Both the position numbers and the translations under genes were made by a program. This document shows, one piece after another, positions 1-64,000 of a stretch of 64,000 nucleotides of DNA (position 1 is its first letter; each line of letters opens with the position of its first letter). Source of the stretch: Candidatus Rifleibacteriota bacterium (GTDB taxonomy: Bacteria > Muiribacteriota > Ozemobacteria > Ozemobacterales > Ozemobacteraceae). A model generated the notes under the pieces. The model did no database searches, was not told where the DNA came from, and saw only the letters and a list, made by a program, of their open reading frames with translations. The stretch lies in NCBI GenBank assembly GCA_012517355.1, contig JAAYVD010000154.1, positions 62,001-126,000 of the forward strand, in the 5' to 3' direction.

Positions 1-1
1 G

Positions 2-106
2 GACCGGGGCTTGTTTCCCAACGAGAGTTCCCTGTTCGAGATCCCGTTCAAGAACCCGCCGCCGGGGGTGAAATCGTTCCGGGTGCGGGTCGCGGAGTTC
101 GACTGA
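2..106 (+). CDS. C-terminal end of an unidentified protein (partial)
   Basis: Thirty-four codons enter from the left edge and end at TGA 104-106. The visible tail ends in NPPPGVKSFRVRVAEFD, an alternating hydrophobic/charged pattern that suggests closing beta strands of a larger domain. No family can be assigned from so short a piece. The next gene lies on the opposite strand and begins its 3' end only 4 nt away, so the two are convergent. Confidence 0.6.
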   Translation, partial: DRGLFPNESSLFEIPFKNPPPGVKSFRVRVAEFD

Positions 107-109
107 GGG

Positions 110-358
110 TCAGTCCTTGCAGCAGTTCGGATCCGACCAGCGGACCAGGGTGTGTTGGCCGTCGAGGATCTTGACCAGATGGACCATCGCCACCACGAAC
201 GAGAGGAATCCGAGCCACCGGAGCCAGGAGTTCTCGACCATGTCGATGAGGTCCTTCTTGAATTCCTTCATTTCCTCCGGGAAGGCGAACAGGAGGACTC
301 CCATGAGAGAGACGAAAGGCAAAGCAAACAGCCAGAACACCTTCTTAATGAACCACAC
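110..358 (-). CDS. Small two-helix membrane protein, 82 aa
   Basis: I place the start at GTG 358, preceded by an AGGGAG ribosome-binding site at a suitable distance; the frame stays open upstream but that part has no coding character. Residues about 2-25 (FIKKVFWLFALPFV...) and 47-67 (SWLRWLGFLSFVVAMVHLV) are hydrophobic helices separated by a charged loop rich in Glu and Lys. The C-terminus carries adjacent cysteines (PNCCKD). I do not recognise the family. A good promoter (TTTACT-17-TATGAT) lies upstream, divergent from tatC. Confidence 0.65.
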   Translation of the reverse strand: MWFIKKVFWLFALPFVSLMGVLLFAFPEEMKEFKKDLIDMVENSWLRWLGFLSFVVAMVHLVKILDGQHTLVRWSDPNCCKD

Positions 359-394
359 GGCTTTTCTCCCTGTTGTCGAGGAATTGGTGGGTGT

Positions 395-423
395 ATCATA
401 ACAGAGGCCTATAGGAAAGTAAA
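395..423 (-). promoter_or_regulatory. Sigma-70 promoter for the 82-aa membrane protein
   Basis: On the minus strand the -35 box TTTACT (423-418) and the -10 box TATGAT (400-395) are separated by 17 nt. The predicted start near 388 gives a 5' leader of about 30 nt that contains the AGGGAG site before GTG 358. Confidence 0.7.
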
Positions 424-429
424 CTCTTC

Positions 430-1245
430 GTGCACCCCCAGGACCCACACATACCTGCCATGCCGACGCCCCTTCCCGCCGCCGGCCCCGGGAACGGGGA
501 ACCGGAAGGCGGGCCGGAATCCTCCCTGGTCGATCACCTGGCGGAGCTCCGCACCCGGATCCTGATCTGCCTCGCCAGCTTCCTGGCCTGGTTCGCGGTG
601 GCATGGTGGCAATCCGACGTGCTGGTGCGCCTGGCCCTGGGCCCCTTGCGGCAAGCCTTCCCGACGGCGCGGCTGGCCGCCCTCACGGTGACCGAGGCCT
701 TCGTCACCACCCTCAAGCTGTCCGCCCTGGCCGCCCTGACGGCCACCCTGCCGGTGATCGTCTGGCAGGCCTGGCGGTTCGTGGCTCCCGGCCTGCTCCC
801 GCGGGAGCGCTTCTGGAGCCGGCTGGTCCTGGTCCCGGCCATGCTGTGCTTCGCCATCGGGGTGGCGTTCTGCTATCTCGTCGCCCTGCCGGCCGCCCTG
901 GGATTTTTGATCCAGAGCGGGGATTTCCTGGTCCTGACCCTGTCCTACGCCGCCTTCGTCGAGTTCGAAATGATGTTCCTGGTGGTGATGGGGGTGCTGT
1001 TCGAACTCCCCCTCCTGCTGGTGTTTCTCGATGTGACCGGTCTGTTTCCCGCCGAGCGGGTGCGCGAAAACCGGCGGGTGGCGATCGTCGCGGCCTTCGT
1101 GGTGGGCGGCATCCTGTCGCCGCCGGACGTGGTCTCGCAGTTCCTGGTTTCCGTCCCCCTGGTCCTGTTGACCGAGGCGGGACTGTGGCTCTCCCTGGCC
1201 GCCCGCCGGTTCCGGGGCCAGCCCGGCGCCGGGCCGAACAAATGA
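430..1245 (+). CDS. tatC: Sec-independent (twin-arginine) translocase subunit TatC
   Basis: TatC is the multispanning receptor of the Tat pathway, which exports folded proteins bearing twin-arginine signals. The 271-aa frame carries the family signature HLAELRTR at residues 36-43, six predicted membrane helices, and the conserved acidic loop LFELPLLL before helix 5. The C-terminal part (GGILSPPDVVSQ) is also typical. Two starts are possible, GTG 430 and ATG 460, and neither has a convincing ribosome-binding site; the Pro/Gly-rich first 30 residues are not conserved in the family. No tatA or tatB is visible in this window, so the partner genes must lie elsewhere. Confidence 0.93.
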   Translation: MHPQDPHIPAMPTPLPAAGPGNGEPEGGPESSLVDHLAELRTRILICLASFLAWFAVAWWQSDVLVRLALGPLRQAFPTARLAALTVTEAFVTTLKLSALAALTATLPVIVWQAWRFVAPGLLPRERFWSRLVLVPAMLCFAIGVAFCYLVALPAALGFLIQSGDFLVLTLSYAAFVEFEMMFLVVMGVLFELPLLLVFLDVTGLFPAERVRENRRVAIVAAFVVGGILSPPDVVSQFLVSVPLVLLTEAGLWLSLAARRFRGQPGAGPNK

Positions 1246-1275
1246 TTTTCCCCACGGAGGGAATTCCGGTATACT
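1246..1275 (+). promoter_or_regulatory. Possible promoter of the HEAT-repeat operon
   Basis: A good -10 box TATACT (1270-1275) follows a weak -35 box TTTTCC (1246-1251) with 18 nt spacing. It sits 25 nt after the tatC stop and about 107 nt before the first HEAT gene. The predicted start near 1282 lies immediately upstream of the palindrome at 1287-1308. Confidence 0.45.
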
Positions 1276-1286
1276 GCTGAAGCCTG

Positions 1287-1308
1287 TTCCACCTCGTTCG
1301 AGGTGGAA
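1287..1308 (+). promoter_or_regulatory. 22-bp perfect palindrome between tatC and the HEAT operon
   Basis: Ten-base arms, TTCCACCTCG and CGAGGTGGAA, flank a two-base TT centre. It begins 41 nt after the tatC stop and about 5 nt after the predicted transcription start of the HEAT operon. It could be a terminator hairpin for tatC (no U-tract follows), an operator, or a leader hairpin. Its core CCTCGTTCGAGG recurs on the minus strand in the hairpin at 48799-48826. Confidence 0.6.
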
Positions 1309-1381
1309 ACGGTGGCGTTTGCCCATTCAGGTCCGGGTGGATCCGGCCGATACACCTTGAGGGGTATTCAAAACCAGCGTC

Positions 1382-3838
1382 ATGGGTTGGTTCTCGCGAA
1401 AAATCAGCGATCCCGCGGAAGCGTTCTCCCGCCTCATCTCCCCGGACAAAAAGGTGTCCAAGCAGGCGGCGGACGATTTCGTGACCAACCTCGACAACAA
1501 TCTCGTGGAGTTCCTCTGCGAGCGGTTCGAGGAACAGACCACCCTGGAAACCCGGTTGAAGATCCTGGAGATCTTCGCCGCCAGGCACGAGACCCTGTCC
1601 AACGAGGATCTGCGACTGATCCTCAAGCTCCTGGCCTACCCCGACTCGGTGCTGCGCGAGACCTTCAAGGAGATCCTGCAGAGCCTGACCGAGGAGCGGT
1701 TGAAGCCGATCACCGAAGTGCTCTGCGCGACCTCCGACGTCGGCATCCGCAACACCCTCCAGCACGCGATCGTCCATTCGGGGGTGCTGGAGCGCCTGCT
1801 CAAGAAATGGGCCGAGTACTCGACCAAGGAGAAGATCCTGTACATCGAGGAGATCGTCCTGCTGCAGAATCCGCAGACCTACCCCATCTTCATGGACATC
1901 CTGAAGGAAGAGGTGGTCGAAAGCCGGAAGGAAGAGAAACGCATCATCCAGGTCGAGTTCGGCAAGCACATCGAGAAGATCAAGGACCCCGCCTTTCTCG
2001 AGCTGTGCGTGAAGAACCTTCCCGGCATCGATTCGCTGATGTGGTACCAGGTCTTCAAGTGCTGCCAGTTCCACGGGGAGGCCTTCTTCAAACCCCTGTT
2101 CCAGGACCTGGGACGCAAGAGCGAAAGCTTCCGGCTGGCCGTGCTGAAGCTGATCGAACAGCTTTCCGACCCGGTCTCGTACCCGTTCCTGTTCCCCTAC
2201 CTGCTCGACAAGTTCAAGACCATCCCCCCGGTGGTCCAGAACACGATCCAGACCATCATCAAGCGGGTGGCCGACGAGCTCGAGGCGATGGACGACCCCA
2301 CCCGCAACGCCCCCAAGACCGTCGAGCGGATCAACTTCTTCACCAAGCCCCTGGAAGACTGCCTCAACGACCGGTACATCCAGGCCAGCAAGATCATGTC
2401 GGAATGCCTGCTCCGCATGGGCCGGTTCCAACCCGACATCATCCTGCGCAACCTTCCCAGGATCCACAAGTACAACGACAAGTACCTCGACAGTTTCCTC
2501 AAAGGCCTCGAGGTCAACTGGCGCAAGAACCTGCTGATCAACGCGGTCTGCTACAAGGACCCCGCCACCGGCCGCACCGCCCTGCAACTGCTCGCGAACC
2601 CGACCGAGAACTACATCATCGACACCCTGAACACCCTGCTCCTGGAAAAGTTCATGGAGGTCCCCCAGGGCATCCAGGGCGAGGTCATCAACCTGATGAT
2701 GGACCCGCGCCTGAAGCGGTTCGTCGAGGAGGTCCTCTACCACCAGGACCCGAACCTCCGCATGCGCATCCTGCAGATCCTGGGCGAAAGCGGTTCACCG
2801 AACGCCCTCCAGATCCTTCTCAGCAAGATGCGGGACCCCGACTACTCGGTGCGCGTCGGCATCCTCAACCTGCTGAAACTGAAGCATTTCCAGACCCCGG
2901 AAGGCACCGAAGCGATGATGGAATTCCTGAAGGACACCGAGCAATCGATCATCCTGCAGACCATCGAGCTGCTGAAGGAACGCGACCATCCCAAGCTTCT
3001 GGGCAACTTCAGCAAACTCCTCGCCCAGAAGGACACCAAGGTCCGCGATGAAGCCCACAAGGCCATCGCCTACGTGACCCGCCGCAAGTTCATCCAGGGG
3101 TTCGACAAGATGCCGGCCGAGGCGAAGTATGCCATCGGCACCTCCCTCATCAAGATGGACCCGTCCTTCCTCGAAGACATCACCCGGGACCTGTCGGCCT
3201 CCGACCAGCGGCTGCGCGTCCTCTCGGCCCGCATCCTCGAGGTCCTGTGCGACCACATCCCCCCCGAACTGAAGACCAACCTGATCGTCGCCATCCAGGA
3301 CCCCGACCCGCACGTGCGGGCGGTCGTCATCATGGGACTCGGCAAGATCGGCGGCCCGTCGGTGGCCAACATGCTCGTCGAGTTCTTGAAAGACCAGGAC
3401 GACCGCGTGCGCGCCAATGCGGTCGAGGCCATGGCCAACGTCGGCGACCTGTCGCTGGCGGAGACCATCCTGCCCTGCCTCTACGACAAGAACAACCGGG
3501 TGCGGGCCAACTCGATCATGACCCTCTGGCGGCTCGGCTATTACCAGATCTACGATGCCGTCATCGACATGCTCCGCAACCCCGACAAATGGATGCGGGC
3601 TTCCGCCGCGTTCGCGTTGGGCGAGCTGAAGGACCCGCGCTTCTTCCCCGTCCTGGTCGGCTGCATGCGGGATCCCGAAGCCGACGTGCGCCGGAACGTG
3701 ATCCGCAGCCTCGGCAAACTGGCCGAGCCGGTCCAGGTCGCCCCCTACATCCGACCCCTTCGCTTCGACCCGGACGAGGGAGTGCGCAAGGCGGTCTCCG
3801 ACATCCTCAGCGCGCCGCCGACCAAGCCGAAGGCCTGA
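1382..3838 (+). CDS. HEAT-repeat protein, 818 aa (paralogue 1)
   Basis: The protein appears cytosolic, with no signal peptide or membrane helix. Degenerate helical repeats run through the N-terminal two thirds, and clear HEAT units occupy about residues 630-815, with recurring patterns such as DDRVRANAVEAM, NNRVRANSIMTL and EADVRRNVIRSLG. HEAT arrays act as protein-binding scaffolds, so a scaffolding role is inferred; no enzymatic motif was found. It is clearly related to the next gene: both share an (F/Y)I..F..(M/L)P.E segment followed by the same order of C-terminal repeats. The ATG at 1382 lacks a good ribosome-binding site; GAGGGG lies about 16 nt upstream. Confidence 0.85.
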   Translation: MGWFSRKISDPAEAFSRLISPDKKVSKQAADDFVTNLDNNLVEFLCERFEEQTTLETRLKILEIFAARHETLSNEDLRLILKLLAYPDSVLRETFKEILQSLTEERLKPITEVLCATSDVGIRNTLQHAIVHSGVLERLLKKWAEYSTKEKILYIEEIVLLQNPQTYPIFMDILKEEVVESRKEEKRIIQVEFGKHIEKIKDPAFLELCVKNLPGIDSLMWYQVFKCCQFHGEAFFKPLFQDLGRKSESFRLAVLKLIEQLSDPVSYPFLFPYLLDKFKTIPPVVQNTIQTIIKRVADELEAMDDPTRNAPKTVERINFFTKPLEDCLNDRYIQASKIMSECLLRMGRFQPDIILRNLPRIHKYNDKYLDSFLKGLEVNWRKNLLINAVCYKDPATGRTALQLLANPTENYIIDTLNTLLLEKFMEVPQGIQGEVINLMMDPRLKRFVEEVLYHQDPNLRMRILQILGESGSPNALQILLSKMRDPDYSVRVGILNLLKLKHFQTPEGTEAMMEFLKDTEQSIILQTIELLKERDHPKLLGNFSKLLAQKDTKVRDEAHKAIAYVTRRKFIQGFDKMPAEAKYAIGTSLIKMDPSFLEDITRDLSASDQRLRVLSARILEVLCDHIPPELKTNLIVAIQDPDPHVRAVVIMGLGKIGGPSVANMLVEFLKDQDDRVRANAVEAMANVGDLSLAETILPCLYDKNNRVRANSIMTLWRLGYYQIYDAVIDMLRNPDKWMRASAAFALGELKDPRFFPVLVGCMRDPEADVRRNVIRSLGKLAEPVQVAPYIRPLRFDPDEGVRKAVSDILSAPPTKPKA

Positions 3839-3844
3839 CCCGAG

Positions 3845-6331
3845 ATGATCTGGCCTTTCAAGCAAGCCCGGGATCCCACCCTCCTCCTCCAGGATCTGGA
3901 GAGCCCCGACCCCGAGACCCGCCAGAAGGCCTTCGCGGAACTGGTCGATCATGCCGCCCCGAAAGCCAACGAGGAGATCCTGGAGCGCCTGCGGAACCTC
4001 GGCGAGATTCCCCGGCCGATGCTGCTCGCCCTGCTCGACCTGGTGGGCCGGCGGGGCATCGAGGAGGCCGTTCCCCTGCTCAAACCCCTGCTCCAGGACG
4101 ACGAGCACGAGATCCGGCTGGCCTCGCTCCGCGCCCTCAACCGGCTCCCGAGCCAACAGAGCCTCGACGCCATCGTTCCGCTGCTGGCCGACCCGGACCT
4201 GACCATCCGCAAGGAGGTCCGGGACGCCGTCATCCGCCTGTATGGCGACAACGCCCTGGGAGCCCTCCTCCGCGGGGTCCCGTCCGACCATTCCTCCCCG
4301 CTGTATTTCGAGATCTCCTCGCTGCTCGAAGAGATGGACCTGTTCGACCGCATGGTACAGAGCTTCGCCATCCCCGACCCGGAAGTCCGCAAATTCCATT
4401 TCCACAACATGGTGAAGTTTCACCGCCCCGAATTCATCCCTCTCTTCCTGGGGTTGGCCGACGGGGCCGGATCCGCCATGATCACCAGGATCAAGGAAGC
4501 GCTCCTCGACTACTCTCCCGAGGAGCTGATCCCTCCCGTCCAGGCCGTCCTCTACGGAAACCCGACCAAGACGGTCATCCAGCTGATCGACGAGATCCTG
4601 TTCGGCCGCACCGTCGAGTTCAAGGAGGACCTGTTCCGTCTCGCCGCCGGCATCCCCCGCCCGGAGCTCCGGATCCAGTTCCTCTCGCGCCTGACCCGCA
4701 AGACGGACCCCTTCCTGTTCCTGCCCTGCCTCGATCTCCTCGACGATCCCACGGCCCGCATCCGTACCCTGATCTGGGAAGCCTTGTCCACCATCCACAA
4801 AGGGACCCTGGGCCGTCTCTCCGATCCGCACGAAGACAAGAAGCCCATGTTGACCAAGCTGCTGGAGGAATGGCGGCAAAGGGTGGTTTCGCTCATGGCC
4901 CAGGGAACCATGCAGCACGGCACCACCGAGCTCACCCGCCTGTTCTTCGCCATGGCCGAGGCGGACCATTCCCTGGTCCGGCCCGTGTTCGGCCGCCTGC
5001 TGAACGACCAGTTCGCCGAGGCCATCGCCGGCATCGGCTCCTGGCCTTTCCAGGACCAGTTCACCCTCCTGCACGAGACCGTCAAGCAGGATCCTTCAGT
5101 CGCCGCCCTCCTCGTCAGCGGCATCGGCCGCAACCCCGCCCACGACTACCTGCGACTGCTGTTCAAGCTGCTGCAGACCATCCTGTCCGGCGACCGCGAG
5201 GTGTTCAAACGGAACCTCGAGTCCCGCATCAAGGGGGTCCGCCTGGCCGAATTCCTGGAGGACCCGGACCCCGACATCCGGATCGCCCTGATCGACCTGC
5301 TGATGGACATCGGGGGGGACATGCTCCCGGGGGTCCTCGAGAAAACCCTCAAGGACCTTTCCCCGGCCGTCCGGCTGAAGGCGGTCCAGACCAGCCTCAA
5401 GATCCGGCATCCCCGCATCGCGCGCATCCTGGAGGACGCGACCGGCGACCCCGACCCCGAGGTGGCGATGCTGGCCGTCAAGAGCCTGAAGGAGGCTCTC
5501 CCCGCCGAGCGGTTCACCGCCCTGCTGACCAAGCTGGTCAACAGCCCCACCGACGAGATCCGCACCTACGTCCTGAAGGAGATCGCCAAACTCACCAAGC
5601 AGCGCTACATTGCCAATTTCAAGACCCTGCCCCCCGAAGTGCGCAAGCTGGCCGCTTCCGCCATCCTGAAACTGGACGCCTCATTCGTCGATCAGCTGAT
5701 CTCCGAGCTCAAGTCCCTCGACCCCGATTCCCGCCTGCGAGCGGCCATGATCATGGAGAACCTGCAGGTGGGGGGGAAAGGTCGGGAAGCGCTGCTGTCG
5801 GCGATGCGCGACCCCTCGCGCAAGGTGCGGGCCGCGGTGGTCAAGACCCTCGGCGTGATCGGCGACCGCACCCTGCTGACCCAACTGATCGAGTTCTTCA
5901 ACGACCCCGATGAACGGGTCCGCGCCAACACGATCGAGGCCATCTCCGGCTTCGGCGATGCCCGCGCCACCCAGATCCTCCTTCCCTTCCTCGAAGACCC
6001 CAACAACCGCATCCGGGCAAATGCCGCCCTCGGCGTCTGGCAGATCGGCAAGGTGAACGTGCTGCCGGTGATCCAGAAGATGCTGGTGCACACCGACCCC
6101 CTGATGAAGGCCAGCGGCCTGTGGGTGCTCGGGGAAATCCGCCAGGAAAGCCATCTCACCCTGGTCGTCCCCTTCCTGCGCGAAACCCACAATCTCGTCC
6201 GCCTCAACGCCCTCAAGGCAGCGGCCAAGATCAAGCCTGAAGCCCTCAAGCCGTTGTTGTCGAGCCTCCGGCTCGACCCCTCTCCGGAGATCCGACAGTT
6301 CCTCACGGAGCTCAGCTACAAGATCGTCTGA
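3845..6331 (+). CDS. HEAT-repeat protein, 828 aa (paralogue 2)
   Basis: This is a second large soluble HEAT scaffold, starting 6 nt after its paralogue and probably translated from the same mRNA. HEAT units are recognisable throughout, for example DPEVAMLAVKSLKEAL, SRKVRAAVVKTLG, DERVRANTIEAI and NNRIRANAALGVW. The C-terminal 250 residues align by eye with those of the upstream gene, so the pair looks like an old tandem duplication. No catalytic motif is visible. Its stop overlaps the start of the membrane protein gene downstream (TGATG), which suggests that the three products act together. Confidence 0.85.
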   Translation: MIWPFKQARDPTLLLQDLESPDPETRQKAFAELVDHAAPKANEEILERLRNLGEIPRPMLLALLDLVGRRGIEEAVPLLKPLLQDDEHEIRLASLRALNRLPSQQSLDAIVPLLADPDLTIRKEVRDAVIRLYGDNALGALLRGVPSDHSSPLYFEISSLLEEMDLFDRMVQSFAIPDPEVRKFHFHNMVKFHRPEFIPLFLGLADGAGSAMITRIKEALLDYSPEELIPPVQAVLYGNPTKTVIQLIDEILFGRTVEFKEDLFRLAAGIPRPELRIQFLSRLTRKTDPFLFLPCLDLLDDPTARIRTLIWEALSTIHKGTLGRLSDPHEDKKPMLTKLLEEWRQRVVSLMAQGTMQHGTTELTRLFFAMAEADHSLVRPVFGRLLNDQFAEAIAGIGSWPFQDQFTLLHETVKQDPSVAALLVSGIGRNPAHDYLRLLFKLLQTILSGDREVFKRNLESRIKGVRLAEFLEDPDPDIRIALIDLLMDIGGDMLPGVLEKTLKDLSPAVRLKAVQTSLKIRHPRIARILEDATGDPDPEVAMLAVKSLKEALPAERFTALLTKLVNSPTDEIRTYVLKEIAKLTKQRYIANFKTLPPEVRKLAASAILKLDASFVDQLISELKSLDPDSRLRAAMIMENLQVGGKGREALLSAMRDPSRKVRAAVVKTLGVIGDRTLLTQLIEFFNDPDERVRANTIEAISGFGDARATQILLPFLEDPNNRIRANAALGVWQIGKVNVLPVIQKMLVHTDPLMKASGLWVLGEIRQESHLTLVVPFLRETHNLVRLNALKAAAKIKPEALKPLLSSLRLDPSPEIRQFLTELSYKIV

Positions 6332-6756
6332 TGGACAACCGCGAGGCGGTCGAGAAGGTCTACCGGGCGATCCGGGAGTATTTCGCCTCTTCCCCGTATG
6401 AGAACGAGGTGGTTCTCATCCTGCTGATCCCCTCGTTCGTGATCCTGGCCTGGCTGTTCTTCACCATGCGTCCTGCCAAGCGCGGCCCCACCTATCCCGC
6501 CAAGGAACTGGAGTTCTTCCGGATGGCCACCCTCCAGAAAGGGCTCGAGGACTTCGACCGCAGCCTGCTCATCGACCTGGCCGAGACCTACCAGATCCGT
6601 CCCCTGTACAAGATCGTCCTGGAACACGAGACCTTCCGGATGCTCCAGGAAAAGTTCCGCCGGGATCACCCGGAGACGACCTCGACGGGCGACGTCAAGC
6701 CGAGCGTCGCCTACCTGGCCTCCCTCGAGAAGAAGTTGTTCCCCGAGGAGGCCTGA
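6331..6756 (+). CDS. Membrane protein with one N-terminal helix, 141 aa
   Basis: The start ATG shares one base with the stop of the second HEAT gene, indicating translational coupling. Residues about 25-45 (EVVLILLIPSFVILAWLFFTM) form a single membrane helix, followed by a roughly 95-residue charged cytoplasmic domain (FFRMATLQKGLEDFD, YKIVLEHETFRMLQEKFR). The family is not recognised. Its position suggests that it anchors one or both HEAT proteins at the membrane. The gene ends 13 nt from the convergent dtd gene. Confidence 0.75.
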   Translation: MDNREAVEKVYRAIREYFASSPYENEVVLILLIPSFVILAWLFFTMRPAKRGPTYPAKELEFFRMATLQKGLEDFDRSLLIDLAETYQIRPLYKIVLEHETFRMLQEKFRRDHPETTSTGDVKPSVAYLASLEKKLFPEEA

Positions 6757-6769
6757 GCCGGGGCGCTTC

Positions 6770-7216
6770 TCACGCCCGGGAGTCGAGAAGGATGGTGACC
6801 GGGCCCCGGTTGACCTGGACGATCGTCATGTCGGCCCCGAACACCCCCGCTGCCACCGTTCGGATGCCGTATTCCCGGAGCTTGTCCTGGAAGGCGACGA
6901 ACAGGGCGTTGGCCCGGTCGGGGGCTTCGGCCCCCGTGAAGCTCGGCCGGTACCCGTTGCGGATGTCGCCAAACAACGTGAACTGCGGCACGACCAGGAT
7001 GCCCAACCCCTCGTCCACCGCCGAGCGGTTCATCCGCCCTTCGGCATCGGGGAAGATGCGCAGGCGGGCGACCTTCTTGGCCAGCCAGTCGAGATCCTGC
7101 GAGGTGTCTCCGGCACCGACCCCCAGGTAGCAGACGAGCCCCGCCCCGATCCGCGAGACTTCGCGGCCCTCGACCGACAGGGTTCCTTCCCCGACCCGTT
7201 GCACGACGGCTTTCAT
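6770..7216 (-). CDS. dtd: D-aminoacyl-tRNA deacylase
   Basis: DTD hydrolyses D-amino acids (and achiral glycine) mischarged onto tRNA. The 148-aa length is normal. Family landmarks are present: the N-terminal MKAVVQRV, the FTL strand segment VPQFTLFGD, GYRPSFTG, FGADMTI, and the C-terminal Gly-cis-Pro motif in NRGPVTILLD. The usual SQFTL reads PQFTL here, a minor variant. A strong AAGGAG ribosome-binding site precedes ATG 7216. It lies downstream of secD-secF on the same strand and may be co-transcribed, although a hairpin intervenes at 7240-7263. Confidence 0.93.
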   Translation of the reverse strand: MKAVVQRVGEGTLSVEGREVSRIGAGLVCYLGVGAGDTSQDLDWLAKKVARLRIFPDAEGRMNRSAVDEGLGILVVPQFTLFGDIRNGYRPSFTGAEAPDRANALFVAFQDKLREYGIRTVAAGVFGADMTIVQVNRGPVTILLDSRA

Positions 7217-7239
7217 GTGAAGCTCCTTCCCAAAGAGGC

Positions 7240-7263
7240 GGGGGCCCTCCGTGGAGAGCCCCC
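7240..7263 (-). terminator. Hairpin between secF and dtd (terminator or attenuator)
   Basis: Read on the minus strand, GGGGGCTC and GAGGGCCCCC form a stem with one bulge, followed by GCCTCTTTGGG. The short U-run makes it a weak intrinsic terminator that could reduce expression of dtd relative to secDF. Confidence 0.4.
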
Positions 7264-7311
7264 GTGGTCATTCAGAAGCGGTGGCGGGGCCTATCCCCGC
7301 GAGCCGCGCCA

Positions 7312-8223
7312 TCAGCGGCGTTTGCGTTCGAGCTTTTCTCCGGTGAGATGCAGCAGGATCGGGCTGGCCACGAAGATCGAGCTGTAGGTGCCGATGGCGA
7401 TGCCGAACGTCAACGTCAGGGCGAACCCCTTGATGGAAGTGCCGCCGACCAGCAGCAGGGCCACCAGGGTGAACAGGGTGGTCACCGAGGTGTTGATGGT
7501 TCGGCCCAGGGTGGCGTTGATCGACTCGTTGATCAGGGCGGAGAAACTCTGCTCCCGCATCAGGCGACGGTTTTCGCGGATGCGGTCGAAGACGACGATG
7601 GTGTCGTTGACCGAGTAGCCCAGCATGGTCAGACAGGCGGCCAGGACGGTCACGTCGAACTCGACCTTCATCAGGCAGACGAACCCGAGGGTGATGATCA
7701 GATCGTGGACCAGGGCGATGACGGCCCCGGCGCCGGAGTAGAATTCGAACCGCCAGGCGAGGTAGAGCAGGATGCCGATGACCGAGAAGACGGCGGCCCG
7801 CACGCCCTGCCGCTTCATTTCGGCACCCAGGGTCGGCCCGATGTTGGACATCGAGAGGGACTCCTCTTCGTAGGGGGCGAGCTCTTTGAGCTGCTTCATG
7901 ATGGTGGAGTGGACCTCGCCGGTCTCCTTCTCGTCGATGATCGGAGCGGGGTACTGGAGGATGAACTCCTTCTGGCCGCCGCCGGCCACGGCCTGGATGA
8001 TGACCTGGTCGGGCTTGAAATAGAGGTTGGGGATCTTGCCGAAGACCTCGCGGACCTTGTTTTCATCCATCGGGCTGAGGAACCGGATGTTGATGATGTT
8101 GCCACCCTTGAAGTCGATGCCGTATTCGAGCCCCCGGCCCATGAGGAGCAGCAGGGAAAGGACGAGCACGACAACCGAGCCGGTGATGAAGGTGAAGCGG
8201 TTTCCCATGAAGTCGAATTTCAT
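7312..8223 (-). CDS. secF: Protein translocase subunit SecF
   Basis: SecF pairs with SecD to drive the late, proton-motive-force-dependent step of Sec export. The 303-aa protein has an N-terminal helix at about residues 12-30, then the signature GIDFKGG at about 34-40, a periplasmic domain, and five C-terminal helices. The motif IVVFDRIRENRRLMR and the segment SINATLGRTINTSVTTLFT are typical of SecF. The gene starts 28 nt after secD, and the two are separate genes here rather than a fusion. Confidence 0.96.
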   Translation of the reverse strand: MKFDFMGNRFTFITGSVVVLVLSLLLLMGRGLEYGIDFKGGNIINIRFLSPMDENKVREVFGKIPNLYFKPDQVIIQAVAGGGQKEFILQYPAPIIDEKETGEVHSTIMKQLKELAPYEEESLSMSNIGPTLGAEMKRQGVRAAVFSVIGILLYLAWRFEFYSGAGAVIALVHDLIITLGFVCLMKVEFDVTVLAACLTMLGYSVNDTIVVFDRIRENRRLMREQSFSALINESINATLGRTINTSVTTLFTLVALLLVGGTSIKGFALTLTFGIAIGTYSSIFVASPILLHLTGEKLERKRR

Positions 8224-8251
8224 TGTTCGTTCTCCTGACGGTGGGTCGGTC

Positions 8252-9931
8252 TCAGACGCTGATGGTCTTGGCCTGGCTGCGGCCGTAGATCAGTTCGAGC
8301 CAGAGCTTCACGCAGACGATGGCGGTGAAGATATTGGCCACGAGACCGATACCCAGGGTCGTGGCGAAGCCGCGGATGGGACCGGACCCGAAGACGTAGA
8401 TGACCGCCACGGTGATCAGGGTGGTGACATTGGAGTCGATGATGCAGGCCAGGGCCCGGTCGAAGCCGGAGTCGATGGTGGCGCGGACGGTTTTGCCGGA
8501 TCGTTGTTCCTCACGGATCCGCTCGAAGATGATGACGTTGGCATCGACGGCCATGCCGACGGAGAGGATCAGACCGGCGATGCCGGGGAGGGTGAGGGTT
8601 CCGCCGAAGAAGACCAGGGTGGCGAACACGATGAGGGTGTTGAAGATGACGGCGACGTCGGCGATGGCCCCGCAGAACTTGTAGAACATCGCCATGTAGA
8701 GGATGACCATGATCGAGCCGAGGATACCGGCCCGGAGCCCGGCCTGGATGGACTCGGCGCCCAGGGTGGGACCGACCACCCGGCTTTCGAGGAGGATGAG
8801 GCTGGCGGGAAGGGCGCCGGCGCGCAGGACGATGGCGAGGTTCTGGGCCTCTTCGAGGGTGAAGCGGCCGGTGATCTGGGCCATGCCGCCGGTGATGCGG
8901 GATTGGATGACGGGGGCGCTGTGGACCTTGTTGTCGAGGACGATGGCCAGTTGCTCGTTGACGTGGGCCCCGGTGACCTGGGCGAACTTGGCGGCGCCCT
9001 CGGGGTTGAATTCGAGGTGCACGATGGGCACGCCCATTTCATCGAAGGCGACGCGGGCGTATTTGAGGTCGCGGCCGGTCACTTCGGGGGCGCGCTTGAG
9101 CTTGTACCACTTCCCCTGCTGGGTGCGGCTGCCCGGCTCGAACAGGACCAGTTCGTTGGCCGGATCGACCGGCTCGAGCTGGGCGGCGGAGAGGGCCTGG
9201 TCGATGACCAGGTGGAACTTCAGCATGGCCGTCGACTGGATCAGGCTCTTGACCCGCTCGGGATCGCGCACGCCGGGGAGCTGGATGCGGATGCGGTTCC
9301 CTTCCTGGGCCTTGATGTTGGGTTCGGCGATGCCGTACATGTCGACGCGGTTGCGGATGATCTCGACCGAGCGCTGGCAGGCGTCGGCGGGATTGTCGTC
9401 CTTCTCGATGGAGTTGATGTCGATCTGGTAGACCAGGTCGATGCCGCCCTTGAGGTCGAGCCCCAGCGTGATGCGGGACCGGGGGAAGATCCGCGCGATG
9501 TCGAGGGGCAGGCGGGCATACAGGTGGAGGGCATCGAACGCCTGTTTCAAGGCCGCTCCGGTGGCGTTGGGAACGCGGATGGCAGCCACGCCCTTGGTGT
9601 AGTCGGGGTTCACCGCCACGGCCTGGACGCCGTTCTCGACGAATTTCCGCCGGCAGGCGTCGGCCACGCTCTCGAGGACGTCCTCGGGGCGGACGTTGGT
9701 GTTGGTCCCGAAGATCGTCGCGTTCCGGTTGACGGTGAACTCGATGACCCCGGACTTGCCGTCCTCGCCGTCCTTGAAGGCCAGGGTGGTTTCGGGGACA
9801 GCGGTCTGCTCGTCGATCGTCAGGACCCCGAAGGTTTTGTCCCAGAGCGGAGTGGAGGGAATGGCGAACAGGAGTGACAGGACCAGGACGATGAGGACGA
9901 CCACGATCTGAAACCGGTGTTGGCTTTTCAT
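8252..9931 (-). CDS. secD: Protein translocase subunit SecD
   Basis: This is the larger SecDF subunit, 559 aa from ATG 9931. That start is chosen because GGGGGAG lies 9-10 nt upstream and the residues that follow (MKSQHRFQIVVVLIVLVLSL) form the first membrane helix. The periplasmic P1 region contains LGLDLKGGIDLVYQID, and the C-terminal block has IIFERIREE and DSNVTTLITVAV with GPIRGFATTLGIG. A near-consensus promoter lies 36-70 nt upstream. No yajC is adjacent, unlike the arrangement in many bacteria. Confidence 0.96.
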   Translation of the reverse strand: MKSQHRFQIVVVLIVLVLSLLFAIPSTPLWDKTFGVLTIDEQTAVPETTLAFKDGEDGKSGVIEFTVNRNATIFGTNTNVRPEDVLESVADACRRKFVENGVQAVAVNPDYTKGVAAIRVPNATGAALKQAFDALHLYARLPLDIARIFPRSRITLGLDLKGGIDLVYQIDINSIEKDDNPADACQRSVEIIRNRVDMYGIAEPNIKAQEGNRIRIQLPGVRDPERVKSLIQSTAMLKFHLVIDQALSAAQLEPVDPANELVLFEPGSRTQQGKWYKLKRAPEVTGRDLKYARVAFDEMGVPIVHLEFNPEGAAKFAQVTGAHVNEQLAIVLDNKVHSAPVIQSRITGGMAQITGRFTLEEAQNLAIVLRAGALPASLILLESRVVGPTLGAESIQAGLRAGILGSIMVILYMAMFYKFCGAIADVAVIFNTLIVFATLVFFGGTLTLPGIAGLILSVGMAVDANVIIFERIREEQRSGKTVRATIDSGFDRALACIIDSNVTTLITVAVIYVFGSGPIRGFATTLGIGLVANIFTAIVCVKLWLELIYGRSQAKTISV

Positions 9932-9973
9932 CAGGCGAGACTCCCCCATAGATGGTGACCAGAATGAGGCGCT

Positions 9974-10003
9974 ATTATACTTGAGTCGAAAAAGGGAAGT
10001 CAA
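9974..10003 (-). promoter_or_regulatory. Strong sigma-70 promoter of secD-secF
   Basis: On the minus strand TTGACT (10003-9998), an 18-nt spacer and a perfect TATAAT (9979-9974). The predicted start near 9967 leaves a leader of about 36 nt with the GGGGGAG site of secD. Confidence 0.85.
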
Positions 10004-10217
10004 TCAAAATTCCCCCCTCTTCCCAGTGACGGGGAACGGGGGCCGGGGTCGGGTGCCCGCGGCCTTCTGGCCGGGCGGTTCACCGTGCCCCGGTTCCCGC
10101 CCCCGCAGGGCCCGTTCCGGACGGCCGGGGAAACCAGGGGCCGGCCGGCACCCTGGCGGGCATCCGCCTGGCGGGCCTTCCGTGGATGCCGGCAGGCGCG
10201 GTTAGATCCCGGAACGG

Positions 10218-10247
10218 TTGATTTCCACAAGCGGTTCGTGCTAGAAA
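10218..10247 (+). promoter_or_regulatory. Promoter predicting a leaderless mRNA for the TPR protein
   Basis: TTGATT (10218-10223), an 18-nt spacer and TAGAAA (10242-10247). Seven bases after the -10 box is 10254, the A of the ATG, so transcription should start at or next to the start codon. The only purine run (AAGG) sits 3 nt from the ATG, too close for normal use. Confidence 0.7.
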
Positions 10248-10253
10248 AGGTCC

Positions 10254-12953
10254 ATGGACCCCTGCCGTTCCCGGTGGTTCCCCGCGTTCCGGCGCGGGGT
10301 GCTGTTGCTGTCCGGGATCCTCTTCCTGTGCGGGTGGACCGCCCTTCTGGCCGGTCCGGAACAGGACTTCATCAAACGGGGCCGCGACCATTACGGGCTG
10401 TTCCAGTACGACAAGGCCAAGGAGAATTTCGACAAGGCCATCCAACTGGATCCCTCCTGCGCGGAAGCCCATTTCTACCTGGGACTGTGCCTTCGCAAGC
10501 TCAACCAGTTCGACCCGGCCCTGCGCGCCTTCGAGCGGTCGCTCGAGCTGGAGCCCGGCGATCTCGATTGTCAGAAGGCCCTGGCGGCCATGTACATCCA
10601 GATGGCCAAGGACCAGCAGACCTCCGGCAGCCGGGACAAGACCATCCTCTTCCTGTCCAAGGCATGCGCCGCCTATCCCCAGAACAGCCACAACTGGGTC
10701 TCCCTCCTGGAGATGTACCAGCAGGACCGGCGGTGGAACGAAATCGTCAAGTGCGGCCCCACCATCAAGAAGGCCAACCGCGACGCCCTGGATGTCGGAG
10801 ACGACAAGAACCTCCAGACCGCCCTGATCATCGTGGCCACGGCGTACAAGGCACAACAGGACCACGCCAAGACCAAGGAGTATCTGAACCTCGCGGGCAT
10901 GATCCGCCACCCCAACGACCTGCTCGTCCAGATGAAGAACGATCTGGCCGCCCATTCCAAGGACGTCGCCAACGGGTTCCTGGAGGAAGGCCGTTCCCTG
11001 TTCGAACAGAAGAAGTACAAGGCCGCCCTCGACGTCCTGCTGAAGGCGCAGGGAGCCGACTCCTCCAACCAGGAGATCAACGACCTGGTCGACAAGATCC
11101 GGCACGAGGTCACCCTCGCCGATTTCACCCTGGCCGCCAACGAGGCCGAGCAGAAGGGGGAGTTCGACGTCGCCCTGGAAAACCTCAACCGCGCCCTGGC
11201 CTTCGACGCGACCAACCAGAAGATCCAGGACCGCATCGCCTCCATCACCGATTTCGTCGAGAAGCGTGACCGGGCCATCGCCCGCAAGAAGGCCGAGGAC
11301 CTGGCCCGCCGGCAGGCCGCCGCCGAGAAGAAGGGGAAACTGGACGTCATCCTCAAGGCGGCCCAGGACAACGAGAAGAAGGGGGCCTTCGACGCCGCCC
11401 TGATCAGCTACCAACAGGCCCTCGCCTTCGACAAGGGCAACCCCGAGATCCTGGCCGCCATCGAGCGGGCGGAGAAGGGGGCGGCCGACCAGAAGTCCCG
11501 CTTGGAGCATTTTTCCGAGGAGTTCGGACGGGCCGAGGTCCAGATCCGGGATGGCCAGCATGACCAGGCCTACGGGATCCTCTCCGAGCTGGCCAACGAG
11601 CCGCTGAACCCGCAGGAACGCCTGCTGCCGCCCCTCATCGAAGTCTGCCTCGAACTGGGGAAACTCGATGAGGCCGACCAGCACGTCGGCCGGTTGGCCG
11701 CATTGCAACCCGAGTCCGACACCGTGGCCTACTTCCGGGGAACCATCGCTTTCCACAGAGGCGACATGGCCGGCGCCCGCGAGCCTTTGTACAAGATCTA
11801 CGAAAAGGATCGCACCTTCCGCCCCGCCCTGAACGGGATGATCTGGCGGTTGTGGTATGAGAAGTACAAGTGGGGCCTGTTTTTGGCCGGCTTCTTCATT
11901 TTCCTGCAACTCGGCAAATGGGGGCTCGAACTCGTCGCCCGGCTGAAGAAGGCCCACGCAGAGGCGGCGGTGGAACGGGCCCTGGCCTCGGGACAGGTCG
12001 ACCAGATCATCCCGATCCTGGAAGCGAAGCTGAACGAGCCCGGATTCGTGGAAAACCGCAAGCAGCTGACCGTTTCCCTGGCCGAGGCCTACCTGCGGAA
12101 GAACCGCTTCCAGGAAGCCGCCCAGCGGGCCAGCGAGGTGGTCCAGAAGGACTCGCGCAACGCCCAGGCCCTCCGCATCCTGGGGGAGGCCTATTTCCAG
12201 CTGGGCGAGACCAACTCGGACGCGATCGAGAAGATCTACAACCTCTACAAGCTCGACGAATCGCGCAAGGACCTGCTGACCTTCCTGGCCAACCATTTCC
12301 GGTCCATCCAGGCCGACCACAAGCTGGCGCTCGAGGTGTTGCAGAAGCAGATCTCCCTCATGCCTGACGACCAGGAGACGGTCTTCTACCTGGCCGACCT
12401 GTTCGTCAAGCGACAGAATTTCCAGGCCGCCCACCAGCGGATCTTCGAACGGGCCTCCAAGCTCAACCCTGACCGGCCCGAGTATTGGCATGGGTTGGTC
12501 CAGTGCCTGAACCAGGCCAACAAGCCTGACGAAGCCAACCGGGTCCTGGAAAAGGCCCAGGAGAAGTGGCCGGGGTCCGACCTGTTCACCCGCCGGTCAC
12601 AGGTCATCTCCACCGCCGGCCGGTTCGGGCGCGGCTCCACCGCCTCCTCCCCCATGCCCAGCCTCCCGGGGGAAACGCCCCTGCCATCGATTCCCGAGGA
12701 ACCCCCCCTGCCCTCGCTGACCGACGAGCCCCCCCCTCCCGACAATCCGCTCGCCGCGCTGCCCTCCCTCGAGCCCGAGCCCGAACCCAACCTCCCCGCG
12801 CCGGCCCCGGGCGAAGCCTTCGAACTGCCCCCGTTGCCCCCTCTCCAGCAGGCCCCGCCGGCCAGCGGGGAGGGCATCGCCTGTCCCAGTTGCGGCGCGA
12901 ACAACGGCCCCCGCGAATACTACTGCGGGACCTGCGGCAAACCCCTTCGCTGA
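10254..12953 (+). CDS. Membrane-anchored TPR protein with C-terminal zinc ribbon, 899 aa
   Basis: An N-terminal hydrophobic segment (about residues 14-33, RGVLLLSGILFLCGWTALLA) is a signal peptide or anchor. It is followed by TPR units (for example YDKAKENFDKAIQLDP, FDPALRAFERSLELEP) and long charged helices. A second membrane helix lies near residues 540-560 (WGLFLAGFFIFLQLG), followed by more TPR units. Next comes a Pro/Glu-rich linker at about 790-865 and a terminal CxxC...CxxC zinc ribbon (CPSCGANN...YYCGTCGKPLR). This order suggests a periplasmic TPR half and a cytoplasmic TPR/zinc half. The function is unknown; a link between envelope and cytosolic partners is inferred. The predicted mRNA is leaderless. 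Confidence 0.8.
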   Translation: MDPCRSRWFPAFRRGVLLLSGILFLCGWTALLAGPEQDFIKRGRDHYGLFQYDKAKENFDKAIQLDPSCAEAHFYLGLCLRKLNQFDPALRAFERSLELEPGDLDCQKALAAMYIQMAKDQQTSGSRDKTILFLSKACAAYPQNSHNWVSLLEMYQQDRRWNEIVKCGPTIKKANRDALDVGDDKNLQTALIIVATAYKAQQDHAKTKEYLNLAGMIRHPNDLLVQMKNDLAAHSKDVANGFLEEGRSLFEQKKYKAALDVLLKAQGADSSNQEINDLVDKIRHEVTLADFTLAANEAEQKGEFDVALENLNRALAFDATNQKIQDRIASITDFVEKRDRAIARKKAEDLARRQAAAEKKGKLDVILKAAQDNEKKGAFDAALISYQQALAFDKGNPEILAAIERAEKGAADQKSRLEHFSEEFGRAEVQIRDGQHDQAYGILSELANEPLNPQERLLPPLIEVCLELGKLDEADQHVGRLAALQPESDTVAYFRGTIAFHRGDMAGAREPLYKIYEKDRTFRPALNGMIWRLWYEKYKWGLFLAGFFIFLQLGKWGLELVARLKKAHAEAAVERALASGQVDQIIPILEAKLNEPGFVENRKQLTVSLAEAYLRKNRFQEAAQRASEVVQKDSRNAQALRILGEAYFQLGETNSDAIEKIYNLYKLDESRKDLLTFLANHFRSIQADHKLALEVLQKQISLMPDDQETVFYLADLFVKRQNFQAAHQRIFERASKLNPDRPEYWHGLVQCLNQANKPDEANRVLEKAQEKWPGSDLFTRRSQVISTAGRFGRGSTASSPMPSLPGETPLPSIPEEPPLPSLTDEPPPPDNPLAALPSLEPEPEPNLPAPAPGEAFELPPLPPLQQAPPASGEGIACPSCGANNGPREYYCGTCGKPLR

Positions 12954-13039
12954 AAGGTTCTTCCAGCCATCTCCTCCCGACGGGGGATTCCGCAGCCCCC
13001 TTCCGCCCCCTTCCCCGTGACGGGTTTCGCCGTGCCGTC

Positions 13040-13068
13040 TTGCGCGGCCATCCCCGCTCGGATACCAT
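13040..13068 (+). promoter_or_regulatory. Promoter of iorA-iorB
   Basis: TTGCGC (13040-13045), a 17-nt spacer and TACCAT (13063-13068). The predicted start near 13075 leaves a leader of about 30 nt containing the GGAGG site (13095-13099) of iorA. Confidence 0.6.
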
Positions 13069-13105
13069 GCCCTGAGCATCCCACCGCCGTGGCCGGAGGC
13101 CCCAC

Positions 13106-14980
13106 ATGAAACGTCTTGCCGATGTCCTGCTCAGCCCCGCCCCTGGAGCCGAGATCGTCATGGGAAACACCGCCCTGGTGAGGGCCATGATCGAGGCCGG
13201 AGTCCGGGTCGTCACCAGCTATCCGGGGTCCCCCACCCCCGAAATCGCCGACGCCATCCGCGCCCTGCCCGCCGCACGCTGTCCCTTCCACTTCGAGTTC
13301 TCCACCAACGAGAAGGTGGCCACCGAGGTCGCCTTCGGGGCCTCCGTCAACGGCCACCTCGCCTGCGTCTTCTTCAAGAGCGTCGGCCTGAACGTCGCCG
13401 CCGACACCTTCGTCCAGCTCGGACTGATGAACCTGATCGGCGGGCTGGTCGTGGTCCTGGGCGACGACCCCGGCGCCAACTCCTCCCAGAACGAACAGGA
13501 CAACCGGCACCTCGCCCGGCTGGCCTGCCTCCCCGTTTTCGAGCCCGCCTCGCCGACGGAGGCCTTCACCATGTTCAAGACGGCGGCCGCCCTGGCCCGA
13601 TCCGAGCGCACCGCCGTGGTGCTCCGCCTGACCACCCATGTCTGCCATGCCAAGGAAAAGGTGGCTTTCGGAGCCTGGGAAACCCCCGCCTTCGACGACA
13701 CCCCCCGCTTCTCTCCCGAGAACGGGCCCTACATCCCCATCACCTCCCTGGTCTTCCCCATGAAGCGGCAGGCGCTCGAACGCCTGCAACGGATCGCCGC
13801 GAGTCCAGACCACCAAACCTGGACAACCTTGTCCAGTCATGGCAACAAGCGCCGGGGGATCATCACCGCCGGCCTTCCCTACCTCTCGCTCCTGGAAGTC
13901 TTTCATGAGGCCCGGGAGTGGCCGGACATCCTGAAACTCGGGATGGTCCATCCCCTCCCGCGGTCCCCGATCCTCGATTTCCTGCGGTCCCACGAGGAAG
14001 TGAAGGTCCTGGAGGAACTGGACGACTTTCTGGAACTCCAGATCAAGGCCGTCGCCTTCGAACACCGGCTGCCGGTCCGGATCATCGGGAAGACCTGTTT
14101 CGACGACTGGGTGGGGGAATACACCCCCGACCAGACGGCGCGGGTGCTGGCGCGCGCCTGGCCCGACCTGCTGCCCCCCCTGCCCCCCCCGCCGGCCGTG
14201 ACCGTGCCGGCCCGCCCCGCCCAGTTGTGCCCGGGGTGCGGCCACCGCTCGGCCTTCCAGGCCATCAAGGCGGCCCTTCCCCCCGCGGCCATCACCGTGG
14301 CCGACATCGGTTGTCACACCCTCGGGTTCCTGCCCCCCTACGGAATCGGGCAGGTCCTGCTCTGCATGGGGCATTCCTGCGGCACTGCGGCCGGCCTGAG
14401 CCTTTTCCAGAAAGACCGGCCGGTGGTGGCCTTCCTGGGGGACTCCACCTTCTTCCATGCGGGGCTCCCGGGTATCATCAACGCGTTGTACAACCACCAC
14501 GACTTCACCCTCATCGTCATGGAAAACGGCACCACGGCCATGACCGGCCACCAGGACCACCCGGGCAGCGGGCGCAACTTCCGGGAACCGGTGGACGCCA
14601 TCCCCATCCGGCGCGTCCTCGAGGGGCTCGGGGTGAAGACCATCCTGGAAACCGACACCTATCAGCAGGCCAGGTTGACCGACCTGGTCCGCCAGGCCCT
14701 GGCCACCCCCGGATTCAAGGTGGTCATCGCCCGGCATCCCTGCATGCTGAAGTTCACCCGCGAACAGGCGCGGCAGGGCAAGCCGCGGCTGCCGGCCGTA
14801 CACCTGTCCGACGCCTGTGACCAGCAGAAGGTCTGCATCTCCGGGTTCGCCTGCCCGACCTTCCAGTTCACCCCCGAGGGGCGGGTCACCGTCCAGCAGG
14901 ATCTGTGCATCGGCGACGGGTCCTGCCGGCAGGTCTGCCCGCGGCAGGCCATCCAGCCCACGAAAAAGGGAGGAGCCTGA
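13106..14980 (+). CDS. iorA: Indolepyruvate:ferredoxin oxidoreductase, alpha subunit
   Basis: IOR oxidatively decarboxylates aryl pyruvates from aromatic amino acids to aryl-acetyl-CoA, reducing ferredoxin. The 624-aa protein has the N-terminal pyrimidine domain (GNTALVRAMIEAG, VTSYPGSPTPE), a central domain, and the TPP-binding domain with GDSTFFHAGLPG and MENGTTAMTG at about residues 450-480. The C-terminal ferredoxin-like domain is unusual. The first site reads CDQQKVCISGFACP (Gln at the second Cys position) and the second reads CIGDGSCRQVCP (Asp at that position), so each site keeps only three cysteines. A GGAGG site lies 6 nt before ATG 13106. iorB follows after 2 nt. Confidence 0.94.
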   Translation: MKRLADVLLSPAPGAEIVMGNTALVRAMIEAGVRVVTSYPGSPTPEIADAIRALPAARCPFHFEFSTNEKVATEVAFGASVNGHLACVFFKSVGLNVAADTFVQLGLMNLIGGLVVVLGDDPGANSSQNEQDNRHLARLACLPVFEPASPTEAFTMFKTAAALARSERTAVVLRLTTHVCHAKEKVAFGAWETPAFDDTPRFSPENGPYIPITSLVFPMKRQALERLQRIAASPDHQTWTTLSSHGNKRRGIITAGLPYLSLLEVFHEAREWPDILKLGMVHPLPRSPILDFLRSHEEVKVLEELDDFLELQIKAVAFEHRLPVRIIGKTCFDDWVGEYTPDQTARVLARAWPDLLPPLPPPPAVTVPARPAQLCPGCGHRSAFQAIKAALPPAAITVADIGCHTLGFLPPYGIGQVLLCMGHSCGTAAGLSLFQKDRPVVAFLGDSTFFHAGLPGIINALYNHHDFTLIVMENGTTAMTGHQDHPGSGRNFREPVDAIPIRRVLEGLGVKTILETDTYQQARLTDLVRQALATPGFKVVIARHPCMLKFTREQARQGKPRLPAVHLSDACDQQKVCISGFACPTFQFTPEGRVTVQQDLCIGDGSCRQVCPRQAIQPTKKGGA

Positions 14981-14982
14981 CC

Positions 14983-15564
14983 ATGCCCAGCGCCACCTTC
15001 GACATCTTCATGATCGGCGTCGGCGGCCAGGGGATCGGCCTGCTCAGCGAGGCCCTGCTCCGCGCCTTCGACCATGCCGGCACCCCCGTGCGGGGGGTCG
15101 ACACCCACGGTCTCGCCCAGCGGGGCGGCACCGTCACCTCGCACCTGCGGGTCGGCCCCGACACCTACTCCCCCCTGGTTCGCGAGGGACATGCCGACCT
15201 GGTCATCGCCCTCGAACGGCATGAAGCGATGCGGGGCCTGCAGACCCACCTGCGGGCGGGCGGGCAGCTGGTCTACTACGACGCCGAGTGGCAGCCCCTG
15301 CCGGTGCGCCTGCAGAAACAGCCCCGCCTCACCCCCGAAGAGCTTGCCGCCGAGGCGGAGCGACGAAAGGCCCGCCTCCACCGGGTGTTCGTCGATACCC
15401 TGCCCGACCCCCGGATGCAGAACGTGGCGGTGATGGCCTGGCTGGTCCGGAACCGGGTGCTGCCCGGCCTGGAGCCCAACCACCTCGAAAGCGCCCTCCG
15501 GGACCTGCTGGACGGCCCCGTTCTGACCAGGAACCTGGAGCTGTTCGCCACCCTGCTGCGCTGA
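14983..15564 (+). CDS. iorB: Indolepyruvate:ferredoxin oxidoreductase, beta subunit
   Basis: This is the second IOR subunit, 193 aa, of the pyruvate-ferredoxin oxidoreductase gamma-domain fold. It begins with IFMIGVGGQGIG, the GxGGQG loop that marks this family, and contains VDTHGLAQRGGTVTSHLR, the segment that contacts CoA and substrate in homologues. The start ATG 14983 is 2 nt after the iorA stop, with GGGAGGAG just upstream, so the subunits are translationally coupled. Possible terminator hairpins follow at 15591-15651. Confidence 0.93.
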   Translation: MPSATFDIFMIGVGGQGIGLLSEALLRAFDHAGTPVRGVDTHGLAQRGGTVTSHLRVGPDTYSPLVREGHADLVIALERHEAMRGLQTHLRAGGQLVYYDAEWQPLPVRLQKQPRLTPEELAAEAERRKARLHRVFVDTLPDPRMQNVAVMAWLVRNRVLPGLEPNHLESALRDLLDGPVLTRNLELFATLLR

Positions 15565-15590
15565 CCTCTTCCCATGCCTTGACGCGCCAC

Positions 15591-15622
15591 GGCGGCCGGA
15601 AGTCTCCTTCCGACCGCCGTTT
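15591..15622 (+). terminator. Likely terminator of iorAB
   Basis: GGCGG-cc-GGAAG and CTTCC-ga-CCGCC form a stem with a TCTC loop and symmetric two-base bulge, followed by GTTTC. The hairpin starts 26 nt after the iorB stop. The U-tract is short. Confidence 0.5.
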
Positions 15623-15630
15623 CAGGCGGG

Positions 15631-15651
15631 GCCGGCGGGGTCACCGCCGGC
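15631..15651. terminator. Hairpin between convergent iorB and the COG2403 gene
   Basis: Perfect 8-bp arms GCCGGCGG and CCGCCGGC enclose GGTCA. It lies 17 nt beyond the 3' end of the minus-strand gene and could serve both convergent transcripts, but neither side has a clear U-tract. Confidence 0.4.
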
Positions 15652-15667
15652 CCGGAAACCGCGCCGC

Positions 15668-17008
15668 CTATTTGCGGAGCTTGGGGAAGTGCTTCTTGCA
15701 GAACTCCCCGAGGATGGCTGCCATGTCGGGCTCGCCGATCTCCTGCAGCTCGTAGCGGACGCGCAGGTGGGGCTTCTTGATCTTGATGACCCGGGTCAGG
15801 TCGATCGGGGTGGCCGACACCACGAGGTCGCAGGGGACGGCGTTGAGGGTCTTTTCGAGGTCGGCCATCTGCTTCTTGCCATAGCCCATCGCGGGGATGA
15901 TGTCGCCGATGTTGGGATACTTCTGGAGGGTTTCGAGCATGGTGCCCACGAAATACCCCTTGGGGTCGACGATCTCCCCCGCCCCGTAGCGGTTGGCGGC
16001 GACCACGCCGGCGCCGTAGGTCATCTCGCCGTGGGTCAGGGTGGGGCCGTCTTCGACCACCACGACGCGCTTGCCGCGAATCTTGCTGCCGCCGTCGACG
16101 AAGATGGGGCTGGCGGCTTCGACGATCTGGGCGCGGGGGTTCATGCGCATGACGTTCTCCCGCACGGTGTGCAGGTCGTCGGGGTAGCAGGAATCGATCT
16201 TGTTGATGACGATGACGTCGGCGGCGTAGATGTTCGCCTCGCCGGGATGGTAGGTGCACTCGTGGTTCGGCCGGTGCGGATCGGCGACCACGATCTTCAG
16301 ATCGCTCTGGAAGAACGGCAGGTCGTTGTTGCCGCCGTCCCAGACGATGACGTCGGCTTCCTTCTCGGCCTCCCGGCCGATGACCTGGTAGTCGACGCCC
16401 GAGTAGATGACGGCGCCCATATCGATGTGGGGCTCGTATTCCTCGCGCTCTTCGATGGTGCACTCGTGCTTGTCGAGATCCTTGTAGGCGGCGAACCGCT
16501 GGCAGATCTGCTTCTCGAGGTCGCCGTAGGGCATCGGGTGGCGGATCGAGACCACCTTCAGACCCAGGCTCTTGAGCTGTTTGACCACCCGGCGGGTCGT
16601 CTGCGACTTGCCGGACCCGGTCCGGACGGCGCAAACGGACACGACCGGAACCTTGGCCTTGATCGCGGTCGGCTGGTATCCCAGCATTTTGAAAGCGGCC
16701 CCGGCGGCCACGACCCGGGAGGCATGGTGCATGACATACTCGTGCGGCACGTCGCTGTAGCTGAAAACCACCTCTTCGACCTTGTGCTTCTTGATCAGGT
16801 CGAGCAGGTCGGATTCGGCGAAGATGGGAATGCCCTTGGGGTACATCTTCCCGGCCAGCTTGCCAGGATACTTGCGCCCGGCGATGTCGGGAATCTGGGT
16901 GGCAGTGAAAGCCAGAACCTCGTATTGGGGGTTGTCGCGATAGACCAGGTTGAAATTGTGGAAGTCGCGACCGGCCGCTCCCATGATGATGGTTTTGATC
17001 GGTGACAT
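15668..17008 (-). CDS. P-loop GTPase-like protein, COG2403 / cyclic 2,3-diphosphoglycerate synthetase-like
   Basis: The 446-aa protein has an N-terminal Rossmann-like part (IIMGAAGRDFHNFN, residues 7-20) and a central P-loop, VRTGSGKSQTTRR, at about 129-141. Further nucleotide-binding features are VIVWDGGNNDLPFF and VIVINKID, the last resembling an NKxD guanine motif. A late YGAG...DPKGYFVGT region is characteristic of this family. Members resemble archaeal cyclic 2,3-diphosphoglycerate synthetase, but the bacterial substrate is not established, so I keep the family name only. It follows an FmdB-type zinc ribbon gene by 68 nt on the same strand, presumably in one operon. Confidence 0.85.
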   Translation of the reverse strand: MSPIKTIIMGAAGRDFHNFNLVYRDNPQYEVLAFTATQIPDIAGRKYPGKLAGKMYPKGIPIFAESDLLDLIKKHKVEEVVFSYSDVPHEYVMHHASRVVAAGAAFKMLGYQPTAIKAKVPVVSVCAVRTGSGKSQTTRRVVKQLKSLGLKVVSIRHPMPYGDLEKQICQRFAAYKDLDKHECTIEEREEYEPHIDMGAVIYSGVDYQVIGREAEKEADVIVWDGGNNDLPFFQSDLKIVVADPHRPNHECTYHPGEANIYAADVIVINKIDSCYPDDLHTVRENVMRMNPRAQIVEAASPIFVDGGSKIRGKRVVVVEDGPTLTHGEMTYGAGVVAANRYGAGEIVDPKGYFVGTMLETLQKYPNIGDIIPAMGYGKKQMADLEKTLNAVPCDLVVSATPIDLTRVIKIKKPHLRVRYELQEIGEPDMAAILGEFCKKHFPKLRK

Positions 17009-17076
17009 AGGCTTGGCTCCTTTATTCCTTTCCGATGGAAGTATTCAACCCCGGCCGACGGCCGGGTTCAGACACA

Positions 17077-17325
17077 TCAGTGACCGCAGGTCCCGCACGA
17101 ATGGGTGGAACAGGAACCGCAGGACCCGCCGGAGGCATGGTCGTGCCCACCCCCGCCGAGGTCGTGGGATTTCCCCCCCCCGATCCTGGCGAAGGAACTG
17201 ACCTTCTTGGCCACCCGTTTTCCGGAGCATTTTTCACAGGTGATGGTGGAGAGGTCGGTCTTCAGGGAACACAGGACCTCGAAGGACTTCTGACAGTCCT
17301 CACAGAAAAACTCGTAGATCGGCAT
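17077..17325 (-). CDS. FmdB-family zinc ribbon protein, 82 aa
   Basis: The start MPIYEFFCEDCQKSFE and the CxxC pairs at residues 8/11 and 30/33 (CEKC) define the FmdB/putative regulatory zinc ribbon family. The C-terminal third is low-complexity Gly/His/Cys (GGGGHDHASGG, then six cysteines in the last 14 residues), which may bind extra metal. ATG 17325 is preceded by GGAG. The role is not settled in the family; a regulatory or metal-sensing function is inferred. A strong promoter lies upstream, and the COG2403 gene is downstream. Confidence 0.85.
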   Translation of the reverse strand: MPIYEFFCEDCQKSFEVLCSLKTDLSTITCEKCSGKRVAKKVSSFARIGGGKSHDLGGGGHDHASGGSCGSCSTHSCGTCGH

Positions 17326-17385
17326 GTCTGTCTCCTGCTCCAACGATGACCGGCGCCCTCGGGATGAGGGGCGCCAGGCCCACGC

Positions 17386-17414
17386 ATGGTAGCACACGGC
17401 ACGGGCCCCGTCAA
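17386..17414 (-). promoter_or_regulatory. Promoter of the fmdB-like/COG2403 pair
   Basis: Minus strand: TTGACG (17414-17409), a 17-nt spacer and TACCAT (17391-17386). The predicted start near 17379 leaves a leader of about 54 nt carrying the hairpin at 17352-17375. Confidence 0.75.
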
Positions 17415-17632
17415 ACCCGGACGCCGGTGGTTTCCCCCCGTGAGGCCGCGACCCTTCCGCTCCCGAAACAACCCTGGGCCCACCTCTGGCTGCGGGTTCC
17501 AGGGTCGCCTCGGAAACGGCCCTCCCCGCCGCCGGTCGGCCTCCTGGCGGGCCGCCGGCCGTGGATCGGACCGGGCCGGGAAATGGCCAGAGCGCCCCGC
17601 CCCCCGGACCTGTCCTGCCGGCAACTCGTCCC

Positions 17633-17662
17633 TTTACACCCGGTCGCGGCCTGGGGTAGACT
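17633..17662 (+). promoter_or_regulatory. Promoter predicting a leaderless mRNA for the third HEAT protein
   Basis: TTTACA (17633-17638), an 18-nt spacer and TAGACT (17657-17662). Position +7 from the -10 box is 17669, exactly the A of the ATG, and no ribosome-binding sequence lies in CTTCGCCC. Confidence 0.75.
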
Positions 17663-17668
17663 TCGCCC

Positions 17669-19330
17669 ATGGCCCAGGCCGAACAGGTTTCGCTCGAGAA
17701 GCTCAGACAGGCGCTCCACCAGCCCAACAACGGCATCCGGAAACGGGCCCTCGCCATCATCTTCAACGAAGTCCGGATCGAAGCCCTGGACATCCTCGAG
17801 GAGTACCTGGGCCGGGAAACCGAGCCGGACCTGCAGGCCCTGGCCCTCAAGGTCCGCCGCAAGCTCCAGGAGTTCCAGGCCACCTCCAGCCAGGTCCCGC
17901 TCGACAAGCTCCTGGCCCTCCTCCATCATTCCACCACCGAGAGCCGCATCCTGGCTTTGCGCGGGCTGGTCGAGCATCGTTCCACGCGGATGGCGGAACT
18001 GGTCACCCAGACCTGCGCCCAGGAAGAGGATCGCGAAGCCCTCGGGCTGATCGCCAAGATCCTGAAGAAGAACCCCTCGCCCGCCAACCTGCCGTTCCTG
18101 ATGCGGCTGGTGGCCCATCCCACCGAGGAGATCCGCCAGGATGCCCTCGAAGGAATCCTCAGCGTGATCTTCGGGTGCCTCTACCCGCTCGTCCTCAAGT
18201 CCCTCCTCGACCCTGCCCCCCAGCTCAAAATGCGGGCCTACCAGCTGATCAGCAACATCAGCCGGACCAACCTCCTGGAAGCCCTGGATTTCATGTTCGG
18301 CAGCGGGGACCCCGTGATGTCCCGCCTGGCCGGCTCGCTGTTGCCATCATTCCTCGGGCCCGACCTGCTGCCCATCCTGGAGCGCCAGTTCTCCCACCCC
18401 GACGGGGAAACCGCCGCCCTCAGCAAACGGGCCGTCTTCCTGATGGCCCAGAAAGGCAACTGGGAGGCCGCCCGCCTGGTCGAGAAGATCCAGACCAAGG
18501 GGGCCGCCCCCGCTGCCGCCAATGCCCCGGCGCGCCAGGGAGGGGTCTTCCAGGAGCATCTCGCCACCTTCCCGCGGTTCATCACCGAGCCCCTGCAGGG
18601 GGGAGGGCCGGGGGACGACCCGATGCAGGGCCTTTCCCGACTCCGGGAGGTCTTCCATCGCTTCGGCGATCTGCTGGCCTTCCCGTTCATCAAGGCCTAC
18701 TTCGCCTTCGCCGCCCGCAATCCTTTCCTCGACCGGACCTGCTTCAAGGTCCTGCAGTTCGGCCTGGCCAAGGCCAACGTGGTCCACCTGCTGCGCACGG
18801 TGGCGCCGGCCTTCCCACCCCCGGCGGGCCAGGGAGACCTGTTCCCCCTCGTCCTCGCCGACCGGATCCAGAACGATTTCAACGACCAGCTCCTGGAACA
18901 GATGACCGGCCTGCAGAAGGTGTTCCAGGCCCTCGACGAGGCGCCGCCCGAGCTCCAGCCCCTCGTGGCGAGGGCCACCGAGGTGATGGCCGGGCTGTTC
19001 AAATCGCTCTCCCCCCTCGCCGCGAACCGGCTGGCGATCAAGTATTCCGGCGGGGAGGCGGTCCGGGTGGCCGATTTCATGGCGGGCACCCCCACCCCGA
19101 TCGACCAGAAGCTCCTGCAGAACTTCGAGCTCCCGTTGAATGTGCCGGTGCTCATCAGCCAGAAATCCGACCGCGCGCTGTCCCTGTTCCCCTTCTTCAC
19201 TTATGATGCCGCGCGCCAAGGCCTGGTGCGGTGCGATCCCGGGGAGAACGACCTCTGGGAATTCCTGAAAACCCACGGAATCCTCGAGAACTTCTTCGCC
19301 TACCTCAAGGAAAAACCGACCGGGAACTGA
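17669..19330 (+). CDS. HEAT-repeat protein, 553 aa (third scaffold)
   Basis: A soluble protein whose first roughly 280 residues are HEAT-like helical repeats (NNGIRKRALAIIFNEV, TESRILALRGLVEH, TEEIRQDALEGIL). The rest is a helical C-terminal domain of unknown type ending in LFPFFTYDAARQGLVRC and a WEFLKTHGILENFFAYL tail. It is shorter than the two HEAT proteins at 1.4-6.3 kb and lacks their conserved C-terminal block, so it is not a simple third copy. The role is presumably protein binding. It is a single-gene unit, with its own promoter immediately before the ATG. Confidence 0.78.
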   Translation: MAQAEQVSLEKLRQALHQPNNGIRKRALAIIFNEVRIEALDILEEYLGRETEPDLQALALKVRRKLQEFQATSSQVPLDKLLALLHHSTTESRILALRGLVEHRSTRMAELVTQTCAQEEDREALGLIAKILKKNPSPANLPFLMRLVAHPTEEIRQDALEGILSVIFGCLYPLVLKSLLDPAPQLKMRAYQLISNISRTNLLEALDFMFGSGDPVMSRLAGSLLPSFLGPDLLPILERQFSHPDGETAALSKRAVFLMAQKGNWEAARLVEKIQTKGAAPAAANAPARQGGVFQEHLATFPRFITEPLQGGGPGDDPMQGLSRLREVFHRFGDLLAFPFIKAYFAFAARNPFLDRTCFKVLQFGLAKANVVHLLRTVAPAFPPPAGQGDLFPLVLADRIQNDFNDQLLEQMTGLQKVFQALDEAPPELQPLVARATEVMAGLFKSLSPLAANRLAIKYSGGEAVRVADFMAGTPTPIDQKLLQNFELPLNVPVLISQKSDRALSLFPFFTYDAARQGLVRCDPGENDLWEFLKTHGILENFFAYLKEKPTGN

Positions 19331-19340
19331 AGCCCGCTGC

Positions 19341-19385
19341 GGCCGGCGAGGCGCGGCCGGCGAGGCGCGGCCGGCGAGGCGCGGC
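19341..19385. repeat. Short tandem repeat, 14-bp unit, 3.2 copies
   Basis: The unit GGCCGGCGAGGCGC repeats at 19341, 19355 and 19369 and then breaks off. It fills the gap between the convergent HEAT gene and the NtrC-family gene. The copies are identical, consistent with recent slippage expansion. Confidence 0.85.
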
Positions 19386-19396
19386 AACTCCCCCCC

Positions 19397-21004
19397 CTAC
19401 AACTCGTATTTCTCGATCTTGGCCCGCAGGGTGTTGCGGGTGATGCCGAGGAAGTTCGCCGTCTGCACCTGGTTGCCCTTGAACTTGACCAGCGCCTGGC
19501 GCAGCAATTCCTTCTCCACCTGGTCCATCACCAGTTCGTAGGCCTGCCCCGCCGCGGAATCACGCAACCCCTGGGCGACCAGCGTGGCCACCAGGTCGGC
19601 CGGACCCGCGACGGCGGGGGCGGATGGGACCTTCGCGCCGATGACCACTCCCACCGGGGGCTCCGGATTCGCTTCGGCCGCCGGCGCCGGCAGAGGTGCT
19701 CCAGCGGCCGGCCCCGCCGCTCCGGGCGATAGAGGGGTGGGCGCCACGGCGGGTTCGGCGGTCGCCGCCGTCGACGCGGCTGCCGCGACGGGGGGGGCCA
19801 CGGTGGAGGTCTGGGCGGGAGGGGGAACCGGCCCGCCGCCCCGGCGGATCTCGGGGGGGAGGTGCTCGACCAGGACGATCTGGTCGCGGGTCAGCGTGCA
19901 GACCTGGTCGATGACGTTCTTCAGCTCGCGGACGTTGCCCGGCCAGGAGTAGGTGGCCATGGCGGCCAGGGCCTCGTCGGAGAGCACTTTGGGCGTGGTC
20001 TTCTTCTGGTTGGCGAACTGCCCGGTGAAATACCGGGCGAGCAGGGGGATGTCTTCCTTGCGCTGCCGCAGGGGGGGCAGGCCGATCTCGATGACCTTGA
20101 TGCGGTGGAACAGGTCCTCCCGGAACCGGCTTTCCTGGATAGCCTTGCGCAGATCCTTGTTGGTGGCGGCGATGATCCGCACGTCGACCTTGATCCGCTT
20201 GTTGCCCCCGACCCGCACGATCTGCCGTTCCTCGAGAACCCGCAGCAACTGGGCCTGCATCTCCAGGCTCATGTCGCCGATCTCGTCGAGGAACAGGGTC
20301 CCGCCCTGGGCCAGCTCGAACACGCCGGACTTGGAGCCCACCGCCCCGGTGAAGGCTCCTTTTTCGTAGCCGAACAGTTCCGATTCCATCAGGCTTTCGG
20401 TGATGGCGGTGCAGTTGATGGCCCAGAAGGGCTTGGCGGACCGGTCGGAGTTGTAATGGATGGCCTGCGCCACCAGTTCCTTGCCCGATCCCGACTCGCC
20501 CGTCACCAGGACGGTGACGTCCTCGGCGGAGACCCGTCCGATCAGCTTGTAGACCTCCTGCATGGGCGGGCTGTTGCCCTTCAGGCCGCCGGTCATCGAG
20601 ACGGCGGCCTGGACGGGCAGGTCGGCGGCGGCGCGGCGGGCGGCCAGGCCGCGCGAGATGAGCAGGAGGCATTCGTCGATGTTGAAGGGCTTGGTCAGGA
20701 AATCGTAGGCTCCCAGTTTCATGGCCGACACGGTGGTCTCCATGTCGCTGTAGGCGGTCATGACGATCACCTGGGCGTCGGGCCGGAGCCCGCGGACCTT
20801 TTCCAGGACCTGCAGCCCGTCCATCTCCGGCATGCGGATGTCGAGGAGGGTGAGATCGGGCTGGAAGGACTCGAACATGGCCAGCCCCTTGGTGCCGGTT
20901 TCGGCCAGGGCGACCTCGTATCCTGCCTTGGTCAGCGTCTTCTCGAACGCCCACCGGACGCTGTGCTCGTCATCCACGACCAGGATCTTCGCGGGCTGGG
21001 CCAT
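19397..21004 (-). CDS. Sigma-54-dependent response regulator, NtrC family, 535 aa
   Basis: The receiver domain (residues 1-120) has acidic D11/D12, phosphoacceptor D55 and a conserved Lys in LTKPFN. The AAA+ activator domain (about 145-385) has Walker A GESGSGKE, the sigma-54 contact loop GAFTGA, and Walker B GGTLFLDEIGD. A linker of about 100 residues very rich in Ala and Pro follows, then a Fis-type helix-turn-helix (NQVQTANFLGITRNTLRAKI). It is the last gene of the Ycf46/PilT operon, starting 1 nt after the RNase Z-like gene. No sensor kinase is adjacent, so its signal is unknown; regulation of pili or of its own operon is inferred. Confidence 0.93.
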   Translation of the reverse strand: MAQPAKILVVDDEHSVRWAFEKTLTKAGYEVALAETGTKGLAMFESFQPDLTLLDIRMPEMDGLQVLEKVRGLRPDAQVIVMTAYSDMETTVSAMKLGAYDFLTKPFNIDECLLLISRGLAARRAAADLPVQAAVSMTGGLKGNSPPMQEVYKLIGRVSAEDVTVLVTGESGSGKELVAQAIHYNSDRSAKPFWAINCTAITESLMESELFGYEKGAFTGAVGSKSGVFELAQGGTLFLDEIGDMSLEMQAQLLRVLEERQIVRVGGNKRIKVDVRIIAATNKDLRKAIQESRFREDLFHRIKVIEIGLPPLRQRKEDIPLLARYFTGQFANQKKTTPKVLSDEALAAMATYSWPGNVRELKNVIDQVCTLTRDQIVLVEHLPPEIRRGGGPVPPPAQTSTVAPPVAAAASTAATAEPAVAPTPLSPGAAGPAAGAPLPAPAAEANPEPPVGVVIGAKVPSAPAVAGPADLVATLVAQGLRDSAAGQAYELVMDQVEKELLRQALVKFKGNQVQTANFLGITRNTLRAKIEKYEL

Positions 21005-21005
21005 C

Positions 21006-21974
21006 TCAACAGCTCTCCTCTTCGGTCTTGCCGGGGCCGGGCTCCCCCGGACCCGTGGTCTCGTCGTCCCGGAAACCCCGCCTCCCGACGGTATCCTCGA
21101 GGGTGTAGAAGCGGTCTCCGTACAGGTACACCACCTGCAACTCCCGGGGGAGGCGGCGCAGAGCCTGGTTGAGGACGGCCCGCACCTCCTCCTGGGAATA
21201 ACGCAGGGACAGGTGGAACAGCAACAACGTCTTCACGCGGGCCGCCGTCGCGGTTTCGAGCACCTCCTCCAGGATCGAGTGCTGGTGGAAGTTGCGTTCG
21301 TCATCTTCGCGTTTCAGGTAGGTGCATTCGTGACACAGGAACAGGCTGTCGGCGATGGCTTCCGGGTTGATCGGCCGCGAGTCGCCGCCGTAGGTGAAGA
21401 TGATCTGCTCGAACCGCTCCACGACGTGATCCTTGCCCTGGCTCCAGATCGCCTGGTTGATCTCGTGCTGCGGCAGTCCGGCGAACTCGGGACGCAACCG
21501 CGACCGTCCTTCGAGGATGTTGAACCCGAGGCTGAGCTGCTTCTGGGAATGCTGGGTCCGGAAGGCCCGCAGGTGGGTCTTGCCCCGACGGTCCTCGAGG
21601 GCGACGGTCTGCCCGGGTTCCAGGGGCCGCCAGCGCAGGGGGAAGGACAACTCGCTCTGGGTCTGGCCCAGGTAGCCCTTGACGATCTCGATCAACGGGT
21701 TGCCCTGGGGATGCCAGATCTCGAGTTCGGTGGTCTGGTCACCCGCCCCCAGGTTGCGGATGTTGAGCAGGTTGATCAGCCCGGCGATGTGGTCGGCATG
21801 GCCGTGCGACAGGAAGACCTTGCGGATGCCGAACACCCGGTTGAGCAGCGAGGTGGAGACCCCCTCTCCCGCGTCGAACAGCACGTTGAACCGCCGGTGG
21901 TAGATCCAGGTCGAGAACAGGGCGCGCGAAAAACCGCGCAGCTGGTCCTGGAGCGGGAAAGGGGCCTTGGGCAT
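21006..21974 (-). CDS. Ribonuclease Z-like metallo-beta-lactamase-fold hydrolase, 322 aa
   Basis: The metal motif SHGHADH (around residue 50), the N-terminal VLFDAGEGVS, the mid-protein YGGDSRP and the C-terminal FHLSLRYS all match tRNase Z-type enzymes, which trim tRNA 3' ends. HECTY stands where RNase Z has a short acidic metal-binding segment. Its start overlaps the pilT stop by one base (TGATG). The location inside a PilT operon is unusual for a housekeeping tRNA enzyme, so it may be a specialised RNase Z paralogue. Confidence 0.75.
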   Translation of the reverse strand: MPKAPFPLQDQLRGFSRALFSTWIYHRRFNVLFDAGEGVSTSLLNRVFGIRKVFLSHGHADHIAGLINLLNIRNLGAGDQTTELEIWHPQGNPLIEIVKGYLGQTQSELSFPLRWRPLEPGQTVALEDRRGKTHLRAFRTQHSQKQLSLGFNILEGRSRLRPEFAGLPQHEINQAIWSQGKDHVVERFEQIIFTYGGDSRPINPEAIADSLFLCHECTYLKREDDERNFHQHSILEEVLETATAARVKTLLLFHLSLRYSQEEVRAVLNQALRRLPRELQVVYLYGDRFYTLEDTVGRRGFRDDETTGPGEPGPGKTEEESC

Positions 21975-23032
21975 CACAGTTCCTTGAAGGCCTGCGGGTT
22001 CTTCACCTTCGACATGGCGACGTCGAACGAGATGCGCCCCTGCTGATACAGGGTCTTGAGCGACCGGTCCATGGCCATCATCCCGAATTCGCTGCCGGTC
22101 TGGATGAAGGTGTCGAGCTGGGTGATCTTGTTCTCCCGGATCAGCCGCCGCACCGCCGGGGTGGCGATCAGCAGCTCGAAAGCCAGCACCCGGCCGGTCT
22201 TCTCGACGGTCGGCAGCAGCTGCTGGCTGATGATGCCCTGTAGCGAGGTGGCCAGCTGGATGCGGATCTGCTCCTGCTGGTGGGGGGGGAACACGTCGAC
22301 GACGCGGTCGATGGTCTGCTGGGCATCGCTGGTGTGCAGGGTGGCGATGACCAGGTGGCCGGTCTCGGCGGCGGTGATGGCGGTCGAGATGGTCTCGAGG
22401 TCGCGCATCTCGCCGATGCCGATGATGTCGGGGTCCTGCCGCAGCACGTGCCGGAGGGCGGTGGCGAACGACCGGGTGTCGCAGTGCACCTCGCGCTGCA
22501 GGATGATCGACTTCTTGTGCTTGTGGATGTATTCGATGGGGTCCTCGATGGTCAGGACGCGACACCGGCGTTCCCGGTTGATCTGGTCGATCAGGGAGTT
22601 GAAGGTGGTGGTCTTGCCGACCCCGGTCGGACCGGTCACCAGGACCAGTCCGTTGGGCCGCCGGGACAGCTCGACCGCCGCCTCGGGCAGGCCCAGCTCC
22701 TCCAGGCTCTTGATCTGCGGGGCCACGATGCGGATGGAGGCCTCGACGAACCCCTTCTCCCGGAAGATGTTGACCCGGAACCGGCCGAGACCGGGCATCG
22801 ACAGGGAGAAGTCCAGTTCCCACTCGTCTTCGAACTTGGCGATCTGGTCGGCGTTCAGGAGGGAGTAGACCAGGTGCTGGCAGGTGTCGCCATCCAGGTT
22901 GTCGAAGGGAAGGGTGACGATCTCCCCGTGGATGCGGGCGGCCGGAGGCAGGCCCACCGTCAGATGCAGGTCGGAGGCGTTCTTGTCGAGGCAGACCCGC
23001 AACAACCGGTCGAGTGTCAGGCCGTCAAGCAT
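21974..23032 (-). CDS. pilT: Type IV pilus retraction ATPase PilT
   Basis: PilT is the hexameric motor that disassembles type IV pili, powering twitching and DNA uptake. The 352-aa protein has the N-terminal SDLHLTVGLPP segment, Walker A GPTGVGKTTT at about residue 130, the Asp box (LTIEDPIEYIH), Walker B GIGEMRDLET and the His box VIATLHTSDA. The AIRNLIRE-like motif reads PAVRRLIRENK. Its start overlaps the micro-ORF upstream by 8 nt. No other pilus gene is in the window, so here PilT is embedded in a Ycf46-type operon. Confidence 0.94.
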   Translation of the reverse strand: MLDGLTLDRLLRVCLDKNASDLHLTVGLPPAARIHGEIVTLPFDNLDGDTCQHLVYSLLNADQIAKFEDEWELDFSLSMPGLGRFRVNIFREKGFVEASIRIVAPQIKSLEELGLPEAAVELSRRPNGLVLVTGPTGVGKTTTFNSLIDQINRERRCRVLTIEDPIEYIHKHKKSIILQREVHCDTRSFATALRHVLRQDPDIIGIGEMRDLETISTAITAAETGHLVIATLHTSDAQQTIDRVVDVFPPHQQEQIRIQLATSLQGIISQQLLPTVEKTGRVLAFELLIATPAVRRLIRENKITQLDTFIQTGSEFGMMAMDRSLKTLYQQGRISFDVAMSKVKNPQAFKEL

Positions 23033-23189
23033 CGTCGGTTTCCCCTTCCGCCGGCTGGGGCGGACCTCCCGCGGGACCGCGGACCGGCGTGGGGCCCGCG
23101 GCCGGGGCCGGTCGCCCCATCAGGGCGGCGATCTCGGCCAGTTCCTCGTACAGGTCGGTGATGACCACCGTCCCGTCGGGCTCGATCAG
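23025..23189 (-). CDS. Micro-ORF of about 54 aa with a non-ATG start, DUF2997-like motif
   Basis: The frame between the DUF2997 gene and pilT encodes LIEPDGTVVITDLYEELAEI and then a Pro/Ala-rich tail. I place the start at CTG 23189 (ATC 23192 is possible) because GAGG lies 8 nt upstream and the segment before it is only the antiparallel-coded tail of the preceding gene. The IxPDGxVxI pattern mirrors the DUF2997 protein just upstream, so this may be a truncated relative. It overlaps pilT by 8 nt, which supports translation. An ATG at 23285 exists but would overlap the DUF2997 gene almost fully. Confidence 0.45.
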   Translation of the reverse strand: MIEPDGTVVITDLYEELAEIAALMGRPAPAAGPTPVRGPAGGPPQPAEGETDDA

Positions 23190-23199
23190 GATCTGCGCC

Positions 23200-23403
23200 T
23201 CAACCTTTGAGGCGGGTCTTCTGCTCGGTCTCGACGGTCGTCGAGTAGTACTCGCTGGTGAACTTCTGGTCTTTGGCCTGGGCATGCAGGATTTCCTTCA
23301 GGATTTTCACGTAGTCTTCGCACTTCTTGCCGAACCCCTCCAGGTGCAGTTCCACCTGGCCGTCGGGCTTGATGGTCACCGAGATCTGTTCTTTCTTGCT
23401 CAT
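23200..23403 (-). CDS. DUF2997-type small protein, 67 aa
   Basis: The N-terminal beta-hairpin pattern ISVTIKPDGQVELHLEGF followed by GKKCEDY matches the DUF2997 family, short proteins found next to Ycf35/DUF1257 genes. The C-terminal half is charged and ends in a TVETEQKTRLKG tail. ATG 23403 overlaps the stop of the TPR gene as ATGA. No function is known; its constant company with Ycf35-like proteins suggests that the two form a complex. Confidence 0.78.
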   Translation of the reverse strand: MSKKEQISVTIKPDGQVELHLEGFGKKCEDYVKILKEILHAQAKDQKFTSEYYSTTVETEQKTRLKG

Positions 23404-24209
23404 CGGCCGGTCACTCCTTTCCACAGTCGCCGGACCCACCCGAGCACGGAGTCGAGGGGACCGGCGTTCAACGTCCGCGCATAGGCGTCGGCATATTTCT
23501 TCCGGGACGGGACCAGTCGGCTGGCCCGTTCGAAGGCGTCCCGGGCTTCCGTGGGAAAGCCCAGGGCCTCGTGGCATTCCCCCAGTTCGAACCAGGCCTC
23601 GGCCAGGTCGGACTGGGTCGACAGCACCTTCTTGTAGGCAGGAACCGCCTTTTCGTACCAACTGGCATTCTTGTACCCCTGGGCGACTTTGAGCGAAATC
23701 AGCCAGTCGGTGGCACCGATCTCCCGGGCCTTGCTCATGCAGAATTCCGCGTTGGCGGAGCCGGTTCGGGCCAGGATCTCGCCGCGGACCACCCACGGGA
23801 ACCACCCGACCCGGTCGGCTTTCATGCTGCCATCGGAAAAGGCCAGCGCTTCGGCGGTCTGCCCGTGCCGGGCCAGGGCCAGGGCGCGGGCCGCCTGCAC
23901 GTCGGGGCTCTTGCCGAACGTCTTCTGGGCCTTGACCGCCCAGGTCAGGGCTTCGGGGTTCTCGTTCATGTCGAGCAGGCAGCGCAACTGCCCCACCCAG
24001 GCAGCCTCGATCCCGTTGTCGAGGCCGAGGGTGCGGGAATACAGCTTGAGCGCCTTTTCCCAGTCCATTTTCCGGTAGGCCTCATCGGCCAGCCGCAGGA
24101 TGTACTGCGGGTCGGTGGGATCCCCACCCCCCGTCGCGGGCGGCTCATCGCCGCCTTCCCCCGGGGGGTTGGAGGGATTCTCGAATTCCAGCCACTGGAA
24201 GCGGCTCAA
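23400..24209 (-). CDS. TPR-repeat protein, 269 aa
   Basis: A soluble protein with a low-complexity Pro/Gly N-terminus (residues 10-32) followed by TPR-like helical pairs, such as AYRKMDWEKALKLYSRTLGLD, AWFELGECHEALGFP and TEARDAFERASRLVP. It ends in a Trp/Arg-rich tail, LGWVRRLWKGVTGR. It lies between the DUF1257 and DUF2997 genes (19-nt gap upstream, 4-nt overlap downstream), so it is presumably an adaptor for that complex. Confidence 0.82.
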   Translation of the reverse strand: MSRFQWLEFENPSNPPGEGGDEPPATGGGDPTDPQYILRLADEAYRKMDWEKALKLYSRTLGLDNGIEAAWVGQLRCLLDMNENPEALTWAVKAQKTFGKSPDVQAARALALARHGQTAEALAFSDGSMKADRVGWFPWVVRGEILARTGSANAEFCMSKAREIGATDWLISLKVAQGYKNASWYEKAVPAYKKVLSTQSDLAEAWFELGECHEALGFPTEARDAFERASRLVPSRKKYADAYARTLNAGPLDSVLGWVRRLWKGVTGR

Positions 24210-24228
24210 AGGGTTCCGGTCTCCTCCG

Positions 24229-24684
24229 TCACTTCCGGACGACCAGGCGGATCGTCTGGTCGGCCTCCACCTTTTCCTGGGCCAGGGTGAACCCTCGCTT
24301 CTTCAGCTCCTTGGTGATCTTCTCGTAGGCATACTGCTGGGACACGCGGTTGAGAAGGTCACGGCCCAGGCGCTCCAGCTCCTGGTCGGTCTTGCCGCGG
24401 CCGACGACGCACATCCGGTGGTCGCCGCGGCCGGTCTTGGTGAAGGTGACCTTGAACCCGTTGCCCTCGAGGACGATGTCATCACCCTCGTCGACCGTCT
24501 CGCCCAGGGCGTAGTTTTTGGGCAGGCCCACCTCGACCGTGGTGTCCTCCTGGGCGGCCTGTTGCCCCAGAGCCTCGGCGGCCTCGATGGCCTGAAGCCC
24601 GAGGGCGGCCCCCGCGGCCGCGACGGCGGTGGCGAAGGCCGGCCCGCTCAGAATGGTCGGAACCAGAACCACGAAACACGACAT
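24229..24684 (-). CDS. Ycf35/DUF1257-like protein, 151 aa
   Basis: The C-terminal block LNRVSQQYAYEKITKELKK followed by GFTLAQEKVEADQTIRLVVR is the best-conserved part of the Ycf35/DUF1257 family. The N-terminal 40 residues (MSCFVVLVPTILSGPAFATA) are hydrophobic and Ala-rich, unlike the usual soluble N-terminus, and may form a membrane helix. GGAGG precedes ATG 24684. The gene starts 22 nt after the Ycf46-type ATPase, the same partner it has in cyanobacteria and plastid-related gene sets. The molecular function is unknown. Confidence 0.78.
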   Translation of the reverse strand: MSCFVVLVPTILSGPAFATAVAAAGAALGLQAIEAAEALGQQAAQEDTTVEVGLPKNYALGETVDEGDDIVLEGNGFKVTFTKTGRGDHRMCVVGRGKTDQELERLGRDLLNRVSQQYAYEKITKELKKRGFTLAQEKVEADQTIRLVVRK

Positions 24685-24706
24685 GTTCTTTCCTCCTGTG
24701 GGGCGC

Positions 24707-26401
24707 TCAGCCGATCTCGAGCGCCCGGTGGGTCTTGAAGGCCTCCTGGGAGGGCTGGAAGGCCGAAGCGGGGCGGGCCCGTTCGGAAGCCCATTTCCGC
24801 AGATCCTCGATCTCCTCCTTCATCGTCTTCGACAACGGGAAGGTCTCGGCCAGCGCCTTCGCGATCAGCTCGGTCGAAAGGTCCTTGTCCAGGGCGAATG
24901 CCTCGTAGATGGCGGAGCTGATGGCCTCCTCGATCTCGGCCCCCGAGTAGCCCTCGCTCCGGTCGGCCAGCAGATCGAGGTCGAACGTCTGCGGGTCGCG
25001 CTTCTTCTTGGTGAGGTGGATGGCGAAAATGTCCTTCCGCTCGGCCGGCAGCGGCAGGTCGACGAAGAAGATGTCGTCGAAGCGGCCCTTCCGGAACAGC
25101 TCGGGGGGAAGGTCGCGGATCTTGTTCGAGGTGGCGATGACGAACACCGGCGTGGTCTTTTCCTGCAGCCAGGTCAGGAAGGTGCCGAAGACGCGGCTGG
25201 TGACCCCGCCGTCGGAGGCCCCGGATGACTGGACTCCCGCGAAGGCCTTCTCGACCTCGTCGACCCAGAGGATGGCGGGCGCCACCGATTCGGCCGTGCG
25301 GATCGCCCGTCGCACGTTCTCCTCGCTCGAACCGACCAGTCCCGAGAAGATGCGGCCCATGTCGAGTCGCAGCAGGGGCACGTTCCACAGGCTGCTGACC
25401 GCCTTGGCCACCAGGCTCTTGCCGCACCCCTGCACGCCCAGCAGCATGATGCCCTTGGGCGGGGTGCACCCGAAGGCCCGGGCCTTCTCGGAAAAGGCCT
25501 GGGCCCGCTTCGACAGCCATTCCTTCAGATTCTCGAGGCCGCCCACGCTCTTGAAGGCCTCGGTGGCCGCGTAGAATTCGAGGATCCCGCTCTTGCGGAT
25601 GATCTGCTCCTTCTCCTGCAGGATGGCGCGGAAGTCTTCGCCGTCGAGCTTCAGCTGGGCGATCAGGGTCTTCGACAGGACGTTTTCGACCTCGCGCAGG
25701 GTCAGACCGGAACAGGCCTTGATCAGCCGTTCGCGGTCGGCCTGGCCCAGGTTGATGCGGACCTTGGGATTGCCTTTCACCAGCTCGATCATCTCGTCGA
25801 TCTTCTGGCTGATCTCCCCGGGGGTGGGGAACCCGAACTCGATGACGGTGATCTCCTTCTCCAGCTCGCAGGGAATCGTCAGGCTGGGGGCGACCAGGAA
25901 CAGGGTGCGCGGGCTGTCGCGCAGGAACCCGGCCAGTTCGCGCAGCCGCCGGACGATGCGGATGTCCTGCTTCAGGAAGGGATGCAGGTCCTTGAAGATG
26001 AAGATGGCGTTCTCGACGTTGTCGATGACCGCATTCATGGCCTCGTAGGGGTCGGTCGTCGCTTCCGAGACCTTCTTTTTCATCTGCAGGTCGGTGCCCG
26101 ATTCGAGCAGGCCACGGGTCAACGACCAGCTGTAACACCGCTTGTTCTGCCGCCGCGCCACTTCGGCGATGATGCGTTCGGCCCGTTCCTCCTCGTGGGT
26201 GACCATGTACAGGACGGGATACTTGGCCCGCACCAGGATGTCGATCTCCTGGACGACGGACCCCGGGACCAGAGGTGCAGGCCTGGCCTCGCCCGGGGCG
26301 GCCGCCGGACGGGCGGGCGGGCCGCCCGCAGCGGGCGGAGCAGCGACGGCGGCAGGGCGGGGCGAGGGGGCGGTGGGGGGGCGGGCGGGAACGTCGGTCA
26401 T
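24707..26401 (-). CDS. Ycf46-type AAA+ ATPase, 564 aa
   Basis: ATG 26401 is chosen because AAGAGG lies just upstream and a strong promoter ends 34 nt before it. After a Pro/Ala-rich N-terminus (residues 1-52), the Ycf46 N-domain shows [20 protein letters not shown] and SWSLTRGL. The C-terminal AAA+ module has Walker A GVQGCGKS, Walker [13 protein letters not shown], sensor VIATSNK and the arginine-finger segment [12 protein letters not shown]. Ycf46 proteins are linked to photosynthetic carbon uptake in cyanobacteria, but their biochemical role is unclear. Here it heads an eight-gene operon with pilT. Confidence 0.88.
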
Positions 26402-26435
26402 GCGAACCTCTTCAAATCGTGGCTGAATGAGCGTC

Positions 26436-26464
26436 ATTCTAGCAATCACCCGGCCCAATGTCAA
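26436..26464 (-). promoter_or_regulatory. Strong promoter of the Ycf46-PilT-NtrC operon
   Basis: Minus strand: consensus TTGACA (26464-26459), a 17-nt spacer and TAGAAT (26441-26436). The predicted start near 26429 leaves a 28-nt leader with the AAGAGG site. Confidence 0.87.
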
Positions 26465-26599
26465 AGCGGGAAGACCTCCGGATTCCCCTATCCGGCCGGC
26501 CTCCCGTCGTTTCCGAAGATCTCTCCGGAATCCGGCGGCACCACCGGATTCTTCCGGCCAGGTCCTCTCCATGCGGCCCCGTGGATGGCCGTCCCCGCC

Positions 26600-26647
26600 A
26601 GGCCGGCGGCGGCGCGAAACACCGGTTTCGCGCATCGCCAAGGGGGG
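26600..26647. repeat. Palindromic intergenic repeat, copy 1
   Basis: The hairpin GCGCGAAAC-accg-GTTTCGCGC (26612-26633, perfect 9-bp arms) is followed by CATCGCCAAGGGG. The same order occurs at 42660-42695 and 48569-48602. This copy lacks the upstream CCGACACGATGTCGG palindrome found at the other two. Confidence 0.8.
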
Positions 26648-26655
26648 CATCCCGC

Positions 26656-26685
26656 TTGTAAGGTCCCGCGCGGATGTGCTAGAGT
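26656..26685 (+). promoter_or_regulatory. Promoter of the DUF1844 operon
   Basis: TTGTAA (26656-26661), an 18-nt spacer and TAGAGT (26680-26685). The predicted start near 26692 leaves a leader of about 33 nt with GGGAGG before ATG 26725. The -35 box directly abuts repeat copy 1. Confidence 0.6.
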
Positions 26686-26724
26686 GTGGCGGGTTCCAGC
26701 ATTCCTTGACACGGGAGGACCGGC

Positions 26725-27207
26725 ATGGTCGACAAGGACGAGTTCAAGATCTCGGACAAGCGCGCTTCCCACGAGGACGACGGGGAAAAGCCGACCACGC
26801 CTGCCCCGGCGCCGAGCCCCTCCCCCGACCGCCCGGCCCCGGTCCCCACCCCCCCTGGTCCCACCGAACCCCCAGACCAGACCACCGGAGACCCCGGCGG
26901 GGAACCATCCCCCGGGCCGGACGACGAACAACCCCTGTCCATCCTCGAACTCAATTTCTTCGAGACCACCAACTTCTTCCTGGGCATCCTCATCCAGAAA
27001 GCCTGGATCGCCCTCGGCCTGGTGGGCAACCCCGCCACCGGCCAACTCGCCCGCGATCCCCAGGAAGCCCGGCGCCTCATCGACCTGATCACGGTCATCG
27101 CCGACCACCTGAAGGGGAAATGGGAGCACCCCATGCTCGAGTCAGAACTGCAGACCCAGCTCACCAACCTGCGCCTCCAGTTCGCCAAGCTCCCCAAGAA
27201 CCCCTGA
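26725..27207 (+). CDS. DUF1844-family protein, 160 aa
   Basis: The N-terminal half is a long Pro/Thr/Asp-rich disordered stretch (residues 20-72). The C-terminal half, from NFFETTNFFLGILIQKAWIALG through DLITVIADHLKGKW to LTNLRLQFAKLP, matches the DUF1844 pattern: a hydrophobic helix followed by charged helices and an LR..F ending. The function is unknown. GGGAGG lies 7 nt before the ATG. It is the first of three closely spaced genes. Confidence 0.78.
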   Translation: MVDKDEFKISDKRASHEDDGEKPTTPAPAPSPSPDRPAPVPTPPGPTEPPDQTTGDPGGEPSPGPDDEQPLSILELNFFETTNFFLGILIQKAWIALGLVGNPATGQLARDPQEARRLIDLITVIADHLKGKWEHPMLESELQTQLTNLRLQFAKLPKNP

Positions 27208-27223
27208 CCCGCCGGGAGGACAC

Positions 27224-27685
27224 ATGCCAGAAAAATCCCGCTTCCAGATCCGGGTCGAGGAGACGCTCGGCCGCTACATCGACCGCTTCGTCCGGTATGC
27301 GGGCTCCCCCAACCTGCCCCCCGACCACCGGGAACTCCTGGCCGGCACCTTCCTGTACCTCCTCGACGAAGACGACCTGGTCCCCGACCAGGTTCCCAAC
27401 ATCGGCTACCTCGATGACCTGATGGTGTTCGTCGCCGTCGCCCGACACCTGGTCGGGGAGACCGGAGGGGCCGCCCCCACCCCGCCCGCCATCGGCCTCG
27501 CCGAGCCCGGCGTCATCGAGCAGGACCGGGCCTTCCTCGAGAAGAACAAGGGCCTGTTGTTCGCGCGGTTCGATCTGTCCATCGACACCATCCGGCAGAA
27601 AGGCCGGGAGGCCGTCGCCCAGCTCGACGACCTCTGCCGGCAGATCCAGGAAAAATATCCCCACCTCGGGAGGGTGAAAGAATGA
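27224..27685 (+). CDS. YkvA/DUF1232-like protein, 153 aa
   Basis: The segment YLLDEDDLVPDQVPNIGYLDDLMVFVAV (about residues 43-70) matches the hallmark D(L)xPDxxPxxGYLDD helix of the YkvA/DUF1232 family. The C-terminal half is charged and helical (FDLSIDTIRQKGREAVAQLD). A GGGAGG site lies 5 nt before the ATG, and the stop overlaps the next gene as ATGA. The family role is unknown. Confidence 0.72.
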   Translation: MPEKSRFQIRVEETLGRYIDRFVRYAGSPNLPPDHRELLAGTFLYLLDEDDLVPDQVPNIGYLDDLMVFVAVARHLVGETGGAAPTPPAIGLAEPGVIEQDRAFLEKNKGLLFARFDLSIDTIRQKGREAVAQLDDLCRQIQEKYPHLGRVKE

Positions 27686-28347
27686 ACCGGTTCCCGCTTT
27701 GCCTCCTGGCCCTCGTCGTGGCCGTCCTCCTCGCTCCCGCCGCGTTTGCCGCGGCCGATGAACTCGCCGTCTTCACCCCGTTGGCGGAGATCGTGGGCGC
27801 CCCCCAGCGTTTCGCCGACCAGTTCGTGTCCGTCAGGGCCACGTTCCAGGGCTGGCACAACGCCCCCGGAGCCCCGCCGGTCACCCGCTCCGACTGGGTC
27901 GTCCAGACCCCTGACGGCGCCGCCATCTACTGCACGGGAAAGTTCCCCGACACCCTCCGCCCCGAAGACCCCGGGGCCCGCGGCCGCGCGGTCACCGTCC
28001 TGGGCAAGGTCTGCCTGTCCCGTTCCGGGCAGCCCTATCTGGTGGTCTCGGAAGTCGAGGCCACCCAGCCCACTCTCGAACGCATGGTGTCCGTCTCCCA
28101 GATCCTGTTCGACCCGCTCGGCATGCAGGGCCGGACGGTCGGCCTGCTGGGCGTCCTCTCCAAGGGCTACGGCCATCGCGGCAACCGCATCTACCTGCTG
28201 GCCGATCCGACCGGAGCCATCACCCTCGAGCGGCTGCCCAAGCTGTATCCGAAGGGAACCATCCTCCGGCTACGCGGCCTGGTGGGCACCGACGAGAACG
28301 GCCTGCCCATCGTGAAAAACGTGGAGATCGTGTCGGCGAAGCCCTGA
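27682..28347 (+). CDS. Exported protein, probably two OB-like domains, 221 aa
   Basis: A clear signal peptide (residues 1-24, FPLCLLALVVAVLLAPAAFA) precedes a mature protein with two similar beta-rich halves, each with a strand pattern such as QFVSVRATFQGW or GRTVGLLGVLSKG followed by RIYLLADPTG or WVVQTPDGAAIYC. This looks like tandem OB-fold or nucleic-acid-binding-like domains, but the family is not certain. It is the last gene of the operon, and a strong terminator follows 15 nt after the stop. Confidence 0.7.
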   Translation: MNRFPLCLLALVVAVLLAPAAFAAADELAVFTPLAEIVGAPQRFADQFVSVRATFQGWHNAPGAPPVTRSDWVVQTPDGAAIYCTGKFPDTLRPEDPGARGRAVTVLGKVCLSRSGQPYLVVSEVEATQPTLERMVSVSQILFDPLGMQGRTVGLLGVLSKGYGHRGNRIYLLADPTGAITLERLPKLYPKGTILRLRGLVGTDENGLPIVKNVEIVSAKP

Positions 28348-28362
28348 CCCCGGCCTGACGAC

Positions 28363-28401
28363 GGGCCCCGGTCCCCGCGGACCCGGGGCCCGTTCCTTTT
28401 T
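28363..28401 (+). terminator. Strong intrinsic terminator of the DUF1844 operon
   Basis: GGGCCCCGGTCC pairs with GGACCcGGGGCCC (one bulge) around a CCGC loop, followed by GTTCCTTTTT. It is one of two canonical hairpin-plus-U-tract terminators in the window. Confidence 0.85.
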
Positions 28402-28734
28402 CCGGCCGCCGATTCGCCCCCCCAGCGCCCACCGCCGGGTGGCCCCCGGGCAGAAGATCCGATGGGTTCCGGCGCTGAGTCCCCTTCCGGCGCCCCGGGG
28501 CCGGGCGCCCCCCCCGGCCTTCCCCACAACCGTATGGCCGCTCCCCGGCTTGCGGGGCGCCATCAACGCGAACAGGCCCGGGGCGCTTCAAAACACGCGA
28601 AGGGAGAACCGCTTTCGGGGAGGGAGCCGACGCCCGGGATCGCCTCGCCAGAAAAGGGGCTTCCCCTCACATCTTTCAGGAGACCCGCCCGTCGCGGCGC
28701 ATCCTGCCGGATCGCCGCGCCCGCCTGGCCAGGG
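28402..28734. other. GC-rich intergenic region with no gene seen
   Basis: Between the terminator and the 3' end of pssA there are about 330 bp, very rich in C and G runs. The only structure I can point to is a short hairpin on the minus strand at 28652-28667 (AGGGG-AAG-CCCCT then TTTC), a plausible weak terminator for psd-pssA. Confidence 0.5.
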
Positions 28735-29640
28735 TCAGATCGACGGCTGGATCTTTTCCGGCTTGTGCCGCCGGAACAGCCCGGCCACCTTGCGGAACAG
28801 GTACATGAACGGCCCGTAGGCGGCGAAGCCCCAACAAACGAGGAACAGGCACAGGGGCGGGAACACCACCAGAAAGGCCAGGAACGCCAGTACCAACAGG
28901 CGCCGCTGGGCGGTGGTGCGCTTGGTTTTCTTCATGGCGGGGTATTCGATGGTGCTCACCATCAGGAACGAGGTGAACAAAACGATGGCGGGAATGATGG
29001 CGTCGGGGATGCGGAAGAAATTGAAGAACTGCATCTCGCAGATCGTCATGGTGCAGAGAATACCCGCGCCGCCCGGGATGGGCAGACCGGTGAAGACGTC
29101 GCGGTCGGAGGGCGGGGTGATGTTGAACCTGGCCAGCCGCAGGGCCCCGCACAGGACGAAGATCCCGGTGACGACCACCCCCACCACCGGCAGGTCCGAC
29201 AGATACCGCCGGAACACGAGAAACCCGGGCGCCACGCCGAAGCTCACCAGGTCGGCCAGCGAGTCGAGTTCGGCCCCGAACTTGGAAGTCACCGAGGTCA
29301 GCCGGGCCAGCCGGCCGTCGAGGCTGTCGCAGATGACCGCCAGGACGATCACCCAACTGGCGGCCAGGAACTCGTCCTGCGAGGTGAAGATGACCGAAAG
29401 ATACCCGCACAGGAGGTTGAGCGAGGTGAGGATGTTCGGAAGGATGGACAGGTGACGCAAAGCCGAGCGCGGCGGGGCGGGCGGGGCCCCAGACCGGGGG
29501 GACCCCACCTCGCCGGGAGCGACCCCGGAGGGGTCCGCGGAGGATGCGCCATCCTGGCGCCCGCGGCCCACTTCCGACCTCGTGTCGGTCGGGACGGCCG
29601 GCTGGCTCTCAGGAACGATGGGCGATGACGGTTGATCCAC
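28735..29640 (-). CDS. pssA: CDP-diacylglycerol-serine O-phosphatidyltransferase
   Basis: The enzyme makes phosphatidylserine from CDP-diacylglycerol and serine. The CDP-alcohol phosphatidyltransferase signature is intact at residues 105-130: DSLDGRLAR, then G and D..D in KFGAELDSLAD. About six membrane helices follow the pattern of the family. The first 60 residues are a Pro/Gly/Ser-rich extension not typical of the family. The GTG start at 29640 is supported by AGAAGG 6 nt upstream, and the gene overlaps psd by 32 nt, so the two steps of phosphatidylethanolamine synthesis are translationally linked. Confidence 0.93.
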   Translation of the reverse strand: MDQPSSPIVPESQPAVPTDTRSEVGRGRQDGASSADPSGVAPGEVGSPRSGAPPAPPRSALRHLSILPNILTSLNLLCGYLSVIFTSQDEFLAASWVIVLAVICDSLDGRLARLTSVTSKFGAELDSLADLVSFGVAPGFLVFRRYLSDLPVVGVVVTGIFVLCGALRLARFNITPPSDRDVFTGLPIPGGAGILCTMTICEMQFFNFFRIPDAIIPAIVLFTSFLMVSTIEYPAMKKTKRTTAQRRLLVLAFLAFLVVFPPLCLFLVCWGFAAYGPFMYLFRKVAGLFRRHKPEKIQPSI

Positions 29641-30238
29641 CTTGCACCTTCTGGCCGACGGTCACGGCGATCCGGGCGGAGAGGGGCAGGAACAGGTCGG
29701 TGCGGGAACCGAACCGGATCAGGCCGATCCGGTCGCCCCGGGCCACCAGGTCACCCGGGTTCGTCCAGCAGATGATGCGGCGGGCGATGATGCCTGCGAT
29801 CTGGCGGACCATCACCTTGTACCCTCCATCGTCGATGCCGACCGAGTTCTGTTCGTTGTCGAGAGAGGCCTTGGGAGCGTAGGCAGGAAGGAAGCACCCG
29901 GCGTTGTACTGGCGCCAGGTGACCTTGCCTTCGATAGGGGCGCGGTTGATGTGCACGTCGAAGATCGACAGGAAGATGCTGATCCGCTGGGCGGGACCGT
30001 CCAGGAACGGCACCTGCTCGATCCGTTCGATGCCCACCACCCGGCCGTCGGCGGGAGACACGATCACCCCTTCCCCCGACGGGATGGCCCGGTCGGGGTC
30101 GCGGAAGAAATACAGGGAAAAGCCGGCCAGGAGGGCGAACAACGCACTTGCCCAGCGGCTGAGGCGGTGGATGGCCAGGCTGATCACCCCGAACAGGGCG
30201 ACGAATCGGAAGCCTTCGGGATGGATCGGGCTGCGCAT
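29609..30238 (-). CDS. psd: Phosphatidylserine decarboxylase, short (archaeal-type) form
   Basis: Psd converts phosphatidylserine to phosphatidylethanolamine using a pyruvoyl group made by self-cleavage. The 209-aa protein is the short form, with two N-terminal hydrophobic segments, SPADGRVVGIE, SIFLSIFDVHINRAP and the terminal cleavage motif GGST, where Ser202 becomes the pyruvoyl residue; this leaves an alpha chain of only 8 residues. AGGAG lies 8 nt before ATG 30238. Together with pssA it forms a complete PE pathway from one consensus promoter. Confidence 0.93.
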   Translation of the reverse strand: MRSPIHPEGFRFVALFGVISLAIHRLSRWASALFALLAGFSLYFFRDPDRAIPSGEGVIVSPADGRVVGIERIEQVPFLDGPAQRISIFLSIFDVHINRAPIEGKVTWRQYNAGCFLPAYAPKASLDNEQNSVGIDDGGYKVMVRQIAGIIARRIICWTNPGDLVARGDRIGLIRFGSRTDLFLPLSARIAVTVGQKVQGGSTVIAHRS

Positions 30239-30282
30239 GGGAACGGCTCCTGGCGAAAGTGGCCCGCGAATGGGGCGCCTTC

Positions 30283-30311
30283 ATTATAGAGGGGAGCCCA
30301 AGGCCTGTCAA
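30283..30311 (-). promoter_or_regulatory. Perfect-consensus sigma-70 promoter of psd-pssA
   Basis: Minus strand: TTGACA (30311-30306), exactly 17 nt, then TATAAT (30288-30283). The start near 30276 leaves a 38-nt leader with AGGAG. Confidence 0.92.
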
Positions 30312-30352
30312 ACCGCCGCTTCCGGCCTTCCGGAACGGCTTGCCCCGGGCCT

Positions 30353-30382
30353 TTGCTTTCCATCGGGCGGATCGTTTAGAAT
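30353..30382 (+). promoter_or_regulatory. Promoter of the GtrB-like glycosyltransferase
   Basis: TTGCTT (30353-30358), an 18-nt spacer and TAGAAT (30377-30382). The start near 30389 leaves a 24-nt leader that includes GAGG (30401-30404), 8 nt before ATG 30413. Confidence 0.62.
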
Positions 30383-30412
30383 GCCGCATCCCCCTCCAGA
30401 GAGGCCTTGCCC

Positions 30413-31468
30413 ATGACCAACCCCCGCCGCACCGTCGCCGTCATCGTTCCCGTCTTCAACGAGGAGGCGGTCCTGCCCGCCTTCTTCGGCAGGATGGCGG
30501 GGGTTCTCGACCGGCTGGCTCCCCTCTGCGACGGCACGGTCTACCTGGTCGACGACGGCAGCCGCGACGCCTCCTGGCGGCTGATCACCGCCCAGGCCGC
30601 TGCCGACCACCGGTTCCGGGGGATCCGCTTCTCGCGCAACTTCGGCCACCAGGCCGCCATCTCGGCTGGCTACGGAATGGTTCCGGGCGACGCCCTGGTG
30701 ACCATCGATTCCGACCTCCAGGATCCTCCCGAGGTCATCATCGACCTGGTCAAATCCTGGCAGGAAGGGAACAAGGTGGTCCTGGCGATCCGCCGCAAGC
30801 GGGAAGGGGAGACCTGGTTCAAGCTCTGGACCGCCCGCCTGTTCTACCTGCTGTTGAACCGGATCGCCGAGAGCGACGCCCCGGAAGGGGTCGGCGATTT
30901 CCGTCTGCTCGACCGGCAGGCGGTCGAGGCCCTTCGCCAGTTTCCCGAGAGCCACCGGTACGTGCGCGGCCTGGTCGGCTGGATGGGCTTCCGGCGAAGC
31001 ATCGTCGAATACGACCGCGAGGCCCGCGTGGCCGGCGAAACCAAGTACCCCTTCTTCAAGATGGTGCGGCTCGCCACCGACGCCATCGTCTCCCTCTCCT
31101 CCTTCCCCCTGCGGATCGCCTACGCCCTCGCGGTGGTGCTGATGAGCCCGTTCCTCATCTATCTGGTGTACACCTTCATTCTGCACGTCTTCTACCACAA
31201 GGAACTGGTCCAGGGCTGGACCTCGATCATCCTGGCCACCATCCTGTTCGGATCGTTCAACCTGCTGATGCTCGGCATCCTGGGCGAATACATCGGCCGC
31301 ATCTATTCCGAGGTCAAGCGCCGGCCCATCTTCCTGGTCGAAGAGGTGGCCGGGGAAGCCCCCGCCCCGCCGCCCACCGCCACGATCACCAGCACCCCGC
31401 CCGCGAGCGCGGCAACCGCCTCCGGAACCGGCGGGCCCCCGCCGCCCACCCCCACCCCCCCGGCGTGA
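30413..31468 (+). CDS. GtrB/DPM1-like polyprenyl-phosphate glycosyltransferase, 351 aa
   Basis: A family 2 glycosyltransferase, which typically loads a sugar onto undecaprenyl phosphate for surface glycan modification. The catalytic domain shows VIVPVFNEEAVLPAF, YLVDDGSRDASW, FSRNFGHQAAISAGYG and the DxD-region IDSDLQDPPE. RVAGETKYPFFKM precedes two C-terminal membrane helices (about residues 225-300), as in GtrB. The last 35 residues are a Pro/Ala/Thr-rich tail. A TTG six bases upstream is open in frame but lies too close to the GAGG site. Confidence 0.9.
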   Translation: MTNPRRTVAVIVPVFNEEAVLPAFFGRMAGVLDRLAPLCDGTVYLVDDGSRDASWRLITAQAAADHRFRGIRFSRNFGHQAAISAGYGMVPGDALVTIDSDLQDPPEVIIDLVKSWQEGNKVVLAIRRKREGETWFKLWTARLFYLLLNRIAESDAPEGVGDFRLLDRQAVEALRQFPESHRYVRGLVGWMGFRRSIVEYDREARVAGETKYPFFKMVRLATDAIVSLSSFPLRIAYALAVVLMSPFLIYLVYTFILHVFYHKELVQGWTSIILATILFGSFNLLMLGILGEYIGRIYSEVKRRPIFLVEEVAGEAPAPPPTATITSTPPASAATASGTGGPPPPTPTPPA

Positions 31469-31496
31469 AGCCCATTCCCACGCCACGCTCCCCCGC

Positions 31497-33143
31497 ATGA
31501 CCTCCCGCCGTCTGGTCATCGCCCTGCTCTGGGTCGGCTGCTTCCTCCTCCTCCAGGTCCGGAACGTCGATGACGTGGATGTCTTCACCCAGATCCGCCT
31601 GGGACGCCTCGCCCTGGCCACGGGCGGCCTGCCGCCCACCGAACCCCTGTGCTTCCCCCTCGCGGGCCAGCCGTTCATCCCTCTGGGATGGCTGGCCCAG
31701 GTCCTGGGTGCCCTGCTCTGGAACCTCGGCGGCATGCCTCTGTTGCAAACCGCCCGTGGCGCCGCCTATGCCACCGCGGTGGTCGCCGCGGCGGCCATCC
31801 CCCTGGCGGGTCGCCCGCCGGGCCTTCCGGGATTGTTCGTGGCCACCTGCGTCTGCCTCCTCTCCCTGATCACCAGCGCCAACCTCCGGCCACAGGCCAT
31901 CGCCCTGCTGGGATTCGTCGCCCTGTACCGGTTGGCCACCGGTTCGTACCCCCGGGGTTTCCGCGTCGCCGCCACCATCGCCCTGGGCATCGTCTGGCAG
32001 AACTGCCACCCCTCGCTGCCCGCCGGGGTGGCGCTCGTCGGCCTTTTGGCCGTCGGCACCATCGCCCAACGCCGGCCCGGACCTGCCCCAACAGCAGGCC
32101 CCGCCCCTGTCGGCGCCGACCCTGCCGCGGTCGCCGCCCCCGCCACCCCCGGCGAACTGCTCCTCCTCGCCGGGGTCCTGGCGGTCCTCCAGATGGCCAC
32201 CCCCCTGGGGACCGGCATCTTCGCCCTCAGTCGCCTGAACTACACCGTTTCCCGGGAATGGCTCGGCGTCAGCGAATGGCTGCCCCCATGGCATCCGGAT
32301 GTCCTGCCGGTGCTGGTTCCGTTCTGGGCGGCCTGGGCGGGAACCCTCGTCCACGCTTTGCTCCACCCTGGAAGGGTGACCCGCCTCCAACTCGTCCTGG
32401 GAGTCCCCTTTTCCTTTTTGCCCCTGCTGTCATGCCGGTTCGTCCTGTTCTGGGCGCCGGTTCTCGCCCCCGTCTGGGCCGCCTGGGCCGACCAGGCGTG
32501 GCCGACCCAGCCGCGGCCCACCCAGGCGTGGCCGACCCAGGCCGCGCCACCCCAGGCCGGGCCGGTGACACCGGTCACCTTCCCTCCGGAAACGACGACG
32601 GTCGCCACCACCCCGCCCGAGCCGGCTCTTCCGATTCCAGGTCCGGCCTCGCCCGCCGGGGAAGTTCCAGAACCGGCATCCCGCCAGCGACCACAGGGCC
32701 CACTCCGGGCCGCCGCCCTGGCCGGCCTCCTCGGCGGCCTGGCCCTTCCCTGGCTGCTGCCCCCGCTCCCCCGGTCCGAGGTGCCGCTGGCAGCCATCGG
32801 CGAACTCGCCAGGCGCCTGCCCGCCGGCCGCATCTACAACTACCGTGAATGGGGAGGCCCGCTCGCCCTGTTCGGCAACGAAGGCTGGCGACTGGCCATC
32901 GACGGTCGCCTCTACCTGTTCCCCCGCGAGGAATGGGCGACCTACGCCGCCGCGGCCGCCGGCCAGGTCACGGTGGCCTCGCTCACGGAGCGCTACCGCC
33001 CCGACGCCTTCTTTCTGCGCCCGGAATACCACCGGCTCCTGATCGAACGGTTGGACCGCGATCCGGCCTGGCATCGGGCCTGGCAGGATGCCCTGGCGGT
33101 GGTCTACCTGCCCGCCGCCTCCACCCCGGCCACGGCTCCCTGA
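31497..33143 (+). CDS. Multispanning membrane protein, 548 aa
   Basis: About ten hydrophobic helices are predicted. The N-terminus (VDDVDVFTQIRLGRLALATG and GWLAQVLGALLWNLGG) resembles integral membrane glycosyltransferase-like (GT-C) proteins, with acidic residues in the first extracytoplasmic loop. A helix-free insert of about 70 residues rich in Pro/Thr/Gln (including repeated WPTQ units, DNA repeat at 32492-32540) interrupts the membrane domain. A C-terminal soluble domain (RIYNYREWGGPLALFGN) follows. It sits 28 nt after the GtrB-like gene, suggesting that it acts with it as the partner transferase or flippase; this is inference. Confidence 0.68.
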   Translation: MTSRRLVIALLWVGCFLLLQVRNVDDVDVFTQIRLGRLALATGGLPPTEPLCFPLAGQPFIPLGWLAQVLGALLWNLGGMPLLQTARGAAYATAVVAAAAIPLAGRPPGLPGLFVATCVCLLSLITSANLRPQAIALLGFVALYRLATGSYPRGFRVAATIALGIVWQNCHPSLPAGVALVGLLAVGTIAQRRPGPAPTAGPAPVGADPAAVAAPATPGELLLLAGVLAVLQMATPLGTGIFALSRLNYTVSREWLGVSEWLPPWHPDVLPVLVPFWAAWAGTLVHALLHPGRVTRLQLVLGVPFSFLPLLSCRFVLFWAPVLAPVWAAWADQAWPTQPRPTQAWPTQAAPPQAGPVTPVTFPPETTTVATTPPEPALPIPGPASPAGEVPEPASRQRPQGPLRAAALAGLLGGLALPWLLPPLPRSEVPLAAIGELARRLPAGRIYNYREWGGPLALFGNEGWRLAIDGRLYLFPREEWATYAAAAAGQVTVASLTERYRPDAFFLRPEYHRLLIERLDRDPAWHRAWQDALAVVYLPAASTPATAP

Positions 33144-33256
33144 CCCGCGACACCAGCCAGGCCGCCACCCCGTTCACCGCCACCACGTTCACCTGCCTGG
33201 GGGATTGGTTTCCCGGCCTTCCCCTCGGCTCGCGTTCCGTGTCGTCTCCGGGGATG

Positions 33257-34510
33257 TCAGAACGGGAACCGCCCGAAGATGCCCCATTTCTCGAGCTGGA
33301 CCCGCATCTGGTTCATCTTCTTGGCGGCGTACCAGTCCTTCTGTTCCGTCAGCCGGAACCGCAGCAGTTCGCGGATGTCCTGCAGCAGCCCGATGAAGGC
33401 CTGACGCTCGGCCGGCGTGCAGCCGTCCATCTTCTTCAGGAGTTCGTCGAAGGTCTTGAAGACGTTCTGGTCGACCTCCCGCTTGACCCGGGTGAAGATG
33501 CGGCCCCCGTATCCCGCCAGTTTTTCCCGGGCCACGGGGTCCTGCGGATTCTGCTGCAACCGCTCGTGGTGTTTGACCATCTTCTTCAGGAAGACCTCGA
33601 TGGGAAGATCCACCGCGAGGGAATACACGGCCGTCTTGGCGAGCGTCGAGACGAGCTTGCTGCCGAGGTAGGCCCCGACCACGCCGCCCGCCCCAGGCAC
33701 CAGGAAGTTGCCCACCACGGCCCCGGCCGACGCCCCAGCGAAATTGGCCACGCCTTTGCCGACGCTCTTGAGCACCGTCACCACGAAAAAGTGCAGGACG
33801 CCGCCGTTGTGCATCGACCTCTGCAGCACCTCCCGCAGGGCCTGCCGGCGAGGGGCCGACACGTTGCTGAGCACCTCGGCGGTGATGGTCGATAGGTAGT
33901 CGAGCGAGAACTTGGCGCAGGTGTCGGAAATGGCCTGCCCCAGCAATTCGTGGTTCAGTCCCTTCCAGAACTCGATCATCACGTTTCCCGCCGCCGAGAA
34001 GGCGGCCGCCCCGACCAAATGGGGAATGCTCTTGGCCAGGTCGTAGAGGATCTTGTCGAAGAACACCACCAGATTCCCCTGGTACTCGAACCGGACCCCG
34101 CTGCTGTCCTGGGTGATGTGGCTGATGGTCAGATCGTAGGCGATATCGCCGTCGGAGGTGAAGTACATTTCCTCGCGTTTGATCTTTCCTGGCCATTTCC
34201 CGGTGAACCGCAGCTTGCCGGCGAACTCGACGAAGACCCGCCGGAGCTCGGGGTCGTAGAAATGCGCCTTGATCTGGAGCTGGATCAACCCCCGGCTGTT
34301 CAGCCAGGTGGCCAGACGGTCCAGGCGGTCCTGGAAATGGGTGGACGCGGTCCGGCACAATTCGTCGGTCTTGCGGGAGATGAGGTTTCCTTCGCCGGCT
34401 TCGCGGGTCGCGGCCTGGCCGAACCCCGGCTGGGCGGTGAGCAGACCGGCGATCAGGACCAGCAGGAGGGGCCAGGTCCAGGTCCGGGGCGAGGGGCGGG
34501 GTACGTTCAT
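33257..34510 (-). CDS. Exported protein with glycine-zipper segment, 417 aa
   Basis: A signal peptide (residues 1-31, ending near GFGQA) precedes a mature protein of unknown family. Residues about 225-275 hold a long Ala/Gly-rich hydrophobic stretch (ASAGAVVGNFLVPGAGG, then VVGAYLGSKL) like glycine-zipper membrane segments. The C-terminal 100 residues are charged helices (REKLAGYGGRIFTRVKREVD, TEQKDWYAAKKMNQMRVQL). It may insert into or line the outer membrane. A TATAAT lies at 34563-34558 on the minus strand, but I see no good -35 box. Confidence 0.7.
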   Translation of the reverse strand: MNVPRPSPRTWTWPLLLVLIAGLLTAQPGFGQAATREAGEGNLISRKTDELCRTASTHFQDRLDRLATWLNSRGLIQLQIKAHFYDPELRRVFVEFAGKLRFTGKWPGKIKREEMYFTSDGDIAYDLTISHITQDSSGVRFEYQGNLVVFFDKILYDLAKSIPHLVGAAAFSAAGNVMIEFWKGLNHELLGQAISDTCAKFSLDYLSTITAEVLSNVSAPRRQALREVLQRSMHNGGVLHFFVVTVLKSVGKGVANFAGASAGAVVGNFLVPGAGGVVGAYLGSKLVSTLAKTAVYSLAVDLPIEVFLKKMVKHHERLQQNPQDPVAREKLAGYGGRIFTRVKREVDQNVFKTFDELLKKMDGCTPAERQAFIGLLQDIRELLRFRLTEQKDWYAAKKMNQMRVQLEKWGIFGRFPF

Positions 34511-34639
34511 GACGGTTCCATCCTTCTCCAGAGCGGTGGCAAATTGAAGACCGTCCCATTATAGTGCAACGCCATCTTCCCCGCCACCTTCCCCCACCGA
34601 CCCAGCCATTCACTCCGATCCTGGGTTTCCGCGACCGAA

Positions 34640-34668
34640 TTGCCTCACGACGGGCGATGGAGTACCAT
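34640..34668 (+). promoter_or_regulatory. Promoter of trkA-trkH
   Basis: TTGCCT (34640-34645), a 17-nt spacer and TACCAT (34663-34668). The predicted start near 34675 rules out the upstream in-frame starts of trkA and supports ATG 34699. Confidence 0.65.
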
Positions 34669-34698
34669 GCCACACATTCAGGAGAACCAACCCGTTAC

Positions 34699-36042
34699 AT
34701 GAAGATCGTCCTTTCCGGCAGCGGCGATATCGGTTTCCTGCTCGCCCGCGAATTGTCCAGCCAGCACGACCTGTTCGTCATCGAGCCCGATCCCGACCGG
34801 TGCGAGCGGCTGGGCGAGTTCGACGTCCAGGTGGTCCAGGGCCCCGCCACCGACCTCGACGTCCTGCGTCAGGCCCAGGTTCCCGAGGCTGACTTCTTTC
34901 TCGCCTGCGCCCATTCCGACGAGGTCAATATCATCAGCTGCCTCGCGGCCCGGCAGCTGGGAAAGGCCAAGACCGTCTGCTTCGTCAACAAGGAGCACTA
35001 CTTCGACACCTTCCAGGGCGAACTGGGAACCAACCTGGCCATCGACCGCCTGATCTGGCCCGAGAAACTGCTCGCCGAGGACATCGCCCGCATCGTCACC
35101 GTCCCCGGGGCGGTCGATGTCGAGGTCGTCGAAAAGGACATGCTGAAGCTGATCGAGTTCAAGCTGGGAGACGACCACCCCGATGTCGGCAAGACCTTGC
35201 GCGACCTCGATCTGCCCAAGAACACCCTGATGGTGGCGCTCGTCCGGGAACACGAAGTGTTCATCCCCAGCGGGGCCACCCAATTGGCCGCCTGGGACAA
35301 AGCCGTCTTCTTCGGCACCGAGGCGGGCATGCGGCGACTGGTCAACCGCTACGACCCGCCCCGCCGCGGCAAGCAGGAGGTGGTCATCGTCGGGGGCGGA
35401 AATGCCGGCATGCTCCTCGCCGAGATCCTGGAGGAGATGGACAGCGTGGGGGTCCGCCTGATCGAACAAGCCACCGAGCGGGCCCAGACCCTCGCCAACC
35501 GCCTCCCCCGGACCATGGTCCTGAACGCCGACGGCACGGACCTCGGCTTCCTGGCCACCCAGCAGATTCCCGATTGCGACTGCCTCATCGCCCTCACCAC
35601 CAACGACGAGCGCAACCTCCTGATCGCCCTCGCCGCCCGCCAGCTGCAGGCCCGCAAGGTCATCACCCGGGTGGCCAACCCCAGCAACATGCCCCTGTTC
35701 GAGCGGGTGGGGGTCGACGTCGCCCTCAGTTCCCGGCTGGCTTCGGTCCGCAGCGTCGTCCTGATGATCAACACGCAGGGCATGAGTGTCCTCAACGTGA
35801 TCGAGGAAGGCAAGGCCGAGGTCCTCGAGATCGAGGTTCCCGAACATTTCAAGGCCTGCCGCCTGCGCGACCTGAAGCTCCCCGAAGGGGTCATCATCGG
35901 CGCCATCCGCCGCCAGGCCGCTCTCATCATCCCCCACGGCGAGGACAAGGTCAAACCCCGCGACTTCCTGCGCGTCTTCTGCACCGCCGGCCGCGGCCCC
36001 GAGCTCCGGCAGATCCTGACCGCCACCCACCCTCCGGCATGA
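34699..36042 (+). CDS. trkA: Trk potassium uptake regulatory subunit TrkA, 447 aa
   Basis: TrkA is the cytoplasmic gating ring of Trk potassium channels. It has two RCK halves: the first begins KIVLSGSGDIGFLLARELS with a downstream EPDPDRCE, and the second begins at about residue 230 with VVIVGGGNAGMLLAEIL, both NAD(H)-binding Rossmann folds, each followed by a C-terminal subdomain. AGGAGA lies 13 nt before ATG 34699, a long but tolerable spacing. It is directly followed by the channel gene after a 13-nt gap, so the two are co-expressed. Confidence 0.94.
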   Translation: MKIVLSGSGDIGFLLARELSSQHDLFVIEPDPDRCERLGEFDVQVVQGPATDLDVLRQAQVPEADFFLACAHSDEVNIISCLAARQLGKAKTVCFVNKEHYFDTFQGELGTNLAIDRLIWPEKLLAEDIARIVTVPGAVDVEVVEKDMLKLIEFKLGDDHPDVGKTLRDLDLPKNTLMVALVREHEVFIPSGATQLAAWDKAVFFGTEAGMRRLVNRYDPPRRGKQEVVIVGGGNAGMLLAEILEEMDSVGVRLIEQATERAQTLANRLPRTMVLNADGTDLGFLATQQIPDCDCLIALTTNDERNLLIALAARQLQARKVITRVANPSNMPLFERVGVDVALSSRLASVRSVVLMINTQGMSVLNVIEEGKAEVLEIEVPEHFKACRLRDLKLPEGVIIGAIRRQAALIIPHGEDKVKPRDFLRVFCTAGRGPELRQILTATHPPA

Positions 36043-36055
36043 CCCTCCTCCCCGC

Positions 36056-37531
36056 ATGATCCGCTGGCGTCTCGTCCTGGCCCTCCTCGGGCTCGTGGTC
36101 AGGGCCTTCGGTGCCCTCATGGCCCTGCCTCTCGTCATCGCCGTCCTCTTCGGGGAATGGACGTCCGTCCTCCATTTCGGCCTCACCGCCGCGCTGGCCG
36201 TGGCCTTTGGCCACCCTTGCAGCCGCCTCGTCCCGACCCGCACCTTCGACGATCTTGAACGCCTCGAGGGCATGGCCGTGGTGGCATTGGGCTGGTTCTC
36301 CGTCTCCGCCTTCGGCGCCGTTCCCTACCTCTGCAACGGCCTGTCCGTAATGGACAGCCTGTTCGAGTCGATGAGCGGGTTCACCACCACCGGCGCCACC
36401 GTTTTCACCGATTTCACCGTCTTCAGCCAGTCGGTCTTCTTCTATCGCGGATTCACCCACTGGCTGGGGGGCATGGGCATCCTGGTCCTGTTCGTCGCCA
36501 TCCTTCCCCACTTCGCGGTCGCCGGCCGCCAGCTGTTCTTCGCCGAAACCTCGGCCGCCTCCAAGGAGAAGCTCACCCCCCGCATCCGCGACACCGCCCG
36601 CCACCTGTGGGGGTGGTACATCTTCCTGACCCTGGCCCAGACCCTGCTGCTGATGGCCTTCGGCATGTCCGCCAACCACGCCTTCTGCAACTCCATGGCC
36701 ACCCTGGCCGCCGGCGGGTTTTCCCCCCACCCCCAGAGCATCGGGGGATACCACAGCCCCCCCGTGGAATGGATCTGCATCGTGTTCATGTTCCTGGCCG
36801 GCGCCAACTTCACCCTCCAGGTCCGCGCCCTGCGAGGCAACCTTCGCCTGCTCTGGGACGACGTGGAAATGCGCGGGTACCTCGCCATCCTGACCGCCAC
36901 CACCATCGTCCTGTTCGCCTTCCTCGGCAGCGACCCCGCCCAGGGGTGGTCTCTCACCACCCTCCGGACGGCCCTCTTCCAGAACCTCAGCATCATGACC
37001 ACCACCGGGTTCGCCTCGGTCGACTTCGAACTCTGGACCGACCGGGCCAAGGCCGTGCTGGTCTTCTTGACCATGATCGGCGGCTGCTCCGGCTCCGCCG
37101 GCGGCGGCATCAAGGTCATCCGAGCCCTGTTCCTGCTCCGCTTCCTGGGCCGGCAGCTGACTCGCGCCATCCACCTCAAGGCGGTGATCCCCATCCGGCT
37201 CGGCCGCCGGGTGTTTCTCGACACCGAGTTCCATCCCATCCTCGGTTTCATCACTGCCTATTTCACCCTGTTCGTCACCGGCGGCCTTCTGGCCTCCATC
37301 TTCGAGAGCAACCTGCTGGTCGGCTTCGCGGGCGCCATCGCCACCCTCGGCAACATCGGCCCCGGCTTCGGCCCCATCGGGCCCATGGGTTCCTTCGCCG
37401 GGCTCACCACGGCCACCAAGGCCGTCTACTTCTTCCTCATGTGGGCCGGCCGCCTCGAGGTCATCACCCTCATCGTCCTGTTCAAGCCGTCGTTGTGGCA
37501 GGGAATGTTCCAGCCCTCCCGCCAGGCCTGA
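36056..37531 (+). CDS. trkH: Trk potassium uptake channel subunit TrkH, 491 aa
   Basis: The potassium-conducting subunit. The four selectivity-filter-like loops are visible: GFTTTGATVF, LAAGGFSPHP, MTTTGFASVD and TLGNIGPGFG, one per M1-P-M2 repeat. CSGSAGGGIKVIR marks the conserved pore region of the third repeat. The pair with TrkA forms a potassium uptake system, energised by the membrane potential or sodium, that is used for osmotic balance. Confidence 0.95.
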   Translation: MIRWRLVLALLGLVVRAFGALMALPLVIAVLFGEWTSVLHFGLTAALAVAFGHPCSRLVPTRTFDDLERLEGMAVVALGWFSVSAFGAVPYLCNGLSVMDSLFESMSGFTTTGATVFTDFTVFSQSVFFYRGFTHWLGGMGILVLFVAILPHFAVAGRQLFFAETSAASKEKLTPRIRDTARHLWGWYIFLTLAQTLLLMAFGMSANHAFCNSMATLAAGGFSPHPQSIGGYHSPPVEWICIVFMFLAGANFTLQVRALRGNLRLLWDDVEMRGYLAILTATTIVLFAFLGSDPAQGWSLTTLRTALFQNLSIMTTTGFASVDFELWTDRAKAVLVFLTMIGGCSGSAGGGIKVIRALFLLRFLGRQLTRAIHLKAVIPIRLGRRVFLDTEFHPILGFITAYFTLFVTGGLLASIFESNLLVGFAGAIATLGNIGPGFGPIGPMGSFAGLTTATKAVYFFLMWAGRLEVITLIVLFKPSLWQGMFQPSRQA

Positions 37532-37700
37532 CCCCGGCAACCGCCACCCACGACCCCTTTCCGCCCCCCCTTCCCATCGCCGCCTGGCGCCCCTTTCCCG
37601 CCCTGGCCCAGCGTTCCTCTCCCGCCTTGGCACCGCCGGCAAACCTTCCGGTTCACCACGGCCAACCCGGTGACCGCCCTCCCCCTGGGATTCCCTCGCG

Positions 37701-37729
37701 TTGACGCTTCCCCCATCGGTGGGTACAAT
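37701..37729 (+). promoter_or_regulatory. Strong promoter predicting a leaderless mRNA
   Basis: TTGACG (37701-37706), a 17-nt spacer and TACAAT (37724-37729). The predicted start is 37736 or 37737, the latter being the A of the ATG, and no ribosome-binding site lies in TGCCAGT before it. Confidence 0.85.
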
Positions 37730-37736
37730 TGCCAGT

Positions 37737-40301
37737 ATGAAGAAGAGAACCATGCGCTTCCCGATCGTCTGGATGCTCGTTCTGTCATTGCTGGCGCAGG
37801 GCCTCGTCCCTGCTCTCGCCCAGGATGGCGAGGCCATCCAGGGCAAATACCGCCAGTATCAGAGCGCGTATCAGGCCTACGCCGAGTCGGTCGCCGCGGG
37901 GGCCCCCCTCGCCGAGACCCAGGCAAAACTCCAGGCCTACCTCGCCGCCCAGAAGGCCTACCAGGAATCCCTTCCCGAAAGCGGCCAGGCGGCCTCGGGC
38001 GGCACCGCCTCCCCTGACGGCACCGGGTCCGAAACCGGGTCGGCAGGCTCCTTCCTGACCGCCGCCGACGCGGGCAGCCCCGACGCCGGCGCCACCGGCA
38101 CCACCCTGCAGGAACCCACCGCCGCCGAAAAGCAGAGCTGGTTCGGCCGCATGTTCACCAAGGTCAAGGAGACCATCCTCGGAAAACCGGGCGTCAAGGA
38201 GATGCCCTGGTGGGAAAAGGTCCTGTGGAGCGTCGGCCGCTCGCTCGTCCCGTCCTTCGGCGTGATGCTGGCCACCGCCCTGCTCGCCCCCCTCTCGCCC
38301 ATCGCCATGATCGCCGGCGGCATCCTGGTCGGCGCGGCCCTGGGCGGCGTCATGACGTATGCCTACGAGAAGCGGATGAACGCGAAATACCGCGACGTCC
38401 CGAAAGAAGACGCCAAGATCTGGCGTGACGTCACCGTCAGCGCCACCATCGAGGCCGTCATGGCCCCCTTCAACCTCGCCACCGGCGGCCTGTTCGGCAT
38501 GGCCGGCCCCACCGTCGGCAACGCCATCTACCGCGTCGCCGCCACCCAGGCCGCCCTGGGTTTCGCCGGCAGCGCCGTCTCCTCCTCGGTCGGCGGCCTG
38601 GTGAAGAACCTCTGGGCCAAGCATTACTTCCACTACCCAGAAAAGATCGCCGCCGCCGAGAAGCGCATCGACCAGATCCTCGACACCCACATGGCCAACG
38701 GCACCCCTTTGACCGAAGCCGAGATCAAGGAACTCGACTCCCTCCGGAACCAGGTCGACGAGATGAAAGGCGAGAGCTACTCGCATGACGACTTCATCAA
38801 GGACATGAAACGGGCCGCCGTATCCTCGGTCATTTCCGGCTTCGCCGGATCCGTCCTGTCAGATCGCCTCTACACCTACGACAAGGGCCGGTGGGCCGAC
38901 CGCCTTTCCGTCAAGGTCTTCGGCTCGACCGCCAAGGGCAAGGCCCTCTCCAGCCTGGTTTCCACCCTTCCCACCAACTTCGCCGGCGGCGCGGCCAACG
39001 CCTGGCTCGAAAAGGGGTTCATCAACGACGACATCCGGGATGCCCGGGCCGAGCAGGCCAAGTATGCCCCCGGTTCTGCCGCCTACGAGTATTACGAGAA
39101 GGTCATCCAGGGGATGAACCAGAAACGGGACAGCATCAAGGTCGCCGAGGCCGGGCTCAAGACCATGGGCAGCAACCTGGCCGTGCGCGCCGCCCAGCTG
39201 TCGGTCGAGGCCCTCAAACACAACCTCTACGACGGCCCCAAGGCCCGCCGGGCGGCCATCGACCAGATGTACCGCGAGAACGATCCCGACTGGAAGAAAG
39301 CCAACGACCTGTATGAAAAGTACCAGAAGGAACGGGAAAACGCCCCGTCCATCGCGAAGATCCGCAACCCCGCCAACTACGCCCGGGCCCAGGCCGCCTA
39401 CCTCAAGCGCGTCGAGACCGCCCGCCAGGACTGGCTGAACCAGTGCCTCGCCGCCGAAAAGGCCCAGTCCAGCGCGGCCAATCAGGCGACCTACAACCAG
39501 TTTGCGCAAAAATACGACCGCGAATACAAACTGAACCAGGCGCTCGAACTCGGCCGGCTCGAAGGCGGGTTCGCCCACGTGAAGGCCATGAAAGCCATCC
39601 TCGTCGAACGCGACCCCGAACTGGCCAAGGCCGGCGACAACGAACTGACCCGGCTGGCCTGCCAGGCCATCCGCGAGTCCTATGTCCAGAAGGCCGACCT
39701 GTCGGCCACCCGCGTCGCCACCATCAAGGAGACCTTCAAGAAATACGACGACTACAAGGCGGGCCGGCTCCAGCTGTCCGAGGCTGAAGCCAAGCGCTTG
39801 CAAGGCCAGGTGGCCCTCATCAGCCCTTCCCAATACAAGGCCGCCCTCGTCGAACAGAAGGTCTACGCCATGAAGGCCGACAACCAGCGGTGGGATGACG
39901 TCCGCTCCTCCATGCCCCGCCTCCTGAACGAGGCCGAGAACGAGATGCTCGCCCACTACGGCGGCTGGAGCCGGGTGCTGGCCGCCGAGGCCTACGCCAA
40001 CGGGCTGTCCAAATACAAGTACAACCCTGACGGCTCGACCAGCCTCGCCAAGGAGGCGAAAGCCCTCTTCGGCTCCGTCCCCGGGCAGGTGACCGGCAAG
40101 ACCGTCGACCAGTTCAAGGGCCAGGTCAACTCCGCCATCGCCTCGAACCTGCTTCCCCAAAACTCGGAACGGGAAAACGAGTTCGAAGACATGATGAAGA
40201 CCTTCGCCCGCACCGCCCTGACCACCGGCCACAGCGTCCTCATCGACGGCGTCCTCACCTCCGCCAAGGACCGCATCCTCTCCGGCTTCTCCCGCCGCTG
40301 A
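37737..40301 (+). CDS. Large exported helical protein with hydrophobic core, 854 aa
   Basis: A signal peptide (residues 1-29, ending PALAQ) precedes a Tyr/Gln/Ala-rich helical stretch (YRQYQSAYQAYAES, LQAYLAAQKAYQES) and a disordered Gly/Ser linker. Residues about 175-300 form an extended Ala/Gly-rich hydrophobic region (VMLATALLAPLSPIAMIAGG, then GAALGGVMTYAYEKR) like a channel or colicin-type hairpin. The remaining 550 residues are charged helices without enzyme motifs. The family is not recognised. Analogy to the 417-aa exported protein at 33.3 kb (signal peptide, glycine-rich hydrophobic stretch, charged helices) is noted. Confidence 0.75.
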   Translation: MKKRTMRFPIVWMLVLSLLAQGLVPALAQDGEAIQGKYRQYQSAYQAYAESVAAGAPLAETQAKLQAYLAAQKAYQESLPESGQAASGGTASPDGTGSETGSAGSFLTAADAGSPDAGATGTTLQEPTAAEKQSWFGRMFTKVKETILGKPGVKEMPWWEKVLWSVGRSLVPSFGVMLATALLAPLSPIAMIAGGILVGAALGGVMTYAYEKRMNAKYRDVPKEDAKIWRDVTVSATIEAVMAPFNLATGGLFGMAGPTVGNAIYRVAATQAALGFAGSAVSSSVGGLVKNLWAKHYFHYPEKIAAAEKRIDQILDTHMANGTPLTEAEIKELDSLRNQVDEMKGESYSHDDFIKDMKRAAVSSVISGFAGSVLSDRLYTYDKGRWADRLSVKVFGSTAKGKALSSLVSTLPTNFAGGAANAWLEKGFINDDIRDARAEQAKYAPGSAAYEYYEKVIQGMNQKRDSIKVAEAGLKTMGSNLAVRAAQLSVEALKHNLYDGPKARRAAIDQMYRENDPDWKKANDLYEKYQKERENAPSIAKIRNPANYARAQAAYLKRVETARQDWLNQCLAAEKAQSSAANQATYNQFAQKYDREYKLNQALELGRLEGGFAHVKAMKAILVERDPELAKAGDNELTRLACQAIRESYVQKADLSATRVATIKETFKKYDDYKAGRLQLSEAEAKRLQGQVALISPSQYKAALVEQKVYAMKADNQRWDDVRSSMPRLLNEAENEMLAHYGGWSRVLAAEAYANGLSKYKYNPDGSTSLAKEAKALFGSVPGQVTGKTVDQFKGQVNSAIASNLLPQNSERENEFEDMMKTFARTALTTGHSVLIDGVLTSAKDRILSGFSRR

Positions 40302-40321
40302 CCCGCCGCCGCCCGACCTTT

Positions 40322-40360
40322 CCGGCCCCCTGTCGGGCTCCCTGCCCGGGAGGGGGCCGG
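40322..40360. terminator. Hairpin between convergent genes
   Basis: Ten-base arms CCGGCCCCCT and AGGGGGCCGG enclose an inner CGGG/CCCG stem. It lies 20 nt after the plus-strand stop and 5 nt beyond the 3' end of the minus-strand gene, and is followed on the plus strand by TTGTCTCATT. Probably a shared terminator. Confidence 0.5.
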
Positions 40361-40365
40361 TTGTC

Positions 40366-42633
40366 TCATTCCTCTTCGGGGGCGGGCTCGGGGATGGGGG
40401 TGATGGTCATTCCCCCGCCCGTGCCGACATCGACCGCCACGGCCGCCAGGACCTCGCCGGGCCGCAGGGTGGCCACCACCTCGGTGGCGGTCGCCAGGTT
40501 CGAAACCTTGACCGTCACCGCCGTCGGGTTGGTGACCGGACTGTTCGCGAAGAAGCGCGCATGGATCAGGTACCGGCCCGGCAGGATCGTCGTTTCCGCC
40601 CGCCAGGACTCTTCGCTCAAACCCGATTTGGCGGAATCCAGCGAGAACCGCCCGTTGGGGGTGGTCGATCCGTCGACCGGCGAGAACCAGACCTGGGGCT
40701 GGCTTCCCGCCAGCGGCTGCGGGTCGGGCTCCCCCACCAGCAGGTCGAGATCCGCCCCCCCGCTCCACTTCGCGGTGGCCACGAGGGCACGGCCGTCCAC
40801 CCGGCTGACCGCCGAGGCGATGGCCAGTTCGGTGAACAGGTCGTCCCAGCTGGTTTCGCGGGCAAGGTCGAGCAGGGGGTAGGCGGAAGCCCCGACGTAG
40901 TCGGCAATGTCACCTGGCCCGGGAAATGCGATCGAAAGGCCCTGGGCCCGCCCATACCGGCTTCCGAACCGGACGGAATACCGGACCGCCTCCCGGAGGC
41001 TCGCCAGGAGCTGGTCGGCAAGGCTGTTGGCCTGGGGCACACTGGTGCGGCAGGTGGCCACCAGGTCGGCGAGATCCCGGTAATCCACCATCTCGAAGGC
41101 TTGCACCAGATACCGTTCGGCCCCGCCCAGGGTCTCGGGCGACGCGGAAAGGGCATCCCGCAGGCCGCGCAGGGCCGACCCGACCGTCTGCCGGTCGCGG
41201 TAGAGCACGGCGCTCCAGGCCGCGAACCGGGTCTCGAGGTCAGCCATCCGGTCGAGCCGGATCAAGGACAGCGTCCCCGAGTAGCGCGCATCCAGACCGG
41301 CATCGACGTAGGCACCCCGGTAGGTGTCGCAGACCATCCGACCCAGGCTTTCGCCGTCGAGGGCGGCAGCCCCGCTGCCCACCGCACCCAGCCATCGGTC
41401 GTAGGACCAGCCCGGAGAAGGCTCGTTGGCCTGGGAGACCACCAGGAACCGGGCGCAGGCGCGCAATTGGAAGGCCAGCTCGAACAGGCCCATCAGGCAG
41501 GCGTCGAACCCGATCAGGTCGAGGGGGCGGATGAACGGGCCGGCGGTGGTGACCGCCGCGGTCAGGGCCCCGGTCAGGGAAAGGACATCCATGGTCACTC
41601 CCGCCGGATCGTCGGTGATCACCCCCCGCGTGGGGTCCCCGAATCGCCAGCCCAGGCCGTGCGATGCCACGATCAGGGCGAACCTGCGGGCGGGGAAGGC
41701 CCGTTGGCCCCAGGCGACAAAATCACCGATCAGAAGCGGGTCGGCAGAGTTGCCCCCGCCGGCCGCGGCCAGCACCTGTTCCTTCCCTTGCTCCTTGATC
41801 CAGAGACGCCGGATGCCGGTGGAAGGCCGGTCGGCCTGCACCAGCAAAGCCGTCTGGGCCGGCGGGCCGGCTTTCAGCATCTCCTCGAGGTCGCTTTTGA
41901 CGGCCAGGTCGAGGTCGTTGTCCCCCGCCTGGTAGACGAGAATGGTCCATTCCCGCGAAAAGATGCCCCGGTTCGCCGCGGCCAAGGCGTCAGCCGCCGT
42001 TCCGGCCGCGGCCACCACCTCGCCCACCCGGTCGAGGGGCACGGTCGCGGAGATCTTTTCCGGGTGCTTCTCCAGCACCTCGAGCAACGCGTTGACCGTC
42101 CCCTGGATCTCGGCATCGGTGATGCTCTCGGGGTCGAGCCGCCGGCCGTGCCGGTTCCGCAGCATCCGCGCGATGATCGACCGGGCGGTCGACCGCACCG
42201 TCACCCGTATCTGGCGGGGTCCCCACAGCACCTGGGGATCGAATCCCATCCATTCCAGGACGAAACCTTTATAGGCCGAACTCGTGAACCGGAGCACCGC
42301 CTGATCGCGCAGGCTGATCTCGCCAAGGGCGAACTTCCCGTCGGAGGCGACGGTGCCCTTGGTGGTGGGGTCGTCCTCGATGGTGATGCCGAAATGGGAG
42401 AAATCCAGGACCGCAGGCCGCACGGCCCCGCGCACCGATGGGTAATACCCGCCCAGCGAAGGGTGCAATCCGACATCATTGAGGTCGATGGCCCCGGAAA
42501 AAGTGACCCCGGTGACCGCCGGATAGGGGAACACCGGATCCACCCCCCCCGAGGTGCCCGAGCATCCGGTCAGGAAAAGAACCAGGCTCAGGGCGATCGC
42601 AAGGATTCCCCCGACCGACACGATGTCGGCCAT
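40366..42633 (-). CDS. Clostripain-like (C11) peptidase lipoprotein, about 755 aa
   Basis: The peptidase core shows TILVYQAGDNDLD, the catalytic His in IVASHGLGWRFGD and the catalytic Cys in LIGFDACLMGLFELAFQ, the clostripain family C11 pattern. Downstream are helical and beta-rich segments of about 200 residues. A lipobox, LVLFLTGC, ends a hydrophobic stretch, so the mature protein is probably lipid-anchored. I use ATG 42633 (MADIVSVGG) as the start, but its n-region lacks a positive charge and its SD is too close. ATG 42681 and a GTG at 42852 with a good AGGAAGGG site are alternatives. The start region lies inside repeat copy 2. Confidence 0.8.
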   Translation of the reverse strand: MADIVSVGGILAIALSLVLFLTGCSGTSGGVDPVFPYPAVTGVTFSGAIDLNDVGLHPSLGGYYPSVRGAVRPAVLDFSHFGITIEDDPTTKGTVASDGKFALGEISLRDQAVLRFTSSAYKGFVLEWMGFDPQVLWGPRQIRVTVRSTARSIIARMLRNRHGRRLDPESITDAEIQGTVNALLEVLEKHPEKISATVPLDRVGEVVAAAGTAADALAAANRGIFSREWTILVYQAGDNDLDLAVKSDLEEMLKAGPPAQTALLVQADRPSTGIRRLWIKEQGKEQVLAAAGGGNSADPLLIGDFVAWGQRAFPARRFALIVASHGLGWRFGDPTRGVITDDPAGVTMDVLSLTGALTAAVTTAGPFIRPLDLIGFDACLMGLFELAFQLRACARFLVVSQANEPSPGWSYDRWLGAVGSGAAALDGESLGRMVCDTYRGAYVDAGLDARYSGTLSLIRLDRMADLETRFAAWSAVLYRDRQTVGSALRGLRDALSASPETLGGAERYLVQAFEMVDYRDLADLVATCRTSVPQANSLADQLLASLREAVRYSVRFGSRYGRAQGLSIAFPGPGDIADYVGASAYPLLDLARETSWDDLFTELAIASAVSRVDGRALVATAKWSGGADLDLLVGEPDPQPLAGSQPQVWFSPVDGSTTPNGRFSLDSAKSGLSEESWRAETTILPGRYLIHARFFANSPVTNPTAVTVKVSNLATATEVVATLRPGEVLAAVAVDVGTGGGMTITPIPEPAPEEE

Positions 42634-42697
42634 ACCCCTTTGCCGCCACGGATGGCGGCGCGAAACGCCAGTTGCGCGCATCGCCAAGGGGCCGACC
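42615..42697. repeat. Palindromic intergenic repeat, copy 2
   Basis: The palindrome CCGACACGATGTCGG (42615-42629), then CCCCTTTGC, the imperfect hairpin GCGCGAAAC-gcca-GTTGCGCGC (42659-42680), and CATCGCCAAGGGGCCGACCG. The outer CCCCTTTGC and GCCAAGGGG also pair with one mismatch. It overlaps the 5' end of the clostripain-like gene. Confidence 0.82.
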
Positions 42698-42895
42698 GTT
42701 CCGGCACCCGGCGGGCCGCCTTGGGCATCCCGGAAGGACGCGCCGCGCTCGCCCGCCGCCAATTGCCGATCACCGGTCACGGGCATGCCGCCATCTCTTT
42801 CCCGAAGGGTTCCGCACGCCAGACCGGTGCCCCGTCCAGGAGCCGGACTCACTTTGCCAACCCTTCCTTTCCATCAATCCGACGCATCACGCGAC

Positions 42896-42924
42896 AGAGT
42901 ACCATACCTTCCCACCGGACTCAA
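42896..42924 (-). promoter_or_regulatory. Promoter upstream of the clostripain-like gene
   Basis: Minus strand: TTGAGT (42924-42919), a 17-nt spacer and TACTCT (42901-42896). The predicted start near 42889 lies 37 nt before GTG 42852 and 256 nt before ATG 42633. Confidence 0.5.
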
Positions 42925-43006
42925 TGACCCCCGCCCCGCCAGCCACCCGTCTGAATCCTGAGCATGGGGTCTTGGTGAATGAAAGGGGAAAAACTCTTCG
43001 CCGGAC

Positions 43007-43034
43007 AAAAGAAAAGCCCGCCACGCGGGCGGGC
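43007..43034 (-). terminator. Intrinsic terminator of the DnaJ-like zinc-finger gene
   Basis: Minus strand: GCCCGCC and GGCGGGC (7-bp perfect stem, CGCGT loop) followed by TTTTCTTTT. It starts 33 nt after the stop codon. Confidence 0.88.
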
Positions 43035-43066
43035 GGGTTGGTCGATCCGGTTGGGACCGACCGGGT

Positions 43067-43897
43067 TTATTCGTTGACGATGATGGGAACCTCGGTGTAG
43101 CCGGTGCCGTTGCACCAGGTGCACCGCTGCCGGCCCGTGCCGTTGCAGGCTCCGCAGATGGTGTAGACCGGCTGGCCGTTGGGGCCGGTCGACACGAAAT
43201 GTCCGGCGCCATTGCAGTTCCGGCAGGTCTCCCACCCGCTGCCGTAGCAATAGCGGCACTTCTCCTTCTTCACATCGACCCGGAAGCCGGCCTTGGTTTC
43301 GGCCGAGTAGCGGCCGGTCTCGTCGCTCTGCCGCACCCCGAAGAAGTAGTGGTGGCCGACGTTCAGGTTGCCCTCGTCGAGGTCGGCGGTGGTCTTCCCC
43401 AGGATCACGCGCTCCCACACGTTTTCGCCAGAGGTCCGGTCCAGCATGGTGAGGGCGGTGAACTTGCCCTGCCCGACCCAGGCCATCTTCGGGGTGGTTC
43501 CGGGACCGGAGACCTTCAGGCCGGTGCAGGCGTCGAGAACCGGCGTGGCGGGCGCTTCGGCGGCCCCTTCGAGCGTCACCTGCAGGTTCCCCTTTGCCAC
43601 CCACAGGTAGGCCTTGGGAAGGCGCACCTTGACGAAATAGTAGGTGGGTTTGAGTTCTTCACGTTCGATGACCATCTTGCCGGTCAGGGCCAGTTGACGC
43701 TTGACGAAAAACTGCCCCTTCATGGCCCAGGCATCGGGCAGATCGATACGATGTTCCCAGCTCTGGGCGTGGGTTCCTACCGCCAGGGAATGTTCGAACG
43801 TCTGGGTGATGGTTTCGGCAAAAGCCGCGCCGCTGCCGATCACCCCGAACAGGAAGACCACCGCCAGGACCCGGACCAGGTTCCCTCTCACGAACAT
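43067..43897 (-). CDS. Exported protein with DnaJ-type zinc finger, 276 aa
   Basis: A signal peptide (residues 1-27, VLAVVFLFGVIGSGAAFA) precedes a roughly 180-residue beta-rich domain. The C-terminal 65 residues hold four CxxC(x)GxG units (CRYCYGSG, CRNCNGAG, CGACNGTG, CTWCNGTG), the DnaJ central zinc-finger pattern. No J-domain is present. DnaJ fingers normally act in the cytosol, so an exported version is unusual and may bind zinc or act as an envelope thiol or folding factor; this is inference. AAGGAGG precedes ATG 43897. Confidence 0.82.
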   Translation of the reverse strand: MFVRGNLVRVLAVVFLFGVIGSGAAFAETITQTFEHSLAVGTHAQSWEHRIDLPDAWAMKGQFFVKRQLALTGKMVIEREELKPTYYFVKVRLPKAYLWVAKGNLQVTLEGAAEAPATPVLDACTGLKVSGPGTTPKMAWVGQGKFTALTMLDRTSGENVWERVILGKTTADLDEGNLNVGHHYFFGVRQSDETGRYSAETKAGFRVDVKKEKCRYCYGSGWETCRNCNGAGHFVSTGPNGQPVYTICGACNGTGRQRCTWCNGTGYTEVPIIVNE

Positions 43898-43959
43898 GGA
43901 AGAATGCCTCCTTGGACGATGCCAGAGATCGGCGGGGCGTGTTCGCTCCGCTCCTGTCC

Positions 43960-43989
43960 ATTACATCGTCAAGGGGAAGAGGACGGCAA
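43960..43989 (-). promoter_or_regulatory. Possible promoter of the DnaJ-like zinc-finger gene
   Basis: Minus strand: TTGCCG (43989-43984), an 18-nt spacer and TGTAAT (43965-43960). The start near 43953 would give a 55-nt leader. Confidence 0.5.
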
Positions 43990-44063
43990 GGGTCAGGAAG
44001 GAAAGCCCTCGGCGCGCGGGCGGAGGGCCCGGACGTCACACGGAATATGCAGGGAAAAAGCGA

Positions 44064-45521
<1,458 letters not shown>

Positions 45522-45536
<15 letters not shown>

Positions 45537-46364
45537 GATGAGCACCAACGCCAGCAACGGGAACAGGACCGCTCCCGCCGCGCACCACCCCTGCACCGCC
45601 CCCACCCGCGACAACCCGGCATGGACGGTCTTACCGAACCGCTCCGGCCCCAGGCTCGTCAGCACGAACATTCCCGAGTCCAGCACGTGCGGCGTCCCGC
45701 TCCGGAATGAGCCCAGCGCCCAGGCCTCGGTGCCGTCGGGCAGGAAGGACTCGACCCGGCGGCCCCCCATCCCCACGGCGGCCCCGGACCCCTCTCCGTC
45801 TTCCACGGCCTGGCCCTGCCCCGGGACCGGGCCATGGCCAGCTCCCGGGCCGCTTCCCGGGCGACCCACCGGCACCGGGCCGGCGGCGGGACCCAGCCCG
45901 CCGGTCTCCTCGACGGTGCTGTGCCTCTCCTGCAGCAGGTCGGGCCAGAACTTCACCCCCAGGGCATCCCGGATCGTGAGCCGGGTGGGCCCATCGACCA
46001 GATCGAAGGAGACGACCTTCCGTTCGCTCCGAATGGAGCGTTCGAACGGCCGCCGCGTCCAGGTACCCCCGGAACGGATGTCCTCGAGGCGGGTCTGGAA
46101 CTCCTCCACCTCGACGAGCAGGCAGGATTGCCCGGCACAGGTCAGCGGGACCGTGCCGGAGGACACTTCCAGCCTGACCTTGACCCAGGCCGTCCCGTCC
46201 GTGGTCATCACCTCGGCCAGGCTGCGGGTCGGGGCCCGGGCGGCGATCTCCATGGTGCGGTCCAGCCCCGATCCGGCGAAATGCAGAAGGCCGGCCAGGA
46301 TGCCGCAAAACGCGGCGGCCAGGAAGAGAGCGACCACCGCCAGCCATCGTCGGAAGCTCATCAC
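45522..46364 (-). CDS. GIDE-like membrane protein without RING domain, 280 aa
   Basis: Membrane helices at residues about 7-30 and 258-277 flank a roughly 225-residue extracytoplasmic domain. The segment WVKVRLEVSSGTVPLTC, a central charged stretch, then VVSFDLVDGPTRLTI resembles the GIDE/Mulan (BAM-type) domain of mitochondrial E3 ligases and their bacterial relatives. There is no RING finger. A Gly/Pro-rich insert (about residues 155-195) lies between the halves. It starts 6 nt after the SRAP gene ends, so the two share an operon. Confidence 0.55.
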
Positions 46365-46370
46365 GGCGGC

Positions 46371-47042
46371 TCAGGGAACCGGTTCGAGACAGGCCGGCGA
46401 GTCGAAGGACGGGCTCCCGACCCGGCGATCGACCTTCGTCGCGGTCATCCCCACCGAGGGAAAAGGCGCGAACAGGCGCGCCCGCTCCGCTGCCGGCAAC
46501 TCGCCCGCGCCAAGCCAGTACCGGTGGTCGTCCGGCGCCAGGATCACCGGCATCCGGTCGTGGAACCGCTGCAGCAGATCGTTGGGCGTGGTCGTCACCA
46601 CCGCGCAGGAATCGATCTCCGATCCGTCCGCCCCCAGCCAGGTATCCCAGAGGCCGGCCAGGGCGAACACGCCGCCCCCCGCCAGCCGGAAAAGGAACGG
46701 CTGCTTCCCCCCCCCGACCGCCTGCCATTCGTAGAACCCGTCGGCCGGGATCAGGCACCGGTGGTGCCGGAACGGCCCACGAAAGGCGGGCTTGCTCTCG
46801 ACGGTCTCGGCGCGCGCGTTGATCAGCGGCGGCCCCTTGGCCATCTCCTTGGCCCAGGCCGGGATCAGACCCCATCGCAGCCACCGCCACTGGGGCCGGC
46901 CGCGCAGGTCCTCCACCAGGCCCATCACCGGCTGGGTGGGGCAGATGTTATACCGGGGCGGCGCCTCGGGGGCGTCCTCGACCAGCCGGAAGGCATCCAG
47001 CAGGGCCTGCCGGGAGGCGGTCATCGTGAACCGGCCGCACAT
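46371..47042 (-). CDS. SOS response-associated peptidase family protein (SRAP, YedK/HMCES)
   Basis: SRAP proteins protect abasic sites in single-stranded DNA by forming a covalent thiazolidine with the N-terminal cysteine. Choosing ATG 47042 gives MCGRFTM, with Cys2 ready as nucleophile after Met removal. Other hallmarks are RYNICPTQPV, WGLIPAWAKE, INARAETVESKPAFR, IPADGFYEW and the catalytic-region HDRMPVIL. The 223-aa length fits the family. It sits between an aminotransferase gene and the GIDE-like gene on the same strand. Confidence 0.93.
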   Translation of the reverse strand: MCGRFTMTASRQALLDAFRLVEDAPEAPPRYNICPTQPVMGLVEDLRGRPQWRWLRWGLIPAWAKEMAKGPPLINARAETVESKPAFRGPFRHHRCLIPADGFYEWQAVGGGKQPFLFRLAGGGVFALAGLWDTWLGADGSEIDSCAVVTTTPNDLLQRFHDRMPVILAPDDHRYWLGAGELPAAERARLFAPFPSVGMTATKVDRRVGSPSFDSPACLEPVP

Positions 47043-47123
47043 GCCCTCAGCCCCTCCTCCCGCGCCTGGCCTGCCCGCCGACGGCACCCTGCCGGCCGGG
47101 CACCCAGGCCGGTCGGGGGGCGG

Positions 47124-48413
47124 TCACCGCAGGGAGGCCTTTTTTTCCAGCCCGCGATAGACCTTGAAAGCCTTGTAGGCCTCGCCCATGATGAAGATGC
47201 TGCGCCGGATCTTCTCGGGCTCGTAGACCAGGGCCAGCCGCACCTCGTTGCGACCGCGGCCGGGGGTGAGATAGAAGCTTGCCGCGGGCGTCACCGCCAC
47301 GGTTTCACCACCGAGATTGAACCGCTCGAGCAGGAACATGGCATACTCGTTCACGTCTTCCAGGTCGGGGAACTGGATCATCAGGTAGAAAGCCCCATCG
47401 GGCCGCGGGGCCACGACATGGGGAAGATATTCCTTGATGGCGATCATCGCCACGTCCAGCCGTTCCCGGTAGGTGTGGCGCAGGTTCCGCACATACTCCG
47501 CATCCGACAGGATCTGCTCGTAGGCCCGCGCCACCCCGTACTGGACGACATCCGACACGCTGGCCACCGTGTGGGCCACCACCTTGGCGATGTTGTCGAT
47601 GATCGGGGCCCGCCCCACGACGAAGCCGATCCGGGCCCCGCACAGCGAGAACGACTTGCTGGCCGAGTCGATGATGATGAACGAGTTCTTGAACTTTTCC
47701 ATCAGGCCGGCCTCGAGCTGCACCTGCAGCAGGCTGGTCGATTCCTGGTCGCCGAGGATCATCTCCCGGTAGACCTCGTCGCCGATGATGTACAGATTGT
47801 GTTTGAGCGCCAGGCGCGCCAGCCGCGTCAACTCATCCTCGGACAGGATCTTGCCCGAGGGGTTGCTCGGGCTGTTGAACAGGATCCCACGGGTTTTCGG
47901 GGTGATGCTCTTTTCGATCTGGTCGTCGTCGGGCAGCACGAACCCCTGCTCGGCAAAGGTCGGGATCGCCTTCAGGACACCCCCCGCCACCGCCATGAAC
48001 CCGCTGTAGGGCGAAAAGAACGGCTCGACGCACAGGATCTCGTCGCCCGGGTCGAACAGCGCCAGAAAGGTGGAGGTCAGGGCATGCGAAGCGCCCACCG
48101 TGACCAGCACGTTCTCCTTCTCGACCACCAGGTGCTTCACCTTCCGCTGGTCGAAATGGTGGTTCAGATACCGGGCGAACGTCTCGCGCAGGTAGGTCTC
48201 CCCGATGAACGGCGAATAGCAGATGTGGCCCTCACGGACCTTGGCCGTCAGGGCTTCCTGGAACCCGGAAATACAGGCGATGTCGGGCTGCCCCATGTTC
48301 AGCTCGTAGACGGTCTTCCCTTCCTGGGCCAGACGGCGGGCGATGCCCATCATCTTGCGGATCGACGAGGGAGCCAGTTGCTCGACACGCTTGGCAAAAC
48401 GGTGGCTGTCCAT
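47124..48413 (-). CDS. Class I/II pyridoxal-phosphate aminotransferase, 429 aa
   Basis: A fold-type I aminotransferase related to aspartate and aromatic aminotransferases. It has VYELNMGQPDI near the N-terminus, VTVGASHALTSTF, NSPSNPSGKILS, the PLP-phosphate/Asp segment YIIGDEVYREM, the Schiff-base lysine in SASKSFSLCGARIGF and a C-terminal Arg segment NEVRLALVYE. The substrate cannot be fixed from sequence; aromatic amino acids would link it to IorAB, but this is only a suggestion. AAAGGAG precedes ATG 48413, and a promoter with an internal palindrome lies upstream. Confidence 0.92.
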   Translation of the reverse strand: MDSHRFAKRVEQLAPSSIRKMMGIARRLAQEGKTVYELNMGQPDIACISGFQEALTAKVREGHICYSPFIGETYLRETFARYLNHHFDQRKVKHLVVEKENVLVTVGASHALTSTFLALFDPGDEILCVEPFFSPYSGFMAVAGGVLKAIPTFAEQGFVLPDDDQIEKSITPKTRGILFNSPSNPSGKILSEDELTRLARLALKHNLYIIGDEVYREMILGDQESTSLLQVQLEAGLMEKFKNSFIIIDSASKSFSLCGARIGFVVGRAPIIDNIAKVVAHTVASVSDVVQYGVARAYEQILSDAEYVRNLRHTYRERLDVAMIAIKEYLPHVVAPRPDGAFYLMIQFPDLEDVNEYAMFLLERFNLGGETVAVTPAASFYLTPGRGRNEVRLALVYEPEKIRRSIFIMGEAYKAFKVYRGLEKKASLR

Positions 48414-48446
48414 GAGAACTCCTTTCCTGACCGGTCCTTTTCCGGA

Positions 48447-48474
48447 AGTATACCTTCCCCGAGGGGAAATGCAA
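48447..48474 (-). promoter_or_regulatory. Aminotransferase promoter with palindromic spacer
   Basis: Minus strand: TTGCAT (48474-48469), a 16-nt spacer and TATACT (48452-48447). The spacer contains TTCCCCTCGGGGAA (48468-48455), a 6+6 palindrome positioned where a repressor could block RNA polymerase. Confidence 0.65.
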
Positions 48475-48525
48475 CCCGGGTGGAACCCGAAAAACCCTGA
48501 CCGGTTCAGGGGCCCGCCGGCCCGA

Positions 48526-48607
48526 CCGACACGATGTCGGAAGGGCCCCTTCCCCGCCGCGGACGGCGGCGCGAAACGCGAGATTCGCGCACCGCAAAGG
48601 GGCCGAC
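48526..48607. repeat. Palindromic intergenic repeat, copy 3
   Basis: CCGACACGATGTCGG (48526-48540), AAGGGCCCCTT, then GCGCGAAAC-gcga-GATTCGCGC (48569-48590, one mismatch) and CACCGCAAAGGGGCCGACCG. It matches copy 2 across most of its 82 bp. Confidence 0.85.
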
Positions 48608-48619
48608 CGCCCGGAGATG

Positions 48620-48670
48620 GGAAGGGCCCTGGAGGCGCGGGGGGAGCGAAACGAATGTTTCGCGCATGGG
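48620..48670. repeat. Palindromic intergenic repeat, diverged copy 4
   Basis: GGAAGGGCCCT (48620-48630), then GCGAAAC-gaat-GTTTCGC (48646-48663, perfect 7-bp arms) and GCATGGGG. It directly follows copy 3 and is shorter and more diverged. Confidence 0.65.
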
Positions 48671-48798
48671 GCAGGGACCCGGCTTTCCCGCGCGGGAACA
48701 TCCTGCCCGTGGTTGATTCCCACCGGCTGCCCGGAAACGGCCGCGGGAACTTGTGCTCCCATGCACGATCGCCGCGGGCCGGAGGACCGGCCGAAATG

Positions 48799-48826
48799 GT
48801 CCCGCCCCTCGAACGAGGGGCGGGAC
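48799..48826 (-). terminator. Long perfect hairpin after the ABC-cluster operon
   Basis: Thirteen-base perfect arms, GTCCCGCCCCTCG and CGAGGGGCGGGAC, around a two-base centre, beginning 21 nt after the stop of the DUF4340 gene. The minus-strand sequence after it (CATTTCGG) has no U-tract. Its core matches the palindrome at 1287-1308. Confidence 0.55.
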
Positions 48827-48847
48827 GGGGGGAGAGGGAGATGGAGG

Positions 48848-50503
48848 TCAGTTCGGAGAACTGCTGGATGTCGCCAGCGCCGGAGCGGGTGCCACTGGAT
48901 GGGCCGGGGTTTCGCGAGCGGCCGCTGGCGCGGCACCGGGTGCCGCCGAGCCAGCCGCCGGGGATGGGGCAGCCGGAGCTCCCGGCGGGGTGCCCGAAGC
49001 GGAGGGGGCCGCCGACGGCGAGGGTGCCGCGGAGGGAGCCGGGGACGGGATCGGAGAAGGATTCGGAGACGGAACGGGAGAGGACTCCGGCACCGGGCCG
49101 GGGGTCACCGTTCCCTTGGGGGCCACCGAAACGGGATCGGAACCCGTCACGGGCGCCGCCGGGGTGGGAACGGGTTTCGGGGTGACCAGATCGACGAGGG
49201 TCTTGAACGCATCGAAGGTCTGGATGGGCACCAAAAAGACCTCCTTTTCCCCGTCGAGCACGATGGCGATCTCGGTGCCGTTGCCCTTGCCGAAATACAC
49301 CTTGCGGGAGACGGAGGCCGTCTGCAGTTCCATCCACGGACACCCGTTGAGGTCGGCCAACCCCTCCTCACCGCGGCTTTCCCAGGGCAGGAAGGTCTTC
49401 ACGTGGTTGGTGAGGTAGGCCTGGGCGAGGGCCTTCACCCGGCCGGCCTCGAGCTTCTGCTCGCCACAATGCCAGGAATCGCTCGCCGGCTCCAGACGGA
49501 AGGTGCTGGTGCCGGACTGCAGAACCACGCCGGTCAGCGCGTTCTCGTCCAGCCGGGGCAATTCCTTCGCCCGCAGCTTGTTCAGGTCCTTCCGCAACAG
49601 GTCGAGGGCGGTCCCGGTCACGGCGAACACGGCCGGCCCGTCGGCCCGTTTGACATACACCTCACTTCCCTCGCTGCGGCCGGCGATCAGCTCGAAGCTG
49701 CCACTGGCCCCCTGCAGGACCACGCGGAAAGAGGGCTTGCCGAACCCGTAGTCGTCCTTCTCCGGAGCGGTTTCGCTGACGAACCGGCTGACCTTGAGGG
49801 TGCGAACCCCCGTGACCAGCCCCGCCGCCTCGATCGCATCGGCGGGCAGGGTGCGGGGCGCCGTGATCGACCAGTCGATGCCCTTCCCCCGGGCCAGGGT
49901 GACGCTCTCGCTCCCGAGGAAAACCGCCACCGAGGCGATGTCGTCGAAACTCTCCTCGAAGATCAGCTTGGAGCGCAGGTCGTTCTCGCCCTTGCGGAAA
50001 GCGGCCGTCACGAACGAGGGCACCAGGTAGACCGCCGGGTCCCCTTCCTTCTGGAAGTAGACCGACCCCCCCACCGGCGAGGGGTCGCCGAGAATGAACG
50101 ACAGGGGGCCGGTGGCGGTCTCCAGGGTCAGGCGGGGCGAGCCGCTGCCGATGCCGAACGCGGCGGTGTCGGTGGCGGCGGCGATGATGGTGAACTCCGA
50201 CTTCAGGTCCTCGAAGGACCGGAGCACCCCGTTGATCTCCTCCTCGTCGGCTGGCAGGGCGCGGGGGGCGGTCAGCCGGAACTTCGAACTGCCGGCTTCG
50301 GGGCGGTTCTCGATGCGGAGGTCGGGCTGCCCGGGCGTCTTCCAGACCGCGGCCCGCACGTCGGCCGCGGTCACCCGGGCCATCTGGACGGGCCGGTCCT
50401 TGCCCGGCTCGATCTTTTCCTCGACCTCGTACTTGTTGGCGTAGATCAGCAGCAGGACAAAGATCAGGACGACGATGGCGGTAGGGAATGCGCGTTTTTT
50501 CAT
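48848..50503 (-). CDS. DUF4340-domain membrane-anchored protein, 551 aa
   Basis: One N-terminal helix (residues 5-22, AFPTAIVVLIFVLLLIYA) followed by KYEVEEK begins the DUF4340 pattern. Three similar repeats of about 130 residues follow, each with a DLRIENRP- or IDWSITAPRTLPAD-type strand and a later (A/V)YLVPSF or EVFLVPIQTF strand. The last roughly 110 residues are a Pro/Ala/Ser-rich tail, probably disordered and extracytoplasmic. DUF4340 proteins are regular neighbours of GldG-type ABC systems, as here, but their role is not known. Confidence 0.85.
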   Translation of the reverse strand: MKKRAFPTAIVVLIFVLLLIYANKYEVEEKIEPGKDRPVQMARVTAADVRAAVWKTPGQPDLRIENRPEAGSSKFRLTAPRALPADEEEINGVLRSFEDLKSEFTIIAAATDTAAFGIGSGSPRLTLETATGPLSFILGDPSPVGGSVYFQKEGDPAVYLVPSFVTAAFRKGENDLRSKLIFEESFDDIASVAVFLGSESVTLARGKGIDWSITAPRTLPADAIEAAGLVTGVRTLKVSRFVSETAPEKDDYGFGKPSFRVVLQGASGSFELIAGRSEGSEVYVKRADGPAVFAVTGTALDLLRKDLNKLRAKELPRLDENALTGVVLQSGTSTFRLEPASDSWHCGEQKLEAGRVKALAQAYLTNHVKTFLPWESRGEEGLADLNGCPWMELQTASVSRKVYFGKGNGTEIAIVLDGEKEVFLVPIQTFDAFKTLVDLVTPKPVPTPAAPVTGSDPVSVAPKGTVTPGPVPESSPVPSPNPSPIPSPAPSAAPSPSAAPSASGTPPGAPAAPSPAAGSAAPGAAPAAARETPAHPVAPAPALATSSSSPN

Positions 50504-50505
50504 GG

Positions 50506-52104
50506 CTACACCCTCCGGCGGGACCACCAGACCCCGCCTCCGATCAGCAGCACCAGCAGCGGGGCGACGACGACGCACAGGATGAGGATCCGGTTGGCGG
50601 CATCGGCATCGAGCACGACCGGGCTGAAATCGACCGACTTGGGCCGGATCGAGATCATCTCTTCCTCGCCGGCCAGCCAGTTGAACGTGTTCATCAGCAG
50701 GTCGGCGTTGCCCTGCACCTGCAGCAGCATGTTGCTGGCGAAGTCCGAATCGCCGAAGAAGACCGCCCGCGACCCGCTGGCCGGGCCGGTGCCTTCCACG
50801 GCCACGCCGAGGTTCAGCGGGCCCCGCACGTCGGTCTGCGGGTTGAACTGGATGGAGCCCGCCATCACCTCGTCCATGTTCCGCTTGCCGTAGACCACCT
50901 CCGGCGACTTCAGGAAGGGCACGGCATTCCAGCCCTCCTTCTTCTCGACCGTCAGCCCCCGGGCCATCTGCATGAGCACCCCGGAGTTCCGCTCCATCTG
51001 TTCCTGGACGATACGGTGGAAGGAGTATTCGGGCACCACCATGGCCATGTTGTTGGCCGGCGACCGCGGGTTGATCAAGATCTCGGCGTTGAACAGGATG
51101 CCGTAGGTCTGCGTCAGGAAGGAGGCCAGTTCGGGAGCCTTGGTGTCGGGGTCGAAGGCCACCAGCAGCTGCCCTTTCCGCTTTTCCACGAACTCGCGCA
51201 GGACCTCGATCTCGCTGGGGTGGAAGGACTGTTTCGGCGAGATGATGGCCAGCACCTGGGTTTCTGAGGCGATGCCCTCGGTCAGGGCGACCTCCGACAC
51301 GTCGAAGTTCTCCTTGACCAGGTATTGCTGCACCCCGGCGAACCCCTGGGCGGTGAAGGCGGTGAGCCCCGGTTCCCCGTGCCCCTTGACGAACTGGATG
51401 CGCCGCTTGGCCCCGCGGGTGACGTTGTCGACCGCCGAGGTCAGGGCCTGTTCCCCCTGGAATTTCGGGGCTCCCGGCTGCGGCAGGTAGGGATTGGGCT
51501 TGATGAAGATCTCGTGTTCGAAGATGTCCTTGCGGCTTGCCTCGCACTGCACGATCACCGTGCCCAGGGCGTTGACGTTCATCGCCTTGGTGGTGATCGG
51601 GTCGCGCCTCGGATCGACCATCCGGTAGCTGAAGCGGTCGGACTGCCGCCGGTACTCCTTCAGAAGGTCTTCGATCATGCTGGTCTCGACGGCGCCGGTC
51701 GGGTAGAAGGCGGTCACCTTGACGTCCTTGGTCAGGCCGCGCAGCACCTTGATGGTCTTGTCGGAGATCGAGAACAGCTGGTCACGGGTGAAGTCGTAGC
51801 GGAAGTTGCGACGGTGGGAGATGTGGGTCAGCAGCACGCCGATGCCGATGATGGCCAGCACCATCACCACGTCGTTGACCCACAGAAGGGTCTTGCGGCT
51901 GGCGAACACGTCACGCAGCAGGCCGGGCGAGAGCACGAAGGCCACGATCGCCAGCGCGCCGCCCGCGCCCAGGATGTACCAGGCGATGGTCTCCTTGCTC
52001 GGATACATCAGGTACCACAGGCCGGCGGACACCACGCCCACCAGCCCCGCCACCAGCAGCAATACGGGAAAAATGGAAGAGCGGTCGGTTCGTTTTGACG
52101 TCAT
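50506..52104 (-). CDS. GldG-type ABC transporter auxiliary protein, 532 aa
   Basis: Membrane helices near the N-terminus (about 13-30, 41-60 and 75-95) and one at the C-terminus (about 507-525) flank a large extracytoplasmic domain. That domain begins NFRYDFTRDQLFSISDKTIKVLRGL and includes RRIQFVKGHGEPG and LLVAFDPDT, the GldG/IFT-like auxiliary pattern. GldG homologues accompany GldA/GldF in surface export and gliding machinery of Bacteroidetes. The next gene (DUF4340) starts 2 nt downstream. Confidence 0.87.
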   Translation of the reverse strand: MTSKRTDRSSIFPVLLLVAGLVGVVSAGLWYLMYPSKETIAWYILGAGGALAIVAFVLSPGLLRDVFASRKTLLWVNDVVMVLAIIGIGVLLTHISHRRNFRYDFTRDQLFSISDKTIKVLRGLTKDVKVTAFYPTGAVETSMIEDLLKEYRRQSDRFSYRMVDPRRDPITTKAMNVNALGTVIVQCEASRKDIFEHEIFIKPNPYLPQPGAPKFQGEQALTSAVDNVTRGAKRRIQFVKGHGEPGLTAFTAQGFAGVQQYLVKENFDVSEVALTEGIASETQVLAIISPKQSFHPSEIEVLREFVEKRKGQLLVAFDPDTKAPELASFLTQTYGILFNAEILINPRSPANNMAMVVPEYSFHRIVQEQMERNSGVLMQMARGLTVEKKEGWNAVPFLKSPEVVYGKRNMDEVMAGSIQFNPQTDVRGPLNLGVAVEGTGPASGSRAVFFGDSDFASNMLLQVQGNADLLMNTFNWLAGEEEMISIRPKSVDFSPVVLDADAANRILILCVVVAPLLVLLIGGGVWWSRRRV

Positions 52105-52107
52105 GGC

Positions 52108-52818
52108 TTATCTCCAGCGGTCGGATTCCAGCACCCGGGTGGCGATGAACAGCCAGGTGATCGTGAAAATGAGGAAGAAGACCACATTTCCCGAGTCGAC
52201 CATGCCTTTCAGGAACTCCTGATACCGTTCGAACAGCGACAGGCGCGACATGACCTCGCCCAGGGTGTTGTCCAGGACGAGTTTCGCCCAGCCGAAGATC
52301 CAGAACAACAGCAGGCCCCCGAACGTGATCATGGCCGAGATGACCTGGTTCTCGGTGACCGAACTGGCGAACATCCCGAACGCGATGAACGCCGCCCCCA
52401 GCAGGATCAGTCCGATATACCCGCTGATGATCGGGCCCCAGTCGAGGTTCTGCGCATACGCGTGCAGGATGGCGGGATACTGGAGGGTCAGGCCGATCAG
52501 GATGAGATACAGCAGGAAGCAGGCCAGGAACTTCCCGATGACGATTTCCACCGGTGAGATCGGCGAGGTGAGCAGCAGTTCGATGGTGTTGCTCCGCCGC
52601 TCCTCGCTGACCAGGCGCATGGTGAGCACCGGCGAGGCCAGCAGCAGGATGAAAGCCGCGTTGTACAGCAGCGGTTCGAGGTTGGCGACCTTGCTCGACA
52701 CCAACACGATCCAGAACAGGTAACCCACGATCAGCAGGAAGGACCCGAACACGATGTAGGCTGCCGGCGAATAGAAGTAGGTCTGCAGTTCCTTGCGCAG
52801 GATGGCCAGGATCTTCAT
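52108..52818 (-). CDS. GldF-type ABC transporter permease, 236 aa
   Basis: An ABC-2-type permease with six membrane helices. MKILAILRKELQTYFYSPAAYI leads into the first helix, and SEERRSNTIELLLTSPISPVEIVIGK is the conserved cytoplasmic loop that meets the ATPase. The start overlaps the ATPase stop by ATGA, and the GldG-like gene begins 3 nt after its end, so the whole export complex is one transcription unit. Confidence 0.91.
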   Translation of the reverse strand: MKILAILRKELQTYFYSPAAYIVFGSFLLIVGYLFWIVLVSSKVANLEPLLYNAAFILLLASPVLTMRLVSEERRSNTIELLLTSPISPVEIVIGKFLACFLLYLILIGLTLQYPAILHAYAQNLDWGPIISGYIGLILLGAAFIAFGMFASSVTENQVISAMITFGGLLLFWIFGWAKLVLDNTLGEVMSRLSLFERYQEFLKGMVDSGNVVFFLIFTITWLFIATRVLESDRWR

Positions 52819-53774
52819 GCCGCCACCTCCTTCTCCGACGCCCCATTCTCCTCGGAACGGGTCAGGCGCAGGAAGACCTCCTCGAGCGAGGCCCGCGCCG
52901 GCGTGATCTCGACGAACACGTGGCCCTTGGCCACCACCGCCTGGAACACCTTCTCGTAGCCGCCCTCGGGGGGCAGGCACAGGTCGAAGTGGACCAGGTC
53001 GCCCTTCACCGTCTCGTGCTCGATGCGGGCCCCGGGCACCCCCTCGATGGCGTTCTTCCAGTCGAGGCCGACCGGCTTCAGGCCGATCTTGTAGCGGGTC
53101 GTCTGGCCGCCCTTGCCCTCGAGGTTCTCGACCGTGTCGACCGCCACGATCCGACCCTCGTTGATGATCACGACCCGCTTGCAGGTCATGCTCACCTCCG
53201 GCAGGATGTGCGTCGACAGGATGATGGTGTGGTCGGCCGCCAGGTCCTGGATCAGGCCGCGGATCTCGATGATCTGGTTGGGGTCGAGCCCGACCGTCGG
53301 CTCGTCGAGGATCAGCACCTCGGGGTCGTGCAGCAGGGCCTGGGCCAGCCCCACCCGTTGCCGGAAGCCCTTCGACAGGGTCCCGATCACCCGATCGAGA
53401 TGGTCGCCCAGAGCGGTGCGGACCACCACCTGGTCGAGGCGCGCCCGTTGTTTCGACGACGGCACCTCGCGGATGTCGGCGATGAACTTCAGGTACGACT
53501 TCACCGTCATCTCCGGGTACAGCGGCGGGGTCTCGGGCAGGTAGCCGAGACGACGGCGCACCTCGATCGAATCCTCGAACACGTCGTACCCGGCCACCGT
53601 GGCCCGGCCCGACGTGGCCGGCAGGAAACAGGTCAGGATGCGCATGGCCGTGGTCTTGCCGGCGCCGTTGGGGCCGAGAAGACCCAGCACCTCCCCTTTC
53701 GCCACCGAAAAGGAGATTCCGTCCAGAGCCCGGAAGTTCCCGTAATACTTGGTGACGTTTTGCAGTTCGATCAC
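52815..53774 (-). CDS. GldA-type ABC transporter ATPase, 319 aa
   Basis: An ABC ATPase with Walker A GPNGAGKTT, the signature region LSKGFRQRVGLAQAL and Walker B VLILDEP, plus the C-terminal extension (about 80 residues) seen in ABC-2 drug/antibiotic-type ATPases. The GTG start at 53774 is supported by AGGAGGT 8 nt upstream; the open frame before it has no coding character. It heads the cluster with GldF, GldG and DUF4340 genes, probably exporting or assembling an envelope component. Confidence 0.91.
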   Translation of the reverse strand: MIELQNVTKYYGNFRALDGISFSVAKGEVLGLLGPNGAGKTTAMRILTCFLPATSGRATVAGYDVFEDSIEVRRRLGYLPETPPLYPEMTVKSYLKFIADIREVPSSKQRARLDQVVVRTALGDHLDRVIGTLSKGFRQRVGLAQALLHDPEVLILDEPTVGLDPNQIIEIRGLIQDLAADHTIILSTHILPEVSMTCKRVVIINEGRIVAVDTVENLEGKGGQTTRYKIGLKPVGLDWKNAIEGVPGARIEHETVKGDLVHFDLCLPPEGGYEKVFQAVVAKGHVFVEITPARASLEEVFLRLTRSEENGASEKEVAA

Positions 53775-54150
53775 GCTTTCTACCTCCTGGACAAGGGTGA
53801 TGGATGGGAGACCATCGCCGCCATTTGACCGGCGATGGGAAAAAAGGTTCCAGGAATTTTTCGCCCCGGCCACCCCGGGCCGGGGAGATCAGACCCCTTG
53901 ATGGACGGCCGCCCTCCAGGGTGCACCTGGGCGGCTCCTTCCCGGGCGTCCCGGCTGGTCGTCTTCCGAGGAAGATTCCAACGGGGGATGGACCGGCCGG
54001 CCCAAGCGAAGCGAAAGGGGGAACGGACCATGGTTCGGACGACGAAGGCGGCAGACGGCTGATTGCTCCTCGTCCCCATTCGCGCCCATCCCGCGGATGG
54101 GCGACGGCCCGTTTCTCACCGGGGACTCCACGGACAACGCGGACAACGGA
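53775..54150. other. Intergenic region upstream of the ABC cluster
   Basis: This 376-bp gap contains a hairpin with perfect 9-bp arms CCATCGCCG and CGGCGATGG (53812-53838) in the presumed leader of the ABC operon. A second hairpin with 8-bp arms (54084-54102) follows the nucleotidyltransferase gene. No gene and no convincing promoter were seen. Confidence 0.5.
54084..54102 (-). terminator. Possible terminator of the nucleotidyltransferase gene
   Basis: Perfect 8-bp arms GCCCATCC and GGATGGGC around a 3-nt loop, 48 nt after the stop. There is no U-tract, so intrinsic termination is uncertain. Confidence 0.35.
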
Positions 54151-54909
54151 TCAGACCTCCAGGCGGTCGGCGATGTCCGCCAACTGTTCGATGACGGTCA
54201 GGTATTTCTCGTAGAACTTGAGCAGGTTGTACTTGTCGGAAATGCGCAGCAGGCCCATCTTGTGGCGCAGGCTGTCGGTCAGGATGCCGGTCTCGAGCTT
54301 GAACTGCTCCTCGGCGACGGCCACCACCACGTCCTTGCGGATCGACGGGGTCTTCCCCTGCAGGAACAACAGCCCCCGCAGCAGCGGGATCAGGCTGTTG
54401 AACGACCGGGCGACCATATCCTCGAAGGAGCGGAGCGATTCGCCCGAGGCGATGAACTCGGTCCGGGCTTCGGTGACCTTGGTCCGCAGCATCTGCTCGA
54501 CCTGCAGCCGCAGATGGGATTTCGCGATGACCAGGTCCTTGAAAGGGTCGGGGCCCTGGATGACCCGGTGATTGTCCCGGATCTCCATGAACAGGAGCGG
54601 GAAGGCGTCGAGCGACCGCTCGAGGTCTTGCAGGGTGAAGATGGCCGGCGCGGCGAACCCCCTGGTCATCCACTTCTCCATGGGCACCGAAATGACCTTC
54701 AGGTGGGGAACCGTGACGGTCTTGAACAGCAGGAGCATGTTGATGTTGGAGCGCCCGTAGACGTAATCCCCCGAAGCTGCGCTGCCGTAGCAGGCCACGG
54801 TCTGGAGTTCCTCTCCCAGCAACCGGACCATATCCTGCGCAAAGGGATCGAACACCGTCTCCGGATTCTGCGGCACGTTCCGGATCTTCAACAGCAGAGC
54901 TTCGAACAT
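54151..54909 (-). CDS. MNT-fold nucleotidyltransferase-like protein with altered catalytic site, 252 aa
   Basis: The GS...G...S motif of minimal nucleotidyltransferases is visible as YGSAASGDYVYGRSNINMLLLF from residue 41. The two metal-binding aspartates of the usual SDID are both Asn (S54-N55-I56-N57), so transfer activity is doubtful. The rest of the protein is helical and could be the usual C-terminal partner domain. ATG 54909 is preceded by AGGAGGA. It is a single-gene unit, divergent from a glycosyltransferase gene. Confidence 0.75.
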   Translation of the reverse strand: MFEALLLKIRNVPQNPETVFDPFAQDMVRLLGEELQTVACYGSAASGDYVYGRSNINMLLLFKTVTVPHLKVISVPMEKWMTRGFAAPAIFTLQDLERSLDAFPLLFMEIRDNHRVIQGPDPFKDLVIAKSHLRLQVEQMLRTKVTEARTEFIASGESLRSFEDMVARSFNSLIPLLRGLLFLQGKTPSIRKDVVVAVAEEQFKLETGILTDSLRHKMGLLRISDKYNLLKFYEKYLTVIEQLADIADRLEV

Positions 54910-54951
54910 CGGCGTCTCCTCCTCTGATTCGTCCGTCTCTTCAACGGCCGA

Positions 54952-54979
54952 AGTATACCAGATGGGGGAAGGAATGCAA
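54952..54979 (-). promoter_or_regulatory. Promoter of the nucleotidyltransferase-like gene
   Basis: Minus strand: TTGCAT (54979-54974), a 16-nt spacer and TATACT (54957-54952). Both boxes and the spacing are the same as at the aminotransferase promoter (48447-48474). Confidence 0.68.
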
Positions 54980-55014
54980 CGACCCGATGCCCACCTCTCT
55001 TCTTGGCTTTCCTC

Positions 55015-55043
55015 TTGTGGCGGCCGCCCGAATCTGGGATAAT
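55015..55043 (+). promoter_or_regulatory. Promoter of the two glycosyltransferases
   Basis: TTGTGG (55015-55020), a 17-nt spacer and GATAAT (55038-55043). The start near 55050 leaves a 27-nt leader with AGGGG before ATG 55077. Confidence 0.6.
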
Positions 55044-55076
55044 CTCCCCGCCTGAAACCTTTGCCAGGGGTACCGG

Positions 55077-55853
55077 ATGCCGACCATCGGGTTTTCACTC
55101 ATCGCCCACAACGAGGAACGCCAGATCGCCGAGGCGCTCCGGTCGGTCGCCTGGGCCGACCAGACCGTGGTCATCGACTGCGATTCCACCGACCGCACCG
55201 GGGCGATCGTCCGCGAATTCCCGCACGTAACCCTCTTCCGACGACCAAACAACCCCAACCTCAACGTCAACAAGACCTTCGGGATCGACCAGCTCACCAC
55301 CGACTGGATCTTCTACCTCGACCCCGACGAGCGCATTCCCGACGCCCTGGCCGACGAACTGCGCCGCACCCTCCCCGACACCCCGCACGCCGCCTTCCGC
55401 CTGCCCCGCCGCAACTTCTTCTTCGGCCGGTGGCTGGCCCACGGCGGGCAATACCCCGACCTCCAGGTGCGCCTCTTCCGCCGCGGCCAGGCCAGGTTCC
55501 CCAACCGGCACGTCCACGAGAGCCTCGAGGTCGATGGGTCGGTCGGCCGCCTCACCGAGCCGTTCGACCACCACCCCTACCCCACCCTCGACGACTACCT
55601 GCGCAAGATGAACTTCTATACCGGCTTCCAGGCCGACTTCTGGCGTCAGGAGGGCCGCCGGCCCGGTTGGCTCGACGCCGCCCGCTTCCTCGCGTTGCGG
55701 CCGCTCAGCCGCTTCCTGCGCCGCTATCTGCTGAAAGGCGGCTGCCGCGACGGCTGGCCGGGATACGTCGCCGCCCTCGGCGATGCCTTCCAGACCGCCA
55801 TCAGCTACGCCAAGTTCCTCGAGCGCCCCGACCGCCCCGACCGCCCGGCATGA
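55077..55853 (+). CDS. Family 2 glycosyltransferase, LPS core type (WaaE/KdtX-like), 258 aa
   Basis: The N-terminal GT-A fold shows IGFSLIAHNEERQIAEALRSV and VVIDCDSTDRTGAIV. The DxD region is FYLDPDERIP. The later segments NFFFGRWLAHGGQYPD, RLFRRG and FPNRHVHESL match beta-1,4-glucosyltransferases of the WaaE type that act on the LPS inner core. The acceptor cannot be proven from sequence. Its stop overlaps the next gene as ATGA. Confidence 0.88.
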   Translation: MPTIGFSLIAHNEERQIAEALRSVAWADQTVVIDCDSTDRTGAIVREFPHVTLFRRPNNPNLNVNKTFGIDQLTTDWIFYLDPDERIPDALADELRRTLPDTPHAAFRLPRRNFFFGRWLAHGGQYPDLQVRLFRRGQARFPNRHVHESLEVDGSVGRLTEPFDHHPYPTLDDYLRKMNFYTGFQADFWRQEGRRPGWLDAARFLALRPLSRFLRRYLLKGGCRDGWPGYVAALGDAFQTAISYAKFLERPDRPDRPA

Positions 55854-56980
55854 AGGTCATCCAGGTCCTCAACTCCCCCCACTGGAGTGGCGCCTCGCAT
55901 TACTGCACCCTGCTCGGCCGCCAACTGCGGGCGATGGGGCACGAGGTCCTCCTGCTGACCGAACCCGGCAAGGCCCTCGACAAGGCCCGCGCCTTCGGCA
56001 TCCCCTGCGACGACACCATCCGCCTCAACCACCGCAACCCCGGTCTGTATGCGCATGCCATGAAGCGCATGAAGACCATCTTCCGCACCTTCCGGCCCGA
56101 CATCATCTCGGCCCACATCAACGAGGGGGCCTGGATGGCCGGCCTGATGGCCCGCTGGTTCGCTCCCGGGGCGGCCGTGGTGCGGGCCCGCACCGACATC
56201 GACCCCCCGAAGGGCCATTTCGTCAACCGCTTCGTCCACCACGCCTGGACCGACCACATCATGGTCAGTTCCCTCCTGCACAAGCGGCTTTGCCAGAAAC
56301 TGCTCGCCTTCCCCGCCGAAGCCATCGACGTGGTCTACGGCCCCATCGACACGCAACAGTTCCGGCCGGGCACCGACCCGCGCCGCGCCTTCCGCCAGGA
56401 GGCCGGAGCCGATGACACGACCGTCCTGATCGGCATGGTGGCACGCTTCGACCCCGTCAAGGGCCACGAATACGCCCTCGAAGCCCTCCGCTTGCTCGAC
56501 CCGCGCCTGCCCGTCCGACTCGCCCTGCTCGGCTACGAGAACGAACGAACCTTCGCCTGGATCCGCCGCACCGCCGAGACCCTGGGCGTGGCCGACCGGG
56601 TCGCCACCTTCGGGTTCCGCGAGGATCTGCCCGCCGTCCTCGACGCCATCGACATCGGCCTCATCACCTCGGTCGGCTCCGAAGCCAACTGCCGCATCGC
56701 CCTCGAGTGCATGGCCACGGGGAAACCGGTCGTCGCCACCGCGGTCGGGGTCATCCCCGAAGTCGTCCGCGACGAAGAGGAAGGGTTCGTCGTCCCCCCC
56801 CGCGACCCCGTCGCCACCGGCCGGGCCCTCACCCGGCTCATCCAGAACCCCGCCCTCCGCACCCGCCTGGGGGCCAACGGCCGGGCCCGCACCTCCACCC
56901 ATTTCACCCTCGAGGTCTTCGGCCGGCAAGCCGAGCGGGTCTACCGCAAAGCCCTCGACCGCAAGCGCCACCCCGCCTGA
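55850..56980 (+). CDS. Family 4 glycosyltransferase, 376 aa
   Basis: A GT-B enzyme with N-terminal MKVIQVLNSPHWSGASHYC, a hinge, and a C-terminal donor domain. The donor domain contains IGMVARFDPVKGHEYALEA, VATFGFREDLPAVLDAIDI and the E-x7-E-type segment SVGSEANCRIALECMATGKP, which contacts the nucleotide sugar. Coupled by a 4-nt overlap with the upstream WaaE-like enzyme, it probably adds the next sugar of the same surface glycan. Confidence 0.9.
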   Translation: MKVIQVLNSPHWSGASHYCTLLGRQLRAMGHEVLLLTEPGKALDKARAFGIPCDDTIRLNHRNPGLYAHAMKRMKTIFRTFRPDIISAHINEGAWMAGLMARWFAPGAAVVRARTDIDPPKGHFVNRFVHHAWTDHIMVSSLLHKRLCQKLLAFPAEAIDVVYGPIDTQQFRPGTDPRRAFRQEAGADDTTVLIGMVARFDPVKGHEYALEALRLLDPRLPVRLALLGYENERTFAWIRRTAETLGVADRVATFGFREDLPAVLDAIDIGLITSVGSEANCRIALECMATGKPVVATAVGVIPEVVRDEEEGFVVPPRDPVATGRALTRLIQNPALRTRLGANGRARTSTHFTLEVFGRQAERVYRKALDRKRHPA

Positions 56981-57014
56981 GCGGCCCCGCCTCGCCATCC
57001 CCTGCCTTCCTGGT

Positions 57015-57043
57015 TTGACAATTCCCCTACCCTCCCCTAGAAT
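57015..57043 (+). promoter_or_regulatory. Consensus promoter of the GGDEF-like gene and metG region
   Basis: TTGACA (57015-57020), a 17-nt spacer and TAGAAT (57038-57043). The start near 57050 leaves a 22-nt leader with AAGGAAGG before GTG 57072. Confidence 0.87.
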
Positions 57044-57071
57044 TCCCCTACCTGCCAAGGAAGGGATTCCC

Positions 57072-58541
57072 GTGGAGTTCTTCCGCAACATCAGCATCAC
57101 CCGCCGCATCGTCCTGACCACGCTCGCCATGATCGGTCTGCCGGTGGGCATCTTCTGGTACATCCGCGGCATGGAACTGCCCGTCTCGTTCCCGGTCTTC
57201 CTTTTCCTGGGCTTCATCTTCTTCGGCCTGGGGCTCGTCACCTCGCTGCTGGTGGCCGTCTCGATCACCAAACCGCTCGACCGGGTGCGCAAGCGCATCG
57301 ACGGGTTCCTGGTGAAGAAGGTGGCCAACCCGGTGAAGGATTTCGGCAACGACGAGATCTCCGACCTCGCCGAAGAGCTGAACGCGGTGTTCGGCCAGTT
57401 CAACAGCGAACTGAACACCGTCATCAAGAAGTCGAAACTGCGGTCCGACGAGATGACCAAGACCGAAACCGTCAAGGCCGAGCTCGAGCAGCAACTCGCC
57501 CTCTCCCGGTCCTGCTTGCAGGTGGCCCAGCGGCTCAACACCACCTTCGATTTCCAGACCAACCTCAAGACCATCCTCGACGAGGCGGTCAAGACCATGG
57601 GCATCCAGTGGGCATCCATCCTGCTGGTCAACCGCGACACCCTCGAACTGACCGTCGCCTGCATGCGCGGGGTCGAGCAATCGCTGCTCGACGACCTCGC
57701 CGAGGACAACTATCCCGCCCTGAAACTCAAGCCCCACGAGGGTCTGGCCGGGCAGGTCATCAAGAATGCCCTTCCCCTCCTCGCCAACAAGGGCCACAAA
57801 GACCCGCGGTTCAAGAGCTTCTCCGAGTTCAGAACCCGCGAGGAGAAGATCGCCAGCCTCCTGTGCGCCCCGATCAAGGGCAGCGACGGCACCATCCTCG
57901 GGGTGATCGATTTCGTCAACCGCATCAGCCCCCCCGTCTTCCGCAACGAGGACATCCCCTACGCCGAGGACGTCTGCACCCTCGTCGCCCTCGTCATCGA
58001 GCGCAACCGCCTCTACCGCAACCTGTTCTGCGACGAGGTGACCGGCCTCACCAGCCACAACGTCTGGCGCAACTTCTTCGAGGAGGAATCGGCCCGCTCG
58101 ATCCGGTATTCCCAGCCGCTCAGCGTCGTCGTCCTCGACCTCGACCGGTTCAAGGAGATCATCGACCAGACGGCCAGCGAGTTCGTGCAGAAGATCGCCG
58201 CCGACATCGGCCGCGCCGTCCAGGAGACCCTGCGCGAGACCGACCTCGCCTCCAAGGTCCAGGACCGCTTCTACCTCCTGCTGCCCAATTCCGACGCCGC
58301 CGGCGCGGTCTTCCTGGTCGGCCGCATCAAGGAACAGATCGAGAAGATGAAGTTCGAATACAACGAACGCACCTTCGAGATCACCGCCTCGGCCGGCGTC
58401 GGCTCCTTCCCCGAGCCCACCCCAGACGCACACCTGCTCGTCCACCACGCCCTCAAGGCCCTCGACCAGGCCAAGTCGGAAGGACGCAACCGGGTCGTCA
58501 TCCATTCCCGGGCTGCCGCGGCCGCCCCCCGCCTGAAGTAG
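57072..58541 (+). CDS. Membrane GAF-GGDEF-like protein with degenerate GGDEF, 489 aa
   Basis: Two membrane helices (about 10-30 and 37-60) are followed by a HAMP-like linker (ITKPLDRVRKRIDGF), a short coiled coil, a GAF domain (about 165-320; LACMRGV-type and LCAPIKGSDGTILGVIDFVNR), and a C-terminal diguanylate cyclase-like domain. In place of GGDEF it reads VQDRF, so the active half-site is lost. DLDRFKEIID is retained. It may bind c-di-GMP or act as a scaffold. GTG 57072 is the start because the -35 box covers the in-frame upstream alternative. Confidence 0.88.
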   Translation: MEFFRNISITRRIVLTTLAMIGLPVGIFWYIRGMELPVSFPVFLFLGFIFFGLGLVTSLLVAVSITKPLDRVRKRIDGFLVKKVANPVKDFGNDEISDLAEELNAVFGQFNSELNTVIKKSKLRSDEMTKTETVKAELEQQLALSRSCLQVAQRLNTTFDFQTNLKTILDEAVKTMGIQWASILLVNRDTLELTVACMRGVEQSLLDDLAEDNYPALKLKPHEGLAGQVIKNALPLLANKGHKDPRFKSFSEFRTREEKIASLLCAPIKGSDGTILGVIDFVNRISPPVFRNEDIPYAEDVCTLVALVIERNRLYRNLFCDEVTGLTSHNVWRNFFEEESARSIRYSQPLSVVVLDLDRFKEIIDQTASEFVQKIAADIGRAVQETLRETDLASKVQDRFYLLLPNSDAAGAVFLVGRIKEQIEKMKFEYNERTFEITASAGVGSFPEPTPDAHLLVHHALKALDQAKSEGRNRVVIHSRAAAAAPRLK

Positions 58542-58569
58542 CCCCAGCCAATCCACGCGAGGTTCACCC

Positions 58570-60597
58570 ATGCCCACGCCCAAGGCTTTCTACGTCACCA
58601 CCCCCATCTATTACGCCAACGCCGAACTCCACATCGGCCACGCCTTCACCACGCTGGCCGCCGACACCGCCACCCGCTTCCAGCGGGCCATGGGCCGCGA
58701 CGCCTGGTTCCTGACCGGCTCCGACGAACACGGCCAGAAGGTCGACCAGGCCGCCCGCGCCAAGGGCATCACCCCCCTGCAGCACACCGACGCCCTGGTC
58801 GCCAAGTTCAAGGACCTGTGGAAGACCCTCGACATCCGCTACGACGACTTCATCCGCACCACCGAGGAACGGCACCAGAAGGCCGTCCGCCATGTCCTGA
58901 GCCAGCTGCACGAGAAGGGCGACATCTACTCCGCCACCTATTCGGGCTGGTACTGCACCCCCTGCGAGCGCTTCTGGACCGAGAAGGAAGTGCCCGAAAA
59001 ACTCTGCCCCGACTGCAAACGCCCGATCGAGGAACTCGAGGAGAAGAACTACTTCTTCAGGATGTCGAAGTACCAGCAGGCGTTGATCGACTACATCAAG
59101 GCCCACCCCGATTTCATCCGCCCCGAGAACCGTCGCAACGAGGTTCTGGGCTTTCTCGCGCAGCCCCTGCAGGACCTCTGCATCTCCCGCCCCAAGAAGC
59201 GGTTGAGCTGGGGAATCGAGATCCCGTTCGACCCCGAGTATGTCACCTACGTCTGGTTCGACGCCCTCACCAATTACATCTCCGCCATCGGCTACCCCGA
59301 CGACATGGCCCGCTTCCATCGCTATTGGCCGGCCTCCTGCCACCTCGTCGGGAAGGACATCCTGACCACCCACGCCGTCTACTGGTCGACCATGCTGCTC
59401 GCACTCGGCCTGCCCCTGCCCGAGATCCTGTTCGCCCACGGCTGGTGGGTCCTGTCGGGAGGCAAGATGTCGAAATCGGTCGGCAACGTCGTCAACCCGC
59501 TCGATCTCGTCGCGAAATACGGCCTCGATGCCTTCCGGTTCTTCCTGTTCCGGGAAATGGTGTTCGGCGCCGACGCCATGTTTTCCGAGGAATCTTTCGT
59601 CCTCCGCTACAACGCCGACCTCGCCAACGACTTCGGCAACCTCTGCCAGCGGACCCTGCCCATGCTGCTGAAACGCCGGGAAGGGAAGTTCCGCCACGGC
59701 GCGGCCACCCTGCCGCAGAGCGCCGAGATCGCCGCCCTGGCGCGCGCCGTCAAGGCCGACTACATCAAGGCCATGGACAACTTCCTGTTCCACGAGGCCC
59801 TGAAGCGCACCTGGGACCTCATCGGCCGCCTGAACAAGTTCGTCGACGAGGCCGCCCCCTGGAAGCTCGCCAAGGAGGAGAAGTGGGCCGAGCTCGACGA
59901 GGTCTTCTGGCTCGTCGGCGAGGGCATCCGGTTTTGCGCCCACCTGGTGCAACCCTTCATGCCCGGCACCGCCCCGAAGTTCCTCGAACAAATCGGCCTG
60001 CCCGTCACCTTCCTGCCCCTGCCGCAACTCGACTGGGGCCAACTGCCCGACGGCACCGTCTGCCGCGAACCGTCACCCATCTTCCCGCGGCTCGACACCC
60101 CGCGGATCGAAAGCCTGAAAAAAGGCGACAAGCCAGACAAGACCGAGCCCGCCGCCAAAGCCCCCAGGGCGCCGAAACATGAGGCGGGTGCCGCGGCCCC
60201 CGCCGGCGGGGCCGCCCCGGCCGCCGCCACGACCGTCCCGGCTGCCGCGCCCACCCCCGCGGCCACCGATGGCCTCATCGATTACGACGAGTTCATGAAG
60301 ACCCACCTCGCCGTCGCCGTCGTCGAGACCGCCGAGAAGGTCGCCGGCGCTGACAAGCTGCTGCGGCTCACCGTCAGGCTCGGCGAGGAGACCCGCCAAC
60401 TGGTCGCCGGCATCGCCCTCCACTACCAGCCCGAGCAGCTGATCGGCAAGCAGGTGGTCATCGTGAAGAACCTCAAGCCGGCGAAGATCCGCGGGGTCGA
60501 GTCACACGGCATGATCCTCGCCGCGGGCACCCCCGACGGTGGGTTGGCCGTCGTCACCACCGACAAGCCCGCCCAACCCGGCATCCGCGTCAAGTAA
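58570..60597 (+). CDS. metG: Methionyl-tRNA synthetase with C-terminal tRNA-binding domain
   Basis: The 675-aa enzyme has HIGH at residues 21-24, a zinc knuckle CTPCERFW (C129/C132) with CPDC about 14 residues on, WFDALTNYISAIGYP and KMSKS starting at residue 299. After a Pro/Ala-rich linker (about 525-570) comes an EMAP-II-like tRNA-binding domain (FMKTHLAVAVVETAEKV, VAGIALHYQPEQLIGK, ESHGMILAAG). GAGG lies 8 nt before ATG 58570. It follows the GGDEF-like gene by 28 nt and is followed by a strong hairpin. Confidence 0.96.
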   Translation: MPTPKAFYVTTPIYYANAELHIGHAFTTLAADTATRFQRAMGRDAWFLTGSDEHGQKVDQAARAKGITPLQHTDALVAKFKDLWKTLDIRYDDFIRTTEERHQKAVRHVLSQLHEKGDIYSATYSGWYCTPCERFWTEKEVPEKLCPDCKRPIEELEEKNYFFRMSKYQQALIDYIKAHPDFIRPENRRNEVLGFLAQPLQDLCISRPKKRLSWGIEIPFDPEYVTYVWFDALTNYISAIGYPDDMARFHRYWPASCHLVGKDILTTHAVYWSTMLLALGLPLPEILFAHGWWVLSGGKMSKSVGNVVNPLDLVAKYGLDAFRFFLFREMVFGADAMFSEESFVLRYNADLANDFGNLCQRTLPMLLKRREGKFRHGAATLPQSAEIAALARAVKADYIKAMDNFLFHEALKRTWDLIGRLNKFVDEAAPWKLAKEEKWAELDEVFWLVGEGIRFCAHLVQPFMPGTAPKFLEQIGLPVTFLPLPQLDWGQLPDGTVCREPSPIFPRLDTPRIESLKKGDKPDKTEPAAKAPRAPKHEAGAAAPAGGAAPAAATTVPAAAPTPAATDGLIDYDEFMKTHLAVAVVETAEKVAGADKLLRLTVRLGEETRQLVAGIALHYQPEQLIGKQVVIVKNLKPAKIRGVESHGMILAAGTPDGGLAVVTTDKPAQPGIRVK

Positions 60598-60604
60598 CCT
60601 TCCC

Positions 60605-60633
60605 ACCCGGGGCAGGCCGCCTGCCCCGGGTTC
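60605..60633 (+). terminator. Probable terminator after metG
   Basis: ACCCGGGGCAGG and CCTGCCCCGGGT form a perfect 12-bp stem with a CCG loop, 7 nt after the metG stop. It is followed by TCGGCC, so the U-tract is absent. Confidence 0.55.
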
Positions 60634-60870
60634 GGCCGCGCCGCCGCACCGCCACGCCGCCACCCCATCCCTGGCCCCCCTTTTCCGCCATGATCCACCC
60701 GCCTCGTTCCCTCCGCCGTGGCCGAGCCAAAACCGGTCCTGCGGCCACCCGTCCTTTTCCCTTCCGCCAGGCGCTTTCCGCCCGACAGCCGCCACGCCCT
60801 CCACCCACCCGACGACCGCCGCCCTCCACCTACACCCCGACGGAGACCGGCATCCCCTGAAGGAGGCTCC

Positions 60871-61650
60871 ATGACCCCGCATCTCATCGATGTCCACGCC
60901 CACCTGACCGACGAAAAACTGGCCGGCGATGTTCCCGCCCTCATCGACCGGGCCACTGCCGCGGGCGTTGGCACCATCCTCACCGTCGGCACCGACCTGG
61001 CCACCAGCCGGGCCGCCCTCGACCTCGCCCACCGCCACCCCGCCGTCTGGGCGGCGGTCGGCGTCCACCCCCACGACGCCAGCGGCTGGAACGACCATTC
61101 GGCCGACGATCTCGAGCGGCTCCTGTCCGACGACCGCGTCGTCGCGTTGGGCGAGATGGGCCTCGACTACCACTACGACTTCTCCCCGCGCGACGTGCAG
61201 CGCCGCGTCTTCCAGGCCCAATGGGAACTGGCCGCCCGCCTCCGGGCGACGGCGGTGGTCCACATCCGCGAGGCCTTCGACGACTTCTTCGCTCTCGCCG
61301 CTTCTTCCCCGCCCCCGCCGCGGGTGCTGCTGCACTGCTTCTCCGGCACCCTCGACCAGGCCCGGAACGCCCTCGACCTCGGTTTCGACTTCTCGGTCGG
61401 GGGCCCCCTCACGTATCCGAAAAACCAGGAAACCCGCACCATCTTCGGGTTCCTGCCGGCCGACCGCATCCATCTCGAGACCGACTGCCCGTATCTCGCC
61501 CCCCAGCCCCGCCGGGGCAAGGTCAACGAGCCGGCATTCCTCGCCATGACCGCCGAAGGTCTGGCCAAAACCCGGGGTCTGCCGGTCGATACCCTCGCCG
61601 ATACCCTCCTCGCCAACGCCCGCCGCCTTTTCCCGAAGATGCGCGTCTGA
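60871..61650 (+). CDS. tatD: TatD-family metal-dependent hydrolase (DNase)
   Basis: The 259-aa protein has the N-terminal metal motif IDVHAHL, VGVHPHDAS, ALGEMGLDYHYDF, VVHIREAF, LHCFSGT and the late ETDCPYLAP, all TatD landmarks. TatD proteins are divalent-metal DNases acting on 3' ends. AAGGAGG lies 5 nt before ATG 60871. About 270 bp without a clear feature separate it from metG. Confidence 0.94.
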   Translation: MTPHLIDVHAHLTDEKLAGDVPALIDRATAAGVGTILTVGTDLATSRAALDLAHRHPAVWAAVGVHPHDASGWNDHSADDLERLLSDDRVVALGEMGLDYHYDFSPRDVQRRVFQAQWELAARLRATAVVHIREAFDDFFALAASSPPPPRVLLHCFSGTLDQARNALDLGFDFSVGGPLTYPKNQETRTIFGFLPADRIHLETDCPYLAPQPRRGKVNEPAFLAMTAEGLAKTRGLPVDTLADTLLANARRLFPKMRV

Positions 61651-61652
61651 TC

Positions 61653-61681
61653 TTGCCCTCCGGGCAACGGTGTGGTAAGGT
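61653..61681 (+). promoter_or_regulatory. Weak promoter candidate or hairpin between tatD and aroB
   Basis: TTGCCC (61653-61658), a 17-nt spacer and TAAGGT (61676-61681). The same TTGCCC pairs with GGGCAA (61662-61667) to give a 6-bp hairpin just after the tatD stop, so the site may be a terminator instead. Confidence 0.3.
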
Positions 61682-61710
61682 CAACCCCGCCGGGAGGGTG
61701 CACCCTGTCC

Positions 61711-62808
61711 ATGGAGATCCAGAAGCTTTCCGTCCGCCGCGAACACGCCTACGAGATCGTTCTCGGTCGCGAGATCTTTCCCCAGATCGTGGCCAAGATC
61801 CTGCGCCTGCGCTACAACCGCCAGTGCGCCGTCGTCACCAACGACGTCGTGGCCCGCTGGTATCTGCAGCCCCTCGTCGCCGAACTCCGGTCACGCGGGT
61901 TCGAGACCATCGAGATCGCCCTCCCCGACGGCGAACCCCACAAGACCCTCGACACCGCCGTCTCCCTGTACCCCCGCCTCTTCGCCGCCGGTTTCGACCG
62001 CCGCTCCCCCCTCATCGCCCTCGGCGGCGGCGTCATCGGTGACCTCGGGGGCTTCGTCGCCGCCACCTGCAAGCGGGGCATCCCCTTCATCCAGATTCCC
62101 ACCACCATCCTGGCCATGGTCGATGCCTCGATCGGCGGCAAGGTCGGGGTCAACACCCCCGAGGGCAAGAACCTGGTCGGCGCGTTCTACCAACCCGCCC
62201 TGGTCGGTATCGACGTGGCCACGCTCAAGACCCTTCCCCTGACCCAGGTGGCCTACGGCCTGGTCGAGGCCGTCAAGCACGGCGCCATCGCCGACGCGGC
62301 CTACTACAAGTTCATCCTCAAAAACCGTGAGGCCTTCCAGGCCCGCGATCTCGATCTCCTGCAACGGCTGGTGCGGCGGTCGGTCCACATCAAGAAGGAG
62401 ATCGTCGAGGCCGACGAACTCGAGCAGGGGCCCCGCGCCGTCCTCAACTTCGGCCACACCTTCGGCCATGCGTTCGAACTCCTGGGCGGGTTCCGCCGGC
62501 TGCATCACGGGGAAGCGGTCGGCCTGGGGATGCTCTCGGCCCTCGCCGTCGCCCGCGGCATGGGCATCCTCAAGGAGGACTACACGGCCTCCCTGTCGGA
62601 ATTCCTGACGTCCTTCAGCCTTCCCACGACCATCCCCCGCGAATGGTCGATCGATGCCATCATCCAGGCCATGGTCCAGGACAAGAAGCGGTCCTCCGAT
62701 TCCCTCACCCTCGTCCTGCCGACCTCCCTGGGCCGGGTCGAACTGGTCCCCTGCCCGTTCGCCGACCTGCCCCGCCTGCTCACCCCTCTCCGGCAACTGG
62801 CCGGCTGA
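61711..62808 (+). CDS. aroB: 3-dehydroquinate synthase
   Basis: AroB makes 3-dehydroquinate, the second step of the shikimate pathway. The 365-aa protein has [13 protein letters not shown], the NAD-binding [41 protein letters not shown] and the metal-binding His segment [11 protein letters not shown], followed by [10 protein letters not shown]. The start is ATG 61711. GGGAGG lies about 13 nt upstream, a long spacing. Confidence 0.96.
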
Positions 62809-62848
62809 CGCCCCCCGCACACCATCCCCTCGAGGAGGACCCCCATCC

Positions 62849-64000
62849 ATGGCCGACCTGTTCCATCTCAACGACCTCGAACAGCGCCTTTCCGAAAATG
62901 CCCTCAAGGTCCTCGAAAAGCGGTACCTCACCAAGGACCCCGAGGGGAAGGTCATCGAGACCGTCGACGGCCTGTTCCGGAGGGTGGCGCGGGCCATCGC
63001 CGCCCCGGAACGCGAGTTCGCCGCCTCCACGTGGCAGGCCGAGGACCTGGAAGAGGCTTTCTTCCGCATCATGACCGATCTCGATTTCCTGCCCAACAGC
63101 CCCACCCTGATGAACGCCGGCAAGCCGCTCGGCCAGCTCGCCGCCTGCTTCGTCCTGCCCGTGCCCGACTCCCTCGACGGCATCTTCGAAGCGATCAAGC
63201 AGGCCGCGCTCATCCACAAATCGGGGGGGGGAACCGGCTTCAGCTTCAGCCGCCTGCGGCCCGCCAACGACCTGGTGGCGAGCACCAGCGGCGTCAGCTC
63301 GGGGCCGGTGTCGTTCATGAAGGTGTTCAACACCGCCACCGAGACCATCAAGCAGGGCGGCACCCGGCGCGGGGCCAACATGGGCATGCTGCGTATCGAC
63401 CACCCTGACATCCTCGAGTTCATCACCGCCAAGGAGGATGACCAGTCCCTCACCAACTTCAACCTCTCGGTGGCCGTCACCGACGAGTTCATGGAAACCC
63501 TCGAACGGGACGGGGAATACGACCTGGTCAACCCGCGCAGCGGCAAGGTGGTCAAAACCCTGAAGGCGTCGAAGGTCTTCAACATGATCGTCGAACGCGC
63601 CTGGCGCAACGGGGAACCCGGCGTCGTCTTCATCGACCGCCTCAATCGTGACCAGCCCACCCCCCACATCGGAACCATCGAATCCACCAACCCCTGCGGT
63701 GAACAGCCGTTGCTGCCCTTCGAATCCTGCAACCTCGGCTCTCTCAACCTGGCCCGGTTCGTCACCACGCCGCCTGGCGAGGCTCCCAAGGTCGATTACG
63801 AGCGCCTCAAACAGGTCGTCCATCTCGCGGTCCGCTTCCTCGACAACGTCATCGAGATCAACCGGTACCCCATCCCGGAAATCGAGCAGATGACCAAAGC
63901 CAACCGCAAGATCGGCCTCGGGGTCATGGGCTGGGCCGACCTCCTCATCGCCCTGCGCCACCCATACAACTCCGAAGCCGCCCTCACCCTCGCCGAGGAC
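62849..64000 (+). CDS. nrdJ: Class II (adenosylcobalamin-dependent) ribonucleotide reductase (partial)
   Basis: The first 384 codons are present; the gene runs off the right edge. Hallmarks are [21 protein letters not shown] (Cys100, one of the redox pair), [31 protein letters not shown], and [18 protein letters not shown] with Asn281, the radical Cys283, Glu285 and Cys294 at the spacing found in NrdJ. Class II enzymes need B12 and no oxygen, which fits an anaerobic or facultative lifestyle. GAGGAGG lies 10 nt before ATG 62849. Confidence 0.93.

What the first reader, a model, noticed from the sequence alone, without database searches (positions are those of the whole stretch)
14809..14960. 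Each ferredoxin-like cluster site of IorA lacks its second cysteine
The two C-terminal cluster motifs read C-x2-Q-x2-C-x5-CP and C-x2-D-x2-C-x3-CP. Asp in the second position resembles ferredoxins such as the one from Pyrococcus furiosus, where Asp ligates a 4Fe-4S cluster of altered potential and can give way to 3Fe-4S. If real, electron transfer by this IOR would differ from that of the archaeal enzymes.
Basis: partly seen in the sequence, partly recalled or inferred. Interest (0 to 1): 0.52.

Follow-up and report, generated by a model that had tools for sequence, protein, structure and literature searches.

The report
IorA-like enzyme with altered iron-sulfur sites
A widespread family of bacterial enzymes that resemble indolepyruvate oxidoreductase consistently lacks one metal-binding cysteine at each of its two outer iron-sulfur sites, which probably changes how it passes electrons on.

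Summary
The C-terminal ferredoxin domain of IorA (window 13106-14980, +) reads CDQQKVCISGFACP and CIGDGSCRQVCP: the second cysteine is missing at both sites. It is not an error or a local oddity. All 79 subfamily proteins compared (56-83% identical to the window) keep the six remaining domain cysteines and an Asp at site 2, and never have Cys at the site-1 slot. The Gln is incidental: that slot is Ile 30, Ala 10, Val 7, Gln 1 and others. The pattern marks a distinct IorA-like subfamily: it scores below the NCBIfam IorA cut-off, changes core positions that 67 of 67 other IorA share (Arg178, Tyr404), and sits beside a conventional IorA in the same genome. Site 2 is closer to Sulfolobus zinc ferredoxin (CIADGSC) than to Pyrococcus ferredoxin (CIGDAIC); in the former the Asp is not a ligand and the cluster is [3Fe-4S]. 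Best reading: an oxoacid oxidoreductase alpha subunit with a complete proximal [4Fe-4S] cluster and two three-cysteine outer sites, probably [3Fe-4S]. Cluster type, potential and substrate are inferred, not shown.

The parts
13106..14980 (+). iorA-like gene, 624 aa (POR_N, TPP_enzyme_C, C-terminal ferredoxin domain)
14983..15564 (+). iorB-like gene, 193 aa (POR gamma-type domain), directly downstream
   Evidence: IorB relative directly downstream in 73 of 80 relatives, contig too short in 4, absent in 3
14816..14857 (+). Ferredoxin motif 1: C571-x2-Q574-x2-C577-x5-C583-P; the second-cysteine slot is never Cys in the subfamily
14906..14941 (+). Ferredoxin motif 2: C601-I-G-D604-G-S606-C607-x3-C611-P; Asp and Ser invariant in 79 of 79
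14228..14239 (+). Proximal-cluster cysteines C375 and C378 (CPGC)
   Evidence: Cys in 79 of 79 subfamily, 4 of 4 split-group and 67 of 67 other proteins; assigned by homology to the OFOR beta domain
14312..14317 (+). Proximal-cluster cysteine C403 followed by subfamily-diagnostic His404 (Tyr in 67 of 67 other IorA)
14741..14743 (+). Proximal-cluster cysteine C546
13637..13639 (+). Subfamily-diagnostic His178 (Arg in 67 of 67 other IorA)
13229..13231 (+). Subfamily-diagnostic Ser42 in YPGSP, where other IorA have YPGTP and OFORs have the YPITP Thr that binds the substrate carboxylate
   Evidence: role of the OFOR Thr from PMC5020499 passages; correspondence of the two motifs is my inference

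Best explanation
The gene pair encodes a two-subunit 2-oxoacid:acceptor oxidoreductase of a distinct IorA-like subfamily. Shown: TPP domains, a complete proximal four-cysteine set, and a C-terminal dicluster ferredoxin domain with three cysteines per site (site A: C571, C577, C611; site B: C583, C601, C607, with D604 at the vacant slot; the assignment follows dicluster ferredoxin topology). Inferred: site A holds a [3Fe-4S] cluster, because its slot is usually a non-ligating residue. Electrons would go from oxoacid-TPP to the proximal [4Fe-4S] to the outer sites, which sit at higher potential than in an all-cysteine domain. That would favour the oxidative direction and an acceptor of higher potential than clostridial-type ferredoxin. 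The divergent active-site positions make a substrate other than indolepyruvate plausible.
For: Motifs in 79 of 79 proteins, 57 clusters at 80% identity. Slot 574 is Ile, Ala, Val, Leu, Met or Phe in 56 of 79. Asp604-x-Ser606 79 of 79, matching 1xer CIADGSC, where Asp48 is unbound, H-bonded to Ser50, and cluster I is [3Fe-4S] held by Cys45, Cys51, Cys93 at -280 mV, selectively reduced by its OFOR (PMC2946596 passages). Split-gene relatives: Asn at that slot with the Ser kept (CNGNGSC), 4 of 4. CXX?XXC ferredoxins that were examined are [3Fe-4S] whatever the residue (PMC6237146 abstract and passages). Proximal cysteines intact. Model of the window protein matches PFOR/OFOR structures (VIA Z up to 31.6). 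Below the NCBIfam IorA cut-off in the window and in 5 of 5 relatives scanned (531-579 versus 650.9 bits). A conventional IorA in the same genome, and an over-cut-off IorA in 24 of 39 genomes of relatives.
Against: No spectroscopy or structure for this subfamily was seen in anything I read. In P. furiosus ferredoxin the same Asp position does ligate a [4Fe-4S] cluster without oxygen (PMC6237146 and PMC2946596 passages), and the named hosts are, to my knowledge, anaerobes, where a fourth iron may stay in. Of the 79 site-1 slots, 23 carry residues that could in principle ligate (N, S, T, H, R, Q). Residue 575 is His or Tyr in 66 of 79 and could ligate instead. No conserved neighbour gene names the substrate or the electron acceptor.
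Confidence: 0.5

Rival explanations
1. 7-iron version: site A is [3Fe-4S], but Asp604 truly ligates a [4Fe-4S] cluster at site B as in P. furiosus ferredoxin, giving a site of altered potential that can lose its fourth iron.
For: Asp604 invariant in 79 of 79; the same CIGD start as P. furiosus CIGDAIC; Asp is a ligand there, with -160 mV (3Fe) and -375 mV (4Fe) (PMC6237146 passages).
Against: The residue two after the Asp is Ser in 79 of 79, as in the Sulfolobus ferredoxin where the Asp is unbound, and not Ile as in P. furiosus. The split-gene relatives have Asn, not Asp.
Confidence: 0.27
2. Both sites hold ordinary [4Fe-4S] clusters in the cell with water, hydroxide or a small molecule as fourth ligand; the cysteine losses are tolerated and change little.
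For: The second-cysteine position is lost repeatedly in the wider family: His/Asp at site 1 in L123-L135, Asp at site 2 in the Paracoccus fused enzyme, Asn in the split group.
Against: Invariant Asp and Ser at site 2 and complete absence of Cys at the site-1 slot in 79 of 79 point to selection, not drift.
Confidence: 0.15
3. Site A has lost its cluster and only the proximal and site-B clusters remain.
For: Motif 1 has only three cysteines and a slot without a conserved ligand.
Against: C571, C577 and C611 are kept in 79 of 79 proteins, which an empty site would not require.
Confidence: 0.05

Closest known systems
Indolepyruvate:ferredoxin oxidoreductase alpha subunit (IorA, NCBIfam TIGR03336)
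   Same: Domain order, full-length match (16-616 of the protein to 3-595 of the profile), IorB partner, proximal cysteine set
   Different: 531 bits against a cut-off of 650.9; 34% identical to the conventional IorA of the same genome; His178, His404, Ser92, Ser42 and Gly379 where other IorA mostly have Arg, Tyr, His, Thr and Pro; both outer sites lack the second Cys
Sulfolobus tokodaii zinc-containing 7Fe ferredoxin (1xer), cluster I
   Same: CIxDGSC motif with the Asp-x-Ser pair; works with a 2-oxoacid:ferredoxin oxidoreductase (PMC2946596 and PMC5020499 passages)
   Different: Separate protein; the Asp motif is the first, not the second; the other site has all four Cys; its zinc site was not looked for here
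Pyrococcus furiosus ferredoxin (1siz)
   Same: CIGDxxC with Asp at the second-cysteine position
   Different: CIGDAIC lacks the Ser; single-cluster protein
CXX?XXC ferredoxins of Mycobacterium marinum (PMC6237146)
   Same: Non-Cys residues of many kinds at the second slot
   Different: Small single-cluster P450 partners, not an oxidoreductase domain
Fused indolepyruvate oxidoreductase of Paracoccus sp. SMMA_5 (L119)
   Same: Asp-x-Ser at the site-2 slot: CNKDFSCLNGFCP
   Different: Single 1142-aa chain; site 1 complete (CEGCGDCSVESNC)
Conventional-scoring IorA L123-L135, from genomes that also carry the variant
   Same: Site-1 slot not Cys: His in 12, Asp in 1 of 13
   Different: Site 2 complete; over the NCBIfam cut-off; Arg178 and Tyr404 kept

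Membership tests
IorA (TIGR03336 equivalog) | Score over the curated cut-off of 650.9 bits | tested here: not met
   531.1 bits; 5 of 5 relatives scanned 534.8-579.1 bits
IorA (TIGR03336 equivalog) | TPP-dependent POR_N and TPP_enzyme_C domains | tested here: met
   Pfam
IorA (TIGR03336 equivalog) | IorB-type partner encoded alongside | tested here: met
   but this IorB scores below its NCBIfam cut-offs too
IorA (TIGR03336 equivalog) | Two complete four-cysteine cluster motifs in the C-terminal domain | tested here: not met
   Note that 13 of 13 over-cut-off proteins L123-L135 also fail this at site 1, so it is not a strict feature
IorA (TIGR03336 equivalog) | Oxidises indolepyruvate or other arylpyruvates | not testable with these tools
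   needs enzyme assay
2-oxoacid:ferredoxin oxidoreductase superfamily | Fold and proximal-cluster cysteines | tested here: met
   AlphaFold model pLDDT 84.2, matches to POR, OOR, OGOR and PFOR with Z about 27-32; C375, C378, C403, C546 invariant
P. furiosus-type Asp-ligated cluster | C-x2-D-x2-C motif | tested here: met
P. furiosus-type Asp-ligated cluster | Asp coordinates the fourth iron | not testable with these tools
   needs a structure or spectroscopy; the Asp-x-Ser context argues against
Sulfolobus-type [3Fe-4S] site | CIxDGSC with Asp-x-Ser | tested here: met
Sulfolobus-type [3Fe-4S] site | Resident [3Fe-4S] cluster | not testable with these tools
   needs EPR or Mossbauer

The most novel reading that the evidence does not exclude
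An oxidoreductase subfamily spread over several bacterial phyla has turned its built-in two-cluster ferredoxin domain into a pair of [3Fe-4S] sites (10 Fe per alpha-beta unit instead of 12). It would be a higher-potential electron exit that makes oxoacid oxidation one-way and feeds an acceptor other than low-potential ferredoxin, with an active site retuned for a substrate that is not an arylpyruvate.
Probability: 0.3. Interest if true: 0.65.

Novelty: new variant of a known kind. Interest (0 to 1): 0.45.

Why it matters
Oxidoreductases of this superfamily set where low-potential electrons go in anaerobes, and by resemblance this gene would be called indolepyruvate:ferredoxin oxidoreductase. 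If its outer clusters are [3Fe-4S], it may not simply reduce ferredoxin, and its substrate may differ as well, so metabolic reconstructions of sulfate reducers, Riflebacteria, Pelosinus and others that rely on that name would be wrong at this step. It also offers natural variants (Cys, His, Asp, Asn or a non-ligand at one position) for testing how one ligand sets cluster type and potential inside one fold.

Tried and rejected
Sequencing error: rejected, because the motif recurs in 79 of 79 proteins. Conserved Gln as a ligand: rejected, Q in 1 of 79. A compensating new cysteine: none found. Besides the proximal and domain cysteines, the only columns with Cys in more than 30% of the subfamily are C180 (78 of 79) and C420 (66 of 79), and both also hold Cys in some other IorA. 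Gene neighbourhood as a clue to substrate: nothing beyond iorB recurs; the next commonest neighbour families are in 6 of the 74 loci where that script found iorA, 6 of 80 loci being missed. Viral contigs: no match. Plasmids: 106 records matched, all under 60% identity. A single origin of the site-1 loss in this clade and in L123-L135: the tree with those 41 rows as one clade is rejected (p-AU 2.7e-46), but that group was chosen after the first tree was seen. The place of the split-gene group is unsettled: sister to the clade (support 80), inside it, so whether site 1 or site 2 changed first is unknown. One search held a long-branch row (L119f), left out with L019 and L038. The first alignment took the wrong strand for L119f; corrected. 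Foldseek's own top rows were other TPP enzymes (AHAS, benzoylformate decarboxylase); PFOR/OFOR chains came to the top only in the VIA-align second look, whose spans scarcely test the C-terminal domain. A first count of iorB neighbours gave 46 of 80 because the criterion missed overlapping frames; corrected to 73 of 80.

Rows dropped before the count of 79: six duplicates of rows already in (L039, L044, L047, L062, L063, L117), L097 (frame broken, though its tail reads the motif), L100 (contig ends before the domain) and L022 (N-terminal piece). Only the best 80 of 193 relatives found were available.

Papers: only passages were seen (some from abstracts) of PMC6237146, PMC13111528, PMC5109826, PMC6401487, PMC5897657, PMC5020499 and PMC2946596. 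No paper describing this subfamily's cluster motifs turned up in ten searches of the held open-access library; papers outside that library, such as those on purified archaeal IOR, were not searched.

Full report
Observation. The ORF at 13106-14980 (+) encodes a 624-aa IorA-like protein, followed after two bases by an IorB-like gene at 14983-15564. Pfam finds POR_N, TPP_enzyme_C and one Fer4. NCBIfam TIGR03336 (IorA) matches full length but at 531 bits, under its cut-off of 650.9.

Where it comes from. The window lies in a 7.1-Mb genome. The nearest named relative is Candidatus Ozemobacter sibiricus (83% identity), so the host is probably a Riflebacteria-type bacterium. That genome also holds a conventional IorA (677 bits, over the cut-off) with CVKCGQCWKVGCP and CVHCGVCASVCRP, 34% identical to the window protein.

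Is it a clade? A search of one genome for each of 84,980 species gave 193 relatives, of which the best 80 were kept; the titles include Desulfobacteraceae and other Desulfobacterota, Riflebacteria, Pelosinus and Sporomusaceae, Acetomicrobium, Halanaerobiales, Spirochaetes, a Thermotogaceae and a Caldiserica. With the relatives, and after removal of duplicates and broken rows, 79 proteins could be compared over the domain. C571, C577, C583, C601, C607, C611, D604 and S606 are kept in 79 of 79; position 574 is never Cys. At 80% identity these fall into 57 clusters, 57 of 57 with Asp604 and Ser606. Within the window's own family, 8 of 24 genomes carry the variant, counted at 58% identity or more; two further genomes (G002, G009) have short pieces of 44 and 50% identity that I did not place; none of the 15 other genomes of the phylum passes that mark (my count). 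In the window's own genome the Asp motif occurs once, against 77 all-cysteine motifs.

What else distinguishes the clade. Compared with 67 other IorA proteins, the 79 members and the 4 split-gene relatives have His178 (Arg in 67 of 67), His404 next to the proximal ligand C403 (Tyr in 67 of 67) and Ser92 (His in 51 of 67); Ser42 is found in 78 of 79 and 4 of 4 (Thr in 66 of 67). Ser42 sits in YPGSP, which I equate with the OFOR YPITP motif whose Thr binds the substrate carboxylate (PMC5020499 passages; the correspondence is my inference). So core positions and electron exit diverged together, and the name indolepyruvate oxidoreductase is not secure. The proximal cysteines 375, 378, 403 and 546 are Cys in all 150 proteins (79 + 4 + 67).

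The wider family. The second-cysteine position is labile at both sites. Thirteen over-cut-off IorA (L123-L135) have His (12) or Asp (1) at the site-1 slot with site 2 complete. A fused Paracoccus enzyme has site 1 complete and Asp at site 2 (CNKDFSC). Four genomes encode the ferredoxin domain as a separate small gene between iorA and iorB, with site 1 complete and Asn at site 2 (CNGNGSC). Trees of the core without the ferredoxin domain, with 28 of the 79 clade rows, put the clade and the split group together with support 100 (32 rows; 33 rows with the long-branch fused row). The branching inside that set is unsettled. Making the clade and L123-L135 one clade is rejected (p-AU 2.7e-46), which fits two separate losses at site 1 but does not order them, and the group was named after the first tree was seen.

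Which cluster? In dicluster ferredoxins two cysteines of one motif (three in a full set) pair with the last cysteine of the other; the S. tokodaii ferredoxin binds cluster I by Cys45, Cys51 and Cys93 (PMC2946596 passages). So site A here is C571, C577, C611 and site B is C583, C601, C607. Site B matches S. tokodaii ferredoxin 1xer, LCIADGSC against LCIGDGSC, more closely than P. furiosus CIGDAIC. In 1xer the Asp is not bound and hydrogen-bonds Ser50; [quoted passage not shown] The clade keeps both Asp and Ser in 79 of 79, and the split group keeps the Ser while the Asp is Asn. That favours a capped, non-ligating Asp. Ferredoxins with other residues at this slot were [3Fe-4S] in every case those authors examined (PMC6237146 abstract), which bears on site A. 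The review says that two [3Fe-4S] clusters are very unusual in such ferredoxins. Against this, P. furiosus shows that Asp can ligate a fourth iron without oxygen.

How it would work. Oxoacid bound to TPP gives electrons to the proximal [4Fe-4S], then to the outer sites. With one or two [3Fe-4S] sites the exit potential would be higher than in an all-cysteine domain, favouring oxidation and a higher-potential acceptor. These steps are inferred. The model (mean pLDDT 84.2; 72-84 in ten-residue blocks over residues 571-620) aligns with POR, OOR and PFOR structures at Z about 27-32, mostly over its first 12-360 residues, so it supports the superfamily but does not test the cluster sites.

Function in the cell. 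Only iorB recurs beside the gene (73 of 80, contig too short in 4, absent in 3). Desulfococcus multivorans makes an IorA3B3 specifically on phenylpyruvate (PMC5109826 passages), but whether that pair belongs to this clade was not tested.

Verdict. A real and conserved variant of a known enzyme kind that I did not find described in ten searches of the held open-access library.

Noticed in passing
   Followed up: partly
L123-L135: IorA proteins over the NCBIfam cut-off, in genomes that also carry the variant, have His (12 of 13) or Asp (1 of 13) instead of the second Cys at site 1.
   Followed up: partly
L016, L120, L121, L122: The ferredoxin domain is a separate small gene between iorA and iorB, with Asn at the site-2 slot.
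   Followed up: partly
L158-L162, L170, L171: A further IorA group has a shifted motif 1 of the form C-x4-C-x-C-x3-C-x5-CP.
   Followed up: no
L163-L169: IorA-like ORFs without a C-terminal ferredoxin domain in genomes that also carry the variant; several were matched across an in-frame stop.
   Followed up: no
window 15668-17008 (-): 446-aa protein with only a weak CobW/HypB/UreG-type nucleotide-binding match (23.8 bits) and no NCBIfam family at E 1e-20, next to iorB and also beside it in the nearest relative L010.
   Followed up: partly
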